Below, in pieces: positions 1 through 64,000 of a stretch of 64,000 nucleotides of DNA. The notes under the pieces were generated by a model that was given only the letters and a program-made list of their open reading frames with translations, was not told the origin of the DNA and ran no database searches. Made by a program: the position numbers and the translations under genes. This DNA comes from Bradyrhizobium sp. CCGB12 (lineage in GTDB: Bacteria; Pseudomonadota; Alphaproteobacteria; Rhizobiales; Xanthobacteraceae), in the NCBI RefSeq assembly GCF_024199845.1, contig NZ_JANADO010000001.1, positions 2,356,001 to 2,420,000 on the forward strand, given 5' to 3'. Numbering within the stretch: position 1 is the first letter of the stretch; each line of letters begins with the position of its first letter.

Positions 1-1
1 C

Positions 2-841
2 GTCGTTCCCGGCAGTATCGTTACCAGCATGAGCGACGACAGCGATCCTCAGGTCGAGCTGCGCATGAAGAAGCAGCTCGGCCTCGACGACCCCGTCTAC
101 ATCCGTTTCGGGTCTTATATTGCGAAGCTCGCGACCGGTGATTTCGGGACGTCGTTCCGGACGCGCGAGCCTGTTACGACCATGATCGCCAAACGGGCAT
201 GGCCGACACTGCAACTGATATTCACGGCCATGGCGTTCGCCATCGTGATCGGTGTTCCCTTGGGCTTCATCGCTGCGCTGCAACCCGGAGGCATCGTCGA
301 TACGCTCGCAATGGTCGTGGCGGTGTCGGGACTTTCCATTGCCAAATTCTGGCTCGGACTGGTGTTGATGTATCTGTTCGCGTTGAAGCTCGGCTGGTTG
401 CCGAGTTTCGGCTATGGCGATGGAGGACTGAAATATCTCCTTCTGCCTGCGGTGACACTCGGCGTCTCGCCGATGGCGCTATTTGCCCGGACGACGCGCG
501 CCGCCGTCCTAGAAATCATGACCGCTGATTTCGTCCGCACTGCGCGCTCCAAGGGCATGAGCGAGGTCAGGGTCGTGAAGTGGCATGTGATGCGCAACGC
601 GCTCGTCATCATTCTCACCACCGTCGGCCTGCAGTTCGGCGGGTTGATGGGGCAGGCGGTCGTCGTCGAGAAACTGTTCTCCTGGCCGGGCATCGGTTCG
701 CTGCTGGTCGACAGCGTCCTACAGCGCGACCTTCCGGCCGTGCAGGGCTCCATCCTCGTGGTGGTGCTGGCCTTTCTCGCGATCAATCTGCTGATCGACG
801 TGCTCTACGGCGTGATCGATCCCAGGATCAGATACGCATGA
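2..841 (+). CDS. Peptide/nickel-type ABC transporter permease (DppB/OppB-like), 5' end missing
   Basis: This is one of two inner-membrane permeases of a binding-protein-dependent ABC importer for di/oligopeptides or nickel-type ligands. The frame is open from the first bases of the window, and the residues before the first visible ATG at 29 already fit the family, so the true start lies upstream. Several hydrophobic segments are visible. A cytoplasmic EAA-type loop (around ARSKGMSEVRVVKW) precedes the last membrane segments and would contact the ATPases. The stop overlaps the next start as ATGA, so the genes are translationally coupled. The ligand cannot be read from the permease, and the binding-protein gene is probably upstream of the window. 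Confidence 0.93.
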   Translation, partial: VVPGSIVTSMSDDSDPQVELRMKKQLGLDDPVYIRFGSYIAKLATGDFGTSFRTREPVTTMIAKRAWPTLQLIFTAMAFAIVIGVPLGFIAALQPGGIVDTLAMVVAVSGLSIAKFWLGLVLMYLFALKLGWLPSFGYGDGGLKYLLLPAVTLGVSPMALFARTTRAAVLEIMTADFVRTARSKGMSEVRVVKWHVMRNALVIILTTVGLQFGGLMGQAVVVEKLFSWPGIGSLLVDSVLQRDLPAVQGSILVVVLAFLAINLLIDVLYGVIDPRIRYA

Positions 842-1659
842 AGCTCCGCGCCAATCTCGTCATCGGTGGCGCGCTGTTCGCGCTTGCGATCCTGGTCGGC
901 CTGCTCGCGCCCTGGCTGGCACACACCGATCCTGTGCTTGATGCCAATCTCATGAATGCGGAGGAGCCTCCGAGCTGGACCTGGTGGTTCGGGACCGACG
1001 ACCAGGGCCGCGACATCTATTCCCGCGTCGTCTACGGCGCGCGCGTCTCGCTGACGGTCGGCATCGTCTCGCAGCTCATCAACAGCGTCATCGGCGTGGG
1101 GCTGGGTCTGAGCGCCGGCTATTTTGGCGGCTGGTGGGACGATGTCGTCAACGCCCTGACCAATCTCATGCTGGCGATCCCGTCGCTGATCTTCGCGCTC
1201 GCCATCATGGCGGTGCTCGGCCCCGGCCTGACCAGCCTGCTGATCGCACTCGGCCTGACCAACTGGTCCTTCACGTGCCGTATCGCGCGGGCGTCGGCGC
1301 TGTCGCTTCGGAGCCAGGGCTATGTGCAGGCGGCGACCGTGCTCGGCTACGGCGATCTGCGCATCATGATCACGCAGTTGCTGCCGAACATGCTGGGACC
1401 GATCGTCGTCATCGGCACGCTGGGCATGGGCAGCGCGGTCCTCTCTGAAGCCGCATTGTCGTTCCTCGGCCTCGGCGTCCGCCCGCCGTTTCCAAGCTGG
1501 GGCAGCATGTTGTCGGACGCCCGCGACCAGATCACGACGGCGCCGTGGCTCTCGGTGTTTCCTGGCCTCGCCATCTTCCTGACGGTGCTCGGCCTCAACC
1601 TGCTCGGCGACGGTCTGCGCGACATTCTCGATCCACAATCACGGAGCCGCCGCGCATGA
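838..1659 (+). CDS. Peptide/nickel-type ABC transporter permease (DppC/OppC-like)
   Basis: This 273-residue protein is the second permease of the importer. It has an N-terminal membrane helix followed by the conserved DppC region (WWFGTDDQGRDIYSRVVYGAR), then five or so further hydrophobic segments. An EAA-like loop near ATVLGYGDLRIM would dock on the ATPase subunits. The ATG at 838 overlaps the stop of the upstream permease (ATGA), and its own stop overlaps the next start in the same way. Length and motifs are normal for the family. The substrate is not defined by the sequence. Confidence 0.95.
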   Translation: MKLRANLVIGGALFALAILVGLLAPWLAHTDPVLDANLMNAEEPPSWTWWFGTDDQGRDIYSRVVYGARVSLTVGIVSQLINSVIGVGLGLSAGYFGGWWDDVVNALTNLMLAIPSLIFALAIMAVLGPGLTSLLIALGLTNWSFTCRIARASALSLRSQGYVQAATVLGYGDLRIMITQLLPNMLGPIVVIGTLGMGSAVLSEAALSFLGLGVRPPFPSWGSMLSDARDQITTAPWLSVFPGLAIFLTVLGLNLLGDGLRDILDPQSRSRRA

Positions 1660-2628
1660 CCGGCTCGCCGCTGATCGAAGTCGAGGATCTGCGCATCGAT
1701 CTCGACGACGGATCGAGGTACGTTGCGGCGGCCGAGGGCATTTCGTTCCGCATCGATCGCGGCGAGACGTTCGGTCTCGTGGGCGAATCCGGTTGCGGCA
1801 AGAGCATCACGGCGCTTGCCCTGATCGGCCTGTTGCGGCCGCCGCTGTCGATCGGCGGCGGTGTCATCCGGTTCGAGGGGCGGGAGATCCAGCACCTTTC
1901 GGCGGCCAAACAGCGGGACCTGCGCGGCAACCGCATCGCCATGATCTTCCAGGAGCCGATGACGGCGCTCAATCCGGTCTCCCCCGTTGGGCGGCAGATC
2001 GCTGAGATGTTCGTGCTGCGCAAGGGCAAAAGCTGGCGGGAGGCCAACAGGCTGGCGGTGGAGGCGCTCGCCAGCGTCCGTGTTCCCGCACCCGAGCGAC
2101 GCGTGAAGGACTACCCGCACCAGCTGTCCGGCGGCATGCGTCAGCGCGTGATGATCGCCATTGCGCTGGCATGCGGTCCCGATCTCCTGATCGCCGACGA
2201 GCCGACCACCGCGCTCGACGTCACCGTGCAGGCGGAAATCATCGAGCTGATGCGCAATCTATGCGCCGAGCGAGGAACGGCGATCCTGATGATCAGCCAC
2301 GATCTCGGCCTCGTCGCCAATGTCTGCCGCCGCGTTGCCGTCATGTATGCCGGACGTATCGTCGAGGAGCGTGGCTCGGCCGATATCTTCCGGACGCCGT
2401 CGCACCCCTATACGCAAGGCCTGGTCGCCTCGCTGCCGCGGCTCGGCAGTCGCGCAGCGCTTGGACGTAGCAGGCTGAAGGAGATCGCGGGCGTCGTCCC
2501 GGCCATCACTGGTTTCCCGGATGGCTGCAGGTTCAATCCGCGTTGCACCCAGGCGACCGATATTTGCCGGACAGTCGCGCCGGAAACGGATTTGCTGGAG
2601 GCGGGCGGTCTGGTCAGGTGCCACCACC

Positions 2629-2636
<8 letters not shown>
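1656..2636 (+). CDS. Peptide-type ABC transporter ATP-binding protein (DppD/OppD-like)
   Basis: This 326-residue ATPase powers the importer. Walker A is GESGCGKS at about residues 43-51, the ABC signature is LSGGMRQRV, and Walker B is [12 protein letters not shown]. The C-terminal extension carries the cysteine-containing oligopeptide-transporter domain (GCRFNPRC followed by a further Cys), typical of DppD/OppD. The start at 1656 was chosen because it overlaps the previous stop as ATGA. An in-frame ATG at 1545 lies well inside dppC and is not needed for the domain. Confidence 0.95.
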
Positions 2637-3666
<1,030 letters not shown>

Positions 3667-3871
3667 GGATGGAAGGCGCGTCGGTCGTGGTCAAAAGCGT
3701 CGCTCCAGTGGCCCGCTAGTTACTTCCAGTCTGCCCTGGCAGGCGGACGATTTTGGGCCCGCCCATGGGCAATCGCGTGGGGTTGCTTTTTGGGGCGGTC
3801 AAATCGCGTATCGCCCTATTTTCATGTGTGCTACCTGATTGAATAGCAAATTGTAGCAGGAAAGGCAGATC
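3667..3871. other. Intergenic segment after the peptide ABC operon
   Basis: I see no credible gene, strong hairpin or repeat between the end of the ABC operon and the small open frame at 3872. It includes the short string GTGGGGTTGCTTTTTGG, only loosely like the 37-nt element described at 16744 and 32614, and probably unrelated. Confidence 0.5.
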
Positions 3872-4090
3872 ATGACTGACGATCAGGTCAATCTCGTCGT
3901 TCAGCACCTTTGCGAGCAATTGCACTTGGCGCTCCGATTGAAGGGCAGCGAAGCACATCCACCAAACGCCAAAGAAATTGGATTCGATCCGGTCTCTGTA
4001 AGAACAGTATTGCTGACCGGCTTGCGTTCGGCGGATGTCACGATCCACCACGAGGCAGTCGGGGCGAGCGAAGAGCCGCCGTGGTCGTAA
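3872..4090 (+). CDS. Possible small hypothetical protein (72 aa)
   Basis: This short frame begins MTDDQVNLVVQHLCEQLH and has an AGGAAAGG-like ribosome-binding site about 8 bases before the ATG. The encoded peptide is mixed polar with no signal peptide, membrane segment or recognisable motif. It ends just before a strong GC hairpin. A frame of similar size exists on the opposite strand, so coding is not certain. I do not recognise a family and infer no function. Confidence 0.3.
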   Translation: MTDDQVNLVVQHLCEQLHLALRLKGSEAHPPNAKEIGFDPVSVRTVLLTGLRSADVTIHHEAVGASEEPPWS

Positions 4091-4094
4091 ACAC

Positions 4095-4118
4095 AAAACG
4101 CGGGGCAGAAGCCCCGCG
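4095..4118 (-). terminator. Intrinsic terminator for the first cyclase/ATPase gene
   Basis: An 8-bp perfect stem (CGCGGGGC / GCCCCGCG, loop AGAA) is preceded on the plus strand by an A-run. Read on the minus strand it is therefore a GC hairpin followed by TTTTG. It lies about 110 bases after the stop of the minus-strand gene ending at 4227 and would end its transcript. It could also limit transcription from the small frame on the other strand. Confidence 0.6.
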
Positions 4119-4226
4119 CCGATGTCTCAGTTGGTCAACAGCCGACAAATCCACTACAGCGTCCATAGGTCCGTTAAGGGGCCATAACCTGACTTTCCAT
4201 GTGGCCCCCCGCGACCACAAGCACCT

Positions 4227-7200
4227 TCATTGCGCCAGCTCGTCGAGTAAGGACTTGGCCTGCTTCAAATCCAACGTGTCGAAGCCCTCGGTGAACCAGC
4301 CGTAGATAGGCGCAAGGAGATCGCGGGATTCTCTGCGCTTGCCACGGTCGCGCCAGATCCGGGCCAAGCTGGTGGCAGCGCGCAGCTCCAGGCATTTGGC
4401 GCTCTGGCAACCCGCCACGTCTAGCGCACGCTGAAACCACCCTTCTGCTTCGGTCCCGTCGCCGCTCCGCCTGGCAAGCGTCAGCTCCCCAGTTAATCGG
4501 CAGATTTCCGCCTCCCATCGCCGCTCGCCGGTTTCCTCGACAACGCGCGCAGCCTCGACCAGCGCGGTTAATCCTTGCTCGATTTCTCCGGCCCACGCCG
4601 ATGCTTCAGCCAGCGACGCGAGATAATAGGGCCGACGGATGCGCACGCCCGTCGGCTCGACGGCCGCGAGACCGCCGCGAACCTCCGCGATCCCTTCCAC
4701 CGCCTGCCCGCGTGCCGCGATCGCCCACCCCCGCAAGATGCTCCCAGCCGCCGCCAGATGCGGTGCGATGCCATGCTCGGCGCAAACCGCGATTGCGGTC
4801 TCCGCATGCTCCTGAGCCGGCTCCGCTTCCCGCCGATGCTGGTAGATCATTGCCGCGAACACCAGGGCGAGAACAACGCTGAAGGGGTGCGACAGCCCCC
4901 GCGCCATCCTCACCGCCTCGCGCGCCGTGGCAAGCGCCTGCTCGGGGAAGCCAAGCGGCCACAGCGTGAGGGCCGCGGTGTATCGATTGCAGACGGCTGC
5001 GTCGTGGCCGCCATACAGGAACGTATGGCCACGGTGCGCGTCCGGCCGATACAGCGCCCATCCGGCTTCGAGATGCGTCCGACACGCGGTCAGTTCCGGG
5101 AGATGAAGGAGTGTCGTCCATGCGGCATGATGCGCCTGCAGGAGCAACGCCGGATCGGCGCTCTGCCGAGCGACCGCGAACAGCCCGTCCAATAGGCCGC
5201 GAGCCGCCTTGAACTCGCAGCGCTGCTGGTAAACAAGCCACAGCCCCCAGTTCACGGCATAGAGCTGCGCTACATCGCCTGCTTGCTGACACAGATCGCG
5301 TGCGTGCAGATAGGCTTGCTCCACCTCCGGCGCCGAATAGCTCTTGGTGGCGATCAGCACCGGCGCAAGCACGAGCTGAAGGGCGAGTTCTTGGCGGGCA
5401 CGCTCCGCCGGATCGGCGACCCGCCTGACGAGTGCCAGCCCCTTGTAGAGATGGGCAAGGCACTCGGCATGCGCCGAGCGCTCAGCTGCGCGCTGGCCGG
5501 CCGCCTGCCAGTAGGCAACGGCGTTTTCCGCAAGGTCAGCTTCGGTGAAGTGGTGCGCGAGCACCTCTGGCTGGGTTGCCGCGATGTCCGGAAACGTCTC
5601 TTCGAGCGCCCGGGCAATGCGCGCGTGCAGCGCGTGCCGCCTATTGCGCAGCAATGTGCCATAGGCGGTGTCCTGAACGAGGGCGTGCTTGAACAAATAG
5701 GTCGCGTGCGGCGGGATGCCGTTTCGGAACAGCAACCCGGCTTGCATCAGGCGGTTGAGCGCCGAGACCAGTTCCGGCTCTGACTGCCGCAGCACGGCGG
5801 CTAATAGCACATGAGAGAACTCACGACCTATCACCGCTCCGATTTGTGCTACCTCCTTGGCCGGGCCAAGCCGGTCGAGCCGCGCCATCAGAGAAGCATA
5901 CAGGCTCGCGGGGACCGCCAGCGCTGGAGAGGGAATCGCGGCCGCAGTCTGCATCGCTCCGCGCTCGCCCCCAGCCTCCAGCACCGCCTTCGTCATCTCC
6001 TCGACGAACAACGGGATGCCGTCGGTGCGCTCGACAATGTCCTTTCTGACCTTCGCCGGCAGCAGCTTATTGCCGACGACGCACTCGATGACGGTCCCGA
6101 CCTCGCGATGTCCCAGCCGATTGAGGGCAAGCGTTGTCACATGCGGTTGTCCGACCCAGGGCGCGTCGAACTCAGGCCGAAACGTCACGATCAAGAGTAC
6201 GCGAAGGCTCGCGATCCGGTTCACCGAGCGACCGAACACTTCCAGGCTCGTGGGATCGCCCCAGTGCGCATCCTCGACGATCATGAGCACGGGGCTGGAC
6301 CGCGCCAGGGCTTCCAATTGGACGCCGAGTGCCGCCAGCGTTTTCTGCCGGCGCTGTTCGGGAATAAACTCCAGAGCGGGATAGCGTCCGTCGTTAGGAA
6401 GCGACAACATCTCGGCCAACAGCGCCGCGTCCTGCCGGGACGTCGAAGTCTGCGCCAGGAGCGCATCGAGCTTGTCGAGCTTGGCTTGCGGTATGTCGCC
6501 GTGCACAAGTCCGGCAGCCCGTTCGAACTGCCCGATGATCGGATAAAGAACGCTGTCGATGTGTTGGGGCGAGCAGAAATAACGAAGCCGTGTGTGGGGT
6601 TCGGTCGTCAGGCGCTCCATGAGTGCAGTGGAGAGCCTGGATTTGCCGATCCCGGCCTCACCGGACAGCAGCACCACCTGGCCTTCGCCGGCCTTGGCTT
6701 TTGCCCAGCGCCGTAACAGGAGTTCAAGCTCTTCTTCGCGGCCGACGAGTGCGGTCAGGCCGCCGGGATGCATTGCGTCGAAACGGCTCTCGACAGAACT
6801 GGCCCGCAGCACCGCGAAAGCTCGCACTGGACCTGTGATCCCCTTAAGCTCCGTTGGCCCGAGGTTCTGCAGCTCGAAGAGATTGCCCAGCAGTTTGCGC
6901 GTGGCCTCGGCAATGACGACCGTGTTCGGCTCGGCGATGCTTTGCAGACGGGCCGCAAGGTTCGGCGTCTCGCCGACAATCCCGCGCTCCTGCGCTTCGC
7001 CGGAGCCGACGAGATCTCCGACGACCACCAGCCCGGTCGCAACCCCAACCCGCATCTGCAGGGGCTCGCGAGCTGGGAGGGCAGCAACCGCGTCGATCAG
7101 GGCGAGGCCGGCACGAACAGCTCGCTCGGCGTCATCCTCATGGGCCTGAGGATAACCGAAATAGACCAGAACGCCGTCGCCCATGTATTTTGCCACGAAC

Positions 7201-7583
7201 CCGCCGAAGCTGCGGACGGTCTCGGCAACACACTTCTGATAGGCCGTGATGACCTCGCGCAAATCCTCTGGGTCCATTCGGACCGAGAGCGCCGTCGAGC
7301 CGACGAGATCCGAGAACATTACGGTCACTTGGCGGCGCTCGGCGGTGTCCTCTTCGTGGATTGCCAGAGAAACGTCGAATACTGGCGTGGCTGCGCTCTT
7401 TTCCGCGCGCAGAGCCGCAATCGCATCTAGGAGCATGCGGCGGTGCCCAACCATGGCGACGCCCAAGTCTTTCAAGTCCTCCGCCGTCAGATTGGGCAGG
7501 ACCTTCCCACTGATCTCATTTTCGCGGAATGCCGCCTCATATTGTTCGAGGCCAAGCCTCCGCAGCCAAACTCCGACGTCCAT
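4227..7583 (-). CDS. SAM domain / class III adenylate cyclase / STAND-ATPase signalling protein (paralogue 1)
   Basis: This 1118-residue cytoplasmic protein has four parts: a SAM domain (residues 1-60, WLRRLGLEQYEAAF), a class III nucleotide cyclase domain (about 85-260), an AAA/STAND-type ATPase with Walker A GEAGIGKS (308-315), and a long helical, TPR-like C-terminus. The cyclase keeps both expected metal-binding aspartates (MFSDLVGST near 92 and YMGDGVL near 136) and the NLAAR motif near 208. It may make cAMP in a way gated by the ATPase/repeat sensor; that is inference. The start at 7583 was preferred over 7613 because it matches the N-terminus of the neighbouring paralogue exactly. It is followed by a hairpin terminator. 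Confidence 0.9.
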   Translation of the reverse strand: MDVGVWLRRLGLEQYEAAFRENEISGKVLPNLTAEDLKDLGVAMVGHRRMLLDAIAALRAEKSAATPVFDVSLAIHEEDTAERRQVTVMFSDLVGSTALSVRMDPEDLREVITAYQKCVAETVRSFGGFVAKYMGDGVLVYFGYPQAHEDDAERAVRAGLALIDAVAALPAREPLQMRVGVATGLVVVGDLVGSGEAQERGIVGETPNLAARLQSIAEPNTVVIAEATRKLLGNLFELQNLGPTELKGITGPVRAFAVLRASSVESRFDAMHPGGLTALVGREEELELLLRRWAKAKAGEGQVVLLSGEAGIGKSRLSTALMERLTTEPHTRLRYFCSPQHIDSVLYPIIGQFERAAGLVHGDIPQAKLDKLDALLAQTSTSRQDAALLAEMLSLPNDGRYPALEFIPEQRRQKTLAALGVQLEALARSSPVLMIVEDAHWGDPTSLEVFGRSVNRIASLRVLLIVTFRPEFDAPWVGQPHVTTLALNRLGHREVGTVIECVVGNKLLPAKVRKDIVERTDGIPLFVEEMTKAVLEAGGERGAMQTAAAIPSPALAVPASLYASLMARLDRLGPAKEVAQIGAVIGREFSHVLLAAVLRQSEPELVSALNRLMQAGLLFRNGIPPHATYLFKHALVQDTAYGTLLRNRRHALHARIARALEETFPDIAATQPEVLAHHFTEADLAENAVAYWQAAGQRAAERSAHAECLAHLYKGLALVRRVADPAERARQELALQLVLAPVLIATKSYSAPEVEQAYLHARDLCQQAGDVAQLYAVNWGLWLVYQQRCEFKAARGLLDGLFAVARQSADPALLLQAHHAAWTTLLHLPELTACRTHLEAGWALYRPDAHRGHTFLYGGHDAAVCNRYTAALTLWPLGFPEQALATAREAVRMARGLSHPFSVVLALVFAAMIYQHRREAEPAQEHAETAIAVCAEHGIAPHLAAAGSILRGWAIAARGQAVEGIAEVRGGLAAVEPTGVRIRRPYYLASLAEASAWAGEIEQGLTALVEAARVVEETGERRWEAEICRLTGELTLARRSGDGTEAEGWFQRALDVAGCQSAKCLELRAATSLARIWRDRGKRRESRDLLAPIYGWFTEGFDTLDLKQAKSLLDELAQ

Positions 7584-7692
7584 GATGGCGCCCCGGTTCG
7601 CCTTGCGCTGCATGATCCCGCAGTCGAGACAGCCTGTCTAGAGCGCACTTGGAGGACCGGTTTGGGTCACAAGCCGACGGATCGGAGGACGT

Positions 7693-7932
7693 CGCATAGG
7701 CCGGAGGCATCAACCGCACGGTATGCCCCAACGCCTGAAGTTCGCGGGACCAATAATGGGATGACGCGCAAGCCTCGATCCCCACCAAGCACGGCGACAA
7801 CCTCTCAAAGAAGGATAGCATGAAACGGCGCTTGAGCTGGCGGCGGATCACCACCTGACCGGCTGCATCGACGCCATGCACTTGAAAGACCGACTTCGCG
7901 AGATACCGACCAATCGTCGAAATTGACTGCAT
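7693..7932 (-). pseudogene. IS110-family transposase N-terminal remnant
   Basis: About 80 codons match the N-terminus of IS110-family DEDD transposases (AKSVFQVHGVDAAGQVVIRR, then GIEACASSHYWSRELQALGH, TVRLMPPAY). The similarity stops abruptly after PPAYA and the rest of the transposase is absent. The usual first catalytic Asp (GLDIAKS in intact copies) has been replaced by GRYLAKS, while the Glu of GIEACAS remains. It is a dead fragment lying between two paralogous signalling genes, so an IS110 element was once inserted or recombined here. Confidence 0.75.
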
Positions 7933-8054
7933 AGGCTGCTCCTCTGAATCGTGGGAGCCTCAAACGGCGCCCGCTCCTTGGCACTCTCGTGCCCGTGGAG
8001 GAGCCGTCCACAGCATCAGAAGCCGACCTCCGTCTATCGTCGCGACAAGCGACC

Positions 8055-11000
8055 TCATAACGCAAGCGCGTCAAGCAAGGCTTTGGCTTCTTTGAGATCG
8101 GCAGTATCGAAACCTTCCGTGAACGAGCCGTACATCGGCGCGAGGAGATCTGCCGCCTCAGTGCGGTCGCCACGTGCAGCCCAAAGGCGAGCGAGGTCGG
8201 TGACGGCGCGCAATTCGAACGAGCGCGCCCCCTGCGCCTGCGCTATCTCCAGCGCTCGCTCGTAACAGACCTCGGCTTCAACGGTGCCGCTTGCAGCCAG
8301 CAGCAGATTGCCTTGCACGCGATGAATCTCGGGTTCGACGAAGCGTTCATCGGTCTCTTCGGCCAATGCGGCGGCGTCGCGCACCGCGGCAAGGCCTTCG
8401 CTGTGCCGTCCGCATGCCGCGAGCGCCTGCGCCAGCAGGACCAGGTAATAAGTGGTTTGGAAGCGGGCGCCGGTCGCACGATAAGCGGCCAACCCCTCCC
8501 GGATCTCGTTCAGACATTCACCGCGCGGATCGCGCATCACCTGCGCGGAGCCCCGCATGACTCTTCCGGCCGCCACGACCATGGCGAGGCCACGCTGTTG
8601 TGCCGAAGCGATTGCTGCCGTGGCCAGAGCCTCGACCATCGGCCATTCGCGGCGGTAGGCATGCAGAACGCTGCCCCAGTAGGAAACGCGAGAGAGGCTA
8701 TAGCTGTGCTTGACACGTTCGGCCGCTGCCAGAGCTTCGTCACCCATCCGCAACGCCTGGTCCGCATGACCGAGCAGCCAGAAGCACCAGGCACTATAGG
8801 CGTAGCCCGGTGCCGTGACCTCAATGCCGTAGTCGTAGGCGATGCGTGAAGCCTCCGCGTCGTCGATATTGCGACAGCAATCGAGAGCCGCAGCAAAGTT
8901 GCGTCGGGCACGCGCCGCTTCCCCGATATGCAGCAGGCTGATTCCCTGACAGACGTTTCCAGCAAGCAGGGCTCCACGGCTTGATGTCCGCTGCGCCTGA
9001 GTGAGCACCTCCGCTGCGGCGATCATTGCGTCGGCATGGCGTCCGCCCGCAAGCTCGAACAGCCAAACGCCAAGCAACACTGGGGAGACGTTTACGCTGT
9101 CGTTGAGCGCAGCGCACAGTTCTCGCGCGCGGCTGAACGCCGCCCTTGCTTCGGGAGAGGCATAGCCTCTCGCAGCGAAGCTGGCCTGGCCAAGCAGCCG
9201 ACAAAGCGCCAGCTCTTGTTTCGCTCGGTCGGTCGTGTCGGCGAGTTGGACCACCTGGGCGAGACCGGTCGACAGGTGTCCCATCGCCTCCTGGTTGGCC
9301 GATCGCCGGATCGCGTTCTCACCGGCCCGTTGCCAGCAATTGCTCGCCGGACCCGGCATTCCGGCCTCGCTGTAGTGATGCGCGACGAGTTCCGGACTCG
9401 CCTCGCAGATCTGCACGAATTGGTCCACGAGGGCCTGGGCGATTCGGGCATGAAGGGTACGTCTCGCATCGCGCAGGAGCGTGCTATAGGCAGCATCCTG
9501 GACGAGAGCATGTTTGAACAGATAGCTCGCGTGGGGTGGCACGCCCTGTCTGAAAAGCAATCCTGCCGCAATGAGACGGTCGAGCGCCGATCCAAGCTCT
9601 ACCTCGGACCAGCGCGTCACGGAAGCGAGAACGGCATGCGAGAACACGCGCCCGATCGTCGCTCCGATCTGTGCCAGCTCCTTGGCCGAGCCGAGCCGGT
9701 CGAGCCGCGCCATGAGCGAAGCATGTAAGCTTGGGGGGACCGCCAGCGCCGGAGATGGAACCGCCGCGAGCGTGCGCTCGGCGGCGTCCTCGCTCTCCGC
9801 CTCCAGCACCGCCTTGGTGATCTCCTCGACAAACAGCGGGATACCGTCGGAGCGCTCGATGATATCCTGTCGAATGGTTGCCGATAGCAGGTGATTGCCG
9901 ACGACGCGGTCGATCATAGTGTCGACATCGCGCGTGGTGAGCCGATTGATGGTCAGCGCCGAGACGTGCGGCCGCCCGAGCCAGGGCGGATCGAACTCCA
10001 GCCGGAACGTCACGATCAAAAGCACCCGAAGATGCTGGATCCGCTCTACGATCAGACTGAGCAGCTCGAGGCTAGTGGGGTCAATCCAATGCAGATCCTC
10101 GAAGATCATCAGCGCCGGGCGTGCGCGTGCGATTGCCTCCAGTTGAGAGACGAGCGCTTCCAAGGTTCTCTGTCTTCGTTGTTGCGGCGTCAGATCGAGC
10201 GCGGGGTAGCGGCCATCATTGGGGAGCGACAGCATTTCGGCAAAGAGCCCGGTGTCCTCAATCGAGGTCGAGGTCTGCTTCAGCAGTGCATCGAGCTTGT
10301 CGAGCCTTGCTTGCGGCGTGTCGTCGTGCGCCAAGCCCGCGGCTCGTTCCATATGGCCGACGATCGGATGAAGCGCGCTGTCCGTGCTCTGCGGAGAGCA
10401 GAAATAGCGCATGCGGGTGTGCGGCTCGGCGGCGAGATGTTGCAGCAGCGCGGCCGTAAGCCGCGATTTCCCGATTCCGGCTTCGCCGGAAACCAAAACC
10501 ACTTGCCCCTCGCATGCTTCTGCCCTGGACCAGCGGCGAAGCAGCAACTCAAACTCCTCTTCGCGCCCGACAAGGTCGGTTAGACCGGTCGCGTGCAGCG
10601 CCTCGAACCGGCTGGCCACCGAACTCGCTCGCAGTACCGCCCAGGGCCGTGTGGGTCCGGAGATACCCTTGAGATCCCACTGTCCGAGGTCCTGGAGCTC
10701 GAAGAGCATCCCGAGCAGTCTGCGCGTGCTCTCGGCAACGACGACCGTGTTCGGCTCAGCGATCCCCTGCAGCCGCGCCGCGAGGTTGGGCGTCTCGCCG
10801 ACGATGCCACGCTCCTGTGCCTCCCCCGACCCGATCAGGTCGCCGACAACGACAAGCCCGGTCGCAATGCCAACACGTGTTTGCAAAGAGGCACGCATCT
10901 TGAGCCCAGTCACAGCACCGATCAGTTCCAGTCCCGCCCGCACCGCGCGTTCAGCGTCGTCCTCATGGGCCTGTGGATAACCAAAATACACGAGCACACC

Positions 11001-11411
11001 GTCTCCCATATATTTCGCCACGAACCCATCGAATCGGAGCACGGTTTCGGCGACGCATTTCTGATAGGCGGAAATGAGTTCTCGCAGATCCTCTGGGTCC
11101 ATGCGGGCAGCGAGCTCCGTCGAGCCGACCAGGTCAGAAAACATCACCGTGACCTGGCGACGCTCGGCAGCATCCTTCGGGGACCTGTCGGTTATCGTAG
11201 CCGCGCGGGGTACCGCTTTCGCGCTCGCGTCAATGTGCAGGGCGGCGATGGCATCGAGCAGCTTACGGCGGTGCCCGACAAGACCAACACCCAAATCCTT
11301 CAAGTCCTCAGCCGTCAAGCTCGGCAGGATCGTATCGTCGATCTCGTTCTCGCGGAATGCCGCCTCGTACTGTTCGAGGCCGAGGCTTCGTAGCCAACCT
11401 CCGAGGTCCAT
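8055..11411 (-). CDS. SAM domain / class III adenylate cyclase / STAND-ATPase signalling protein (paralogue 2)
   Basis: This 1118-residue protein has the same length and architecture as the gene at 4227-7583, and the two are clear tandem paralogues. It begins MDLGGWLRSLGLEQYEAAF (SAM domain). The cyclase domain has MFSDLVGSTEL and KYMGDGVLVYFG aspartate motifs plus NLAARLQ. The ATPase Walker A is GEAGIGKSR, and the C-terminal half is helical repeats. The conservation of the catalytic motifs in both copies suggests both are functional, with sequence differences concentrated in the repeat region, where an input signal might be sensed (inference). The start at 11411 gives a complete SAM domain. 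Confidence 0.9.
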   Translation of the reverse strand: MDLGGWLRSLGLEQYEAAFRENEIDDTILPSLTAEDLKDLGVGLVGHRRKLLDAIAALHIDASAKAVPRAATITDRSPKDAAERRQVTVMFSDLVGSTELAARMDPEDLRELISAYQKCVAETVLRFDGFVAKYMGDGVLVYFGYPQAHEDDAERAVRAGLELIGAVTGLKMRASLQTRVGIATGLVVVGDLIGSGEAQERGIVGETPNLAARLQGIAEPNTVVVAESTRRLLGMLFELQDLGQWDLKGISGPTRPWAVLRASSVASRFEALHATGLTDLVGREEEFELLLRRWSRAEACEGQVVLVSGEAGIGKSRLTAALLQHLAAEPHTRMRYFCSPQSTDSALHPIVGHMERAAGLAHDDTPQARLDKLDALLKQTSTSIEDTGLFAEMLSLPNDGRYPALDLTPQQRRQRTLEALVSQLEAIARARPALMIFEDLHWIDPTSLELLSLIVERIQHLRVLLIVTFRLEFDPPWLGRPHVSALTINRLTTRDVDTMIDRVVGNHLLSATIRQDIIERSDGIPLFVEEITKAVLEAESEDAAERTLAAVPSPALAVPPSLHASLMARLDRLGSAKELAQIGATIGRVFSHAVLASVTRWSEVELGSALDRLIAAGLLFRQGVPPHASYLFKHALVQDAAYSTLLRDARRTLHARIAQALVDQFVQICEASPELVAHHYSEAGMPGPASNCWQRAGENAIRRSANQEAMGHLSTGLAQVVQLADTTDRAKQELALCRLLGQASFAARGYASPEARAAFSRARELCAALNDSVNVSPVLLGVWLFELAGGRHADAMIAAAEVLTQAQRTSSRGALLAGNVCQGISLLHIGEAARARRNFAAALDCCRNIDDAEASRIAYDYGIEVTAPGYAYSAWCFWLLGHADQALRMGDEALAAAERVKHSYSLSRVSYWGSVLHAYRREWPMVEALATAAIASAQQRGLAMVVAAGRVMRGSAQVMRDPRGECLNEIREGLAAYRATGARFQTTYYLVLLAQALAACGRHSEGLAAVRDAAALAEETDERFVEPEIHRVQGNLLLAASGTVEAEVCYERALEIAQAQGARSFELRAVTDLARLWAARGDRTEAADLLAPMYGSFTEGFDTADLKEAKALLDALAL

Positions 11412-11600
11412 GATGGCGTCCTAACTCGCCCCGCGCACATGCTACGCCAAACGATAAGCCCAGAACACTCTTCTCGAACGATCGTCGTGGGTCGAACTCG
11501 TAAGTCTGAGTGCGCAACTGGAGGCCCGCTTGGGGGTCATCAACCGACATCGGGCACTGTAGGTTAGCCTGGGTTGGTCGCGAGGAAGGAAACGCCTTCC

Positions 11601-11629
11601 AATAAAGGAGGCCGCCAACTGAGGCGGCC
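11601..11629 (-). terminator. Intrinsic terminator after the sulfatase gene
   Basis: A 7-bp perfect stem (GGCCGCC / GGCGGCC, 6-nt loop) sits about 40 bases beyond the minus-strand sulfatase stop. On the minus strand it is followed by TCCTTTATT. It is placed correctly to end the sulfatase transcript before the cyclase gene. Confidence 0.6.
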
Positions 11630-11667
11630 CCTTCGGTTCTTGTCCCTATCGGACCGCAGCAAGTAAA

Positions 11668-13266
11668 CTAATGTTTGGATTCTTTCAGCTTCTCCATGAC
11701 TTCGTCCAGATTGAAGCTGGCGGCCTTCTGCCGCTGCGGATACTCCCGGAAGGATGCCAGGAACTGGCCCACGTAATCCTGCGCTGGCACGAGCAGGAAG
11801 ACGTGATCGAATATCCAATCGTAATAGGTGTTAGAGGTGACGTCCGCCCGCTCATAGGGATCGGTACGGAGATTGAAGATCTTTGGCAGGCGCAGGCCGG
11901 TGAAGGGATTGGCCCAGAGCAACAGCTGTCCGCTGGCCCGTTGCTCCATGAACACGAACTTCCAGTTGTCATACCGCAATGCGACTACTTGCTGGTCATC
12001 GTTGACATAGAGGAACGACTCCCGCGGACTCTTTGCGGTCTGCCCGGTCAGATACGGGACGAGATTGTATCCATCGAGATTCACCTTGTAGGTCATGTCA
12101 CCAATTTTGTATCCGGCGCGCAGCTTTTCGGTCACCTGCGGGTCACCGGCAACCCCCAGAATGGTCGGAAGCATGTCGTGGTGCGCGGTCATTTCATTCG
12201 ACACCTGACCAGCCTTGATCTTGCCGGGCCATCGAAGGATCGCCGGCACCCGGTAGGCTCCTTCCCAATTGGTATTCTTTTCGCTGCGGAAGGGCGTCAT
12301 CCCGGCGTCCGGCCAGGTGTTCATGTGCGGACCGTTGTCGGTCGAATACATGACGAAGGTGTCTTGGGCGATGCCGAGGTCGTCCAGGGCCTTGAGCACC
12401 GTTCCCACGTTCTTGTCGTGATCGATCATCGTATCATGGTAAGAACTCTGCCAGCGGCCGGCCTGGCCGACGCTCTCCGGCTTCGTGTGCGTGCGCAGGT
12501 GCATGTGGGTGAAGTTTACCCAGACGAAGAACGGCTTGTTCGCGCCCTTCTGCCTCTTGATGAAATCCACGGCTCGATCCGCTGTGTCGTCGTCGATGGT
12601 CTCCATCCGCTTCTTGGTCAACGGGCCGGTGTCTTTGCACACCTGCTTGCCGACCTTGCCGAAGCGCGGATCAACCGTCGCATCGTCCCTGTCGGAAGCC
12701 TTACAATCCAAAACGCCCCGCGGCCCATATTTAGCCTTGAAGGCGGGGTCCTTGGGGTAGTCGGGCAGTTCCGGCTCTTCTTCCGCATTCAAGTGGTAGA
12801 GATTGCCGTAGAATTCATCGAAGCCATGGGCCGTGGGCAGGAATTCGTTGCGGTCACCAAGATGGTTCTTGCCGAATTGGCCTGTGGCGTAGCCCATTGG
12901 CTTGAGCAACTCGGCTACGGTGGGATCTTCTTTCTGCAGTCCAAGAGTGGCGCCAGGCAGCCCGACCTTGGTCATTCCCGTCCGCAAACCGGATTGACCC
13001 GTGAGGAACGAGGCGCGCCCGGCGGTGCAACTCTGCTCCGCATAATAGTCCGTGAACATCACGCCCTCGCTTGCGAGACGGTCGATATTGGGCGTTTGAT
13101 AGCCCATCATCCCCCGCGAGTAGGCGCTGACGTTCGACTGTCCGATGTCATCGCCCCAGATGACAACGATGTTGGGTCTTTGCTGCTGTTGTGCGATTAC
13201 GGGTGCAGAGGTTATGGCTGCAACAGATATGGTCGTCAGCAAGAACATTGCCTTGGTGATCTTCAT
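11668..13266 (-). CDS. Exported arylsulfatase (formylglycine-type sulfatase)
   Basis: This 532-residue alkaline-phosphatase-superfamily sulfatase has an N-terminal signal peptide (hydrophobic stretch ending near PVIAQ), so it acts in the periplasm. Metal-site aspartates are at WGDDIG (about 39-40). The nucleophile motif is CTAGR with Cys80, matching the C-x-A/P-x-R signal for conversion to formylglycine. It hydrolyses sulfate esters and could release sulfate from aromatic or other sulfated compounds. No formylglycine-generating enzyme is present in the window. It stands alone between a convergent LysR gene and the cyclases. A FixK/FNR-like box lies about 140 bases upstream, hinting at low-oxygen control. 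The substrate is unknown. Confidence 0.88.
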   Translation of the reverse strand: MKITKAMFLLTTISVAAITSAPVIAQQQQRPNIVVIWGDDIGQSNVSAYSRGMMGYQTPNIDRLASEGVMFTDYYAEQSCTAGRASFLTGQSGLRTGMTKVGLPGATLGLQKEDPTVAELLKPMGYATGQFGKNHLGDRNEFLPTAHGFDEFYGNLYHLNAEEEPELPDYPKDPAFKAKYGPRGVLDCKASDRDDATVDPRFGKVGKQVCKDTGPLTKKRMETIDDDTADRAVDFIKRQKGANKPFFVWVNFTHMHLRTHTKPESVGQAGRWQSSYHDTMIDHDKNVGTVLKALDDLGIAQDTFVMYSTDNGPHMNTWPDAGMTPFRSEKNTNWEGAYRVPAILRWPGKIKAGQVSNEMTAHHDMLPTILGVAGDPQVTEKLRAGYKIGDMTYKVNLDGYNLVPYLTGQTAKSPRESFLYVNDDQQVVALRYDNWKFVFMEQRASGQLLLWANPFTGLRLPKIFNLRTDPYERADVTSNTYYDWIFDHVFLLVPAQDYVGQFLASFREYPQRQKAASFNLDEVMEKLKESKH

Positions 13267-13703
13267 GATGAAAGCCTCGCTGTTACAACGGCAGGAGTGG
13301 TGACGTATCGACCCACAGCTCGGTCATGCCGAGTTCAAAATGCGATAAACCGCTTCGGTTATTCCGACGCCCGAGGCGTAGAGAAACGGAGCGGAACGCT
13401 TCCGGGTTGATTTAGATCAAGGGATGTCCGTTCCGGGTCATGAACGACAAAGCTCGAACTGAGCACAATAGGTCTGCTTTCCGGCAAATTGCTACCAATC
13501 CGCTCGGTAGCAAGCTGAGTTGATCCTGACCGCCGAGCTGTCATTCAAGCTCCCGATCACGAGGCGAGTGCGGCTCGAACGACCGAGCTGGGCTTTAGCT
13601 TAGCGCTCGCCAGACACGCGATCGCCGCTTGATGATGTTCTGATCCTGGTTTGCCCGACGTGTCCAACGTCGTCGCGGCGAGGCTAGATATTGCCGATCG
13701 AGC
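13267..13703. other. Non-coding stretch between sulfatase and LysR genes
   Basis: No credible gene is visible here. The segment contains the sulfatase leader and the FixK/FNR-like box at 13407-13420. It also holds the end region of the LysR gene on the same strand. Confidence 0.6.
13407..13420 (-). promoter_or_regulatory. FixK/FNR-type binding site
   Basis: TTGATTTAGATCAA has perfect TTGA-N6-TCAA half-sites, the form bound by FNR/FixK family oxygen-responsive regulators. Its centre is about 147 bases before the sulfatase start codon. If it acts at the usual position near -40, the transcript would start near 13373 and carry a leader of roughly 105 bases. No other gene start lies nearby on either strand. 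Confidence 0.5.
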
Positions 13704-14327
13704 CTATGGTCTGATCCCGACCAGACGAGGGCGGCGGTTTGCGAGCGGGTTCTCGGCCGGCAGGGCGCGCAGCCATCCGCGGAAGCTGACAATCTCGGGG
13801 CAATCCGCGGTGCCTTCGGGTGCAACCAGCCAATCGCCCAAACCCGCACTGTCATCGATCCGGTCGCAGCGATAGCCGGGGTGGCGACCAAGGCCGCGGG
13901 CGATCAGCAGGTCGACCTTGCCCTCGATCAGCTCGTGCAAGCCGGCAGGCTGCAGCACCCGCAAACCGATGTCTGGATGCGCGCCGCGAAACTCCGCCAA
14001 TGCGAGGCGGCGCAGGTCGAAGCTGCCATGGACGCCCAATTGCAGCAGCACCGCTCCTGCCGGCTTCAATTGCGAGGTCGCATCCGCAATGTGGCGAAAG
14101 CCTTCGGATATTCCGGGCAGATAAGCCTGACCGGCTGCAGTGAGGATGAGCTGCTTGTGCAGCCGCTCAAACAGCTGCACGCCAAGGCGTGCCTCCAGCG
14201 CCTTCACCTGCTGTCCCACGGCGGCGGGCGTCACGTGTAGCTCGTGCGCTGCGAGCTTGAAGCTGAGATGCCGGGCGGCGGCCTCGAAGGCGCGGAGCGC
14301 GTTGAGCGGGGGAAGGGCGTAGGTCAT
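13704..14327 (-). CDS. LysR-family regulator (GcvA-like), internally shortened
   Basis: This 207-residue protein starts with a normal LysR winged-helix domain (LNALRAFEAAARHLSFKLAA, then TPAAVGQQVKALEARLGVQL). The effector domain begins normally up to GKVDLLIARGLGRHPGYRCDRID and then jumps directly to the end region (DWLVAPEGTADCPEIVSFRGWL). Family members are about 300 residues, so roughly 90-100 residues of the ligand-binding core appear to be missing in frame. The DNA-binding part is intact, so it could still bind but may not respond normally to ligand. It is divergent from the VOC/RidA/ATC-hydrolase-like cassette and would be its obvious regulator. Confidence 0.75.
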   Translation of the reverse strand: MTYALPPLNALRAFEAAARHLSFKLAAHELHVTPAAVGQQVKALEARLGVQLFERLHKQLILTAAGQAYLPGISEGFRHIADATSQLKPAGAVLLQLGVHGSFDLRRLALAEFRGAHPDIGLRVLQPAGLHELIEGKVDLLIARGLGRHPGYRCDRIDDSAGLGDWLVAPEGTADCPEIVSFRGWLRALPAENPLANRRPRLVGIRP

Positions 14328-14456
14328 TGCACCGCAGTTTGACACCGATGGTCCCCGGCCTTGCAATAGATTTTCTTGCGCTGAACCGCAGGAATGATGC
14401 TTTGCGCCGCCGCGGTGCGGCCGGCTAGGGTGGATGAACCGCAATCCGGAGAGATC

Positions 14457-15326
14457 ATGCCCCGCCACCTCGATCATCTCGTCATTTGTGTCCGCGATCT
14501 GACGCAGGCTGCGCTGGATTGGCAAAAGCTTGGCTTCACCCTCACGCCGACCGGCGTGCATCCGTTCGGAACCAGCAATCGTCTGGCGATGTTCTCCAAC
14601 AATTTTCTGGAGTTGCTGGCCGTCACCGATGCGGCAGCCGTGCCGCCTGCCGCTCCGGGCCGCTTCAGCTTCGCCGCCCACAACCAGGACTTTGTCGCCA
14701 GGGGTGAAGGAATGTCGATGCTGGCCCTGCACAGCGCCGACGCCCACGCCGATGCGGCCCATTTCAGCGCCAATCATATGGGGGCTTACGCGCCTTTCGA
14801 TTTTGGCCGCGCCGCGACGCTTCCGGACGGACGCGTGGCGCGCGTCGAATTTTCACTGGCCTTCGCCACCGACCCCGCCATGCCCGGCATCGCTTTCTTC
14901 ACCTGCCAGCAGCGTCACCCGCCGGAATTGTTCTGGAAGCCCGACTATCAGCATCACCCCAATGGAGCCTTGCGCGTGATCGAAGTGGTGATGTCGGCAC
15001 CGGAGCCGGCGAGGCATCGCCAATTCCTCGAGCATCTCATGGAAGGCACAGCCGAGCTTGCGCCCGGGCGGCTGACAGTCGGCACGACCGGCGATCGGGT
15101 GACTGTGCACGGCCCCGCGGAACTGTCACGGCGGTTGCCGGAGCTCGCCGGCGATGCCTCACCGCGCTTCTGCGCTGCGCGGCTTGTTGTCGCCGATCTC
15201 GGTCAAGCGCAGAGGACACTGAGGGCCAGCAGCGTCGATTTCGAAATGCGCGGCAATGTGTTGCTGGTACCACCTGCGGCGTCGCATGGCCTGGCGCTGG
15301 AATTCGTCGAACAGGAGACAATCTGA
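14457..15326 (+). CDS. VOC-superfamily (glyoxalase-like) protein
   Basis: This 289-residue protein starts MPRHLDHLVICVRDLTQAA, the classic opening of a glyoxalase-like vicinal-oxygen-chelate domain. A second, weaker repeat begins near LRVIEVVMSAPEPARHRQFL. Such proteins are metal-dependent isomerases, lyases or dioxygenases, or metal-free binding proteins; the reaction cannot be read here. The start at 14457 places the domain at the N-terminus. It is the first gene of a three-gene cassette with RidA and an ATC-hydrolase-like protein, divergent from the LysR gene, and ends 1 base before the RidA start. Confidence 0.8.
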   Translation: MPRHLDHLVICVRDLTQAALDWQKLGFTLTPTGVHPFGTSNRLAMFSNNFLELLAVTDAAAVPPAAPGRFSFAAHNQDFVARGEGMSMLALHSADAHADAAHFSANHMGAYAPFDFGRAATLPDGRVARVEFSLAFATDPAMPGIAFFTCQQRHPPELFWKPDYQHHPNGALRVIEVVMSAPEPARHRQFLEHLMEGTAELAPGRLTVGTTGDRVTVHGPAELSRRLPELAGDASPRFCAARLVVADLGQAQRTLRASSVDFEMRGNVLLVPPAASHGLALEFVEQETI

Positions 15327-15327
15327 C

Positions 15328-15714
15328 ATGGCTCAAATCGTCGCTCATAATCCTTCATCGGTCCGTGCTCCCGCCGGCGGCTACAGCATGGGACTTGAAC
15401 TCAGTCAGCATCGCCGTCTGCTGTTCATCAGCGGTCAGGTGCCCGAAAAAGCCGACGGCAGCTTGCCCGAAGGTTTCGAAGCGCAATGCGAGCAAGCCTG
15501 GCGCAATGTCATCGAGGTGCTCGCTGCTGCCGGCCTCGGCGTCTCGCATCTGGTCAAGGTCACCACGTTCCTGACCGACCTCAGTCAGGTCGTGCCCAAT
15601 CGCGCCGTTCGCCGCAAGATGCTCGCAGGACACGAGCCCGCACTCACCGTCATGATCGCCGAGACCGTCGACAGCAAATGGTTGCTGGAGATCGAGGCGA
15701 TCGCCGCGGAATGA
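15328..15714 (+). CDS. RidA-family (YjgF/YER057c/UK114) protein
   Basis: This 128-residue protein has the RidA fold signature (LLFISGQVPEKADGSLP, then VIEVLAAAGLGVSHLVKVTTFL) and the late arginine region (AVRRKML). RidA proteins are soluble trimers that hydrolyse reactive enamine/imine intermediates, releasing ammonia and a keto acid, or act in catabolism of nitrogen compounds. The gene starts 1 base after the VOC gene. In this cassette it may clear an imine formed by a neighbouring enzyme; that is inference from context. Confidence 0.88.
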   Translation: MAQIVAHNPSSVRAPAGGYSMGLELSQHRRLLFISGQVPEKADGSLPEGFEAQCEQAWRNVIEVLAAAGLGVSHLVKVTTFLTDLSQVVPNRAVRRKMLAGHEPALTVMIAETVDSKWLLEIEAIAAE

Positions 15715-15762
15715 GGCGCGCGCTCGGCGAGCTTGCGATGGGCCAACTGTTTCGGGTGTCCG

Positions 15763-16467
15763 ATGACTGAGATCATCCATCCCTTTTACGAGACGCATCG
15801 CGGCGCAATGGAAGCCGCCATGCGCCATCGGCTCGACCTTGCCGAAGCGATGCTGTCCGAGCGCGCGCATCTGTCCAATATCGATGCGATCAGGCAGGAG
15901 GTGATGGACGAATTCGAGCTCGTGCTCACCCAGATGCCCTATGTCGGAGGTGGCGCAAGTCGAATGAGCGATTTCTTCATGCGTCTCATCGGCTTTATGG
16001 CCATCAGCCGCGTGCTCCGGCGACATGGCGTGCCGCTGCCCGTGATCGGCGAGGTCGAGCGGGAAACCTACAAGGCACAACTGCTTACGGTGCCGGAAGC
16101 GGAACGTCTCGCCGCGGGGCGTCAATTCATGTCATCAGAGAACCGGGCTTTGCTGCGCGAGCAGGCCGCGAAGAGCGTTACAGAAAGCCATCAGAAGGAG
16201 TTTCCGGAAGATTTCGTCTACGATTTCGTCGAGCCGGGTCCGCAAGACAGCTTCGAATTCGGTATCAACTACAAGGCCTGCGGCTTCTGCAAGTTCGCGG
16301 CGCGCCATGGCGACAAGGAAATCCTGCCGAACATTTGCGGGCTTGATTTCGACGCCTATGCAACCCGCGGCATCCGCCTGGAGCGGACGCAAACACTGGC
16401 GGGCGGCGCGAGCCACTGTGATTTCAGATTTTCGCGGCTGCCGTCGGACGGGAAGGCCGAGAGTTAA
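15763..16467 (+). CDS. L-2-amino-thiazoline-4-carboxylate hydrolase-like protein
   Basis: This 234-residue protein resembles the ATC-hydrolase family: an N-terminal helical part (MTEIIHPFYETHRGAMEAAM), then FEFGINYKACGFCKFAARHG and a C-terminal GASHCDFRF motif typical of the family. The founding enzyme opens the thiazoline ring of 2-amino-thiazoline-4-carboxylate during conversion to cysteine. Whether this member has that substrate is unknown. The start at 15763 was chosen over 15733 because the earlier start adds an unrelated leader. It lies 48 bases after the RidA gene and completes the cassette. Confidence 0.75.
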   Translation: MTEIIHPFYETHRGAMEAAMRHRLDLAEAMLSERAHLSNIDAIRQEVMDEFELVLTQMPYVGGGASRMSDFFMRLIGFMAISRVLRRHGVPLPVIGEVERETYKAQLLTVPEAERLAAGRQFMSSENRALLREQAAKSVTESHQKEFPEDFVYDFVEPGPQDSFEFGINYKACGFCKFAARHGDKEILPNICGLDFDAYATRGIRLERTQTLAGGASHCDFRFSRLPSDGKAES

Positions 16468-16519
16468 GCGGCGTCCTCAGGCTCCACATGCACGTGGTCT
16501 AGCTCTCCTGCCGCCACGT

Positions 16520-16600
16520 CGTCATTGCGAGCGCAGCGAAGCAATCCAGACTGCCACGGCGGAAGGATTCCTGGATTGCTTCGCTGCGCTCGCAATGACG
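16520..16600. repeat. REP-like palindrome with 30-bp perfect inverted repeats
   Basis: Arms at 16520-16549 and 16571-16600 are exact reverse complements over 30 bases, with a 21-base loop. Each arm contains ATTGCGAGCGCAGCGAAGCA or its complement. This intergenic palindrome resembles short dispersed repeats found in rhizobial genomes. It lies between the ATC-hydrolase-like gene and the ABC permease gene, which converge on it, and may act as a bidirectional transcript stabiliser or terminator. Confidence 0.85.
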
Positions 16601-16743
16601 GGAGGTGGCAGCAGCATTTCGCTGTTCGCCTCGATGCAGGTGCCATGGTGCCATCATGCCCCTGTTTTGCCCGACGCGTCAAATCTTTTTCGCTAAATCC
16701 GCAATTCGGCAATACCGCCGCCAAGCCATTGATTCCACTCGCT

Positions 16744-16780
16744 CCGGCTACTGTGCATGGGGTTGTTTTTGCACTTTTTG
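16744..16780 (-). repeat. 37-nt element, copy A (after the sugar ABC permease)
   Basis: On the minus strand this element starts 13 bases after the stop of the permease gene. It matches the element at 32614-32650 at 35 of 37 positions. Its sense strand runs from an A-rich part to CAACCCCATGCACAGTAGCC. It shows no strong hairpin. Confidence 0.7.
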
Positions 16781-16793
16781 TTTTGAGGGGAGG

Positions 16794-17822
16794 CTACTCC
16801 GCCGCCTTTTCCCTCAGCCGCTGCGCATAGACGTTGATGACCAGCGCCGCCAGCAGGATCAGGCCGCGGATCAGGATCTTCAGGAAACTGTCGATGTTGA
16901 CGTGGTCGAGCCCGTTATTGAGAACACCGAGAACGAAAAGCCCGACGATGGTGTTGCCGATGCCGCCGCGGCCGCCGAACAGGCTGGTGCCGCCGACCAC
17001 GACGGCGGCGATGGAGTCGAGCAGGTAGGTGTCGAACTCGTTCTGTTGCGCGCTGCCGAAATGGGCGACGCCGAGCATGCCGCCGATGCCGGAGCACACC
17101 GCCGAGATCACCATGACGGCGCCGAGGATCAGCTTGACGTTGAGGCCGGAATATTCGGCCGCTTCGCGATTGCCCCCGACCATGTAGACGTAGCGGCCGA
17201 AGCGCGTGTAGGTCAGCACCAGATGACCGCCCAGCAGCATGATGGCAGCGACGATGACGATCCAGGGGATGCCGCCGATCGAGCCCGAGCCGAGCGTCGT
17301 GATCAGGCTCGGCACCTTGTAGGCGATCTGGCCGCGCACCAGCAGCGCGGAGATGCCGGCGGCGATCTGCATCATCGCCAAGGTCATGATGAAGGAGGGG
17401 ATGCCGATCACGGTCAGCCCCAGCGCATTGACGAGGCCGAGCAGCGCGCAGAGCAGGATCGATAGGATGATGGCGACCGCGCCGGGCAGCGGCACGTTCG
17501 CGATGTTGACGTAGGATTCCTGCAGCGTGAAGTAGGCGACTGCAATGCCCGTGACGTTGGCGATGCTGGCGATCGACAGGTCGATCTCCGCGCACAGGAT
17601 CACGAAGGTGAGACCCACCGCGATGATGCCGGTGACGGACACTTGCGTGAGGATGTTGCCGAGATTGTCGAGCGTTGCGAAGGAGGGGCTGGCGAAGGCG
17701 AAGAAGCCGGACAGGAAGATCAGCGTCAGGAATGGCGCGATGTTTCGCATCTGCGAGCGCAGGAAGGGCGCGAGCCCCCGCGCTCGCGTGCCCGCCGCTG
17801 GAACCGTGTCACTGCTCGCCAT
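16794..17822 (-). CDS. Sugar-type ABC transporter permease (RbsC-like)
   Basis: This 342-residue integral membrane protein belongs to the BPD_transp_2 family used by ribose/xylose/inositol importers. Multiple hydrophobic helices run from about residue 28 to the end. The family motif GGNREAAEYSGLNV (permease loop) and the terminal GGRGGIGNTIVGLFVLGVLNNGL are clear. It is the last gene of a three-gene operon (binding protein, ATPase, permease), 12 bases after the ATPase stop. A 37-nt repeated element follows 13 bases after its stop. The sugar or other ligand is not known. Confidence 0.93.
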   Translation of the reverse strand: MASSDTVPAAGTRARGLAPFLRSQMRNIAPFLTLIFLSGFFAFASPSFATLDNLGNILTQVSVTGIIAVGLTFVILCAEIDLSIASIANVTGIAVAYFTLQESYVNIANVPLPGAVAIILSILLCALLGLVNALGLTVIGIPSFIMTLAMMQIAAGISALLVRGQIAYKVPSLITTLGSGSIGGIPWIVIVAAIMLLGGHLVLTYTRFGRYVYMVGGNREAAEYSGLNVKLILGAVMVISAVCSGIGGMLGVAHFGSAQQNEFDTYLLDSIAAVVVGGTSLFGGRGGIGNTIVGLFVLGVLNNGLDHVNIDSFLKILIRGLILLAALVINVYAQRLREKAAE

Positions 17823-17834
17823 GGTGCTTCTCCG

Positions 17835-19337
17835 TCACGCTGCTTCCAGCAGGCGGTCCTTGCTGACCGGCTCGTTCTTGAATTCCCGCACCAATGCGCC
17901 GCGCTTGAGCACGAGGATGCGGTCGGCCAGCGACAGGACCGTTTCCGGCTCGGTCGACAGCACGATGATGGCGAGCCCCTTGGCGCGGAGGTCGCGGACG
18001 ATGTTGATGACGTCGTTCTTGGCGCCGACATCCATGCCGCGGGTCGGCTCGCAAAGCACCAAAAGCTTGGGCGGATAGGTCAACCACTTCGCCAGCGCGA
18101 CCTTCTGCTGGTTGCCGCCGGAGAGCATGCCAAGGTCGAGACCGACCGTCGGCGGCCTGATCTGCAACTGCTCGACCTGGCGCTTGGCGATATCGCGCTC
18201 CTGCGCCGGCTTGAGCAGCAGCGCCGAGATGCGATCCAAGATGCTGATCGAGATGTTCTTGTAGACCGGCTCCTGGTGAAACAGCATGTCGCGCCGGCTC
18301 TCGGGCACCAGCGCCACGCCGGCACGCCGTGCCGCCGCCGTGCTGGCAAAGGTCTTTGGCGAGCCCTCGACCACGAGGGTGCCGCTGTCCGGTTTCAGCT
18401 TGCCGAACAGGATGCGCGACAGCTCCTGCTGGCCGCAGCCCATGAAGCCGTAGATGCCGAGGACCTCGCCGGCGCGGGCCTCGAACGAGATGTCCTGAAG
18501 GCTGCGGGCGAGGGATAGCTGGTCGACCTTTAGGATCACCGAGCTGTCGCTCGGGCGTGGCAACATCAGGTCGTCGGTGTAGCTGTGCTCGAGCGCTTCG
18601 CCGCCGCGGCCGATCATGGCCTCGATCAGCGCGCCCTTGCTGGTCGCGGCGCTCGCCGTTTCCGCGACCTTCCGCCCGTTGCGGAATACGGTCACCGTGT
18701 CGGACACGCGCAGAATGTCCTCGATGAAATGCGAGATGAAGACGATTGCCGTGCCTTCCTCGCGTAATCGTCGAAGAGTGGAGAAAAGCCGCTCGACCTC
18801 GGGCGGGGAGAGGGCGGAGGTCGGCTCGTCCAGGATGACGATGCGCGCGCCCGAGAACAGCACACGGGCGATCTCGATCAGCTGCTGCAGCCCGATCGGG
18901 AGATCGCCGAGCCTGCTCATCGGGTCGACGTCGATGCCGAAGCGGGCGAGCTGCTCGCCGGCCTCGCGTGCCATGCGCCGCCATTGCACGAGGCCGAGCC
19001 GATTGGTCGGCTGGTTGCCCAGGAACACGTTCTCGGCGACGGTCAGGTCCGGCGCGACGCTGAGCTCCTGATGCACCATCGCAATGCCGGCCGCGTGCGC
19101 ATCGCGCGCGGAGCGGAAATGCGTCTCCGCCCCGTCGATCAGAAAGCGGCCGGAGAATTCGGTGTGCACGCCGGCGATGATCTTCATCAGCGTGCTTTTT
19201 CCGGCGCCGTTCTCGCCGACGAGACCGTGGATCTCGCCGGGAAGCAGCGCGAAGTCGACACCACGAAGGGCTTCGACGCCGCCGAAGCTCTTCGTGATGC
19301 CTTGCAGTTCGAGGATGGGCGAAAGAACCTCAGGCAT
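17835..19337 (-). CDS. Sugar-type ABC transporter ATP-binding protein (RbsA-like, double domain)
   Basis: This 500-residue protein has two fused nucleotide-binding domains, as in RbsA/MglA/XylG. The first has Walker A GENGAGKST, Walker B IVILDEPTSAL and a standard H-loop (VFISHFIEDI). The second half has a degenerate P-loop (FMGCGQQELSR) but keeps the signature LSGGNQQKVALAKWL and LCEPTRGMD. This asymmetry is normal for the family. It is 6 bases after the binding-protein gene and energises uptake through the RbsC-like permease. Confidence 0.94.
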   Translation of the reverse strand: MPEVLSPILELQGITKSFGGVEALRGVDFALLPGEIHGLVGENGAGKSTLMKIIAGVHTEFSGRFLIDGAETHFRSARDAHAAGIAMVHQELSVAPDLTVAENVFLGNQPTNRLGLVQWRRMAREAGEQLARFGIDVDPMSRLGDLPIGLQQLIEIARVLFSGARIVILDEPTSALSPPEVERLFSTLRRLREEGTAIVFISHFIEDILRVSDTVTVFRNGRKVAETASAATSKGALIEAMIGRGGEALEHSYTDDLMLPRPSDSSVILKVDQLSLARSLQDISFEARAGEVLGIYGFMGCGQQELSRILFGKLKPDSGTLVVEGSPKTFASTAAARRAGVALVPESRRDMLFHQEPVYKNISISILDRISALLLKPAQERDIAKRQVEQLQIRPPTVGLDLGMLSGGNQQKVALAKWLTYPPKLLVLCEPTRGMDVGAKNDVINIVRDLRAKGLAIIVLSTEPETVLSLADRILVLKRGALVREFKNEPVSKDRLLEAA

Positions 19338-19343
19338 GGAGGA

Positions 19344-20366
19344 CTAGATCAGGAAATGGTCCTCCATCCATTGCATGCCGGGGGCATTCGCCTTGGTCAC
19401 GACCGGGCCGTCGGTGATGACGTGTTTGGGAATGCCCTGTCCGCTCTTCTCGCCGCCGACGACTGCGGAAACACCCGCGATAATAGCGCCGCCATGGATG
19501 CGGCAGGACGGATTGCGCACGGTCGCGAACATGCGGCCCTCGCTCACCGCCTGGATCGCCGGCGGCATGGCGTCGACGCCGCCGATCAGGATGTTGGTGC
19601 GGTTGCGCGCCTTCATGATGTTGGCGGCAGCGAGCGCCATGTCGTCATTGTGGAAGAACGCCGCGTCGATCTGCGGGTACTTCGTCAGATAGGTTTCCCA
19701 GAGGCGGGCGGTCTTCGAGACGTCCCAGTCGGCCGGCTGGGTGTCGAGCACCTCGATGCCAGGGAATTGCTTGACCACCGAGTTGAAGCCCTTGGCGCGT
19801 CCCTGCGCGCCGGTGTGGCCGAGCGCGCCCTGGGTCATGATGATCTTGCCCTTGCCGCCCATCGCGTTGCACAGCGCCTGGGTCACCGAGGCGCCCATGA
19901 ACTCGTTGTCGGGAGCCAGGAAGGAATGGACGTTGATCTGGTCGAGCGGCGCAATCAGCGTGTCCATGTCGATCACGGGCGTGCCGGCGTCGATCATCTT
20001 CTGCACGGGCTGGGTGAGGGTGCCGATGCCGAAGGCCTGGATCGCGACGAAATCCCATTTCTGCGAGGCCATGTTGTCGATTGCCGCGCGCTGCTTCACG
20101 GCGTCGAGCTGACCATCGAACCAGGTCACCTCGACATTGAACAGCTTGCCCCAGAATTCTGCGGCCTGCTTGCCCTGCGCGCACCAGGTGGCCTGGAGGC
20201 CTGCATTGGAGAAGGCCGCTTTCAGGGGCTTCTCGGATCGTCCGACTTCGGCTGCAAGTGCTGGATTAATGCCCATGCTGCCGAGGATAGCAGTGGCGGC
20301 GCCGGCGGTCGCCGCCGCCTGAAGAAGATCGCGCCTTGTCGTCGTGAAATCTTTCGTTCCGGACAT
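19344..20366 (-). CDS. Periplasmic sugar-type substrate-binding protein (RbsB-like)
   Basis: This 340-residue Peripla_BP_4-type protein captures the ligand for the downstream ATPase and permease. The N-terminus TTRRDLLQAAATAG is a twin-arginine-like export signal followed by a hydrophobic stretch and ALAAE cleavage region, so it may be folded before export. Domain landmarks are WDFVAIQAFG, TPVIDMDTLIAP, FFHNDDMALAAANIM and GGVDAMPPAIQAV. The start at 20366 has a GGGAG ribosome-binding site about 6 bases away. It is the first gene of the operon. The ligand is unknown. Confidence 0.92.
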   Translation of the reverse strand: MSGTKDFTTTRRDLLQAAATAGAATAILGSMGINPALAAEVGRSEKPLKAAFSNAGLQATWCAQGKQAAEFWGKLFNVEVTWFDGQLDAVKQRAAIDNMASQKWDFVAIQAFGIGTLTQPVQKMIDAGTPVIDMDTLIAPLDQINVHSFLAPDNEFMGASVTQALCNAMGGKGKIIMTQGALGHTGAQGRAKGFNSVVKQFPGIEVLDTQPADWDVSKTARLWETYLTKYPQIDAAFFHNDDMALAAANIMKARNRTNILIGGVDAMPPAIQAVSEGRMFATVRNPSCRIHGGAIIAGVSAVVGGEKSGQGIPKHVITDGPVVTKANAPGMQWMEDHFLI

Positions 20367-20507
20367 CGCTCGCTCCCGTGAAATTTTGTCGTCGGCGCGT
20401 CATTGATTGCGCTACCGATGTCCGAAAGTCTCTCACAAGAGTTGATGCTACTCAATCTGCAATCAATCGCGCGATCGCCGCAGCCCGCGTTGGTGCAGCG
20501 CAAAGGG

Positions 20508-20912
20508 TCAGGCCGGCTCACCGGCGAATGCGCCGATCTCGACGAGCAATGCGTCCCAGGCCAGCGCAATGCCGGGCGACCATTCATCGCCGAGCAGATC
20601 GCGGAGCGTATCCCTGACGATCGCAAAGAATGCGATGAAGAGCTCGCGCGAGGTACCATAGGCCTCGTGCGAGGCGGCCTCGCAGGCGATCAGCCGGAAA
20701 TGCCCTCGACGCTCGTCGGCGAAATCGAGGACCGACTCGATGGCCAGCGCGAGCATCGAGCCCATCACGAGCTCGCGGCCCTGCGAACGGAACATCGTCC
20801 GCGTTTCCGGATGCTGTTCGAACAAGCGTTGATAGACCTGTGGTGTCAGATCGGCGCAGCGCGAGGCCGCCAGCTCAAAACTCTGTTCGATCGGATTGGG
20901 AGACGCCTTCAT
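20508..20912 (-). CDS. Globin-family heme protein (134 aa)
   Basis: The 134-residue product has globin helices, with the likely proximal heme-ligand histidine in CEAASHEAYGTSRELFIAFF. An earlier aromatic/Phe-rich helix (PQVYQRLFEQHPETRTMFRS) corresponds to the B-E region. Such single-domain globins bind oxygen, NO or related gases in the cytoplasm. The start at 20912 was chosen because longer frames would run through a terminator hairpin. That hairpin lies only 22 bases upstream, leaving almost no room for a promoter and no clear ribosome-binding site. The specific role is unknown. Confidence 0.75.
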   Translation of the reverse strand: MKASPNPIEQSFELAASRCADLTPQVYQRLFEQHPETRTMFRSQGRELVMGSMLALAIESVLDFADERRGHFRLIACEAASHEAYGTSRELFIAFFAIVRDTLRDLLGDEWSPGIALAWDALLVEIGAFAGEPA

Positions 20913-20934
20913 CGGCGCTTCGGCCCATGCAGGC

Positions 20935-20963
20935 AAAAAAAGAGCGGGGCCCTGGCCCCGCTC
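20935..20963 (-). terminator. Strong intrinsic terminator just upstream of the globin gene
   Basis: A 9-bp perfect stem (GAGCGGGGC / GCCCCGCTC, loop CCTG) is followed on the minus strand by seven Ts. It points in the same direction as the globin gene and would stop any transcript started further upstream. Confidence 0.75.
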
Positions 20964-21110
20964 AAAAATTGTGTCGACCCTATTATCCCCGATTCTAAGA
21001 TTTGCTCTTGATTGACGGGGCGACGCTGCGTTTTGCGCGCCAGGGGCTCCTCCCGAGACTTGGACCACCAGACTTCGACCTCGCGGCCAGCCTGAGCGAG
21101 AGGGATGCTA
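20964..21110 (-). ncRNA. Candidate small RNA ending at the pre-globin terminator
   Basis: The roughly 150 bases upstream of the terminator on the minus strand hold no convincing gene but can form stem-loops. One example is CCCCG...CGGGG (about 20990-21023) enclosing AAGA-GCAAA-TCTT. A strong hairpin with a T-run gives a defined 3' end. The 5' end given here is a guess. I do not recognise an Rfam-type family, and an alternative is a leader/attenuator of the globin gene. Confidence 0.35.
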
Positions 21111-21392
21111 GATCAACTTTTCTCACTTGTCATCATTTTCGGCAACGATTGTTCAAAATTCGAGCAATAGACGAAATGTTCGGGCTCCTGCCCTTGTAAG
21201 TATATGACAAATATAAGAAATCTGTGGAAGCTGAGGCGTCTGACCTGCCTCAAATGTCAAGCCTCCATGCCCCGGTGAGGGTGCCCCGGCCGCAGTTTTC
21301 GAGAAATTTGCGCCGGGGCAAGAAGACGGCGGAACTGGCCTCGACTTGGAGCAGGCCGCGGTGTTTAGTGAGCAGGCGAACGAGTGGTTCGG

Positions 21393-21767
21393 ATGCACGC
21401 GCGGCTGCAAAAATTCCTACCTGTTGTCCTGCTCGCCCTGGTGATGCAGGTGCTGGCGCCGATTGCCGCGTGCTTGGCGGCCGGCCAGGCCGTTGCCGAT
21501 CCGCTGTCCGCCGGCGTCATCTGCCACAGCGGGGTTGAGCGGGGAGGCCTGAACGATCAGACCGGCAGCCCCACTGCGCACGCCGGTGCGTGCGCGCTGT
21601 GTTGCCTGGCGCAGGCGGGCGCGTCGCTCGATTCGCCGTCGCAGGTCGCACTCGCAGCTCCCGTCCGCCTCGCCGAGCGCGTGGTGTGGCGCGATGCGGA
21701 TGCATCCACCGTCTCCGCCCGCAGAGACCCAGGCGCCCAGGCGCGCGCACCTCCACGCTTTTCCTGA
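21393..21767 (+). CDS. DUF2946-family protein with Cys/His cluster
   Basis: This 124-residue protein has an N-terminal hydrophobic signal (FLPVVLLALVMQVLAPIAA). A Cys-rich patch (AHAGACALCCLAQAG) follows, as in DUF2946 proteins often found beside copper-related TonB receptors. It is probably periplasmic or membrane-anchored, and the Cys/His residues could bind copper (inference). The ATG at 21393 was chosen; a GTG 9 bases earlier is an alternative. It leads the copper operon, 94 bases before the TonB receptor. Confidence 0.7.
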   Translation: MHARLQKFLPVVLLALVMQVLAPIAACLAAGQAVADPLSAGVICHSGVERGGLNDQTGSPTAHAGACALCCLAQAGASLDSPSQVALAAPVRLAERVVWRDADASTVSARRDPGAQARAPPRFS

Positions 21768-21861
21768 CGTAGCGACCAACCGAACCATCGGCGCGCGAAT
21801 TGGCTGCGCCAGTGGCGTGCTCAATGGACCGGTCGACGTGCCGGATGTCAGGATTCAAGAG

Positions 21862-24261
21862 ATGTTACGCATTCGTGCGATCGGTAGCGCGAGCGTGCCC
21901 GTGCTTTGCGGGCTGCTGTCCTCGATCGGCTCAGACGCGCGCGCGCAGGCTGCCCAGGAGGCGCTTCCCCCGGTGACAGTCGAGGCGCCGCAGCCCGCCC
22001 GTCCCAGGGCGGCAACCCGGCCATCGCGACCGCGCGCCGCTTCGGCGGGCCGCGCAGCAAGACCCGTTGCGCCCAACGCGAGTGCCGGCGCGCCGACCCA
22101 AAACAGGGCGGTGACAGCCAGCGCTGCGCGTGATGGTCTCAATCAGGCACCAACTGGCCAGACCGCGACGACCATCGATCGTAGCCAATTCGACAACCGC
22201 CCGGCGTTTTCGGTCAGCGACGTCCTGCGCGACAGTCCGGGCATTTCGGTCAAGCAGGGCAATGGCCCTCGCGATTTCGGCATCTCGATTCGCGGATCCA
22301 ATGCCCGTAACGGCTTCGGCATCCGCAATCTCGTGATCTTCGAGGACGGCTTTCCGGTGACGCAGCCGGACGGCCTGTCGCGAAGCGACCTGATCGATCC
22401 TCATGCCTATGGTGCGATCGACGTGATCCGCGGCCCCTCGTCGGCGCTCTACGGCAACTACGCGACCGGCGGCGCGCTCAATTTCCGGACTCGGCCGGGC
22501 GGCACGATCGACGGCGTCGAATATGGCGTCGACGGTGGCAGCTACGGCTATCTCAACAATTACCTGGCAGCCGGCAAGAAGGTCGGGAATTTCGAGGGCT
22601 CGCTGTTCGCAAGCGACGTGCGGGGTGACGGCTATATCGGCAATAGCTGGTTCAACACGCAGACCGTCAACTTCCTTGGCACGCTCAGGGCGACGCCGGA
22701 CGACCGCTTCACGGTCAAGATCATCAACAATGACCTCAGCACGCGGTTGCCGATCCGGCAGTCGCTGAACCAGTACGACCAAAATCCCTTCCAGCAGGGA
22801 TGTGCGACCGGTGCCACGGCCGCGCCCGGATGCGGTACGGTCAGGCTGTTCAACAACGGCTTCAACGCAACTGCCGGAACCGACACGGAGACGGCCGTGC
22901 AGGCCGGGCTCGGCCGCAACGACCGCCGCACCATCGTCGGCGGCCGATGGGAGCACGATTTCGACAACACCACGACCTGGCGCAACCAGTTCGTGTTCGA
23001 CGACAGGAACATCAACCAGCCGACCGGCCAGACCAGTGCGATCGGAGATTTTCCCTCGTACAATTTCATGAGCGACGTCACCAAACGCGGCGAGATTCTC
23101 GGCCTGGAGTCGACTGCGTTCTTCGGCGCCTTCTACAACACCCTGACGGCTTCAAGCGATACGTGGAATGTGATGCCGGGCGGGAATGCCACGCTCGGCA
23201 GGCTCTCGAGCAATCTCTATAGCGAAACGACCAACTATGGCGTCCGCGCACGGGAGGAGCTCAAGCTGACGACCTCGTTGACGGCAGTCGCGGGCGTTGG
23301 CTGGGAAACCACCGTGCTGAAGGGGATAAACACGGCCTATTCATATGCCGGCCCCACCGGCATCACCACGATAACGCCGACGGCCGCGGACCGGCAGTTC
23401 CAGAATACAGCACCGGAGCTGGCGCTGATCTACACGCTTAACAATGAATGGCTGTTCCGGGGTAGGGTCGCGACGGGATACGGCACCCCGCAGGTTTCGA
23501 ATCTCTTTGTTCTTCCGACGGGCTTGTCGGGCAACAATACCCAGCTCCAGGCTCAGAAAAATCTGGGTTACGATCTCGGCTTTGATTGGACGCCGAATAA
23601 CACGCTCAAGCTCAGCGCGACCGGCTTCTACGAGTTCTTCCGCAACGAGATCGTCAGTCAGGCTACACCGATCGCCGGTATATCCTACACGTTCAACGCA
23701 CCGCGCTCCGAGCATCGCGGCATCGAGCTCGCGGCCGACTGGAAGTTCTATCCGGGCTGGCGATTCATGGCGGCCTACACCTATCTCGACGAGGTATATA
23801 CCGAGTATGTCGAGAACATCACCAATGGCGCGGTGTTCAGCTTCAACCGGGCCGGCAACAAGATCCCCGGTATCTCGCCCAACGAGTTGACGGCCCGGAT
23901 CGGCTACGACGAGTTCGCCGGGCCGCTGGCTGGCCTCGGAGGTTTCGTCGAGGTCCAGTGGAAGGACTCTTTCTACATGGACAATGCAAACTTGCTGAAG
24001 GCGCCCGGCTATGAGCTGATCAACGTGAACGTTCACTACAAGACCGATCTGGTGTCCGACACCTTCAGATCCTTGAATCTGTTTCTCGAAGTCAGAAACG
24101 TGTTCGACCGCACCTACATTGCGTCGGCCAACAACATCGCCAACTCGGTCACGGCGGCGGGCCTTCAAAATCCTGCGAGCGTGCTCGCAAACACGACGGG
24201 TTCGATCTATGCGGGCTCGCCGCGCACGTTCGTTGCGGGTATGAAGGTGGCGTTCAAATGA
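21862..24261 (+). CDS. TonB-dependent outer-membrane receptor, probable copper or copper-chelate importer
   Basis: This 799-residue outer-membrane receptor has a signal peptide and an Ala/Pro-rich linker (residues about 30-90). A plug domain (SVSDVLRDSPGISVKQGNG, then IRGSNARNGFGIRNLVIFED, then VIRGPSSALYGNYATGGALN) and a 22-strand barrel region ending in aromatic-rich strands follow. It would bring a ligand across the outer membrane using TonB energy. Neighbouring PCu(A)C, YcnI and CopCD genes point to copper as cargo, as in the Bradyrhizobium pcuABCDE operon, which also contains a TonB receptor. The start at 21862 gives a clean signal peptide. Confidence 0.9.
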   Translation: MLRIRAIGSASVPVLCGLLSSIGSDARAQAAQEALPPVTVEAPQPARPRAATRPSRPRAASAGRAARPVAPNASAGAPTQNRAVTASAARDGLNQAPTGQTATTIDRSQFDNRPAFSVSDVLRDSPGISVKQGNGPRDFGISIRGSNARNGFGIRNLVIFEDGFPVTQPDGLSRSDLIDPHAYGAIDVIRGPSSALYGNYATGGALNFRTRPGGTIDGVEYGVDGGSYGYLNNYLAAGKKVGNFEGSLFASDVRGDGYIGNSWFNTQTVNFLGTLRATPDDRFTVKIINNDLSTRLPIRQSLNQYDQNPFQQGCATGATAAPGCGTVRLFNNGFNATAGTDTETAVQAGLGRNDRRTIVGGRWEHDFDNTTTWRNQFVFDDRNINQPTGQTSAIGDFPSYNFMSDVTKRGEILGLESTAFFGAFYNTLTASSDTWNVMPGGNATLGRLSSNLYSETTNYGVRAREELKLTTSLTAVAGVGWETTVLKGINTAYSYAGPTGITTITPTAADRQFQNTAPELALIYTLNNEWLFRGRVATGYGTPQVSNLFVLPTGLSGNNTQLQAQKNLGYDLGFDWTPNNTLKLSATGFYEFFRNEIVSQATPIAGISYTFNAPRSEHRGIELAADWKFYPGWRFMAAYTYLDEVYTEYVENITNGAVFSFNRAGNKIPGISPNELTARIGYDEFAGPLAGLGGFVEVQWKDSFYMDNANLLKAPGYELINVNVHYKTDLVSDTFRSLNLFLEVRNVFDRTYIASANNIANSVTAAGLQNPASVLANTTGSIYAGSPRTFVAGMKVAFK

Positions 24262-24287
24262 TCCGGGCTCTCGAAGGGAGTAGGGCC

Positions 24288-25499
24288 ATGATCCGAATTG
24301 GCTTGCTCGTGATCGTCGCTCTCACCTTCCTGCAAGGCGCGGCGCTCGCGCAGATGCATGGTCAGCATACGTCCGAGGCAGCTTGTGACGAGCCGGCGCT
24401 GCGCTGTGCAACCAAGGCGACGCCTGCATTCGGCCCGGACGGAACGCTGTGGCTGGTCTGGATGGCCGGTGGACAAGTTTCCGTCGCGAGTTCGCAGGAC
24501 GCGGGGCGCAACTTCTCGACTCCGGTCCAGGTCACGACGAAGCGACTGAACCTCGACTGGGGGCCGGATGCGCGACCGAAGATCGTGGTCGATCGCAAGG
24601 GCGGCATCGCCGTCGCATTTTCGATCTTCAGGGATGAGGCTTTTAATGGTCAAGTGCTTTACACGCGTTCGGCCGATGGCGGAAAGAGCTTCGCGGAGCT
24701 GAAGCCCATCACCGCAAGCAACGAGAGCCAGCGTTTCGAAGCGCTGGCGCTCGATCAGGACGGAACCGTCTTTGCAGTGTGGCTCGACAAGCGCAATCGC
24801 GTTTTTGCGAAGGAAGCGGGGCAGAAGTACGAGGGAGCGGGGTTGTTCTTTGCCTCGTCCAGCGATGGCGGCACCACCTACGCGGAGACCCGATTGGCGC
24901 GCGAAGGCACCTGCGAATGTTGCCGATTGGGGCTGACATTCGCGGCGCCCGGGCGGCCGGCCGTGATCTTCAGAAACATCTTCGAAGGCGGCGTGCGTGA
25001 TCATGCGGTGATGACCTTCACCGACATTTCGACGCCGGGTGAAATCCGCCGGGTGAGCAATGACGATTGGCAGATCAATGCCTGCCCGCACCACGGACCG
25101 AGCCTCACGGTGGCGCCGAACGGGACCTATCACGTCGCCTGGTACACGAACGGGAAGGCGCGGAAGGGATTGTTCTATGCGCACTCGCGCGACGAAGGTC
25201 GCACGTTCTCTGCGCCTATGCCGCTGGGGCAGCCGGGTCGCAATCCGACGCGACCCTACGTGCTCGCGGGCCCGGCGGGAACAGTGATGGTCTGGAAGGA
25301 GTTCGACGGTGAGAAGACCTCGGTCCAGATGACGATCTCGCATGACGATGGGGAGACATGGTCACCGCCGAGGACGATAGCGAGCACGACCGACACATCA
25401 GACCATCCCTTGCTCGTTTCCAATGGCCGGCAGGTCTACCTGTCATGGATGACGAAGGCGGATGGCTATCGTCTCACAGCAATCGAGGATCAACCATGA
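24288..25499 (+). CDS. Periplasmic BNR-repeat (sialidase-fold) protein in the copper operon
   Basis: This 403-residue exported protein has a signal peptide (LLVIVALTFLQGAALAQ). At least five Asp-box/BNR-like motifs are visible (SQDAGRNF, SADGGKSF, SSDGGTTY, SRDEGRTF, SHDDGETW), predicting a beta-propeller. It carries unusual metal-binding-type motifs, MHGQH at the mature N-terminus, CECC near residue 208 and CPHH near 266. I infer a copper-binding propeller rather than a sialidase, because no catalytic sialidase set is evident. The start at 24288 has a GAAGGGA site; an ATG at 24258 overlapping the previous stop is the alternative. Confidence 0.7.
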   Translation: MIRIGLLVIVALTFLQGAALAQMHGQHTSEAACDEPALRCATKATPAFGPDGTLWLVWMAGGQVSVASSQDAGRNFSTPVQVTTKRLNLDWGPDARPKIVVDRKGGIAVAFSIFRDEAFNGQVLYTRSADGGKSFAELKPITASNESQRFEALALDQDGTVFAVWLDKRNRVFAKEAGQKYEGAGLFFASSSDGGTTYAETRLAREGTCECCRLGLTFAAPGRPAVIFRNIFEGGVRDHAVMTFTDISTPGEIRRVSNDDWQINACPHHGPSLTVAPNGTYHVAWYTNGKARKGLFYAHSRDEGRTFSAPMPLGQPGRNPTRPYVLAGPAGTVMVWKEFDGEKTSVQMTISHDDGETWSPPRTIASTTDTSDHPLLVSNGRQVYLSWMTKADGYRLTAIEDQP

Positions 25500-25993
25500 G
25501 ATATCGATTTGCCGGCCTTATGGGTCTGGGTATCGTGATCGCATCGGCGGTTGCGCTTGGAGCGTCTCCCGCTCTGAAGCCATTCGAACGCGGCACCTGG
25601 CAAAGCGTGCTTAAAGGTCACGCCGGCCGTCCGACGCTCGTGCATTTCTGGGGCGTGACCTGCGGGCCCTGCAAGGTTGAACTGCCGGAGCTAGGGCAGT
25701 TTGCAAAGGACCATCCCGGGATCGATGTGGTCACGATCAGCGCCGACCTCGTCCCGAACCTGCCGGCGGCCACGCAATCGATGCTCGACAAGGCGGGGCT
25801 GTCGTCGACCGAGAATTTTATCTTCAGCGATGGCTTTGTCGAGCGCTTGAGGTTCGAGATCGATCCTGCCTGGCAGGGCGACATTCCCAGGACAATGCTC
25901 ATCTCGCGGGACGGGACCATCACGACGATCGAAGGCTCCGCCGAGATGGCCGACCTCGAAAAATGGTCGGGCCAACAGCTCGGCGCACACTGA
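25496..25993 (+). CDS. TlpA/ResA-like thioredoxin-fold protein
   Basis: This 165-residue exported or membrane-anchored thiol-disulfide protein has an N-terminal hydrophobic segment, a redox centre CGPC (Cys56, Cys59) in FWGVTCGPCKVELPEL, and the cis-Pro region near GDIPRTMLISRDG. TlpA-type proteins reduce cysteines of copper chaperones or of cytochrome oxidase subunit II before metal loading. In this operon it may keep the copper ligands of its neighbours reduced (inference). The ATG at 25496 overlaps the end of the BNR-protein gene (ATGA). Confidence 0.85.
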   Translation: MRYRFAGLMGLGIVIASAVALGASPALKPFERGTWQSVLKGHAGRPTLVHFWGVTCGPCKVELPELGQFAKDHPGIDVVTISADLVPNLPAATQSMLDKAGLSSTENFIFSDGFVERLRFEIDPAWQGDIPRTMLISRDGTITTIEGSAEMADLEKWSGQQLGAH

Positions 25994-26021
25994 AAATCTA
26001 TCTGCAAACGGGAAGACTGAT

Positions 26022-26543
26022 ATGAAGACGATGTTGAAAGATGTGATGTTCGCGGCGTTCGCTCTCGCGCTTTGCGCGGCACCCGCGGCGGCGGAGGACG
26101 TCAAGGCCGGCGATCTCGTGATCTCGCAGGCCTGGAGCCGGGCGACGCCTGGTGGTGCCAAGGTCGCGGGCGGTTATCTCACCATCGAGAACAAGGGCAC
26201 GGCGGCGGACAGGCTGGTCAGCGTTTCCGCCGACATCGCGGGGAAGGCCGAAGTTCACGAGATGGCGATGGACAACGGCGTGATGAAGATGCGGCCGCTC
26301 GACAAGGGACTGACAATCGATCCCGGCAAGACGGTGAAGCTAGCGCCCGGCGGCAATCATTTGATGCTTCAGGAGCTGAAGGGCCCGTTCAAGCAAGGTG
26401 ACAAGGTACCGGTGACGCTTCAGTTCGAGAAGGCCGGCAAGGTTGCCGTGTCTCTCGACATCCAGGGCGTCGGCGCGCGGGCGCCGGCTGACGGCGGGCA
26501 CATGATGAAGAAAATGCCTGATCATTCGGGAATGAAGATGTGA
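26022..26543 (+). CDS. PCu(A)C-family periplasmic copper chaperone (PcuC-like)
   Basis: This 173-residue protein has a signal peptide (cleavage near AAAED) and the PCu(A)C copper(I) site, His79, Met90 and the HLM pair His113/Met115. A second His/Met-rich tail (GGHMMKKMPDHSGMKM) may bind further copper. Family members such as B. japonicum PcuC deliver copper to cytochrome oxidase in the periplasm. The gene lies 28 bases after the TlpA-like gene and overlaps the next gene (TGATG). Membership in a copper-starvation operon is likely but no regulator site was identified. Confidence 0.9.
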   Translation: MKTMLKDVMFAAFALALCAAPAAAEDVKAGDLVISQAWSRATPGGAKVAGGYLTIENKGTAADRLVSVSADIAGKAEVHEMAMDNGVMKMRPLDKGLTIDPGKTVKLAPGGNHLMLQELKGPFKQGDKVPVTLQFEKAGKVAVSLDIQGVGARAPADGGHMMKKMPDHSGMKM

Positions 26544-26977
26544 TGAAGCAGATCAAGTCTCCCATGATCTCGCGTCGAAACTTCACGGGCCTTGCGCGCG
26601 CGATGGCTGCATTGCTGTCGGTTGCCGCCACACCCCTTGCGGCGGCGAGCGACGACGACAGCTTCTTCACCCACCTGCATACCGAGAAGGCGATGGCCAA
26701 TGTCACGGTCTCGCCGGGGCGCGCCGGCCCGGTCGAGATCGCGATCCAGCTCGAAACGATTGACGAGACGCCGCTCGCGGCCAAAGCCGTGTCGGTGACG
26801 CTCGTTGACACACAGACCGGCAGAAAGCTCGCGCCGGTCGAGGCCTCGCGCGACGGCGAGGACAGCTGGCACGTGAAGGTCGCGCAATTGACGCCCGGAC
26901 GCTGGATGCTGGGCCTTGGAATTGCGATCTCCGAGGCCAATCATGTCAGCATTGAATCTCCCATCCTGATCAAATGA
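26543..26977 (+). CDS. YtkA-like exported protein, Tat-type signal
   Basis: This 144-residue protein begins with a twin-arginine-like signal (ISRRNFTGLARA, followed by a hydrophobic stretch). The mature domain (SFFTHLHTEKAMANVTVSPGRAG) is clearly related to the C-terminal domain of the CopC-CopD fusion two genes downstream, which has [19 protein letters not shown] at the matching place. The domain is YtkA-like, an immunoglobulin-type fold with His/Met residues that could bind copper. The start overlaps the chaperone stop and its own stop overlaps an ATG of the YcnI frame. A precise role is unknown. Confidence 0.7.
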   Translation: MKQIKSPMISRRNFTGLARAMAALLSVAATPLAAASDDDSFFTHLHTEKAMANVTVSPGRAGPVEIAIQLETIDETPLAAKAVSVTLVDTQTGRKLAPVEASRDGEDSWHVKVAQLTPGRWMLGLGIAISEANHVSIESPILIK

Positions 26978-26997
26978 CGATGTCGAAGGGACTGAAC

Positions 26998-27516
26998 ATG
27001 TCGAAGCGACCCCTGTTGATCCTGATTGCTGCGTTCGCCGCCTCGCCGGCGGCGGCGCATGTGTCGCTCGAGACCAAGCAAGCCACGGTCGGCACGTCGT
27101 ACAAGGCGGTGTTCACCGTGCCGCACGGCTGCGCGGGCTCGCCCACGGTGAAGATCCGCGTGCAGATCCCGGAAGGGGTGATTGCGGTCAAGCCGATGCC
27201 GAAAGCGGGCTGGAACGTCGATGTCGTCGAGGGCAAGTATGCTGCGGAGTACGACTATCACGGCAACAAGCTCTCTTCCGGCGTCAAGGAGGTGGCGTGG
27301 TCCGGCGGCAAGCTGCCGGACCACAACTACGATGAGTTCGTCATCAGCAGCTTCCTCACGAGTAGCCTGAAGCCGAACACGATGCTGTACTTCCCGGTCG
27401 TCCAGGAATGCGAGACCGGTGTCAGCCGCTGGATCGAAATCCCGGCAGAGGGGGCCGGGCCCTCGCATGAGGGCAAGTCGCCGGCGCCGGGCGTGAAGCT
27501 CCTGCCAAAGCCTTGA
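26998..27516 (+). CDS. YcnI-family (DUF1775) copper-binding protein
   Basis: This 172-residue exported protein has a signal peptide ending SPAAA, giving a mature N-terminus HVSLETKQ whose first histidine is the known copper ligand of YcnI domains. The core (YKAVFTVPHGCAGSPTVKI, then WSGGKLPDHNYDEFVIS) is typical. The start at 26998 has a GAAGGG site 8 bases upstream; ATGs at 26974 and 26980 are possible alternatives. It is tightly packed between the YtkA-like and CopCD genes and corresponds to PcuD of the described Bradyrhizobium operon. Confidence 0.85.
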   Translation: MSKRPLLILIAAFAASPAAAHVSLETKQATVGTSYKAVFTVPHGCAGSPTVKIRVQIPEGVIAVKPMPKAGWNVDVVEGKYAAEYDYHGNKLSSGVKEVAWSGGKLPDHNYDEFVISSFLTSSLKPNTMLYFPVVQECETGVSRWIEIPAEGAGPSHEGKSPAPGVKLLPKP

Positions 27517-29075
27517 TGCGCATCTTCGCCGCGCTCGCGACGCTGCTCTTCGTTGTCGGCTTCGCGACCGGCGCGTTAGCTCATGCGGCACTCGTCGCGG
27601 TCGAGCCGACGAGCGGCAGCATGCTTGCGAGCGCGCCGAAGGCAGTGGTGCTGCGGTTCAACGAGGCCGTGACGCCGGGGGCGATCCGGTTGATCGATGG
27701 CGCGGGCACGACACGGGACGATTTGCGCGTCGACGCGTCCGGAGAGGCCATCTCGGTCGCGATGCCGCCGGACCTGCCGCAGGGCACAGCGGTCGTCAGC
27801 TATCGCGTGATCTCGCAGGACGGCCATCCCGTCGCGGGATCGATGATCTTCTCGATCGGCATGCCAACGGGGACGCAACCTCCCGCAAACGTCGATCGCG
27901 GATTGACTACACTGATCTGGCTGGCGCGTGTCGGTCTCTATCTCGGACTCTTCGTCGGCGTTGGCGGCGTGTTCTTTGCGCGCTGGGTTGCATGGTCGAC
28001 GACCGGTATGACCGTTCCGCGCGTGGCGCTCGCCATCGGTATTCCGAGCGCCGCGGCATCCCTTGGCGCATTGGGCCTCGATCTCCTCGGCCTGCCACCA
28101 TCGGCTCTCGCGACAGCTCCTCCCTGGAAGGTTGCGTTCGCGACCAGCGCCGGCCCCGCGCTGCTGGTTGCCATCGCTGCGATGCTGTTTGCACTGATGG
28201 CGCTACGGAGCGTGTGGTATGCGCGCGCTCTTGCCGTTGTCGCGTTCATAAGCGTCGGTCTGTCGCTCGCCATGATCGGGCACGCTGCAACGGCCCCGCC
28301 GGAGGCGTTGACCCGGCCGGCGATCTTTCTCCACGGTCTCGGCGTCACCATCTGGATCGGCGCTCTCGCGCCGCTCGTCGCGCTCGTGTCGAAGCCGACG
28401 ATTGCGACGCTCCCGGTCGTGAACCGCTTTTCCCGCATCGCTGCGCTCGCGGTCGGCGTGCTGGCCTTGACCGGCCTCGCACTCGCGATCGTTCAGCTCG
28501 AAAAGCCGGTAGCGCTGATTGAGACCCGCTACGGGCTCATCCTCTCGATCAAGCTTGCATTGGTCACAGGATTGCTGGCGCTTGCCGCGCTCAATCGGTT
28601 CTGGCTGACACCAGCGCTGGCGAGGGACGAGAAGGGACCCGCGCTCAAGCGCTCGATCCTGCTGGAAGGTGCGATCGCACTCGCGATCCTCGTCGTCGTC
28701 TCCGGCTGGCGCTTCACGCCGCCGCCGCGGACCATCGTTCCGGAGGCGCCCTTGGCGATTCATATTCACAGCGACAAGGCCATGTTCCAGGTGCTTGTCT
28801 CGCCGGGCAAGGCTGGCCTCGACGATTTCGTGCTCCAGCTCATGACCGGGGATGCGACGCCGCTGGCGGCCAAGGAGGTCACGCTCACCCTGAGCCTGCC
28901 GGAGCGGGGTATCGAGCCGATGGAGCGGAGCGCCTCGCTCGGACCGGATGGCTATTGGCATGTACGCAAGGTCGAGCTGCCCTTTGCCGGTCGCTGGCAT
29001 GTCCGTATCGATGCGCTGGTCACCGATTTCGAGAAGGTGACACTTGAGGACGAGCTTGAGGTGGCGCCGGAATAA
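27516..29075 (+). CDS. CopC-CopD fusion with C-terminal YtkA-like domain
   Basis: This 519-residue protein has three parts. A signal peptide is followed by a CopC domain whose mature N-terminal His23 ([10 protein letters not shown]) and later DGHPVAG motif are the copper ligands. A CopD-type membrane domain of about eight helices spans residues 130-400, with histidines in [12 protein letters not shown] and [11 protein letters not shown] periplasmic YtkA-like domain (from about 415) ends the protein. It probably moves copper across the inner membrane. The ATG overlaps the YcnI stop (TGATG), and a terminator follows about 60 bases later. Confidence 0.88.
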
Positions 29076-29134
29076 GGGGCGCCGGTGCGGCTCAAGCTGA
29101 ACCTGAAGTCGACGGAAAAATGACAAGGAATTTC

Positions 29135-29152
29135 GCCGCGTTAGCGGCTTTT
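29135..29152 (+). terminator. Intrinsic terminator of the copper operon
   Basis: GCCGC-GTTA-GCGGC followed by TTTT lies about 60 bases after the CopCD stop and about 75 bases before proS. It would separate the copper operon from the proS unit. Confidence 0.6.
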
Positions 29153-29227
29153 CCTCATTCCCGGTCTTGTGTTTTCGCTCCCAATCCGCTTTCACTGCAG
29201 GCCATCACTGATTCCTCGAGTATTGCC

Positions 29228-30547
29228 ATGCGGTTGTCGCGGTTCTTTCTGCCCATCCTGAAGGAAAATCCGAAAGAGGCGGAGATCGTCTCGCATCGGC
29301 TCATGCTGCGCGCCGGCATGATCCGGCAGGAGGCCGCGGGCATCTATGCCTGGCTGCCGCTCGGCTTCCGCGTGCTCAAGAAAATCGAGCAGATCGTGCG
29401 CGAGGAGCAGGACCGGTCCGGCGCGATCGAGGTCTTGATGCCGACGCTCCAGCTCGCCGATCTCTGGCGCGAGAGCGGCCGCTACGATGCCTATGGCCCG
29501 GAGATGCTGCGCATTGCCGACCGCCACAAGCGCGAGCTGCTGTACGGGCCGACCAACGAGGAAATGATCACCGAGATCTTCCGCGCCTATGTGAAGTCGT
29601 ACAAGAACCTGCCGCTCAACCTCTATCATATTCAATGGAAATTCCGCGACGAGCAGCGTCCGCGCTTCGGCGTGATGCGCGGCCGCGAGTTCCTGATGAA
29701 GGACGCCTATTCGTTCGACCTCAACGAGGCGGCAGCGCGGGTCGCCTACAACAAGATGTTCGTCGCATATTTGCGGACCTTTGCGCGGATGGGGCTGAAG
29801 GCGATCCCGATGCGCGCCGAGACCGGGCCGATCGGCGGCGATCTCAGCCACGAGTTCATCGTGCTCGCCGAAACCGGCGAATCCGGCGTGTTCATCAATC
29901 GCGACGTGCTGGACCTGCCGGTGCCGGGCGAGGACGTCGATTATGAGGGCGACCTGACGCCGATCATCAAGCAATGGACGTCGGTCTATGCGGCAACGGA
30001 AGACGTTCATGACGCCGCGCGCTTCGAGCGGGAAGTGCCGGCGGACAAGCGCGTCAACACCCGCGGCATCGAGGTCGGTCAGATCTTCTATTTCGGCACG
30101 AAGTATTCGGAGCCGATGAAGGCGCTGGTCGCCGGGCCCGACGGCGTCGATGTGCCGATCCACGGCGGCTCCTACGGCGTCGGCGTCTCGCGCCTGCTTG
30201 GCGCCATCATCGAGGCCTGCCACGACGATGCCGGCATCAAATGGCCGGAAGCCGTGGCGCCGTTCCGCGCCGTGGTGCTCAACCTCAAGCAGGGCGATGC
30301 CGCGGTCGATGCGGCCTGCGAGAAGCTCTATGCGGAGCTCTCGGCCAAGGGCGTCGACGTGCTCTATGACGACACCGACCAGCGCGCCGGCGCCAAATTC
30401 GCCGCCGCCGACCTGATCGGCATCCCCTGGCAGATCATGATCGGGCCGAAGGGGCTTGCCGACGGCAAGGTCGAGATCAAACGGCGCAGCGACGGCGCGC
30501 GCGAGACCATGTCGCCTGCCGACGCGGTCGCCCGGCTGGTCGGCTGA
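29228..30547 (+). CDS. proS: Prolyl-tRNA synthetase (short alphaproteobacterial type)
   Basis: This 439-residue class II synthetase charges tRNA-Pro in the cytoplasm. Motif 2 ([26 protein letters not shown] region) and motif 3 ([16 protein letters not shown]) are intact. The protein is shorter than E. coli ProS because the editing insertion domain is missing, as usual in alphaproteobacteria. The start at 29228 ([15 protein letters not shown]) is the family N-terminus; a longer frame from 29120 is not conserved-looking. It lies 73 bases before lolC. Confidence 0.97.
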
Positions 30548-30620
30548 ATATTGTTCATCGCGCGATATCGCGGCCGCCAATCCGGCCACAATTGACCCCG
30601 AATCATGGGATTATCGAGCG

Positions 30621-31901
30621 ATGGATGAGACCATGACCGAAACCGTGCAGACTGCGCCTTTTGCGCCATTCGAGTGGATGCTGTCGGCGCGCTATTTGCG
30701 CGCGCGGCGCAAGGAGGGATTCATCTCGGTCATCGCCGGGTTCTCGTTTCTCGGCATCATGCTGGGCGTGGCGACGCTGATCATCGTGATGGCCGTCATG
30801 AACGGCTTCCGCAAGGAATTGCTCGACAAGATCCTGGGGCTGAACGGCCACATCCTGGTCCAGCCGCTGGAATCGCCGCTGACCGACTGGAAAGACGTCG
30901 CCGACCGCATCAGCCAGGTCCAGGGCATCCGGCTGGCTGCGCCCGTGGTCGACGGCCAGGCGCTGGCGTCCTCGCCGTGGAACGCCTCGGGCGTGCTGGT
31001 GCGCGGCATCCGCTCCGACGACCTCAACAACCTCACCTCGATCGCCAAGAACATCAAGCAGGGTTCGCTCGAGGGCTTTGACGACGGGCAGGGCGTCGCG
31101 ATCGGCCGGCGGCTCGCCGACCAGCTGTCGCTGCACGCCGGCGACAGCGTGACGCTGGTGGCGCCGAAGGGCGCGGTCACCCCGATGGGCACGACCCCGC
31201 GCATCAAGCCGTACAAGATCGTCGCCGTGTTCGAGATCGGCATGTCCGAATACGATCTCGGCTTCGTGTTCATGCCGCTGGCGGAGGCGCAGGCCTATTT
31301 CAACCGCAGCAACGACGTCACCTCGATCGAGGTGTTCACCACCAATCCCGACAAGATCGACGCCTTCCGCAAGGCGGTGACGGAAGCCGCAGGGCGCCCG
31401 GTGTTCCTGGTCGACTGGCGGCAGCGCAACTCGACCTTCTTCAACGCGCTCCAGGTCGAGCGCAACGTGATGTTCCTGATCCTGACCATGATCGTGCTGG
31501 TCGCCGCGCTCAACATCGTTTCCGGCCTGATCATGCTGGTGAAAGACAAGGGCAGCGACATCGCGATCCTGCGCACGATGGGGGCCTCGCAAGGCTCGAT
31601 CATGCGCATCTTCCTGATCACGGGCGCCTCGATCGGCGTGGTCGGCACGCTGGTCGGCTTCTTCGTCGGCCTCGTGATCTGCCTCAACATCGAATCGATC
31701 AGGCAATTCTTGTCCTGGCTCACCAGCACCGAGCTGTTCTCGCCGGAGCTCTACTTCCTGTCGAAGCTGCCCGCCGAGATCGACGTCGGCGAGACCACGG
31801 CCGTCGTCATCATGGCGCTGACGCTGTCGTTCCTGGCGACACTCTATCCGTCCTGGCGCGCCGCGCGCCTCGATCCCGTCGAAGCGCTGCGGTACGAGTG
31901 A
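30621..31901 (+). CDS. lolC: LolC/LolE-family lipoprotein-releasing permease
   Basis: This 426-residue inner-membrane protein releases outer-membrane lipoproteins to LolA. One membrane helix near residue 40 ([20 protein letters not shown]) is followed by a large periplasmic domain. Three C-terminal helices and the closing [17 protein letters not shown] typical of the family complete it. Alphaproteobacteria use a single LolC/E-type protein as a homodimer with LolD. The stop is 7 bases before lolD. The ATG at 30633 is a possible alternative start. Confidence 0.94.
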
Positions 31902-31908
31902 GGGGCTG

Positions 31909-32613
31909 ATGGAGCAGCAGCAGGGGGCGGAAGATGTACCGGTCATTTATCTCCACGAGATAAAGCGGCAGTACCTGCAGGGCGAGGTGCCGCTGACAAT
32001 CCTCGACAACGCCAACCTGGCGCTGTGGGCCGGACAGTCGGTCGCGCTGGTGGCGCCGTCGGGCTCGGGCAAATCGACGCTGCTGCACATCGCGGGGCTG
32101 TTGGAAGCGCCCGATTCCGGCGAGGTCTACGTCAACGGCGCGCCGACCTCGCAACTGCCCGACATCGAGCGCACGCAGCTGCGCCGCACCGATATCGGCT
32201 TCGTCTACCAGTCGCACCGGCTGCTGCCGGAGTTCTCGGCGCTGGAGAACGTCATGATGCCGCAGATGATCCGCGGCCTGAAGAAATCCGAGAGCGTCAA
32301 GCGCGCCAAGGAGATCCTGGGCTATCTCGGCCTCGGCGACCGCATCACCCATCGCCCGGCCGAGCTGTCCGGCGGCGAGCAGCAGCGCGTCGCGATCGCA
32401 CGTGCGGTCGCCAACGCGCCGCGCGTGCTGTTCGCGGACGAGCCGACCGGCAACCTCGATCCGCACACGGCCGATCACGTCTTCCAGGCCCTGATGCAGC
32501 TGGTCAAGGCAACCAAGGTTTCCATGCTGATCGCGACCCACAATATGGAGCTCGCCGGCCGCATGGACCGGCGCGTGTCGCTGTCGAACGGCCAGGTGGT
32601 CGAGCTCGAATAA
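31909..32613 (+). CDS. lolD: Lipoprotein-releasing ABC ATPase LolD
   Basis: This 234-residue ATPase drives lipoprotein release through LolC. Walker A (APSGSGKST), Q-loop ([20 protein letters not shown], the LolD/MacB-type stretch), signature ([15 protein letters not shown]), Walker B ([12 protein letters not shown]) and H-loop (ATHNMEL) are all present. It is 7 bases after lolC. Its stop codon is followed immediately by a 37-nt element shared with the sugar ABC permease gene. dnaE, often the next gene in relatives, is about 18.8 kb away. Confidence 0.96.
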
Positions 32614-32650
32614 CAAAAAATGCGAAAACAACCCCATGCACAGTAGCCGG
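32614..32650 (+). repeat. 37-nt element, copy B (abutting the lolD stop)
   Basis: It starts at the base after the lolD TAA and matches copy A (16744-16780, opposite strand) at 35 of 37 positions. In both places it lies directly 3' of an ABC-transporter gene and in the same orientation as that gene. Confidence 0.7.
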
Positions 32651-32743
32651 CGGCTGCCGGCCACGATCGGGGTGACGCGTTCCAACTGATTGATATGTCC
32701 AGCAAACCCGCTGCGCCGACGCATCGCCGGCGCGCACGGGCCG

Positions 32744-33823
32744 TTACGGCCGGATCACGGTCAATTTGAATGGCCCGCCATTGGCCGCAGCGTGCTCCAC
32801 CGCCGCGTTGGCATGGTCGAGGTCGAACGCCGTCGGCTCGTAGTCCTCCAGCCGCAGCAGCCCGGCGCGCACAAGCGCGATCAGGCGACTGGCCGCATCC
32901 GGCGGATACATCCAGACGCCGTGGATGCTGATGCAGTTGCGCATGATCCAGGGGTAGGGCAGGTCGAGCCCTGCGCCGCCCGCCATGCCGACGCCGCCCA
33001 TCAACACGACGCGGCCATAGGGACGCACGGTCATGATCGCGGCGCGCACGACGGTGGTGCTCACCAAGGGCGGCATGATGTCGAACACGCAATCGATCGG
33101 TCCTGATGCGGCGCGCTTCATGCTCTCGCGGTCGTCGTCCTCGACGCCGGTGAGCTTGACCGGCTTCACCCGTGCGCCGAAGCGGCGGACGAGGTCGGCG
33201 AGGATTTTTTCGTTGCGGCCCGGCGTTACCACGCAGGCCGCGCCCATCGCGAGCGCAACCGAGACGGCGGCGCTGCCGAAATTGCCGGTGGCCCCGCTCA
33301 CCAGCACGGTCTCGCCTGGCCGCAGGTTGGCAGCGAGGAAGCCGCCATAGGGCACCAGCAGCGTGCCCAGCGCGCACCATTGCGTGGCTTCCTCCGGCGT
33401 GATCGCGCCGAGGCGTTTGACGTTCTCGGTCGGCACGCGCATCTGCTCGGCAAACGAGCCGTGGCGGAAGTGTTGTTGCAGGCGCATGCCGCCCGGACCG
33501 GCGGCGGTCAGTCCTTGCAGGGCGATGTCGGGCGCAACGGCGTCGTCGCGCGAGCGTACAGTCGGGTCGCAGAACACCCAGTCGCCGATGGCAAGCTTGG
33601 TTGCGTCCGGGCCGATCGCGCGCACGCGGCCAATGCCGCCGGGGCCCGGGATGATCGGCAGGTCTAGCGCATAGTTGCGCTCTCCGCTGAAGACCTCGTT
33701 CATGTAGGACAGGACGCGCGTCGCGACGACGTCGACAATGACCTCGCCGGTCCCGAGCACCGGTTCGGGGGCATTCTCGATCACCAGCGGCGATCCCAGG
33801 GATTTGAGCACGGCAGCTTTCAT
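32744..33823 (-). CDS. MDR-superfamily oxidoreductase (zinc-free alcohol dehydrogenase/quinone reductase-like)
   Basis: This 359-residue medium-chain dehydrogenase/reductase has a GroES-like N-terminal half and a Rossmann nucleotide-binding region (VSGATGNFGSAAVSVALAMG at about 176-194). The usual catalytic zinc Cys is absent (ATRVLSYMNEV instead), so it is probably a zinc-free NAD(P)H reductase. The start at 33823 has an AGGTGA site. It is divergent from an XRE-family regulator with only about 110 bases between, a common arrangement for a regulated detoxification pair. The substrate is unknown. Confidence 0.88.
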   Translation of the reverse strand: MKAAVLKSLGSPLVIENAPEPVLGTGEVIVDVVATRVLSYMNEVFSGERNYALDLPIIPGPGGIGRVRAIGPDATKLAIGDWVFCDPTVRSRDDAVAPDIALQGLTAAGPGGMRLQQHFRHGSFAEQMRVPTENVKRLGAITPEEATQWCALGTLLVPYGGFLAANLRPGETVLVSGATGNFGSAAVSVALAMGAACVVTPGRNEKILADLVRRFGARVKPVKLTGVEDDDRESMKRAASGPIDCVFDIMPPLVSTTVVRAAIMTVRPYGRVVLMGGVGMAGGAGLDLPYPWIMRNCISIHGVWMYPPDAASRLIALVRAGLLRLEDYEPTAFDLDHANAAVEHAAANGGPFKLTVIRP

Positions 33824-33933
33824 GATGTTCACCTCAAAGTGGGGTGAAGCGCATATGCGCCGGCTTGGAGAGGACAAGAAGGCCTGGTATTATCCTAGTA
33901 TTCCAAGAGCCCTCCATCGCGGGAGCGACATCA

Positions 33934-34713
33934 ATGGCCGACCCACGCCGCGTCGAATTCGGCGATTTCCTGAGGTCCCGCCGCGAAAAGCTGTCACCGA
34001 AGACGGTCGGGCTTCCGGCTGGCCGCCGGCGGCGCACCGCGGGGCTGCGGCGTGAGGAGGTCGCGCAGCTCGCCGGCATCGGCGTCGACTGGTACATCCG
34101 CCTCGAACAGGGCCGCACCGTCAGCCCCTCGGTCACCACCGTCGATGCGCTCGCCCGCGCACTGCGCCTCAGCAAGACCGAGCACGCGCATCTGAAGGCG
34201 CTGGCACGCGACGGCGCGAGGGCCGCCTTCGTGCCCGAGATCGTGCCGCTGCCCGTCCGGCGGATGATCGAGAGCCTGAAGCAGCCCGCCTATGTCACCG
34301 GACGGCGCTGGGACGTGCTGGCTTGGAACGCGGCGGCCGAGGAGGTCTTTGGCTTCGGGCAACTGCCGGAGCAGGATCGCAATACGCTGCTCCTGGTGTT
34401 GACGAACAAGCAGACGCGAAAATTCTATGGCGCGGGCTGGGCGGACGTCGCCAAGAGCATGGTCGCGATGTTTCGCGCCACGCACGACGTCTGGGCCGGC
34501 GACCCCGCCTTCGCCGAATTGCTCATGCGGCTGCGCCAGGGCAGTCCGGAATTCGTCAAATGGTGGGAGGCCCATGAGATCCGCAGCACCGCCTCGGGCC
34601 TCAAGACCATGAACCATCCGACCAAGGGCCTGCTCCGGTTCGAGCACACCAGCTTTCAGGCCAATGACGATCCGGCGCTGAAGCTGGTGATTTATACGCC
34701 GCTCGGGGCGTAG
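33934..34713 (+). CDS. XRE-family regulator with MmyB-like ligand-binding domain
   Basis: This 259-residue regulator has an N-terminal helix-turn-helix (FLRSRREKL, GLRREEVAQLAGIGVDWYIRLEQGR). A C-terminal MmyB-like PAS-type domain follows (RWDVLAWNAAAEEVFG, then RFEHTSFQANDDPALKLVIYTP). MmyB-type domains bind small hydrophobic ligands. It probably controls the divergent MDR oxidoreductase. Its last 337 coding bases are repeated near-identically at 41638-41974, which makes this gene the left boundary of an inserted segment. Confidence 0.9.
   Translation: MADPRRVEFGDFLRSRREKLSPKTVGLPAGRRRRTAGLRREEVAQLAGIGVDWYIRLEQGRTVSPSVTTVDALARALRLSKTEHAHLKALARDGARAAFVPEIVPLPVRRMIESLKQPAYVTGRRWDVLAWNAAAEEVFGFGQLPEQDRNTLLLVLTNKQTRKFYGAGWADVAKSMVAMFRATHDVWAGDPAFAELLMRLRQGSPEFVKWWEAHEIRSTASGLKTMNHPTKGLLRFEHTSFQANDDPALKLVIYTPLGA
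34365..34701 (+). repeat. Direct repeat, left copy (3' end of the XRE regulator gene)
   Basis: This 337-bp stretch inside the regulator gene matches 41638-41974 in the same orientation with 9 base differences, 7 of them synonymous. The offset is exactly 7273 bases with no gaps. It bounds the radical-SAM/cyclase segment on the left. Confidence 0.92.
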
Positions 34714-34849
34714 GCTCACAAAGGGCAGGCGTCAGCTCCGAGCGGAAACATCACGGTCAGTTGCCGCACGGCGTTCCGGCTGAAGCTACGCTGAACCCTC
34801 TCGGTGATCTCCCGCAACTCAACGAAGGGTGACGTGGCTTTCCGATGGA

Positions 34850-35386
34850 TCAACCGTATCGCAGAGCGCAACGCACCGGTTGGTAGAACTGCTCACTGTA
34901 TTCTGCACCGCGATCCCGGTCACGGAAGGCATTCAGGTCCGCAACAAGTTGTGCAAATACCGATCCAGTGTGCATCTCATCGCCGAACGTCTCGATAGCG
35001 TGGAGTGTAGTAAAGCCCCAAATAGTGCGATAACGCCCACTGTGCTTTTCACTACTTATTGAAACTGCGTACGTTCCACGGTAGGTCACGTCCTCTGGAA
35101 CTGCATTCGCAATCTTCACCTCATTGTCGATCAGCCATTTTTTGAAGGCATCGTGTTGATCGAATGGGACGTTGTAACCCCATTCAACCACGAGTGCACC
35201 AAGGAGGACGCTATTTTTAAGGAGCGTTTCGATATCAGCCTTACCCTCGCCATGCTTGAGAAGGTCGCAAAACGGGAAAGAGGCGCCAGTTCGCACCTCT
35301 GGTTCTATAGGCTTAATGCTTGGGAAGGTAAGCCTTTCGCCCGCGATAAGACTCGTAACAAGTTGGGTCGGATCAATGTTACTCAT
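34850..35386 (-). CDS. Unknown 178-aa protein of the radical-SAM operon
   Basis: This soluble-looking 178-residue protein begins MSNIDPTQLVTSLIAGERL and ends EQFYQPVRCALRYG. It has no signal peptide or membrane segment and only two cysteines. I do not recognise a family. It has a strong AGGAGG site 7 bases before the ATG and overlaps the PqqD-like gene by 8 bases, so the two are translationally coupled and very likely act together. It could be an accessory partner or even the protein substrate of the maturase; neither is shown by the sequence. Confidence 0.75.
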   Translation of the reverse strand: MSNIDPTQLVTSLIAGERLTFPSIKPIEPEVRTGASFPFCDLLKHGEGKADIETLLKNSVLLGALVVEWGYNVPFDQHDAFKKWLIDNEVKIANAVPEDVTYRGTYAVSISSEKHSGRYRTIWGFTTLHAIETFGDEMHTGSVFAQLVADLNAFRDRDRGAEYSEQFYQPVRCALRYG

Positions 35387-35678
35387 TCAGTCCCTCCTCT
35401 AATTCTATCAGACCTCGTTCGTGCAAATTTTTGAGGCCGATGGCCAGATGACGCCTAGCTTCGCTCTCGGACATCTGGCCTTCCACTTTTTGTCGGTACC
35501 GTTGCTCAATTTCGTACGACGTGCAGCCGTCGCAGAGTTCAAATATCAGCCAAGCGTTAAGGTTCAGCATGAACAGCTTCGGCGGATTGGGCCGAAACAC
35601 CACACAACTCCTCATCTCCTCAACCGGCCGTACCCGGAGGCTTGGGACGCGCCTGTAGCAACCATTCAGGAAGGACAC
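35379..35678 (-). CDS. PqqD-like peptide chaperone (RiPP recognition element)
   Basis: This 99-residue protein has the PqqD/RRE pattern: RVRPVEEMRSCVVFRPNP, then FMLNLNAWLIFELCDGCTSY, then helices ending AIGLKNLHERGLIELEE. Such domains bind the leader of a precursor peptide and present it to a radical SAM enzyme. The GTG start at 35678 has an AAAGGAG ribosome-binding site and lies 59 bases inside the end of the radical SAM gene. An ATG at 35615 would cut the first strand. The overlap indicates one transcript and coordinated translation. Confidence 0.72.
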   Translation of the reverse strand: MSFLNGCYRRVPSLRVRPVEEMRSCVVFRPNPPKLFMLNLNAWLIFELCDGCTSYEIEQRYRQKVEGQMSESEARRHLAIGLKNLHERGLIELEEGLNE

Positions 35679-36663
35679 GCACGTCTACTCCTTTGTTAAG
35701 CAATTTATCGAACGGATCCGGCGCGTCCCAGGCGCCGTGAAACGCGTACGCGGTAGAACGACATCCGCCATGGGAGCCTTGGCTCGATGAACAGGTGGGG
35801 CAGGTGTCGGTAACGCGACCCGATCTCAACTCACGATAGAGCGGGTGTTGCCACGTTTCCATAAAGGGCACATCTTTTATGTTCCCGTAATCAACGTATT
35901 CTCGTAGATAGGCGCAACCTATTGAATTTCCGAACGCGTTAACGGCAGCCATCTGCCAGCACGAATTGCCATTATTTGGATGCCAAGACTGCATAAGTCT
36001 CATGCCGTTTGGCAACCGAAGTGAATCAAGAGCAGCATGCATCTCGTCGAGCGATAGAGCGAATTCCGCCCAGCTATGTTTGAAGCGCCCAAGCGGATAA
36101 GGCCGCAAAATGGCGACTGTCTTGACACCAAGCCTGTCGGCTAACTCAAGAAAGTCCTGCAGATCTCTGACATTTCTTTGATTAAGGATTGTAAGTAGCT
36201 GTGTCTCAATTCCTGCGTCCAGCAGATGTTTGACGGCTTCACAGGCGAGTGCGTGGCTTCCACTCGTTCCAGTGAAATAGTCGTGGACCTCTGCGCGAGG
36301 GCTGAGAATATCGACAAGTACAATACCAACGCCGATCTCTCTCAATTCCCTAGAAAGAGTGCGGGTTATGAGCGTCCCGTTAGTACGAACTTCCGTAAAG
36401 AAACGACTCGATGCGAAAGTAAGGAAGGGCAGGAAGTCGGGCCTGTGAAAGGGTTCTCCTCCCTCGATATAGAGGAACACTACACCCAACTCTGCGATTT
36501 CGTTAAGAAAGCGCTCCCAGTCATCGCCGGTCAGTTCGGCGACAGCCTTTTGGGGCGAGCAATCAGCATAGCAATGCCGGCACGAGAGGTTGCACGTCTC
36601 AGTGAAGCAGATCGAAAGCTTGAGAGGTTTCTCCAACGAAAACGGGTTCTGAATGGAAGCCAT
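35620..36663 (-). CDS. Radical SAM/SPASM-domain peptide maturase
   Basis: This 347-residue radical SAM enzyme has the 4Fe-4S motif C24-x3-C28-x2-C31 (TETCNLSCRHC) and a GGEPF motif at 68-72 in the SAM-binding barrel. C-terminal cysteines C235, C250, C288, C291 and C301 form a SPASM/twitch-like auxiliary cluster set. Relatives modify ribosomal peptides (PqqE, MftC, AlbA and others). The start at 36663 was chosen; 36672 is 3 codons longer. It is followed by overlapping PqqD-like and unknown genes, the core of a RiPP-type pathway. Base composition is less GC-rich than the flanks, suggesting transfer. Confidence 0.88.
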   Translation of the reverse strand: MASIQNPFSLEKPLKLSICFTETCNLSCRHCYADCSPQKAVAELTGDDWERFLNEIAELGVVFLYIEGGEPFHRPDFLPFLTFASSRFFTEVRTNGTLITRTLSRELREIGVGIVLVDILSPRAEVHDYFTGTSGSHALACEAVKHLLDAGIETQLLTILNQRNVRDLQDFLELADRLGVKTVAILRPYPLGRFKHSWAEFALSLDEMHAALDSLRLPNGMRLMQSWHPNNGNSCWQMAAVNAFGNSIGCAYLREYVDYGNIKDVPFMETWQHPLYRELRSGRVTDTCPTCSSSQGSHGGCRSTAYAFHGAWDAPDPFDKLLNKGVDVRVLPEWLLQARPKPPGTAG

Positions 36664-37244
36664 GACGGCCAACCCATATTGTTTCGCAAATCTTCGCGCC
36701 GCAACAATATCAAGCTTACGTTGAGAGTGCTAAAATGGCACAAGATACGTAGATTGGCAACCCTGCAGTAACTTACATGCGATGCTCAGGTTGCAGTTGT
36801 GCCGCGCGATTGTGTCCCCGACGTAGCGCGCAACCGAGCATATTTTGCGAACGCTCACCCAAGGCGCGTAAAAGATCTGCCGATCCGGCTGCCATCACTT
36901 ACAACTCGCATCGTCCTCACGGCAGCCTGGATGTAAAACTACCAATCCGCCGTCTCTTGTCCGGGGCGGCTTGTTGGAGATTCCGTAGCTAGTGCATCTG
37001 TCCGAATGACCGCTTCGGGAAAAGAATGCTGCATGCTCGCAGTCGGTCCCCAACGATGGTCAAGTTCTCACAGACGAGCTCAGCCCGACCTGACCAATTC
37101 ATAGTAGATTGCTGGGCGGTTCGAAAGGAGGCTCTCGTCCCGGCCGCCCTGGATGCGCATCTACGTCTATATTCGATGGCAACCGAGGCAAGTGGTGGCC
37201 GCGTTCACCGCCCGAGCAGACGAAAGTCATCAAACACAAGAGCA
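36664..37244. other. Gap upstream of the radical SAM gene
   Basis: Besides the transposase remnant at 36897-36992, I see no well-supported gene. On the minus strand a 40-codon frame (36773-36895, MAAGSADLLRALGERSQNML...) is the only small frame ahead of the radical SAM gene worth testing as a precursor peptide. Its ribosome-binding site is weak. Confidence 0.4.
36897..36992 (+). pseudogene. Transposase C-terminal remnant (IS481/IS3-like)
   Basis: The frame reads TYNSHRPHGSLDVKLPIRRL and ends at a stop at 36992. This matches the C-terminal end of IS481/IS3-type integrases (YN.HRPHGSL...P..RL). Upstream coding in this frame is not transposase-like, so only the last 30 or so codons survive. It lies in the 580-base gap between the radical SAM and cyclase genes. 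Confidence 0.5.
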
Positions 37245-40200
37245 TCATACAATGAGCCCTTGAGCCTGGCGCATATCTACGGTTTCCGGCTGCCCTGCCA
37301 TCCCAAGAAGTGCATTTATGATGTTACGGCGCAACTCGCTGTGCACCCTCACTTCGGTCGCGTTTTCAAGCCATGTGATTAGACTCCGCAACACGAAAGA
37401 CCCTGCTGCTTGTTCCCGAGCAATATTGAGTGACGCTTCGATGTATCCCTTGGCGCTCGGGTCGCCTAGCCGAAAGCTCACGCATGCGCGCAAGCGAAGA
37501 AGCTCCGCTTGGTAAATTCTCACGCCGGTTTCCTCCACAAGCCCGAGGGCCTCGTTCAGTACGGTCGACGCCTCCGCCACGCGGTCGAGATCGAGGCAAC
37601 ACTCCGCTTCAAGCGCATGAGCATAGGGAATTATCTGACGGGCTCCCGTACTCTGATATTTAGCCTTAGCTGCAGCAAGCAAGGCCCGTGCACGATCGGG
37701 ATTTACTGCACGCTGAAGTGCGGCAAGAATCACTTCGCACCATGCGATCCAGTAAATAAAGCCGTGTTTCTTTGCCAAGCTGTAAGCCTCATCTGCAATC
37801 TGGGCACTCCGCGCAAATTCCCGTGCAGTAAGCAGACGCAACGCATTGACGCCGCAGGCGTAAACGATTGAGTGAGGATGTTCGAGTTTCTGCGCCTGGG
37901 CAACGCTCTCCAAGCTGTGGCGTTCCGATTGTGCTATATGTCCACCGATCCACTCGCTCCATGCGAGCTGCGCCAGCGCCAAGGCTGCCGGATCAGCGCC
38001 ATATCGGAATCGATGGCTCTCATGATGGAGCGAATCGTAACGTCTAAGGACCTCCTCATAATGGTTAGCTGCTTGACGGTGTTCTCCCATGAGCAATCGA
38101 GCAAGTCCTTGCAGGCGATGCGCCTGCAGTATCTTGTCAGAGTCGCATTCTACATCGGCGAACTTGAGGATGCGGCCGCCAATCTCGATGGCGACCGGAA
38201 CGTTTGACCGCACCATAGCATGCGTATGTAACCCCCAAAAAGCGGTGAACAACTGGTCGGATGGCGCCTCTTGGCGAGTCTCGAGAATTCCGGCTGCTTC
38301 TCGAAAAGATTGTTCAACCAACGGCGAAGCGTAACCGTGAGCTGCAATGTATTGTACACCAAGCAGATTAAGCAGTTCTGCTTTCTGACAAGCTCGCGCC
38401 TCATCATCCGGCAAGCAGCCAAATAGTGTGCGGGCGCGTTCGAGGGACAAAATAGACTCCCTAGTCGCCGATCGCCGAGCCGCTTGAACTCCCGCCTTAC
38501 TCCACCAGATCAGTGCCTCGTCAAACATTGACGCTCGTTCGTAATGCTGCGCAATGAGTTCGGGATGTGCGTCAGCAGTCTGTGGAAATTCGTCGACAAG
38601 GACGGCGGCGATCTTGGCATGGATGGCGCGGCGGCGCACTTTAAGCAGACTATTATACCCGACTTCGCGGACGAGGGCGTGCTTGAAGCTGTGGCTTGCC
38701 TGAAGCCCAGCGCCTAAGTCGACAACGAGGCCGGACGCTACCAGTGTTTCGAGCATTGGTGCGAGATCGGCACGCGAAACGTCTAGTACACGCGCAAGTA
38801 CCTGTTCATCGAATTCGCGACCAATCACGGCAGCGATCTGAGCTATCGGCTTCAGGTCTCCTAGGCTATCAAGGCGCGCTGATAACGAGTCGTTGAGTGA
38901 AGATGGCAAGGTGAGCATGTCGCTTGGTGCGGTCGCGACTGGCCGCTGGCCGGCTAGAAGAACGAGCTCCTCGGCGAACAGCGGATTGCCTTCGGCTCTC
39001 GCAACAATGGCGTGCTGGACCTGCATCTCCATCGCTTTGTCGCCGACCATGCCTGCTACAAGGGCCTGCACGGTCTCATCTTTGAGACGCATCACGGAAA
39101 GCCGAGTTACATCGGCGCGATCGATCCACGTAGTCTGGAAGCCGGTTCGCCAAGTCAGCAATACACACGAGCGGGTCGACGCAACGCGACCCATTATTCG
39201 GTCGAGAACCTCCAGCGTCGAGGAATCAGCCCACTGTAGGTCCTCGATAATTAACGCCTGGGGCGTGCTGCGAGAATGCTCCAGCATCCAATCCGCTATG
39301 ATGGTGAAGATCTGCTCTTTGGCTTCGGTAGTAGTAGGGGCATGAAATCCCAATTCTAAGGGCTGCAATTCCGAAGCGCCCTGCGCGAGCAACTTGCTCA
39401 ATATTTCACTTGCGTCAGCATTGACCTGCGACGCGGCCAGCTTAAACCGTGTTGCTACAGCATCGTCGAGTAGCGTAATTCCAATCGCCTGTCGCATTAG
39501 ATCGCGAATCGGCAATAACGGAGAGTGAGTGCCTTCGGGGGCGCACGTGCTGTAGAGGCAAGTACCGCCGCTGACCACAACAGTCTGCCGGAAATAATCG
39601 GCCAATGTGGTCTTGCCAATCCCTGGTTCACCGCTAATGAGAACTGTGTGGCCTCGACCTGCCAAAACACCGTGCCAACACTGATCGAGGAGACTCCGCT
39701 CGATCTCTCGGTTGTAGATCCGCCCAGAACGTGTACTCCGTGTTCGCTCCGAGCCCTTACGCTCGGCGGTTACCTGATGGACCCAAACTGGAGCGGCGAC
39801 ACCCTTCAGCTCAACGGACGCACCCGCAGCGAACTCGAATTGCCAATGCACAAGCTGGCGTACCGTTTCGGTTACAAAGACGGTGTTGGGATGGGCGAGC
39901 TGCTGTACTCGGGCGGCGACGTTTGGTGCTCCGCCCACTATATCGGCGGTAGCGCTTGCGCCTGGAGTACCAATTTTGCCCACCACGACAATGCCAGAAT
40001 CAATCCCCACACGGACGCTGAGCTGCGCACCGCCAATCGGCAACGTTCGGTTGACCTCGCCGATTGCGGCGACGACTGCAAGACCGCCGGATACGGCTCG
40101 TCTGGGATCCTGCTCGTTCGCCTTCGGGTACCCCCAATAGGCCAGAATGCCGTCCCCAAGATAGCGAGCCACGAAACCGCCATGCGCTTCGATCGCTGCC

Positions 40201-40364
40201 GTCGCCGCCCGCCGAAAGGCGACAATGAGATCACCAACATCTTCCGGATCGAGTGTTTCCGCCAAGCGAGTTGATCCCACTAGGTCTACGAACACTACCG
40301 TCACCTGACGACGCTCAGCTTCCGCAAAGCCGCTGAGAGGTTGTCCCTCCACTGTCGCAGTCAT
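37245..40364 (-). CDS. Class III adenylate cyclase / STAND-ATPase protein without SAM domain
   Basis: This 1039-residue protein is a distant relative of the pair at 4.2-11.4 kb. It starts directly with the cyclase domain (RRQVTVVFVDLVGSTRL near residue 20-34, RYLGDGILAYWG near 68-79, NVAARVQQLAHPNT near 148-161). An ATPase with Walker A GEPGIGKT at 245-252 and Walker B-like ALIIEDLQWAD follow, then helical repeats. The catalytic aspartates are kept. The start at 40364 was preferred over 40397. It lies inside the repeat-bounded segment, and its base composition is less GC-rich than that of the paralogues, suggesting separate acquisition. Confidence 0.88.
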   Translation of the reverse strand: MTATVEGQPLSGFAEAERRQVTVVFVDLVGSTRLAETLDPEDVGDLIVAFRRAATAAIEAHGGFVARYLGDGILAYWGYPKANEQDPRRAVSGGLAVVAAIGEVNRTLPIGGAQLSVRVGIDSGIVVVGKIGTPGASATADIVGGAPNVAARVQQLAHPNTVFVTETVRQLVHWQFEFAAGASVELKGVAAPVWVHQVTAERKGSERTRSTRSGRIYNREIERSLLDQCWHGVLAGRGHTVLISGEPGIGKTTLADYFRQTVVVSGGTCLYSTCAPEGTHSPLLPIRDLMRQAIGITLLDDAVATRFKLAASQVNADASEILSKLLAQGASELQPLELGFHAPTTTEAKEQIFTIIADWMLEHSRSTPQALIIEDLQWADSSTLEVLDRIMGRVASTRSCVLLTWRTGFQTTWIDRADVTRLSVMRLKDETVQALVAGMVGDKAMEMQVQHAIVARAEGNPLFAEELVLLAGQRPVATAPSDMLTLPSSLNDSLSARLDSLGDLKPIAQIAAVIGREFDEQVLARVLDVSRADLAPMLETLVASGLVVDLGAGLQASHSFKHALVREVGYNSLLKVRRRAIHAKIAAVLVDEFPQTADAHPELIAQHYERASMFDEALIWWSKAGVQAARRSATRESILSLERARTLFGCLPDDEARACQKAELLNLLGVQYIAAHGYASPLVEQSFREAAGILETRQEAPSDQLFTAFWGLHTHAMVRSNVPVAIEIGGRILKFADVECDSDKILQAHRLQGLARLLMGEHRQAANHYEEVLRRYDSLHHESHRFRYGADPAALALAQLAWSEWIGGHIAQSERHSLESVAQAQKLEHPHSIVYACGVNALRLLTAREFARSAQIADEAYSLAKKHGFIYWIAWCEVILAALQRAVNPDRARALLAAAKAKYQSTGARQIIPYAHALEAECCLDLDRVAEASTVLNEALGLVEETGVRIYQAELLRLRACVSFRLGDPSAKGYIEASLNIAREQAAGSFVLRSLITWLENATEVRVHSELRRNIINALLGMAGQPETVDMRQAQGLIV

Positions 40365-41637
40365 GCAGCCAGTTCCATGGAAGAAGGATTGTCGCAAACA
40401 GGCTTCGATCCCTCATGGGTTGCAACAAGCACAACAAAACGTACATCTTGAAACTTCATCAATAAAGTGGCAGTTTTCGTTCAGGAATCTTCTGCAGTCT
40501 CTTGGGGAATCGCAAACCGCCACGAAGCGGCAGCACCGTGAGTTCGCCCAGCGTTTCGGCGCGAACGAGCCTCACATCACTCTCGACGAGTGATTGTTGC
40601 ATCGCGCTCAGATCAGAGTGGCAAAGGTCCGGGTCTGCCGTGGATGACGGCCGTCAGGGAGAGTTGGCAAATCTTGGTGGCATTATCCGAGTTCATCTTC
40701 GGCTCGCATTGCTGCTTTGAAAGCCGAGGCGCCGCATTAGCGCGTAACTGCTCCTAGACCTAACGTCGACGGTAAGGACGGCGTGCGAGCGCCAGCGGAT
40801 TGTCGCCGAACTGCGTGAGCATCCAGGCAAGCTTTGGCAGATGAGCAAGTAGCTTCGATCGCCCGGGTTGCGGCCGCCGGAGTAAACCACTGCCGGCTTA
40901 TCTCCGAGCCCTCACAAGTCTATCTCGCTTGTTCGAATACCCGGCGACAAAGTTTGCGGCTTAAGTAAGGGCCGCTCCTCCCGAGGAAGTTTCATCCGTC
41001 AGAGAGTAATCTCGTCGGCGGTTGTGGTCGCGCGGGGGTATTGTCGAACCACTGTCCGCCTAACATATCGCGAGGCGAATCCTCCACGTCAGGTTTTGGC
41101 CAACTCAGACGACGGGTGGTAATCGCGACTGCGCCGCAGTCAGCGGCGCAGCGGACGTTGCACGAGCGATGTTCGCGAGAATGGGCAATGGAAGATACGC
41201 ATGCTCACGTCGGTCCCGAAGCCGCCGCCGCCTCAGGCGCAACAGGCATCGAAGTAGTTCAAGAAGAGCGAGCGATGTTTAAACGCCCATTTTCTTGCCC
41301 AGCTCACGGCATCGCCCGCTCTGTTTCAATAGTTCTCTGCATCATCGTTTGGAGGGGATTAGCGATGGCCATTTCGCGCCCATATATCGCATTGGTTTCA
41401 GTCGCGTCATTGGCCAGACGAAGGGGACGTACAAGTTCGTCAAGACGAACTGAGGTAGCCCCCGAATTGCAGTAGCTGCGCACGGTTGAGAAGCCAGCGA
41501 TATGTGTCGGCTCTGCATAAAGCTGTCATACGATCGCTAGACCATAGGGGTTCGTTGGGGCTCGTTCGCTTATCGAGTATGCTTCGATCATTCGCCGTCC
41601 GAAATGAGTCCGGTGGGGTTCTCGGTGTCGGTCAGTT
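40365..41637. other. Gene-poor stretch at the right end of the island
   Basis: I find no credible gene in about 1.27 kb. Several short frames exist (for example 41041-41475) but have no recognisable motif, ribosome-binding site or consistent codon use. The region looks like decayed DNA between the cyclase gene and the right copy of the direct repeat. Confidence 0.5.
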
Positions 41638-41980
41638 GCCGGAGCAGGATCGCAATACGCTGCTCCTGGTGTTGACGAACAAGCAGACGCGAAAATTCTA
41701 CGGCGCGGGCTGGGCGGACGTCGCCAAGAGCATGGTCGCGATGTTCCGTGCCACGCACGACGTCTGGGCCGGCGATCCCGCCTTCACCGAATTGCTCATG
41801 CGGCTGCGCCAGGGCAGTCCGGAATTCGTCAAATGGTGGGAGGCGCATGAGATCCGCAGCACCGCTTCGGGCCTCAAGACCATGAACCATCCGACCAAGG
41901 GCCTGCTCCGGTTCGAGCACACCAGCTTCCAGGCCAATGACGATCCGTCGCTGAAGCTGGTGATTTATACGCCGGTCTAA
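41638..41980 (+). pseudogene. Detached 3' fragment of an XRE/MmyB-type regulator gene (right direct repeat)
   Basis: This fragment encodes the C-terminal 113 or so residues of the regulator at 33934-34713 (from PEQDRNTLLLVLTNKQTRKF to LKLVIYTPV) and then stops. The helix-turn-helix part is missing, and the sequence before 41638 is unrelated. There are 9 base differences from the left copy over 337 bases, mostly synonymous, so it came from a functional gene. It marks the right boundary of the 6.9-kb segment. Confidence 0.88.
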
Positions 41981-42039
41981 GGCGTGGAACGCAAAGGCCA
42001 AGACCATCGACTCGCTGGCCCGCGCGCTGCGCAGATTGG

Positions 42040-42070
42040 GAAGGCCGCCGGCATAGGTCCAGCGGCCTTC
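42040..42070. terminator. Hairpin between the regulator fragment and the NIPSNAP-like gene
   Basis: A 9-bp perfect stem (GAAGGCCGC / GCGGCCTTC) with a 13-base loop lies 27 bases beyond the stop of the minus-strand gene at 42097. There is no proper T-run on either side, so it is a weak terminator candidate. Confidence 0.35.
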
Positions 42071-42096
42071 GCGTTGTTTGCGGAGCGGCGCCTCGA

Positions 42097-42396
42097 CTAG
42101 AGATCGATGCTAACGGCGATGTTTCGGCCCTGCAGTTGGGCAATCTTCATTCCCTCAGCCTGCACCTGCGCAAACTCCGGGTCTTTTGCCACGGCCTCCT
42201 GCACTTTGCCGTAAACTTCCCAATTGGCGTAGCGCGTCGTGACCAGCAATTCTCCTGCCCACGCACCGGTGTGGAAACGGGAGAGGCGAAGAAATTCGGC
42301 GCCATGTTTCTCAAAGATTTTCTTCCCCCGCTTGATAATCTGGACCATTTCCTCGGTCTTGTCGGTCTTGAAGCGAGCAAATTGAACGATCGGCAT
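42097..42396 (-). CDS. NIPSNAP-like/ABM-fold small protein
   Basis: This 99-residue soluble protein starts MPIVQFARFKTDKTEEMVQI and contains RLSRFHTGAWAGELLVTTRYANWEVYGK, the pattern of dimeric alpha-beta barrel (NIPSNAP/ABM-like) proteins. These often bind or oxidise small molecules, but no function can be assigned. The start at 42396 has a GGAGG ribosome-binding site 7 bases upstream. A longer frame from 42534 adds unrelated residues. It stands alone. Confidence 0.72.
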   Translation of the reverse strand: MPIVQFARFKTDKTEEMVQIIKRGKKIFEKHGAEFLRLSRFHTGAWAGELLVTTRYANWEVYGKVQEAVAKDPEFAQVQAEGMKIAQLQGRNIAVSIDL

Positions 42397-42872
42397 GGGA
42401 TACCTCCATAGTTGTGTAAACTCTCCAAGAGGCATGTATCGAGCAACGTTTGAGGAGCGAACCTCCCGTTCGATCTCGATGAAAGTTCGTCTTCGGCGGC
42501 TTGATCCTGGTTCAGACTTCGCAAGCGGAAGCAACTCTGCGTCTTCTCGGCGGATGGGTTCGGATCGTCACCGGCAGCCTCGTGGCCGAGCGGCCGCAAT
42601 GCCCGCTGGCGGGCGTAGCTGAAAATTGAACCGACGGACTCGTGGTGCTACGCTTCAGCCACGTCATTCCGGTTTCGGTCTGATGCGGCGGGCGATCGGG
42701 CTTACGGACTACCGCCCGTTCATTTTGAAATTGGAATACTTGAGCCAATGCGCCCCGCCTCCGGCCCCCCTTTTGAGCTCGGTCGGACAATGCTTTTCAT
42801 TGGCCTCCGTTCTTCCCATTGACTCGGAGGCGGGTTCTTTCGGTCGAACTTTGCAATAAGTCGATCGTCGAC
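42397..42872. other. Intergenic stretch
   Basis: This contains the divergent upstream regions of the NIPSNAP-like gene and the exported protein at 42873. I see no gene or convincing regulatory element in it. Confidence 0.5.
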
Positions 42873-43613
42873 ATGTCAATGCTGACAAACCAAGCGCATC
42901 CAGTGCGCCGTCCGAACGCAGGGCGGGGCAACCATTGCCTGATTGTTGTACTGCTCTGCGCGGCTTCCTTGTTTCAGTCCACGCTTAGGGCGTGGGGACA
43001 ATGCTCGGCTCGCGACGTCTTACAGAACCAACTGAAGCTCGGAAAAGTTCGTCCAGCTGGTTTGCCGCAAAAGCTGATCAGGTCCGCCCGCGACGTTCCG
43101 ACATGGAAGACGATTGCGGTCGGCACCTTTGCCAACTCCATGGCGCTGCGCAACGCATTGGATGCGGTGGGTTGCAGCATCGGCGGGCTGGCTGCGGAAG
43201 TTCTGGCTCGACCGGCCTTCACCATCACTTCCAGCAGGACGATGGTGGAGCTGGTGATGGTATCCGCGGTCGAGCTTGGCTTTGACACCGACCGCGTGCC
43301 TCTGGCTGTCATCTACACGCGGGCCCGGCAACTCGGCTTTGAACTTGTGGCAGCGGAGGTCGGTCCGCAATTGCGCCTTCAATATTTCGATCAGCCCATG
43401 GGTGAATTTCTCATCGTGGGAATGAAGCCAATCAAGACGTGGAGCGGAGAGCAGGCAATTCTCAACGTGGCAAATGGCGGGGCCGGATTGATTCTGATCG
43501 GCCAGGACGGCAGGGATGACGCTGAAATACCGGTGACCTCGCGCTTTCTTTTCATGCGGTCTCCGGAGCTCAGCGACGCAATCGATACGGCCACCGCTCT
43601 TCTGCCGCCATGA
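42873..43613 (+). CDS. Exported protein of unknown function
   Basis: This 246-residue protein has a late hydrophobic signal (HCLIVVLLCAASLFQSTLRAW) ending before a Cys-containing mature N-terminus. The main domain (TWKTIAVGTFANSMALRNAL, then ARPAFTITSSRTMVELVMVS, VGPQLRLQYFDQPMGEFLIV) resembles a small conserved bacterial domain I know from other hypothetical proteins with the same WKTI...PEVGPQLRLQY...DQP pattern. Its function is not known. The start at 42873 or 42879 is uncertain. It has no clear operon partners. Confidence 0.65.
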   Translation: MSMLTNQAHPVRRPNAGRGNHCLIVVLLCAASLFQSTLRAWGQCSARDVLQNQLKLGKVRPAGLPQKLIRSARDVPTWKTIAVGTFANSMALRNALDAVGCSIGGLAAEVLARPAFTITSSRTMVELVMVSAVELGFDTDRVPLAVIYTRARQLGFELVAAEVGPQLRLQYFDQPMGEFLIVGMKPIKTWSGEQAILNVANGGAGLILIGQDGRDDAEIPVTSRFLFMRSPELSDAIDTATALLPP

Positions 43614-43854
43614 AGGCGCGCCACCCAAACTCTGACGTCCGACGCGCCGCGCCCACGCGGCTCGGCATCGAGCAACGTCCTCAGGCGGCATTGCGTGAGG
43701 TCGATCCTCGTCCCGGTCTCGGTGTGCAGGAGATCAATCGACGATCGCCAGCCCGGACAGTCCTGCGTCAACCGGCCGTCTGTCGTCGGGATCGGCACCG
43801 GCTAACGCGAATCTAACCTATTGGCCCACCGCGACGTTTGCTGCGGTCCTGCGC

Positions 43855-45174
43855 TTACGGCGACGGAGCGTTCGAAGGCGTCGTGCTGACGGTCGGCGGG
43901 GGAGATGCTGTCCAGGGGCTCGTGGGCCAATGGCTTGCCTGCCAGGGAGCCGCCTGCCGAGGAATCGCCGGCCAGGAGCTTATCGGGCCGCGCGTCGACA
44001 GGGCGCAGGATGATTTAAGCTGCGTCCACACCGGCGCCAGGCCCGTCAGATCGATGTCGAACCTCGTGATGTCCGTCTTGTCGTCCGGCATCGAGATGAT
44101 TTCACGCACATGCAGCGAGCGGGAGGCCAGTATCGCCTTGACCATGTCGGAGTCGATGCTGCCGCGCCAGACTTCATACTTGCCGACCCGCAGCGAAAAT
44201 CCTCCGGCCTCCTCGTCCTTGTCGGCGTCCGCCGTCATCATGATCATGCTCTTGCCGATGACCGTCTCGTCGATCTCGCCCGCGAACGTCAGCGGCACGC
44301 GCTTGCTGCTCTCGCAGGACAGGCGCCACTCCATCGTGCGGAACGACGAGCCGTTCTCCTTCTTCATCGTCGCGATCTTGCGGATGAACGGCCGGGCCTC
44401 CTTCTCCAGCGTCCACGTGGTCTCGGCGAGCGGTCGCGTGTCGATGCCGAAACGATAGAGCTCGGACCGCGTCAGCACATGCAGGTCTTCGAACTTCACT
44501 GTCCGGATGAGAGCATCGAGCTCGCGGCTGATCCCCATCGCCGCGATGAAGGCGGCGCGATCGCGATCGGCCGACAATATCCGGCGCTGTCTGTATTCGG
44601 CGACCGCCTCGGGAGCCGGATGTCCGTGAAGGAGGAGGACCAGTCTGGAGTTATGGACCGCCAGCGCGGCGTCGGGGGCGACCTCGCGTGATGTCGCGCC
44701 AAGAAACAGGTAACCGCAGGCCGAGTTGCACATCGCACGGTAGGTGGTGAGCTCGGCCTCGACCTCGCCACCTGCGTTCTTGAGCTTCAAGCACGCGGCA
44801 TCGACCTGTGTGCCCGCCGCGCAGGCCGTCGCGATCGTCCTGCCGACCCGAGCAATCGCCTTGCGGCTGCGCAGCAACCGCGCGATCACATAGGACTGCT
44901 CCACGTTTCCGCCAGGCGAATGGAGATAGATCGGACGCTGGGTGTCCTTGACGCCGGCGAGGAAGCGGCGAATGCGCGGCGCAGCGTCCCCATCGATCTC
45001 GCCCTCGATGGCGATCCAGCGGTCGCAGCCCGGTCCGCATGCGTCGGGCGGTCCCTTGGCGAGATAGATCGTCAGCCTGGAGGCAAATCCGGCTTTCTCG
45101 ACCCGGGTTGCTTCTGCATGGAGTGCGCCGGGAAGCAACAGCAAGCCCAGGAGGAACAAGGTTCGGACGAGCAT
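43855..45174 (-). CDS. Periplasmic ClpP/crotonase-fold serine protease-like protein
   Basis: This 439-residue protein has a signal peptide (LFLLGLLLLPGALHAEA) and then a ClpP-like domain: IAIEGEIDGDAAPRIRRFL, PIYLHSPGGNVEQSYVIA, a probable nucleophile Ser151 in AMCNSACGYLFLGA and a probable His174 in AALAVHNSRL. Unlike cytosolic ClpP it carries several Cys residues that may form periplasmic disulfides, and a long C-terminal extension of unknown type ending in a Trp/Pro/Ser-rich stretch. It could be a periplasmic protease or a non-catalytic relative. Neighbours give no clue. Confidence 0.7.
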   Translation of the reverse strand: MLVRTLFLLGLLLLPGALHAEATRVEKAGFASRLTIYLAKGPPDACGPGCDRWIAIEGEIDGDAAPRIRRFLAGVKDTQRPIYLHSPGGNVEQSYVIARLLRSRKAIARVGRTIATACAAGTQVDAACLKLKNAGGEVEAELTTYRAMCNSACGYLFLGATSREVAPDAALAVHNSRLVLLLHGHPAPEAVAEYRQRRILSADRDRAAFIAAMGISRELDALIRTVKFEDLHVLTRSELYRFGIDTRPLAETTWTLEKEARPFIRKIATMKKENGSSFRTMEWRLSCESSKRVPLTFAGEIDETVIGKSMIMMTADADKDEEAGGFSLRVGKYEVWRGSIDSDMVKAILASRSLHVREIISMPDDKTDITRFDIDLTGLAPVWTQLKSSCALSTRGPISSWPAIPRQAAPWQASHWPTSPWTASPPPTVSTTPSNAPSP

Positions 45175-45551
45175 GCAACGATCGACTACGCGCGAGGAGC
45201 CTGGACTGACGCTATACGATGATCGATGCGATCACAACTTGCGGTGGCGTGTCGGCACGTGCTTATTTGGCCAACAGCCGGGCCGGCGATCCCACGTTCG
45301 AGCCCGGCGGGCGATCGAGACCTCGGCATGGGATAGTTGGCGCACGGCGCGCGAGCCAAATCGTGCTTTGGAGTAGTCCTGTCGTTCTGTGACGACATGG
45401 CGCTGCGCGGCGAGGCGGGTGCGATCGAGATCGCGCCGTCGTTGAGCACGCCACCCTGGCAGTAGACGAAAATCTGTTACGCGCGCTCTCGTTTGCAAGC
45501 CGCCTTCACATGCGCGATGCCGCGCTTTTCGGAAGAGCGTTCAGAGCCGGA
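45175..45551. other. Intergenic stretch
   Basis: I see no gene, hairpin or repeat that I can support in this 377-base stretch. Short frames on both strands have no recognisable features. Confidence 0.5.
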
Positions 45552-46958
45552 TCACGTCGCACGGTCGATGATCTCAAGGAGCCGGTCGCAGGACGCTTCG
45601 ATCCTCTTGAGCGGAGACGTCGCGATGCCCAGCAACAGTCCTGGGCGCGCCGAAGCCTTCGACGCATACCAGAGCGATAGCGGCGTAGGCGCCAGTCCGA
45701 GCGATGCTGCTTCCCTGGCGATGGCAAGATCGGCTGCTCCCTCCGGCAATCGCAGCACCGCTGCCAATCCGGCAATCGCAACGTTCTCGGTGCGTGCACG
45801 AAGGTATTTCAGCAATGCCTCGCCCTGCGCTGCGTAGACCCGTTTCGTGCGTCGAAGATGTCGGAGATAATGGCCGTCGCGCATGAAATCGGCCGTCGCG
45901 AGCTGCACCGCGGGCCCGGGCGCGGGCGCGAGGCATGCCGCAGCTTCGGCAAATCGGGACGCCAGAGCGGCCGGTGCAACGACAAAGCCCAGCCGCAGGG
46001 CAGGGGTCACGGTCTTGCTGAAAGAGCCGATGTGAATGACGCGCCCGGCGCGGTCGAGCGAGGCCAGCGCAGGTGTCGCCCGGCCCTTGAGCTGAAGCTC
46101 GCTCAGGTAGTCGTCCTCGATCACCCACGCGTTGCTTTGCGCCGCCCAGTCGAGCAGGCGTGAGCGTCTTGCCAGCGACAATGTCGATCCGAGCGGTGCC
46201 TGCTGGCCTGGCGTCACGACAGCCAGTGCCGCATTGGGCGCATGTTTCAGGCCGTAGTCGACATCGATGCCATCAGCGTCGACTGGGACCGGCGCGATTG
46301 ACAATCGCGCAAGCTCGAGGCCGTGCCGGGTGAAGGGAAAGCCTGGGTCCTCAACCCAGACTTTCTTTTGTTCGAGACCGAGGACACGGAGCGCCAGGCC
46401 GAGGCCGCCGCTGAAGCCGCCGGTGATGATGATCTGGGACGGGGAGCATTCGATCCCGCGCGCCAACGCAAGGTAGGCCGCGATCTCGCGTCGCAGCTCC
46501 AGCTCCCCACGTGGGTCCGGGTAGATCGCCGGCGCGCTGACCTCAATGCGAACCGCCTGCGCGCGCACGCGCGCGAGCAGCGTGGCTGGAAAGGTCTCCC
46601 GTGCCGGTACGCCCATCTGGAAGATTGCCGGCCCGGCGGTGAGCTCCTGGTACATCTCCATGAACGAGCCGGGGGCCGGGGCCTTGTCCCGGCGAACGGG
46701 AAAGGACGGCCGGTCCGCGACACGCGTGCCTGTGGCGCGGGCGGCGACGATCAGTTGGGCGGATGAGAGCTTTTCGTAGGCCGACCGCACAGTGCCGCGC
46801 GCGACGCCCAGCTGAGCTGCAAGGTCCTGCCAGGACGGCAGGCGGGCGCCCGGGGCGAGCACGCCGCTTTGAATGGCGGCCCTGATCCCCTTGTGGATCT
46901 GCTCCGCCAGCGGCGTCTTCGCGGAACGGTCGAGCTCCAGGCGCAGCGGTTTGGTCAT
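45552..46958 (-). CDS. MocR-type GntR/aminotransferase transcriptional regulator
   Basis: This 468-residue regulator has an N-terminal GntR winged helix (PLAEQIHKGIRAAIQSGVLA, then LAAQLGVARGTVRSAYEKL). A class I aminotransferase-like domain follows, with the PLP-binding lysine at about 315 in GSFSKTVTPALRLGF. MocR/PdxR proteins sense PLP or an amino compound and often control the divergent gene. Here that is an AhpD-like gene and an HD hydrolase gene, starting 113 bases away. The start at 46958 was chosen; 46973 is 5 codons longer. Two dyads lie in the shared upstream region. Confidence 0.92.
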   Translation of the reverse strand: MTKPLRLELDRSAKTPLAEQIHKGIRAAIQSGVLAPGARLPSWQDLAAQLGVARGTVRSAYEKLSSAQLIVAARATGTRVADRPSFPVRRDKAPAPGSFMEMYQELTAGPAIFQMGVPARETFPATLLARVRAQAVRIEVSAPAIYPDPRGELELRREIAAYLALARGIECSPSQIIITGGFSGGLGLALRVLGLEQKKVWVEDPGFPFTRHGLELARLSIAPVPVDADGIDVDYGLKHAPNAALAVVTPGQQAPLGSTLSLARRSRLLDWAAQSNAWVIEDDYLSELQLKGRATPALASLDRAGRVIHIGSFSKTVTPALRLGFVVAPAALASRFAEAAACLAPAPGPAVQLATADFMRDGHYLRHLRRTKRVYAAQGEALLKYLRARTENVAIAGLAAVLRLPEGAADLAIAREAASLGLAPTPLSLWYASKASARPGLLLGIATSPLKRIEASCDRLLEIIDRAT

Positions 46959-46989
46959 GCTGCTTTGGTACACGAAATTTGTGCATTCT

Positions 46990-47009
46990 TGGTCCTTTTT
47001 TATGGACCA
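46990..47009. promoter_or_regulatory. Dyad TGGTCC-N8-GGACCA, likely MocR operator
   Basis: A perfect 6-bp inverted repeat with an 8-base T-rich spacer lies between the divergent MocR and AhpD-like genes. MocR/GntR regulators commonly bind such repeats in this position. A second imperfect dyad (CACGAAATTTGTG) is just upstream at 46971-46983. Confidence 0.45.
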
Positions 47010-47071
47010 TGTCAGGGACAGCTAAGGGGGCAAAGGGGAGCGCTCCGCCCCCGATCATCAAGGAGAAGCAC

Positions 47072-47533
47072 ATGAGCAAGCGCCTCGATTACAACCACAT
47101 CGCACCGGCAGGCGCGAAGGCACTGGGTGGTGTCTACGGCTACGTCATGCAGAGTGGACTGCCTGCGACGCTGGTCAACCTCGTCTATCTCCGCGTCTCG
47201 CAGATCAACAACTGCGCCTACTGCCTCGACATGCATACGCGCGACTTGCTCAAGAGCGGCGTGAAGACCGAAAAGCTCGCGCTGCTGCAGGCATGGGCCG
47301 AGGCCGGAAACCTCTTCGACGCGCGCGAGCGCGCGGCCCTCGCCTGGGCTGAGACGGTGACCCGCGTCGCCGAGACCGGTGTGCCTGATGACGCCTATCA
47401 AGCCGCGCGCGCGGTCTTCAGCGAGCGCGAGCTCGTCGATCTCACGATCGCAATCGGCCTGATGAATGCGTACAATCGGATGTCGATCAGCTTCCGGAAC
47501 ACGCCGCAGGCCGCCATCGAAAAGGCCGCCTGA
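47072..47533 (+). CDS. Carboxymuconolactone decarboxylase/AhpD-like protein
   Basis: This 153-residue protein has the AhpD-like redox motif C48-x2-C51-x3-H55 (INNCAYCLDMHTRDLL) in an all-helical fold. Members reduce peroxides or alkylhydroperoxidase partners or act as decarboxylases; this short form is usually a peroxidase-like thiol protein. An AAGGAGA site precedes the ATG at 47072. It is divergent from the MocR regulator and is followed 45 bases later by an HD hydrolase, so the two form a probable regulated unit. Confidence 0.88.
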   Translation: MSKRLDYNHIAPAGAKALGGVYGYVMQSGLPATLVNLVYLRVSQINNCAYCLDMHTRDLLKSGVKTEKLALLQAWAEAGNLFDARERAALAWAETVTRVAETGVPDDAYQAARAVFSERELVDLTIAIGLMNAYNRMSISFRNTPQAAIEKAA

Positions 47534-47578
47534 TTGCGAACGGCATCAGCCGAACAGATGCAAAGCAGGAGCCTGAAA

Positions 47579-48217
47579 ATGACGAGCGTGATCTCCGGCG
47601 TCAAGATTCCCGACAGCCAACTGGCGCGCGAAGCCGCCGAACTGGTGCGCAGTTACGAAGACGAGATGTTGTTCAACCATTCGGTCCGCGTCTACGCGTT
47701 CGGCGCGATGAAAGGGCTGCGTCAGAAGCTGAAGTTCGATTCCGAGCTGCTTTATGTCGCGGCGCTGTTTCACGATCTCGGCCTCGTCGATCACTACCAC
47801 ACGGAGACCAGGCGATTTGAGGTCGACGGCGCCGACGCCGCACGCGATTTTCTTCGGGCGCGCGGCATTGCCGAACCGCAAGCCGATCTGGTGTGGGAAG
47901 CGATCGCGCTGCACACCACGCCCGGCATTCCCCAATTCATGAGGCCGGAAATCGCACTCACCAACGCAGGCGTTTTGGTGGATGTCGTGGGTGTTGGTTT
48001 TGACGATTACACGCCGGAGCAGCGCGACCAGGTGATCACTGCGTTTCCGCGCGGCGACTTCAAGAACGAATTCTTGAAGGTGCAGACCTGCTCAGCCCTG
48101 AAGAAGCCGCAGACAACTTTTGGGACGGTCAACTTCGACTACATCGAGGATCATGATCCCAACTTCCGCAAGCCAAACGCGTGTGCGCGTATCCGCAACA
48201 CGCCCTGGCAAAGCTAA
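47579..48217 (+). CDS. HD-domain hydrolase, cyanamide-hydratase-like
   Basis: This 212-residue protein has the metal-binding set of HD hydrolases: His34 (FNHSVRVYAFG), His65-Asp66 (AALFHDLGLVD) and His112 (AIALHTTPGI). The arrangement NHS..YAFG / LFHDLGL / RFEVDGADAARDFL resembles the cyanamide hydratase (Ddi2)-like group rather than nucleotide HD phosphohydrolases. Activity on cyanamide or a similar nitrile-like compound is possible but unproven. The start at 47579 has an AGCAGGAG site. It is probably co-transcribed with the AhpD-like gene. Confidence 0.78.
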   Translation: MTSVISGVKIPDSQLAREAAELVRSYEDEMLFNHSVRVYAFGAMKGLRQKLKFDSELLYVAALFHDLGLVDHYHTETRRFEVDGADAARDFLRARGIAEPQADLVWEAIALHTTPGIPQFMRPEIALTNAGVLVDVVGVGFDDYTPEQRDQVITAFPRGDFKNEFLKVQTCSALKKPQTTFGTVNFDYIEDHDPNFRKPNACARIRNTPWQS

Positions 48218-48229
48218 CTCGATGCAGCT

Positions 48230-49555
48230 CTACGCGACCGGATCCCTGGCAGTATTCGAACGGCTGCGATGATCCGGCGCCAGCGGCGGCGCCGGCCTTG
48301 CGGGAGCGTTCTTCGGCGCAGCAGCGTCGCCGCTTAAGGTGACCTCGATCGGCGCGGGTCCGGCGTCGCCCCAGGCGACGATCCAGATCAGGAAGCCGAG
48401 CAGCGCCAGCGCGGCGCCGACGGGACCGGTGGAGGTCCAGCCCAGCCCCTCGCGAATGGCAATTCCTCCCAGGAACGGGCCGAGCGCATTGGCGGTGTTG
48501 AATGCCGAATGGTTCAGTGCGGCAGCGAGTGCCTGCGCTTCTCCCGCCACGTCCATGAGCCGCGTCTGCAGGATGGCGCCGAGCGAGACGCTGGCGCCGA
48601 TCGCGAACACGTCGACCGCCAGGAGCCAGGGATTGCCGGCGGCAAGCGGAAACACCAGGAGTGCGACTGCGGCGAACAGCAGGATCACGCCCGCCGTCGG
48701 CATCAAGGCGCGGTCGGCGAAGCGTGGCACGAACAGATTGCCGAGCGTGGCGCCGATGCCGAACACGGCCAGAAAGAACGGAATGACCGCGGGGCTGACC
48801 TTGGTGACCTCGATCAGCGTCGTCGCCAGATAGGTGTAGACGGCGAACATGCCGCCGAAGCCGATGGCGCCGATCGCGAGCGTGATCCAGACCCGGCCGC
48901 TTCTCAGCGCCCCGAGTTCCCGCAACGGATCGGACCTGCCGGCCCGATCGCGCGGCGCGAACAGGGCGCAGAGCAGCACCGTGAGCAACGCCAGCACCGA
49001 CACGAGGGCGAAGCTCGCGCGCCAGCCGACCGCCTGCCCAATCAGATTGGCCAGCGGAACGCCGATGATGGTGGCAGAGGTCAGGCCGAGCATCACCTGA
49101 CCGACCGCTTGCGAGCGGCGATGTTGAGGAACGAGCGAGGCTGCGACCAGCGCAGCGATACCGAAATAGGCGCCATGCGGCAATCCGGAGAGAAAGCGGG
49201 CCGCGATCATCGAGCCGTAGCTGGGTGCCAACGCGGTGAGCGCATTGCCGAGCGCAAACACGGCCATCAGCACCAACAGCTGCGTGCGCCGGGCGAAGCG
49301 CGCGCCTAGCACGGCGATCAGCGGTGCGCCCAGCACGACGCCGAGGGCATAGGCGCTGATCGCGTGGCCCGCGGTCGGCTCGTCGATGCCGAGATCGGCG
49401 GCGAAAAATGGCAGCAGGCTCATCGATGCGAATTCGGTGGTTCCGATCGCAAAGCCGCCCATCGCGAGCGAGACGAGGACGATGGCGAGGTGAGGGGGTG
49501 CCGAGGTTGCGGGTGAATTCGCGCGTGGCGAGGTCGCTTGATGCGAGGTCGTCAT
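48230..49555 (-). CDS. MFS drug/metabolite exporter (DHA1 family)
   Basis: This 441-residue protein has 12 predicted membrane helices of the major facilitator superfamily. The motif GAPLIAVLGARFARRTQLL between helices 2 and 3 and the antiporter-type motif GLTSATIIGVPLANLIGQ in helix 5 point to the DHA1 group (AraJ/YdhP-like) of proton-driven exporters. A polar, Pro-rich C-terminal tail follows the last helix. The start at 49555 was preferred over 49657. It is convergent with the HD hydrolase gene. The substrate is not known. Confidence 0.88.
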   Translation of the reverse strand: MTTSHQATSPRANSPATSAPPHLAIVLVSLAMGGFAIGTTEFASMSLLPFFAADLGIDEPTAGHAISAYALGVVLGAPLIAVLGARFARRTQLLVLMAVFALGNALTALAPSYGSMIAARFLSGLPHGAYFGIAALVAASLVPQHRRSQAVGQVMLGLTSATIIGVPLANLIGQAVGWRASFALVSVLALLTVLLCALFAPRDRAGRSDPLRELGALRSGRVWITLAIGAIGFGGMFAVYTYLATTLIEVTKVSPAVIPFFLAVFGIGATLGNLFVPRFADRALMPTAGVILLFAAVALLVFPLAAGNPWLLAVDVFAIGASVSLGAILQTRLMDVAGEAQALAAALNHSAFNTANALGPFLGGIAIREGLGWTSTGPVGAALALLGFLIWIVAWGDAGPAPIEVTLSGDAAAPKNAPARPAPPLAPDHRSRSNTARDPVA

Positions 49556-50123
49556 GTGTCCTGCATTGGTGGCGTCAACGGGAACCAGCCCAGCGAACGT
49601 CGCCATCCCTGCAAGATTTGTCCGTCTACTTAAACCCGGATCAGCCCGCGTCAACACCTAGCGGCGGCGATGCAGATCCGCGCGGCTCGACGTGCTCGCC
49701 AGACACTGTGCGCAAGTATCGAACCTTCCAATGCTCAGCCCGAGCTAGTCATGCCGAATCGATGATGCGTGCCGAATTGCGCGCGTCTGGAACCCCTGTT
49801 TAGCCGAGTGCGAATGTGGCGAATGCGAGCGAAAATGTGGCGACTATGGGGAGATCAATCGCGTGCACAACTCTACTCTTCAATCACGCGAATGTGCGCG
49901 CGACCACGTTACGCGCGCATGCAGCATATGTCGTGTCGTCGACATTGGAACTACTGCAAACACTTGTTTCAAAGGGTTTCCAGCGCGCTCTGCTAAATCT
50001 TCATTAATGAAGCGCGGCCCTTTGGGACCGACTGTTGCGTCGAGGTTACAGCAATTCCGTCGACGGCTGTTATGACGAAGACACGGCCCGGGGGCCTACT
50101 GAAGAAACTGGAACGGGAATCAA
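49556..50123. other. Intergenic stretch upstream of the outer-membrane protein
   Basis: No gene is supported in this 568-base stretch. It contains a 14-bp perfect palindrome at 49999-50012, and the upstream region of the omp gene. Confidence 0.55.
49999..50012. promoter_or_regulatory. 14-bp perfect palindrome upstream of the omp gene
   Basis: CTTCATTAATGAAG is its own reverse complement and lies 112 bases before the omp start codon. It could be a regulator site or a chance AT-rich palindrome. Confidence 0.3.
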
Positions 50124-50846
50124 ATGAACAAGAATTTGTTGCTTGCCGCTGTCAGCCTTGTCGCGCTCAGCGCGGCTGCGCCGGCGGTGGCTGCTGATCT
50201 CGCGGCGCGGCCTTACACCAAGGCGCCTGCGATGGTCGCTGCGATCTATGACTGGAGCGGCTTCTACATCGGTCTCAACGGCGGTGGCGGTTCGGCGCAC
50301 GCGGACTGGGACATCGTCGGCTTCGGTCGTGATGGTTCGCACGATGCGACCGGCGGCACGGTCGGTGGTCAGATCGGCTATCGCTGGCAGTCCGGACAGT
50401 GGGTGTTCGGCGTGGAAGGTCAGGGCAACTGGGCCGACTTCTCCGGCAGCCATGTCGGCGCGATCTCCGGCCTCACCAACAACACCAAGATCGATTCGTT
50501 CGGTCTGATCACCGGCCAGGTCGGCTACGCCTGGAACAACGTGCTGGTCTACGTGAAGGGCGGCGCGGCTGTGGTCGGCACCAAGTACGACGCCTCTCTC
50601 GCCGGCGTGTCGGTTGCCTCGGCCAGCGACACCCGTTGGGGCGGCACCGTCGGCGCAGGCCTCGAGTTCGGCTTCGCTCCGAACTGGTCGGTTGGCGTCG
50701 AGTACGACCATATCTTCCTGGGTGGCCAAGACCGGAATCTGACCGGCGTCCTCGGTGTTCTGCCGGTCCACGTCAGCCAGGACGTCGACATGGGCCTCGT
50801 CCGCCTGAACTACAAGTTCGGCGGCCCGATGATCGGCCGCTACTAA
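50124..50846 (+). CDS. Omp25/RopB-type outer-membrane beta-barrel protein
   Basis: This 240-residue outer-membrane protein has a signal peptide (cleavage near AVAAD) and then DWSGFYIGLNGGGG, the hallmark of the Omp25/Omp31/RopB group of rhizobia and Brucella. Alternating hydrophobic strands end in LNYKFGGPMIGRY. These are abundant 8-stranded barrels with structural or host-interaction roles. An AACGGGAA-type site precedes the ATG. A very strong terminator follows 30 bases after the stop, so the gene is monocistronic and probably highly expressed. Confidence 0.92.
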   Translation: MNKNLLLAAVSLVALSAAAPAVAADLAARPYTKAPAMVAAIYDWSGFYIGLNGGGGSAHADWDIVGFGRDGSHDATGGTVGGQIGYRWQSGQWVFGVEGQGNWADFSGSHVGAISGLTNNTKIDSFGLITGQVGYAWNNVLVYVKGGAAVVGTKYDASLAGVSVASASDTRWGGTVGAGLEFGFAPNWSVGVEYDHIFLGGQDRNLTGVLGVLPVHVSQDVDMGLVRLNYKFGGPMIGRY

Positions 50847-50875
50847 GGCAGTCGCTTTGAGAGAAGCGGTCGTCG

Positions 50876-50907
50876 AAAGCCCCGGCCATCGGCCGGGGCT
50901 TTTTTGT
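50876..50907 (+). terminator. Strong intrinsic terminator of the omp gene
   Basis: AAAGCCCCGGCC-ATC-GGCCGGGGCTTT forms a 12-bp perfect stem followed by a T-run, 30 bases after the omp stop. Confidence 0.92.
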
Positions 50908-51018
50908 TTCGTGAATTCAGCGAGTTAACCATTCAGCTTTGAGGGTGCCGAGATCGCTTGACTCCCGGGAACGAAATGAGAACAATGTTCTGCATACGTT
51001 CTTGTGATGGAGCAAGCC

Positions 51019-51117
51019 ATGTTCAAGATTTTCGTGGAAGAAGCCGCCGCCCTCGCCTCGATCTCGCTGTTCGTCGGAATGATCGCAATCTGGGCGCAGG
51101 TGATTCCGCAGCTCTAG
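51019..51117 (+). CDS. Small single-pass membrane protein (32 aa)
   Basis: The frame reads MFKIFVEEAAALASISLFVG then MIAIWAQVIPQL and stops at 51117. It has one hydrophobic helix flanked by a short charged N-terminus. A GGAG ribosome-binding site sits 6 bases before the ATG; an in-frame ATG at 51007 overlaps that site and is less likely. The composition and strong ribosome-binding site look like a real small membrane protein of the kind often missed in annotation. No function is known. It lies alone between omp and dnaE. Confidence 0.65.
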   Translation: MFKIFVEEAAALASISLFVGMIAIWAQVIPQL

Positions 51118-51364
51118 ACCAGCGATTTTGTAATCCGGTGGTCAGGAACCCGATTGAAGCTTCTCGGGGCCGTCTCGTGGCCCCTTGGGGAAAAGCGGGA
51201 CGACGCGGCGAAGCGGCCGCTCCGGCGTGGACTCTGAAGCGGTGAGCCCCCACCATTGCAGGGCGAGTCGGCGAAGGTAGGTGGATGGCGGGTGCAGGAT
51301 GCCCTGATCATCCCTTGGCGCCGGCGACCGCTCCATCTCATCTGCAAGAGGCCGTCACGCGACC

Positions 51365-54300
51365 ATGCCGAGCGCCGGATTTGTCCACCTTCATGTTCAC
51401 TCGGCCTATTCGCTGCTCAAGGGCTCGATCAAGATCGCCAAGCTCGCCGAGCTTGCGAAGAAGGACCACCAGCCGGCCTTGGCGCTGACCGACACCGACA
51501 ACATGTTCGGTGCGCTGGAGTTCTCAGACAAGATGGCGGGTTCCGGCATCCAGCCGATCGTCGGCTGTGAGCTCGCGATCGACTTCGGCGACCAGGACCC
51601 GAATGCGCGCAATGCGCTTCTGCCATCGCGTGTGGTGCTTCTGGCGGCGCAAGAGCGCGGTTATCGCAGCCTGATGCGGCTGAATTCGCGTGCGTTCCTG
51701 GAGACGCCCGACACCCATGCCTCCCACATCAAGTTCGACTGGCTCGAAGGCGAGACCGAGGGCCTGATCGCGCTCACCGGCGGTCCGGACGGACCGGTCT
51801 CGCTGGCGCTTGCCGCCGGGCAGGCCGAAATTGCGGCGTTGCGCTGCGAGCGTCTCGCCAGCCTGTTCGGCGACCGCCTGTATATCGAACTGCAGCGCCA
51901 CAACACCGACAAGGAGCGGCGCATCGAGAGCGGCCTGATCGACATCGCCTACGCCAAGGGCCTGCCGCTGGTCGCGACCAACGAGCCGTATTTCGCGTCG
52001 ACCGACGATTACGAGGCACATGACGCGCTGCTCTGCATCGCCGGCGGCCGCCTGATCGCCGAGACCGAGCGCGAGCAGCTCACCCCCGATCACCGCTTCA
52101 AGACCCGCGCCGAGATGGCGGTGCTGTTCGCCGACATTCCGGAGGCGTTGGCCTCGACGGTGGAGATCGCCGAGCGCTGCTCGTTCCGCCCGATGACGCG
52201 CAAGCCGATTCTGCCGTTCTTCACGGTCGGTGCCGCATCGAGCTCGGATGCGGCCGCGGTCGAGGCCGCCGAGTTGAAGCGCCAGGCGGAGGAGGGGCTC
52301 GCCAACCGCCTGCGCGTCCACGGCCTGTCGCAGGGTACGAGCGAAGAAGACTACAACAAGCGCCTGGCGTTCGAACTCGACGTCATCATGCGCATGAAAT
52401 ACGCCGGCTACTTCCTGATCGTGTCGGACTTCATCAAATGGGCGAAGTCGCAAGGCATTCCGGTCGGGCCGGGCCGCGGCTCCGGTGCAGGTTCGCTGGT
52501 GGCGTGGGCGCTGACCATCACCGATCTCGATCCGATCAAGTTCGGCCTGCTGTTCGAGCGCTTCCTGAATCCCGAGCGCGTCTCGATGCCGGATTTCGAC
52601 ATCGACTTCTGCCAGGACCGCCGCGGCGAGGTGATCAAGTACGTCCAGGAGCGCTACGGCCGCGACCAGGTCGCGCAGATCATCACCTTCGGTACGCTGC
52701 AGGCGCGCGGCGTGCTGCGCGACGTCGGCCGCGTGCTGCAGATGCCCTATGGCCAGGTCGACAAGCTCACGAAACTCGTGCCGCAGAACCCGGCCGCGCC
52801 GGTGACGCTGGCGGCTGCGATCGAGAGCGAGCCTAAGCTGCAGGCGTTCCGCGACGAAGATCCGGTGGTGGCGCGCGCCTTCGACATCGCGCAACGCCTC
52901 GAGGGCCTGACGCGCCACGCCTCGACGCACGCGGCCGGCATCGTGATCGGCGATCGCCCCTTGAGCGAACTCGTGCCGATGTACCGCGATCCCAAGTCGG
53001 ACATGCCGGTGACCCAGTTCAACATGAAATGGGTCGAGCCGGCGGGCCTCGTCAAATTCGACTTCCTCGGCCTGAAGACGCTGACCGTGCTCGACGTTGC
53101 GTGCAAGCTGCTCAAGCCGCGCGACATCCATGTCGATCTCGCCACGCTGCCGATCGACGATGCGGAAAGCTACCAGATGCTGGCGCGCGGCGAGGTGGTC
53201 GGCGTGTTCCAGGTTGAAAGCCAGGGCATGCGGCGCGCGCTGGTCGACATGCGCCCCGACCGTTTCGAGGACATCATCGCGCTGGTGGCGTTGTATCGCC
53301 CGGGCCCGATGGCGAACATCCCGACCTATTGCTCGCGCAAGCACGGCGACGAGGAGCCGGAATATCTGCATCCCGTGCTGGAGCCGATCCTGAAAGAGAC
53401 GTTCGGCGTCATCATCTACCAGGAACAGGTGATGCAGATCGCGCAGGTGATGTCGGGCTATTCGCTCGGCGATGCCGACCTGCTCCGCCGCGCCATGGGC
53501 AAGAAGATCCGCGCCGAGATGGACAAGCAGCGCGACATCTTCGTCGCGGGCGCTGTCAAGAACGGTGTGCCGAAGGGGCAGGCCGAGACCATCTTCGAGC
53601 TGCTGGCCAAGTTCGCCGATTACGGTTTCAACAAGAGCCACGCGGCAGCCTATGCGCTGGTGTCCTATCACACCGCCTACATGAAGGCGCATTATCCGGT
53701 GGAGTTCATCGCAGCGTCCATGACGCTCGATCTCAACAATACCGACAAGCTTTCCGAATTCCGATCCGAGGCGCAGCGCCTCGGCATCAAGGTCGAGCCG
53801 CCGAACATCAATCGCTCGGGCGCGACCTTCGAGGTCGGCGAGAAGACGATCTACTATGCGCTCGCAGCGCTGAAGGGCGTCGGCATTCAGGCGATCGACC
53901 AGATCATCGAGGAGCGCAACAAGCGGGGATTGTTCACCTCGCTCGCCGATTTCGCCGCGCGGGTCAATCCGCGCGCGATCAACAAGCGCATCATCGAAAG
54001 CCTTGCCGCTGCCGGCGCCTTCGACACGCTGGAGCCGAACCGGGCGCGCGTCTTCGCCGGAGCGGATTCGATTCTGGCCGCCTGCCAGCGCGCGCATCAG
54101 GCCGAGACCATCGGCCAGAACGACATGTTCGGCAGCTCGGCAGATGCGCCGACGATCATGCTGCCGCAGATCGAACCCTGGCTGCCGGCCGAGCGGCTGC
54201 GCCGCGAATACGACGCGATCGGCTTCTTCCTGTCGGGACATCCGCTCGACGATTACGCGACCGTGCTAAAGCGGCTGCGGGTGCAGAGCTGGGCGGAGTT

Positions 54301-54868
54301 CTCGCGCGCGGTGAAGACCGGTGCCACCGCCGGCAAGGTCGCGGCGACCGTGGTCTCGCGCATGGAGCGGCGCACCAAGACCGGCAACAAGATGGGCATC
54401 ATGGGTCTCTCCGATCCCACGGGCCATTTCGAGGCGGTGCTGTTCTCCGAAGGCCTTGCGCAATATCGCGACGTGCTGGAGCCTGGCGCCGCCGTGCTGC
54501 TCCAGCTCGGGGCCGAGCTCCAGGGCGAGGACGTTCGCGCCCGCGTGCTGCATGCCGAGCCGCTGGATGACGCCGCCGCCAAGACGCAGAAGGGCCTGCG
54601 CATCTTCCTGCGTGACACCAAGCCGCTCGAGTCCATCGCCAAGCGTCTCGCCGGCCCCGACATGGCCGCGTCGAACGGAGGCGCGCCAAAGGTCGGCAGT
54701 CCCGGCATCGCGCCGCGATCCAATGGCGATGGCGAGGTCTCGCTGGTGATGATGCTCGACCTCGAGACCGAGGTGGAGATGAAGCTGCCCGGGCGCTTCA
54801 AGGTTTCGCCGCAGATCGCCGGTGCGATCAAGGCGGTCGCGGGCGTGGTGGACGTGCAGCAGCTATGA
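51365..54868 (+). CDS. dnaE: DNA polymerase III alpha subunit
   Basis: This 1167-residue replicative polymerase begins with a PHP domain (FVHLHVHSAYSLLKGSIKI). The C-family polymerase core includes the catalytic aspartates in PDFDIDFCQDRRGEV (about residues 409-415), the helix-hairpin-helix region (ALKGVGIQAIDQI) and a C-terminal OB fold. It copies the chromosome as part of the holoenzyme. The start at 51365 gives the standard N-terminus. In many relatives dnaE follows lolD closely; here about 18.8 kb of other DNA lies between them. Confidence 0.97.
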   Translation: MPSAGFVHLHVHSAYSLLKGSIKIAKLAELAKKDHQPALALTDTDNMFGALEFSDKMAGSGIQPIVGCELAIDFGDQDPNARNALLPSRVVLLAAQERGYRSLMRLNSRAFLETPDTHASHIKFDWLEGETEGLIALTGGPDGPVSLALAAGQAEIAALRCERLASLFGDRLYIELQRHNTDKERRIESGLIDIAYAKGLPLVATNEPYFASTDDYEAHDALLCIAGGRLIAETEREQLTPDHRFKTRAEMAVLFADIPEALASTVEIAERCSFRPMTRKPILPFFTVGAASSSDAAAVEAAELKRQAEEGLANRLRVHGLSQGTSEEDYNKRLAFELDVIMRMKYAGYFLIVSDFIKWAKSQGIPVGPGRGSGAGSLVAWALTITDLDPIKFGLLFERFLNPERVSMPDFDIDFCQDRRGEVIKYVQERYGRDQVAQIITFGTLQARGVLRDVGRVLQMPYGQVDKLTKLVPQNPAAPVTLAAAIESEPKLQAFRDEDPVVARAFDIAQRLEGLTRHASTHAAGIVIGDRPLSELVPMYRDPKSDMPVTQFNMKWVEPAGLVKFDFLGLKTLTVLDVACKLLKPRDIHVDLATLPIDDAESYQMLARGEVVGVFQVESQGMRRALVDMRPDRFEDIIALVALYRPGPMANIPTYCSRKHGDEEPEYLHPVLEPILKETFGVIIYQEQVMQIAQVMSGYSLGDADLLRRAMGKKIRAEMDKQRDIFVAGAVKNGVPKGQAETIFELLAKFADYGFNKSHAAAYALVSYHTAYMKAHYPVEFIAASMTLDLNNTDKLSEFRSEAQRLGIKVEPPNINRSGATFEVGEKTIYYALAALKGVGIQAIDQIIEERNKRGLFTSLADFAARVNPRAINKRIIESLAAAGAFDTLEPNRARVFAGADSILAACQRAHQAETIGQNDMFGSSADAPTIMLPQIEPWLPAERLRREYDAIGFFLSGHPLDDYATVLKRLRVQSWAEFSRAVKTGATAGKVAATVVSRMERRTKTGNKMGIMGLSDPTGHFEAVLFSEGLAQYRDVLEPGAAVLLQLGAELQGEDVRARVLHAEPLDDAAAKTQKGLRIFLRDTKPLESIAKRLAGPDMAASNGGAPKVGSPGIAPRSNGDGEVSLVMMLDLETEVEMKLPGRFKVSPQIAGAIKAVAGVVDVQQL

Positions 54869-54959
54869 ATTCTGACAACCGGTCTGCATAAGTCGATTGC
54901 AACTATACCGTGTCGTTCGATATGCTCTCAAGCGGCTGAATTGGGGGCGTGAGGTAAGG

Positions 54960-55472
54960 ATGTTTTGGCGTGGTGCTTTTGCGCTGTTGATCGCTATTTG
55001 GTTGGGGGCTGTGAGACTGCGAGAGAGAGGTTGGACTACTCCGCAATGACGCAAAAGATCGGGCCACCGGGCGGGACTCGGTCACGGATCGTCGTGTTGC
55101 GCGAGAAGGGCTACGGTGGCATCACCGATGCGGGCTGGGACGTCAAACTGGACGGCGGTCCAATGGCCGACCTCAAGACCGGAACGTACATTTATCTCGA
55201 TCGTCCTCCAGGCCAACATCAGCTCTCGGCCACCGCAGCGATGTTTCCGGGCGTCAGCCAGCGAGACTTTTCTACGCAGGCCGGCCGCACCTATTTCTTC
55301 CTGGCGCGACCAAGCGACAGGTCGAAAGTCCTCGGCGGAATGGCAGCCGCGGGCGGTGTGGCAGGGCTGCTCGTCGGCGCCGCAATAACCCGATCCTGGA
55401 CCGCTCGATTTCTTTCCTTTGGAGGAAGATGCAGCCCGCAAGACGATTGCCGAGCTTCGCCTGCTTGAGTAG
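54960..55472 (+). pseudogene. DUF2846-like lipoprotein gene with two compensating frameshifts
   Basis: The first frame gives a signal sequence (MFWRGAFALLIAIWLG) after a GAGGTAAGG site. At the G5 run (55004-55008) reading must shift by -1 to give a lipobox, LGGC, and the domain (GTRSRIVVLREKGYGGI, KTGTYIYLDRPPGQHQLSA, AGRTYFFLA). Near 55385-55392 a +1 shift restores the first frame, giving GPLDFFPLEEDAARKTIAEL and a stop at 55470. The pattern fits a DUF2846-type lipoprotein with one base lost and one gained. This may be a true pseudogene, a sequencing error or homopolymer-based variation. Confidence 0.65.
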
Positions 55473-55604
55473 CGTTATCTCGGTTGTTGATGGCGTGCTG
55501 GAACGCGCGTTTTCCCCGTGCGATCAATCGGTGCTGATGTGGTATCTCTATCGTCTGATCCACATGGGACGGCTGCCGCTTTAGGACCAAGGCTGGAGGA
55601 CAGA

Positions 55605-56345
55605 ATGTGTGAAGACTGCAGTCCTGACCTGCTACGTCCGACGATGCTTTCGCGGCGATCCACCATGCTGTCTGTCGGCTCCGTCCTTAGCCTTGGGTTC
55701 GCCGGTCGTGCGCTCGCCAAGGAGACCAAGGCTCCGCCCAAACCGCAGAACGTGCTGTCGCCAGACGCGGCGTTGAAGCGGCTGATGGAGGGCAATGCGC
55801 GCTACGTCGCCGGCGTGTCACGGCGCCACGATTTCAAGCACGAGCGCGAGGCGCTGGCCGGCGGGCAGAATCCGTTCGCAGCCGTGTTGAGCTGTGCGGA
55901 CTCACGCATCGCGCCGGAGTATGCCTTCGACAGCGGCCGCGGCGATCTGTTCGTCTGCCGCGTGGCCGGAAACTTTGCCGGTACCGAGACCATCGCCAGC
56001 ATGGAATATGCGGTCGCCGTGCTCAATACGCCGCTGATCCTCGTGCTCGGCCATGATGCCTGCGGCGCGGTCGATGCGACGCTGAAAGCGATCAAGGACG
56101 ACAAGTCGCCGCCGGGACACATCCCTTCGCTGGTCGATGCGATCGCGCCCGCCGCCAAGGCTGCGATGCAGCAGGGTGGGGACGTGCTCAACAAGGCGAT
56201 CCGGCAGAACGTGATCGACAACATCGCCAAGCTGAAGTCGGCCGCGCCGATTCTCAATGCGGCCGTGGAGCAGGGCAAGCTGAAGGTCGCCGGCGGCATC
56301 TACCGCCTCACGACGGGAACAGTCGAGCTGATCGCGCAGGGCTGA
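55605..56345 (+). CDS. Exported beta-class carbonic anhydrase
   Basis: This 246-residue zinc enzyme interconverts CO2 and bicarbonate. The ligands are Cys97, His150 and Cys153 (LSCADSRIAPE and GHDACGAV), with the Asp99/Arg101 pair intact. The N-terminus LSRRSTMLSVGSVLSLGFAG is a Tat-like export signal, so it probably acts in the periplasm. The ATG at 55605 has a GGAGG site 6 bases upstream; a longer frame from 55518 is unlikely. It stands between the lipoprotein pseudogene and the caspase-like gene. Confidence 0.92.
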   Translation: MCEDCSPDLLRPTMLSRRSTMLSVGSVLSLGFAGRALAKETKAPPKPQNVLSPDAALKRLMEGNARYVAGVSRRHDFKHEREALAGGQNPFAAVLSCADSRIAPEYAFDSGRGDLFVCRVAGNFAGTETIASMEYAVAVLNTPLILVLGHDACGAVDATLKAIKDDKSPPGHIPSLVDAIAPAAKAAMQQGGDVLNKAIRQNVIDNIAKLKSAAPILNAAVEQGKLKVAGGIYRLTTGTVELIAQG

Positions 56346-56507
56346 ACGAGGACCGGGCCTTGTCGCACCTTGCGGTCCGTGTAGCTAATGGCCGGCGCGG
56401 CCGGCCATTCCTCCGCCTCAATCTCAGCTTCTCGTTCAAGCGCCATTCAGCTGGCTACGCGTTTGATGCGCGGTGGCACCTCGACAACAAAAGCGGGCAA
56501 GCAAGCC

Positions 56508-59108
56508 ATGCGTGGGACGCTCAGAGTCTTCATCTGCCTTCTCCTGCCGGTCGTGGCTCTTGTCGCGGGCGCGCCAGATCCGGCGCGTGCGCAGCAGCAG
56601 GAAAAGCGCATCGCGCTCGTGGTCGGCAACGGCGCCTATGCCAAGTCGCCGCTGGCGACGACCGCGAACGATGCCGGGCTGATCGCCCAGACGCTGCAGG
56701 CGGCGGGCTTCGACGTTGTCGGCGCACGCGATCTCGACGGCGACACGCTGCGCAAGAGCTTTCGCGATTTCATCCAGAAGGCGCAGGCGTCCGGCCCGGG
56801 CACCGTCGCGATGATCTATCTGGCCGGCTATGGCGTGCAGCTTGCCGGCGAGAACTATTTCATCCCGGTCGATTCCAACATCACCCGCGACACCGACATT
56901 CCGACCGAGGCCCTGCGCGTCAGCGACTATGTTCGCCAGCTTGCGGCCATTCCGCTCAAGGCCAACATCATCGTGCTCGACGCGGCCCGCGCGCAGCCCT
57001 TCGTGGAGGGCGGCCAGCCGATCGCGAGCGGGCTGGCGCTGGTCGAGCCCGAGACGAACATGCTGATCGCCTTCAACGCGGCGCCCGGCACGGTGGCGCC
57101 GGAGGAGCCGGGGCCCTACGGCATCTATGCGCAGTCGCTCGCCGAGATGATCCGCACCGGCGGCCTGCCGCTGCCCGAGGTGTTCGACCGCGTCCGCCTG
57201 CGCGTCAACGAGGCCTCCAAGGGCGCGCAAGTGCCCTGGAACGAGCAGAAGATCGCCGCCCCGTTCTCGTTCTTCGAGCGCGGGCCCGATGCGCCGCCGC
57301 CGGATGCCGCGCCCGACCAGGTTGCTGCGATCCGCAACAAGCCGATCCGCGATCTCGGCGTGCAGGATGCCTATGCCGCCGCGCTCGAGCGCGACACGCT
57401 GCCGGCCTATGAGGAATTTCTCTCGGCCTATCCGGATGATCCGATGTCGAAGCGCGTGATGGCGATCGTGGCGGCGCGCCGCGAGGCGATCACCTGGCGG
57501 CGGACCTACCGGACCGACACGCCGGAGGCCTATTGGTCGTATCTGCGCCGCTATCCGCGTGGACCGCATGCGGCGGATGCGCGCCGCCGCCTTGCGATCC
57601 TCACCGCGCCGGCCGAGCCGCCGCCGAGCTTTGCGATGATCGACTACGACGTGCCGCCACCGCCGCCGGAGGAGGTGGTCTATGTCGATCGTCCCGTGCT
57701 GTATTTCAGCGATCCTGATTTCGGCTTCGCGCCGCCGCCACCGCCGCCGGTCTACTATTTGCCGCCGCCGCCGCCGGATTTCGTCGTGCTGCCGCCCCCA
57801 CTCCCCGTGGTCGGCCTGTTCGTGCTGCCGCAGCCCGTGTTCGTGCCGATCCCGGTGTTCGTCAGGCCGCCGGTCTACGTCGCACCGCCGCCGAACAACA
57901 TCATCTACCAGAACATCCACAACACCACGGTCATCAACACCGTGATCAACCGGCCGCCGGCACCGCTCGCGGGAGCAGGCGCAGGGAACGGATCGGCCAA
58001 TCTGGCGCCAGCCGTCGCCGGACGTGCCAACCCGGCCGGTCCGGCGGTGCCGCAGGCCGTCGTCCAGCGCGCCGCCCTGATCCAGCAGGGCAAGGCGCCG
58101 ATGCCACCGAGTGCGACCATCCAACCGATGGCAAGGCCCGGCCGGCCTTCGGCGACGCCGGCCAATGTCGCGCCGACCGCAGCGCCACTCGTTGCGCCAC
58201 AGACCAGGGTGCCTCAGGCCAACACGCTGCCGGTTCCTGGTGCCCAGGGCGGCCCGCCGGCACCGCCCGCAGGGGCAGGGCCTCTGCCGGGTGGAAGGCC
58301 GGTGCCGCCGACGGCGACCGCACCCGGCGCGCCGCCGCCAACCCATCCGGGAGCGCCGACGACTGCTGCTCCCGGCACAGCGCCGCCGGCTCATCCCGGA
58401 GCGCCAACGGCCGCCGCTCCGGCGACCGCGGCGCCGACTCCGGCAAGCCCGGCCGTTGCGCCTGGCCAGCCGCCAAAGCCGCCGGTGGCCCAGACACCAC
58501 CGCCCGGGGGCGGGCCTGCCGATCGCGCCAAGTCCGCAACCCGCGAGCCAGCTGGTTCGCCGCCACCGGGGCCTGGCGCGCCCGGCACGCCTGCGGGTGT
58601 CGCCGGAAGACCCATTGCGCCGCCGCCTTCGGCCGCACGCGAGCAGATTAGGCCGCCGCATCTGCAGCCGACCCCGCCGCAGGCGGCTAGACCGTCCGCA
58701 CCACCCCCGCGACCCCAGGCCGTGGCGCGGCCTACGCCGCCACCTCCGCCGCGCGTGTCGGCCCCGCCGCCAAGGATGGCTGCGCCTCCGCCGCCACGAC
58801 CGGCTCCGCCGGCTGCAGTCGCGCGGCCGGCGCCACCGCCGATGGCCCGGCCTGCGCCGCCACCGATGGCCCGGCCCGCGCCGCCGCCAATGGCGCGGCC
58901 CGCGCCGCCGCCGCCGGTTGCCCGGCCGGCGCCTGCGCCGCCGCCGCGCATGGCCGTCGCGCCGCCACCTCCGCCACGTCCGGCGGCGCCTCCGCCGCCG
59001 CCGCGCATGGCCGTCGCGCCGCCACCTCCGCCACGTCCGGCGGCGCCTCCGCCGCATCCCGCGGCCCCGGCGGCAAAGAAGTGCCCGCCGAACCAGCCGA
59101 GGTGCTAG
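56508..59108 (+). CDS. Exported caspase-like (peptidase C14) protein, catalytic dyad lost, proline-rich tail
   Basis: This 866-residue exported protein has a signal peptide (cleavage near ARAQQ), then a caspase p20-like domain ([19 protein letters not shown]). The usual His is Tyr108 (YLAGYGVQ) and the usual Cys is Ala160 (LDAARAQPF), so it should be proteolytically inactive. Residues about 260-370 hold helical SEL1/TPR-like sequence ([24 protein letters not shown]). The last 500 residues are Pro/Ala-rich with tandem repeats. It is likely a periplasmic scaffold or binding protein. The start at 56508 gives the signal peptide; 56388 is a longer alternative. Confidence 0.85.
58938..59052 (+). 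repeat. 57-bp tandem repeat in the proline-rich coding region
   Basis: Two near-perfect copies of a 57-bp unit (19 codons, [19 protein letters not shown]) run in tandem at the end of the caspase-like gene. Just before them, at about 58840-58930, a 24-bp unit encoding MARPAPPP occurs three or four times. Such repeats can change copy number by slippage. Confidence 0.8.
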
Positions 59109-59178
59109 GGGAAGGCCGGCTCTCCAGGGAAGGGGGCCTCTCGCGGGCGAAAACTGCCCCCGAAAGGCCCTTATTTCC

Positions 59179-59206
59179 TTGCTTCTGGCCGAAATGGCGC
59201 TATATA
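59179..59206 (+). promoter_or_regulatory. Candidate rpsB promoter
   Basis: TTGCTT and TATATA are separated by 16 bases, a plausible -35/-10 pair, about 115 bases before the rpsB start. The -10 lies in the palindrome GCGCTATATAGCGC. Confidence 0.4.
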
Positions 59207-59319
59207 GCGCGCCATCTCACACGGAAACATGGCTCACAAGGCCGTCCGGTGGCAACCGGGGCGAGAACGCTCCATTTTGCTCACACGTTTCCGGAGGAAC
59301 CAACCGGAGAATTAGAACG

Positions 59320-60315
59320 ATGGCGCTACCCGATTTCACCATGCGTCAGCTGCTCGAAGCTGGCGTGCACTTTGGTCACCAGTCTCACCGCTGGAATCCG
59401 AAAATGGCTCCGTTCATTTTCGGCGCCCGCAACAACATCCACATCGTCGACCTCGCCCAGACCGTGCCGATGCTGCACACGGCCCTTCAGGCCGTTAGCG
59501 ACACCGTCGCCAAGGGCGGCCGCATCCTGTTCGTCGGCACCAAGCGCCAGGCTCAGGACGGTGTTGCGGACGCAGCCAAGCGCTGCGCCCAGTACTTCGT
59601 CAATTCGCGCTGGCTCGGCGGCACGCTGACCAACTGGAAGACGATCTCGGCCTCGATCAAGCGCCTGCGTCATCTCGATGACGTGCTCTCCGGCGGCGAC
59701 GCCAGCTCCTACACCAAGAAGGAGCGCCTGACGCTTCAGCGCGAGCGCGACAAGCTCGACCGCTCGCTCGGCGGCATCAAGGACATGGGCGGTCTGCCCG
59801 ACCTGATCTTCGTGATCGACACTAACAAGGAAGACATCGCGATCCAGGAAGCCCAGCGGCTCAACATCCCGGTCGCCGCGATCGTCGACACCAATTCGGA
59901 CCCCAAGGGCATCACCTATGTGGTGCCGGGCAATGACGACGCCGGCCGTGCGATCGCGCTCTATTGCGACCTGATCGCGCGCGCTGCGATCGACGGCATC
60001 TCGCGCGCCCAGGGCGATTCGGGTATCGACATCGGTGCCTCGACCCGTCCGCTCGCCGAAGAGCTGCCGGCTGCTTCCTCGAGCGGCTTCCAGGGCCTTG
60101 CAGGTCCGCGCGGCACCGCCGACGACCTCAAGAAGCTCCCGGGCGTGTCGGGTGCGATCGAGAAGAAGTTCAACGACCTCGGCATCTTCCACTACTGGCA
60201 GCTCGCCGAGCTCGACCACGACACCGCGCACACGATCGGCGAAGAAGTCGGTCTGCCGAGCCGCGCGGACGCCTGGGTGGCCAAGGCCAAGGCGCTGACC
60301 GCGGAAGCGGAATAG
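59320..60315 (+). CDS. rpsB: 30S ribosomal protein S2
   Basis: This 331-residue S2 protein has the family start [20 protein letters not shown] and motifs [14 protein letters not shown] and [15 protein letters not shown]. It is longer than E. coli S2 (about 241 residues) because of a C-terminal extension (from about residue 255, [17 protein letters not shown]) resembling a helix-hairpin-helix module, as in other alphaproteobacteria. A CCGGAG site precedes the ATG. It is followed by a hairpin and tsf, the usual order. Confidence 0.97.
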
Positions 60316-60332
60316 TCAAAAAGGCGATGGGT

Positions 60333-60353
60333 TGGCCGGGTAAGCCCCGGCCA
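60333..60353 (+). terminator. Hairpin between rpsB and tsf
   Basis: TGGCCGGG-TAAGC-CCCGGCCA forms an 8-bp stem 18 bases after the rpsB stop. The sequence that follows is only mildly T-rich (CCATTTCATTC), so it may attenuate rather than fully stop transcription between rpsB and tsf. Confidence 0.5.
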
Positions 60354-60451
60354 CCATTTCATTCAGTTGACGCGAATTCCTGAGATGGACCGCGGCGGGG
60401 CAATGGGATGCCGCGCCGCGGCGAACCGGCAGGCAAGAAGGATTTTCAACG

Positions 60452-61375
60452 ATGGCAACGATCACAGCTGCGATGGTCAAGGACCTGCGCGAGTCGACCG
60501 GCGCGGGCATGATGGACTGCAAGGCCGCGCTGACCGAAAACGACGGCAATATGGAAGCGGCGCAGGACTGGCTGCGCAAGAAGGGCCTGTCGAAGGCCGC
60601 CAAGAAGTCGGGCCGCGTCGCGGCCGAGGGCCTGATCGGCGCGCTCACCAAGGGCAGCAAGGGCGTCGTGGTCGAGGTCAACTCCGAGACCGACTTCGTC
60701 GCGCGCAACGGCCAGTTCCAGGGTCTGGTCAAGATGATCGCCCAGGTCGCGTTCGACGCCGGCGCCGATGTCGAGAAGATCAAGGCCGCCAAGGTCGGCG
60801 ACGTCACGATCGAGACCGCGATCAATGACGCGATCGCCACCATCGGCGAGAACATGACGCTGCGCCGGGCTGCCCAGCTCGAGGTGAGCCAGGGCGTGGT
60901 GTCGCACTATGTCCACGGGGCCGTCGTCGACGGCGCCGGCAAGATGGGCGTGCTCGTGGCGCTGGAATCGCCGGGCAAGGCCGACGAGCTCGCCGCGCTC
61001 GGCCGCCAGATCGCGATGCATGTCGCTGCCGCCAACCCGCTGGCGCTCGATCCGTCCGGCCTCGATCCGGCGGTCGTCAAGCGCGAGAAGGACGTGCTCG
61101 CCGACAAATATCGCCAGCAGGGCAAGCCTGAGAACGTGATCGAGAAGATCGTCGAGTCCGGCCTCAAGACCTACTACAAGGAAGTCTGCCTGCTCGAGCA
61201 GGCCTTCATCCACGACACCGGCAAGTCGGTGGCGCAGGCAGTGAAGGAGGCCGAGGGCAAGGTCGGCGGTCCCCTGAAGATCGCGGGCTTTGTGCGCTAT
61301 GCTCTCGGTGAGGGAATCGAGAAGCAGGAAAGCGACTTCGCAGCGGAGGTCGCGGCGGCCAGCGGCAAGAAGTAA
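60452..61375 (+). CDS. tsf: Translation elongation factor Ts
   Basis: This 307-residue guanine-exchange factor recycles EF-Tu during translation. The N-terminal UBA domain ([20 protein letters not shown]) and the EF-Tu-contacting motif ([13 protein letters not shown] at about 75-90) are intact. The remaining dimerisation region ends [17 protein letters not shown]. Length is normal. It follows rpsB by 136 bases that include a hairpin, and precedes pyrH by 61 bases. Confidence 0.97.
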
Positions 61376-61436
61376 GCGCCGGAACGTTCCTTCCGGCGTG
61401 CCGCCGGAAGCGGCGCCCGGACAAGGAAAGTAGCTC

Positions 61437-62153
61437 ATGACTGATCCGGTCTATCGTCGCGTCGTGATCAAGCTGTCGGGCGAATATCTCGCGGGACAGC
61501 AGGGTTTTGGTATCGATCAGCCGACCGTCGACCGGGTTGCGGACGACCTGATCGCCGCCCGCAAGCTCGGCACCGAGGTTGCGGTCGTAATCGGCGGCGG
61601 CAACATCGTGCGCGGTGTCGAGGTCTCCGCCCGCGGCGTGTCGCGGCCGACCGGCGACACCATGGGCATGCTTGCCACCATGATGAACTGCCTCGCGCTG
61701 GAAGCCGCGATCGAACGCAAGGGCACGCCGGCGCGGACGCTGTCGGCCTTCGTCATGCCGGAGATTTCCGAGCTGTTCACCCGCACTGCGGCGCACAAAT
61801 ACCTCGCCGAGGGCCGAATCGTGCTGCTCGGCGGCGGAACCGGCAATCCGTTCTTCACCACCGACACGACCGCAGTGCTCCGTGCCGCCGAGATCGGCGC
61901 CCAGGCGGTCCTGAAGGCGACCAATGTCGACGGCGTCTACTCGGCCGATCCGAAGAAGGATCCGACCGCCACGCGGTTCGACCGTCTGACGCATTCGCAG
62001 GCGATCGAGGGCGGCTACAAGGTGATGGATGCGACCGCCTTCGCGCTTGCCCGCGAGACGTCGCTGCCTATCATCATATTCTCGATCGCGCAGCCGGGTT
62101 CGATCGGTGCGATTCTACGTGGCGCCGGCCACGGAACCATAGTCGCCGGCTGA
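61437..62153 (+). CDS. pyrH: Uridylate kinase
   Basis: This 238-residue bacterial UMP kinase makes UDP from UMP for pyrimidine nucleotide synthesis. The amino-acid-kinase fold is shown by [20 protein letters not shown], the GGGNIVRG nucleotide loop and [16 protein letters not shown]. It is allosterically controlled in most bacteria. It lies between tsf and frr, the normal translation-cluster order. A hairpin between pyrH and frr may fine-tune expression. Confidence 0.97.
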
Positions 62154-62164
62154 CGGCTCGTCGT

Positions 62165-62188
62165 CGCGCCCTCAAGAGAAAGGGCGCG
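62165..62188 (+). terminator. Hairpin between pyrH and frr
   Basis: CGCGCCCT and AGGGCGCG form an 8-bp perfect stem with an 8-base loop, 34 bases before frr. No T-run follows, so it is more likely an RNA-processing or stabilising hairpin than a terminator. Confidence 0.4.
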
Positions 62189-62221
62189 GAGAGGTCGCCG
62201 GGATTTTGAAGGAGAAACGTG

Positions 62222-62785
62222 ATGGCCACGGGTAGTTTCGACCTCAACGAAGTGAAGCGCCGCATGCAGGGCGCCGTCCAGTCCCTCAAGCACGAGCTTG
62301 GCGGCCTGCGCACCGGCCGCGCCTCGGCCTCGATGCTCGATCCGGTGCAGGTCGACGCCTACGGCAGCCACATGCCGCTGAACCAACTCGCCACCGTCAG
62401 CGTGCCGGAGCCGCGCCTGATCTCCGTGCAGGTCTGGGACAAGTCGATGGTCAAGGCCGTGGAGAAGGCGATCGTCGATTCGAATCTCGGCCTGTCGCCC
62501 GCGACCGAGGGGCAGGTGCTGCGGTTGCGTATCCCCGAGCTCAACGAGGAGCGGCGCAAGGAGCTGGTGAAGGTCGCGCACAAATACGCAGAAGCCGCCA
62601 AGGTCGCCGCGCGCCATGTCCGTCGCGACGGTCTAGACGTGCTCAAGAAGCTCGAAAAGAACCACGAGATGTCCGAGGACGACCAGAAGCGTCACGCCGA
62701 CGAGGTGCAGAAGGCAACCGACGGCACGATCGCCGAGATTGACCAGTTGCTGGCCGCCAAGGAAAAAGAAATCCTCACCGTTTAA
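62222..62785 (+). CDS. frr: Ribosome recycling factor
   Basis: This 187-residue factor splits post-termination ribosomes with EF-G. The three-helix-bundle motifs are clear: [23 protein letters not shown] at the hinge, [21 protein letters not shown] and the C-terminal [19 protein letters not shown]. An AGGAGAAAC site precedes the ATG at 62222; the adjacent GTG is not needed. uppS follows after 12 bases. Confidence 0.97.
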
Positions 62786-62797
62786 GGCATTGCCTTC

Positions 62798-63556
62798 ATG
62801 TCCAACGCCGCCGCGCCCGCAACGGAAGGACCCGATCGGTCCGAGGCGCCTGCGCATGTCGCCATCATCATGGATGGCAACGGGCGTTGGGCGGCGGCGC
62901 GCGGCTTGCCGCGCGCTGAAGGGCATCGCCGCGGCGTCGACGCGCTGCGCCGCGTGGTGCGCGCCTCGCACGAGCTCGGCATTCGCTATCTCACCATCTT
63001 CTCGTTCTCTTCGGAGAACTGGTCGCGCCCGGCGAGCGAGATCGGCGACCTGTTCGGCCTGCTCCGGCGCTTCATCCGCAACGATCTGGCGAGCCTGCAT
63101 CGCGACGGCGTCAAGGTCCGTATCATCGGCGAGCGCGAGGGACTTGAGAGCGACATTTGTGCGCTCCTCAACGAGGCGGAGGAGCTGACGCGCGACAACA
63201 CGCGCCTCACGCTCGTCGTCGCCTTCAACTACGGCTCGCGGCAGGAGATCGCGAAAGCGGCGCAGAAGCTCGCGCGCGAGGTCGCGGAGGGCAGGCGGGA
63301 TCCCGCCACGATCGATGCCGAGACGCTTGGCGCGCATCTCGATGCGCCCGACATTCCCGATCCCGATCTCATCATCCGCACCAGCGGCGAGCAGCGCCTG
63401 TCCAACTTCCTGATGTGGCAGGCCGCCTATAGCGAGCTCGTCTTCGTGCCGATCCACTGGCCCGATTTCGACAAGGCGGCGCTGGAAAGCGCGGTCGCCG
63501 AATTTGCCAGGCGCGAGCGCCGTTTCGGCGGCCTGGTCGCGAAAACCGCCTCGTGA
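62798..63556 (+). CDS. uppS: Undecaprenyl (di-trans,poly-cis) diphosphate synthase
   Basis: This 252-residue cis-prenyltransferase makes the C55 lipid carrier for cell-wall synthesis. Conserved regions are [19 protein letters not shown] (catalytic Asp and substrate loop), [15 protein letters not shown], and the C-terminal [20 protein letters not shown]. The protein is cytoplasmic and membrane-associated. It starts 12 bases after frr and its stop overlaps the cdsA GTG (GTGA), so uppS and cdsA are translationally coupled. Confidence 0.97.
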
Positions 63557-64000
63557 GCGAACCCGACGCCGCACCGGCGGGCTCCGCGCCCGCCCCGAGC
63601 AATCTCGTGCTGCGGGTCGCCGCGGCGCTGGTGCTGGCGCCGCTCGCCATTGCACTCGCTTACGCCGGCGGCTGGCTGTGGGCACTCCTTGTCACCCTGG
63701 TATCGATCGGGTTGTTCGCGGAATGGCTGATGGTGGTGGGCGCGGGCTCGGTCGCGCTGACGGGGGCGGGGACGATCGTCATCGCCATCATGGGATTTTG
63801 CGTTGCCTTCGGCGCGCTCAAGACAGCCGTCATTGCCGGCTGCATCGGCGGTGCGATCGTGACGCTGATCGCACGGGGCAAGTTCGTCTGGGCGGCTGCC
63901 GGCTTCGCCTATGCGTCGGCGGCGCTGCTGGCCTCGATCCTGGTGCGTCAGGATCTCGTCAACGGTTTCGCCGCCCTGATGTTCGTGCTGCTCGTGGTGT
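63553..64000 (+). CDS. cdsA: Phosphatidate cytidylyltransferase, 3' end beyond the window
   Basis: The frame opens with GTG at 63553 overlapping the uppS stop and stays open to the window edge. It encodes a short polar N-terminus and a series of hydrophobic helices ([20 protein letters not shown], then [21 protein letters not shown]), as expected for the N-terminal half of CdsA, which makes CDP-diacylglycerol for phospholipid synthesis. The identification rests on the helix pattern and the uppS-cdsA gene order; the catalytic C-terminus is not visible. Confidence 0.85.

What the first reader, a model, noticed from the sequence alone, without database searches (positions are those of the whole stretch)
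34850..36663. Uncharacterised radical-SAM/SPASM + PqqD-like + 178-aa protein operon
Seen: three minus-strand genes overlap by 59 and 8 bases, each of the last two with a strong ribosome-binding site (AAAGGAG, AGGAGG). The first has C-x3-C-x2-C and a SPASM-like Cys set; the second fits a RiPP recognition element. Known: this pair is the core of peptide-modifying pathways such as PQQ and mycofactocin. Inference: this is a RiPP-type system whose third member is a protein family I do not recognise. No transporter, protease or obvious precursor is present, so it may modify the 178-aa protein itself, or a peptide encoded elsewhere. The lower GC than the flanks fits acquisition by transfer.
Basis: partly seen in the sequence, partly recalled or inferred. 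Interest (0 to 1): 0.82.

Follow-up and report, generated by a model that had tools for sequence, protein, structure and literature searches.

The report
Radical-SAM cassette modifying its neighbour protein
A four-gene bacterial cassette pairs a radical enzyme and its recognition helper with a 178-residue protein that looks like the enzyme's own target, and with a gene for an enzyme that makes a signalling nucleotide; what it does is still unknown.

Summary
The three-gene operon is real and as described. Profile searches confirm a radical SAM/SPASM enzyme and a PqqD-type recognition protein (PF05402 in 11 of 11 orthologues). The 178-aa protein (p178) has no Pfam match. In Bradyrhizobium the pairing is exact: the 9 of 265 genomes with full-length p178 are the 9 with this radical SAM enzyme. 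These cyclases separate from 11 paralogues of this genome, and all four genes form a block shared with another genome at a different site. p178 has a disordered-looking N-terminus with a conserved motif (mostly [LIV]xxP...R[ST]), like published PqqD-class recognition sequences, ahead of a predicted alpha/beta-barrel domain. In five loci, all of one syntenic group, no separate precursor gene fits. Best reading: p178 is the substrate, as QhpC is of QhpD; the cyclase is regulatory. No modification has been shown. New variant of a known kind.

The parts
35620..36663 (-). radical SAM/SPASM maturase, 347 aa
   Evidence: PF04055 66.9 bits, PF13186 28.3 bits; nearest solved relative PqqE 6c8v; 11 orthologues aligned
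35379..35678 (-). PqqD-like RiPP recognition element, 99 aa, GTG start inside the radical SAM gene
   Evidence: PF05402 over its cut-off by 0.8 bits, and matched at E<=0.1 in 11 of 11 orthologues; model beta-beta-beta-alpha-alpha-alpha; the seven best Foldseek matches are all RRE or PqqD chains, but E is 0.14 to 1.4
34850..35386 (-). p178, 178 aa, proposed substrate protein
   Evidence: 63 and 103 homologues; beside the radical SAM and PqqD-like genes in the 11 loci inspected
35210..35386 (-). p178 residues 1-59, proposed N-terminal leader, low confidence in the model
   Evidence: pN/pS 0.20 for residues 21-39 against 0.41 for 40-59 and 0.31 for 60-169 (no significance test)
35276..35332 (-). 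p178 residues 19-37, recognition-like motif L-x-x-P-x-V...P-E-V-R-[ST]-G
   Evidence: P22 in 36 of 37, R32 in 37 of 37, L/I/V three before P22 in 28 of 37
34877..35209 (-). p178 residues 60-170, dimeric alpha/beta-barrel (ABM/NIPSNAP-like) domain
35174..35182 (-). p178 W69-G70-Y71, candidate modified site (inference)
   Evidence: WGY in 35 and WGF in 2 of 37 rows; Q-G-F in the short relative P0101
37245..40397 (-). class III nucleotide cyclase - AAA ATPase protein with a TPR-like C-terminal part, 1050 aa (ATG 11 codons in, at 40364)
   Evidence: PF00211 67.3 bits, PF13191 64.9 bits, TPR models below their cut-offs; TIGR03903 446.8 bits, below its 705.75 cut-off; next to the operon in 10 of 11 loci, one gene away in the other
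34752..40622 (.). block shared with G070 (L015) at a different chromosomal site
   Evidence: 34752-36832 at 91.6% and 36983-40622 at 91.4% DNA identity
34355..34704 (.). direct repeat, left copy: 3' part of the MmyB-like regulator gene 33844-34713
   Evidence: 96% identical to 41628-41977
41628..41977 (.). direct repeat, right copy: truncated regulator copy at the far side of the block

Best explanation
This is a self-contained protein-modification cassette. The PqqD-like protein grips the N-terminal leader of p178 by its [LIV]xxP...PEVR[ST]G segment and presents p178 to the radical SAM/SPASM enzyme, which installs a radical-made modification on the alpha/beta-barrel domain or its C-terminal tail. 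My guess for the site is the W69-G-Y71 segment. The modified p178 is the product: a modified binding protein or enzyme rather than a small peptide. The neighbouring cyclase-ATPase protein senses a signal and makes a cyclic nucleotide that controls the cassette or its output. SHOWN (by sequence): operon, domains, exact co-occurrence within the genus, conserved cyclase linkage, a conserved N-terminal motif in a segment predicted disordered, no room for another gene in five loci of one syntenic group. INFERRED: that p178 is the substrate, that the motif binds the PqqD-like protein, the site, the chemistry and the role of the cyclase.
For: Nine of 265 Bradyrhizobium genomes have full-length p178 and the same nine have the radical SAM enzyme at E<=1e-60, adjacent and in the same order in all nine; in the 385-genome class sample the same two genomes have both. 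Two distant loci, G740 (p178 40% identical) and a Microvirga plasmid (29%), keep all four genes. In L016-L019 and L021 the gaps on both sides of the operon are 66-123 bp, so no ordinary separate precursor gene fits. N-terminal motif. A 2025 survey reports that PqqD-group recognition elements bind W/Y/LxxP/L/I sequences (PMC12710340, section 7 read). Precedent for a leader-bearing protein modified by a radical SAM enzyme and cut by a subtilisin-like protease: QhpC/QhpD/QhpE (PMC7876137, passages); G740 has a subtilase in the cluster (PF00082 111 bits). Operon-linked cyclases separate from 11 same-genome paralogues, 100/99.9.
Against: No modification, binding or activity was tested. The p178 model is weak (mean pLDDT 63; residues 16-42 and 170-178 under 50) and no complex could be modelled. 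LxxP is a short, common pattern; the match is positional, not statistical, and 9 of 37 rows, and the Microvirga protein L030, have no L, I or V three before the proline. A substrate that is mostly a conserved folded domain, with no variable core, is unusual for RiPPs. The subtilase is present in 1 of 11 loci. The five loci without room for another gene belong to one syntenic group, tiny or overlapping ORFs are not excluded, and the other four Bradyrhizobium loci have a gap of over 350 bp to the next ORF of 300 aa or more on at least one side. The cyclase tree is less clean with the long-branched paralogue L044 kept (2 changes, one origin in 32% of bootstrap trees), it is unrooted, its paralogues come from one genome, and the window's cyclase is only about 33% identical to that of the other Bradyrhizobium group although the radical SAM enzymes are about 80% identical. 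Six of the nine Bradyrhizobium loci share flanking genes, so the 11 loci are not independent.
Confidence: 0.58

Rival explanations
1. p178 is an enzyme or binding partner of the pathway (an ABM-type monooxygenase, cyclase or carrier), and the substrate is a small peptide encoded elsewhere in the genome.
For: Many solved chains with the nearest fold are named as enzymes or putative monooxygenases. p178 is conserved along most of its length, unlike most precursor peptides.
Against: No ordinary gene fits beside the operon in L016-L019 and L021. The disordered N-terminus is conserved and looks like a recognition sequence. A scattered peptide gene would have had to move along with the cassette.
Confidence: 0.24
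2. The radical SAM enzyme works on a small molecule such as a haem or tetrapyrrole held by p178, and the PqqD-like protein is an adaptor.
For: The best NCBIfam scores are haem b synthase AhbD (134 bits) and NirJ2 (126 bits), ahead of GeoRSP (120) and mycofactocin MftC (119); some chains with the same fold bind haem (MhuD, IsdI).
Against: AhbD is far below its cut-off of 500 bits and matches in two pieces; MftC matches over nearly full length. No alignment column has His in more than 30% of 37 p178 rows, so there is no conserved His haem ligand. A PqqD-type partner points to a peptide or protein substrate.
Confidence: 0.08
3. The cyclase is an unrelated neighbour carried along on the same island.
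For: This genome has 14 matches to such cyclases, the operon-linked one included, and two more lie in this window; the orientation differs between loci, and in G740 another gene lies between.
Against: It is next to the operon in 10 of 11 loci and one gene away in the other, across three genera; it lies inside the block shared with G070; operon-linked cyclases separate from the other paralogues.
Confidence: 0.12

Closest known systems
Quinohemoprotein amine dehydrogenase biogenesis (QhpC, QhpD, QhpE)
   Same: A leader-bearing protein, not a short peptide, is modified by a radical SAM enzyme; a subtilisin-like protease removes the leader (PMC7876137, passages), and one relative here has a subtilase in the cluster
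   Different: Here there is a discrete PqqD-like protein, an alpha/beta-barrel target without widely conserved cysteines for thioether bonds, and a nucleotide cyclase; no dehydrogenase subunit was recognised among the neighbours examined
PQQ biosynthesis (PqqA, PqqD, PqqE)
   Same: Radical SAM/SPASM enzyme plus a PqqD-type peptide chaperone; PqqE 6c8v is the nearest solved relative
   Different: Far below the PqqE and PqqD equivalog cut-offs (96 of 381 and 12 of 46 bits); a 178-aa folded partner instead of a short peptide
Mycofactocin (MftA, MftB, MftC)
   Same: Recognition element plus radical SAM/SPASM enzyme (recalled for MftB); nearly full-length profile match to MftC (119 bits)
   Different: Below the MftC cut-off of 265 bits
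TOMM system kinase/cyclase fusion protein (TIGR03903)
   Same: A related cyclase-ATPase protein already linked by NCBI's model name to a RiPP-type system; adenylate cyclases are also noted in ATP-grasp RiPP loci (PMC8939145, passages)
   Different: 446.8 bits against a cut-off of 705.75; the match begins at profile position 281, so the N-terminal part (the kinase, by the model's name) is missing
ABM / NIPSNAP dimeric alpha/beta-barrel proteins
   Different: No usable sequence match to these Pfam families; carries an N-terminal extension of about 59 residues

Membership tests
RRE-dependent RiPP pathway | peptide-tailoring enzyme (here of radical SAM/SPASM type) | tested here: met
   PF04055 and PF13186 over cut-off; activity not tested
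RRE-dependent RiPP pathway | RiPP recognition element (PqqD-like) | tested here: met
   PF05402 in 11 of 11 orthologues at E<=0.1, window copy over the cut-off by 0.8 bits; best fold hits are all RRE but weak
RRE-dependent RiPP pathway | precursor with N-terminal recognition sequence and modified core | tested here: inconclusive
   recognition-like motif conserved; the rest is a folded domain, and no modification was measured
RRE-dependent RiPP pathway | protease and/or exporter in the cluster | tested here: not met
   no such gene was recognised inside the shared block of the window; the G740 subtilase finds no match in the window or the other loci; an MFS gene lies beyond the cyclase in L016
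PQQ biosynthesis | PqqE and PqqD equivalog scores | tested here: not met
   96 of 381.35 bits and 12.1 of 46 bits
Mycofactocin | MftC equivalog score | tested here: not met
   119.3 of 265 bits
Quinohemoprotein amine dehydrogenase biogenesis | Cys residues for Cys-Asp/Glu thioether bonds in the substrate | tested here: not met
   the best-kept Cys columns hold Cys in 7 of 37 p178 rows
Quinohemoprotein amine dehydrogenase biogenesis | subtilisin-like leader protease | tested here: inconclusive
   a subtilase in G740 only, 1 of 11 loci; its substrate is unknown
TOMM kinase/cyclase fusion (TIGR03903) | curated score and N-terminal part | tested here: not met
   446.8 of 705.75 bits, match begins at profile position 281
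ABM/NIPSNAP proteins | Pfam sequence match | tested here: not met
   0 families for p178; 1 of 40 relatives hits NIPSNAP, at E 0.19
ABM/NIPSNAP proteins | dimeric alpha/beta-barrel fold | tested here: met
Pycsar anti-phage system | cyclase plus dedicated cyclic-nucleotide effector | tested here: inconclusive
   the cyclase domain matches PycC models (71.8 bits); no effector was recognised in the block

The most novel reading that the evidence does not exclude
A cyclic-nucleotide-controlled protein-maturation system: a STAND-type cyclase senses a signal, and a PqqD-guided radical SAM enzyme converts an alpha/beta-barrel protein into an active form by a radical-made residue or cross-link (for example at the invariant W-G-[YF]), creating a protein-derived cofactor or binding site in a fold for which I know of none. 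It would be a widespread, unnamed class: the radical SAM family has 694 members at E<=1e-60, the listed ones including names from Mesorhizobium, Acetobacteraceae, Pirellulales and Geobacillus.
Probability: 0.22. Interest if true: 0.85.

Novelty: new variant of a known kind. Interest (0 to 1): 0.62.

Why it matters
If p178 is the substrate, radical SAM chemistry guided by a recognition element reaches a folded domain of about 110 residues rather than a short peptide, which would widen what counts as a RiPP-type pathway and give a new protein-derived modification to characterise. The conserved cyclase would tie such a maturation to second-messenger signalling. The system is small (three genes to co-express) and directly testable by mass spectrometry.

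Tried and rejected
Pfam and NCBIfam for p178: no usable match. PADLOC: the cyclase hits PycC models (71.8 bits) and the radical SAM enzyme hits prokaryotic viperin models (50.4 bits), both explained by shared superfamily; I do not file the cassette as a defence system. A CRP-type site search in the window gave 10 matches against 15.3 expected by chance: nothing. Viral contigs: one 30% partial radical SAM match. Plasmids: one record with p178, two with a radical SAM match at E<=1e-30, the second a mycofactocin maturase. Phage records were not searched. The G740 family search covered only 2 genomes, one of them G740. The PDB sequence search with the PqqD-like profile gave weak matches only, the third being the lasso RRE TfuB1 at E 0.085. 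Contig-length matching of p178 and radical SAM metagenome hits gave 9 pairs over 8 lengths, against 0-4 pairs at each offset of 1-11 bases: circumstantial, using the 98 of 103 p178 hits that have a contig length and the 120 listed of 694 radical SAM hits.

Literature: five full-text searches combining radical SAM with PqqD/cyclase/RiPP, ABM, maturase/Rhizobiales, NIPSNAP or Bradyrhizobium gave 1, 0, 0, 0 and 1 papers; I read passages of the first (PMC8939145) and only the listing of the last. Four further searches gave papers of which I read passages of PMC12710340 (and its section 7), PMC7470986, PMC5715301 and PMC7876137. What I read does not describe this cassette; most subscription papers are not in the library, so I do not claim that it is unpublished.

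Full report
OBSERVATION. The three ORFs, their 59- and 8-base overlaps and their ribosome-binding sites are as reported. The first protein matches Radical_SAM (66.9 bits) and SPASM (28.3 bits), the second PqqD (24.2 bits, cut-off 23.4), the third nothing in Pfam. Eleven orthologous radical SAM proteins keep C24, C28, C31, C35, C141, C235, C250, C288, C291 and C301. Against the seven-cysteine SPASM pattern given in PMC5715301 (passages), the x5 position (Cys in anSME, Asp319 in PqqE) is Ser or Thr in 11 of 11, and the last position is Asp in 10 of 11 and Cys in one. The second auxiliary cluster is therefore incomplete or unusually ligated; this is my reading of the alignment.

THE PqqD-LIKE PROTEIN. 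All 11 orthologues match PF05402 at E<=0.1 (best 1.3e-8). An AlphaFold2 model from ten sequences (mean pLDDT 64) shows three strands followed by three helices. The seven best Foldseek matches in the PDB are lasso-peptide B1 recognition proteins and PqqD, although no E-value is below 0.1. The PDB profile search was weak. I take it as a recognition element with good but not strong support.

CO-OCCURRENCE. Of 265 Bradyrhizobium genomes, ten match p178, nine of them over the full length; nine have the radical SAM enzyme at E<=1e-60, the same nine, and all nine keep radical SAM, PqqD-like, p178 in order. In a class sample of 385 genomes only G000 and G740 have either, and both have both. In 397 genomes of the order only three, all of this genus, had p178. 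A plasmid of Microvirga ossetica has the same set, with p178 at 29% identity and unannotated. The radical SAM family is wider: 694 proteins at E<=1e-60, the 120 listed including names from Mesorhizobium, Acetobacteraceae, Pirellulales and Geobacillus. I could not see the neighbours of those, so I cannot say whether p178 is always beside them.

A FOURTH GENE. A nucleotide cyclase-ATPase gene is next to the operon in 10 of 11 loci: co-directional upstream in the window and G070, divergent in the other eight. In the eleventh, G740, it is also divergent but a subtilase gene lies between it and the radical SAM gene. This genome has 14 matches to such proteins, this one included, so chance adjacency had to be checked. 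A tree of the 11 operon-linked cyclases and 11 paralogues of this genome puts the operon-linked ones on one side of a branch with support 100/99.9. The tree is unrooted, and within the operon side the window and G070 stand on a long branch of their own. Keeping the very long-branched L044 gives two changes, one origin not excluded. The window and G070 share 34752-36832 and 36983-40622, that is all four genes, at 91.6 and 91.4% DNA identity, while the flanks compared differ. Six of the nine Bradyrhizobium loci share flanking genes and count as one placement. The window's cyclase is only about 33% identical to the other group although the radical SAM enzymes are about 80% identical: either it was exchanged for another lineage or it evolves fast. 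This is unexplained.

ACQUISITION. The block lies between an intact MmyB-like regulator gene (33844-34713) and a truncated second copy: 34355-34704 and 41628-41977 are 96% identical. Of four relatives examined, G088 has a clean site without the insert: the sequence matching window 34738 is followed, after 88 bases, by sequence matching window 43942. In G008 and G023 other sequence follows before the right flank resumes, and in G060 no right-flank match was found. Operon GC is 52% against 64%; in G740 operon and surroundings are alike (69% and 70%).

SUBSTRATE. In L016-L019 and L021 the gaps between operon and neighbours (ORFs of 300 aa or more) are 66-123 bp on both sides, which leaves no room for an ordinary precursor gene. 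These five belong to one syntenic group. The other four Bradyrhizobium loci have at least one gap of more than 350 bp by the same measure, and ORFs nested in other genes were not excluded. A 2025 survey states that PqqD, FusE, McjB and StsC groups bind a W/Y/LxxP/L/I recognition sequence and that YxxP varies to LxxP (PMC12710340, section 7). p178 carries L, I or V three residues before P22 in 28 of 37 rows, L in 19. The pattern is short, so this is a positional agreement and not a statistical proof. The nearest working precedent is QhpC: a protein with a 28-residue leader needed for interaction with the radical SAM enzyme QhpD, then cut by the subtilisin-like QhpE (PMC7876137, passages). The G740 cluster has a subtilase (111 bits). 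Cysteines that QhpD chemistry would need are absent from most p178 members (best columns 7 of 37), so the chemistry must differ. The W-G-[YF] site is my guess, prompted by its near-invariance and by recalled aromatic cross-links made by related enzymes; no call tests it.

VERDICT. A real four-gene cassette with signs of mobility, in which a PqqD-guided radical SAM enzyme most likely modifies a barrel-fold protein encoded beside it. It is a new variant of a known kind; its function, chemistry and the role of the cyclase are open.

Noticed in passing
window 36777-36992 (+): A 71-aa ORF containing YNSHRPHGSL resembles the C-terminus of an IS3-type transposase (recalled, not searched); a possible transposase remnant between the cyclase and the operon.
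   Followed up: no
window 4227-7613 and 8055-11411 (-): Two more cyclase-ATPase genes in tandem, paralogues of the operon-linked one (L033, L035).
   Followed up: partly
window 42097-42534 (-): A small DUF6854-like protein, 21.5 bits below the cut-off of 27, near the right end of the island.
   Followed up: no
L030 (Microvirga ossetica plasmid NZ_CP016618.1) 11605-12573: PqqD-like and p178-like genes are not in the PLSDB gene table, which is incomplete by design, while the radical SAM and cyclase genes beside them are.
   Followed up: yes
P0078, P0085 and P0184 (longest contig 6645 bases each): Two different p178-type proteins and one radical SAM protein have the same longest contig length, suggesting a locus with two p178 paralogues.
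   Followed up: partly
L023 9126-9580 (G011): A distant barrel relative of p178 without a radical SAM neighbour seems split over two reading frames.
   Followed up: no
G000:C1:223065 and 3800583 (L003, L004): Two other PqqD-type domains in this genome: the first strong (56.5 bits) with a radical SAM neighbour 24% identical to ours, the second inside a 378-aa frame.
   Followed up: no
L029 9561-10628 (-): A CRP-type regulator with a cyclic nucleotide-binding domain lies convergent to p178 in G740, which would fit a cyclase-driven circuit.
   Followed up: no
P0102 (149 aa): A p178-like segment preceded by TPR-like sequence on a 1020-base contig; possibly a chimaeric assembly.
   Followed up: no
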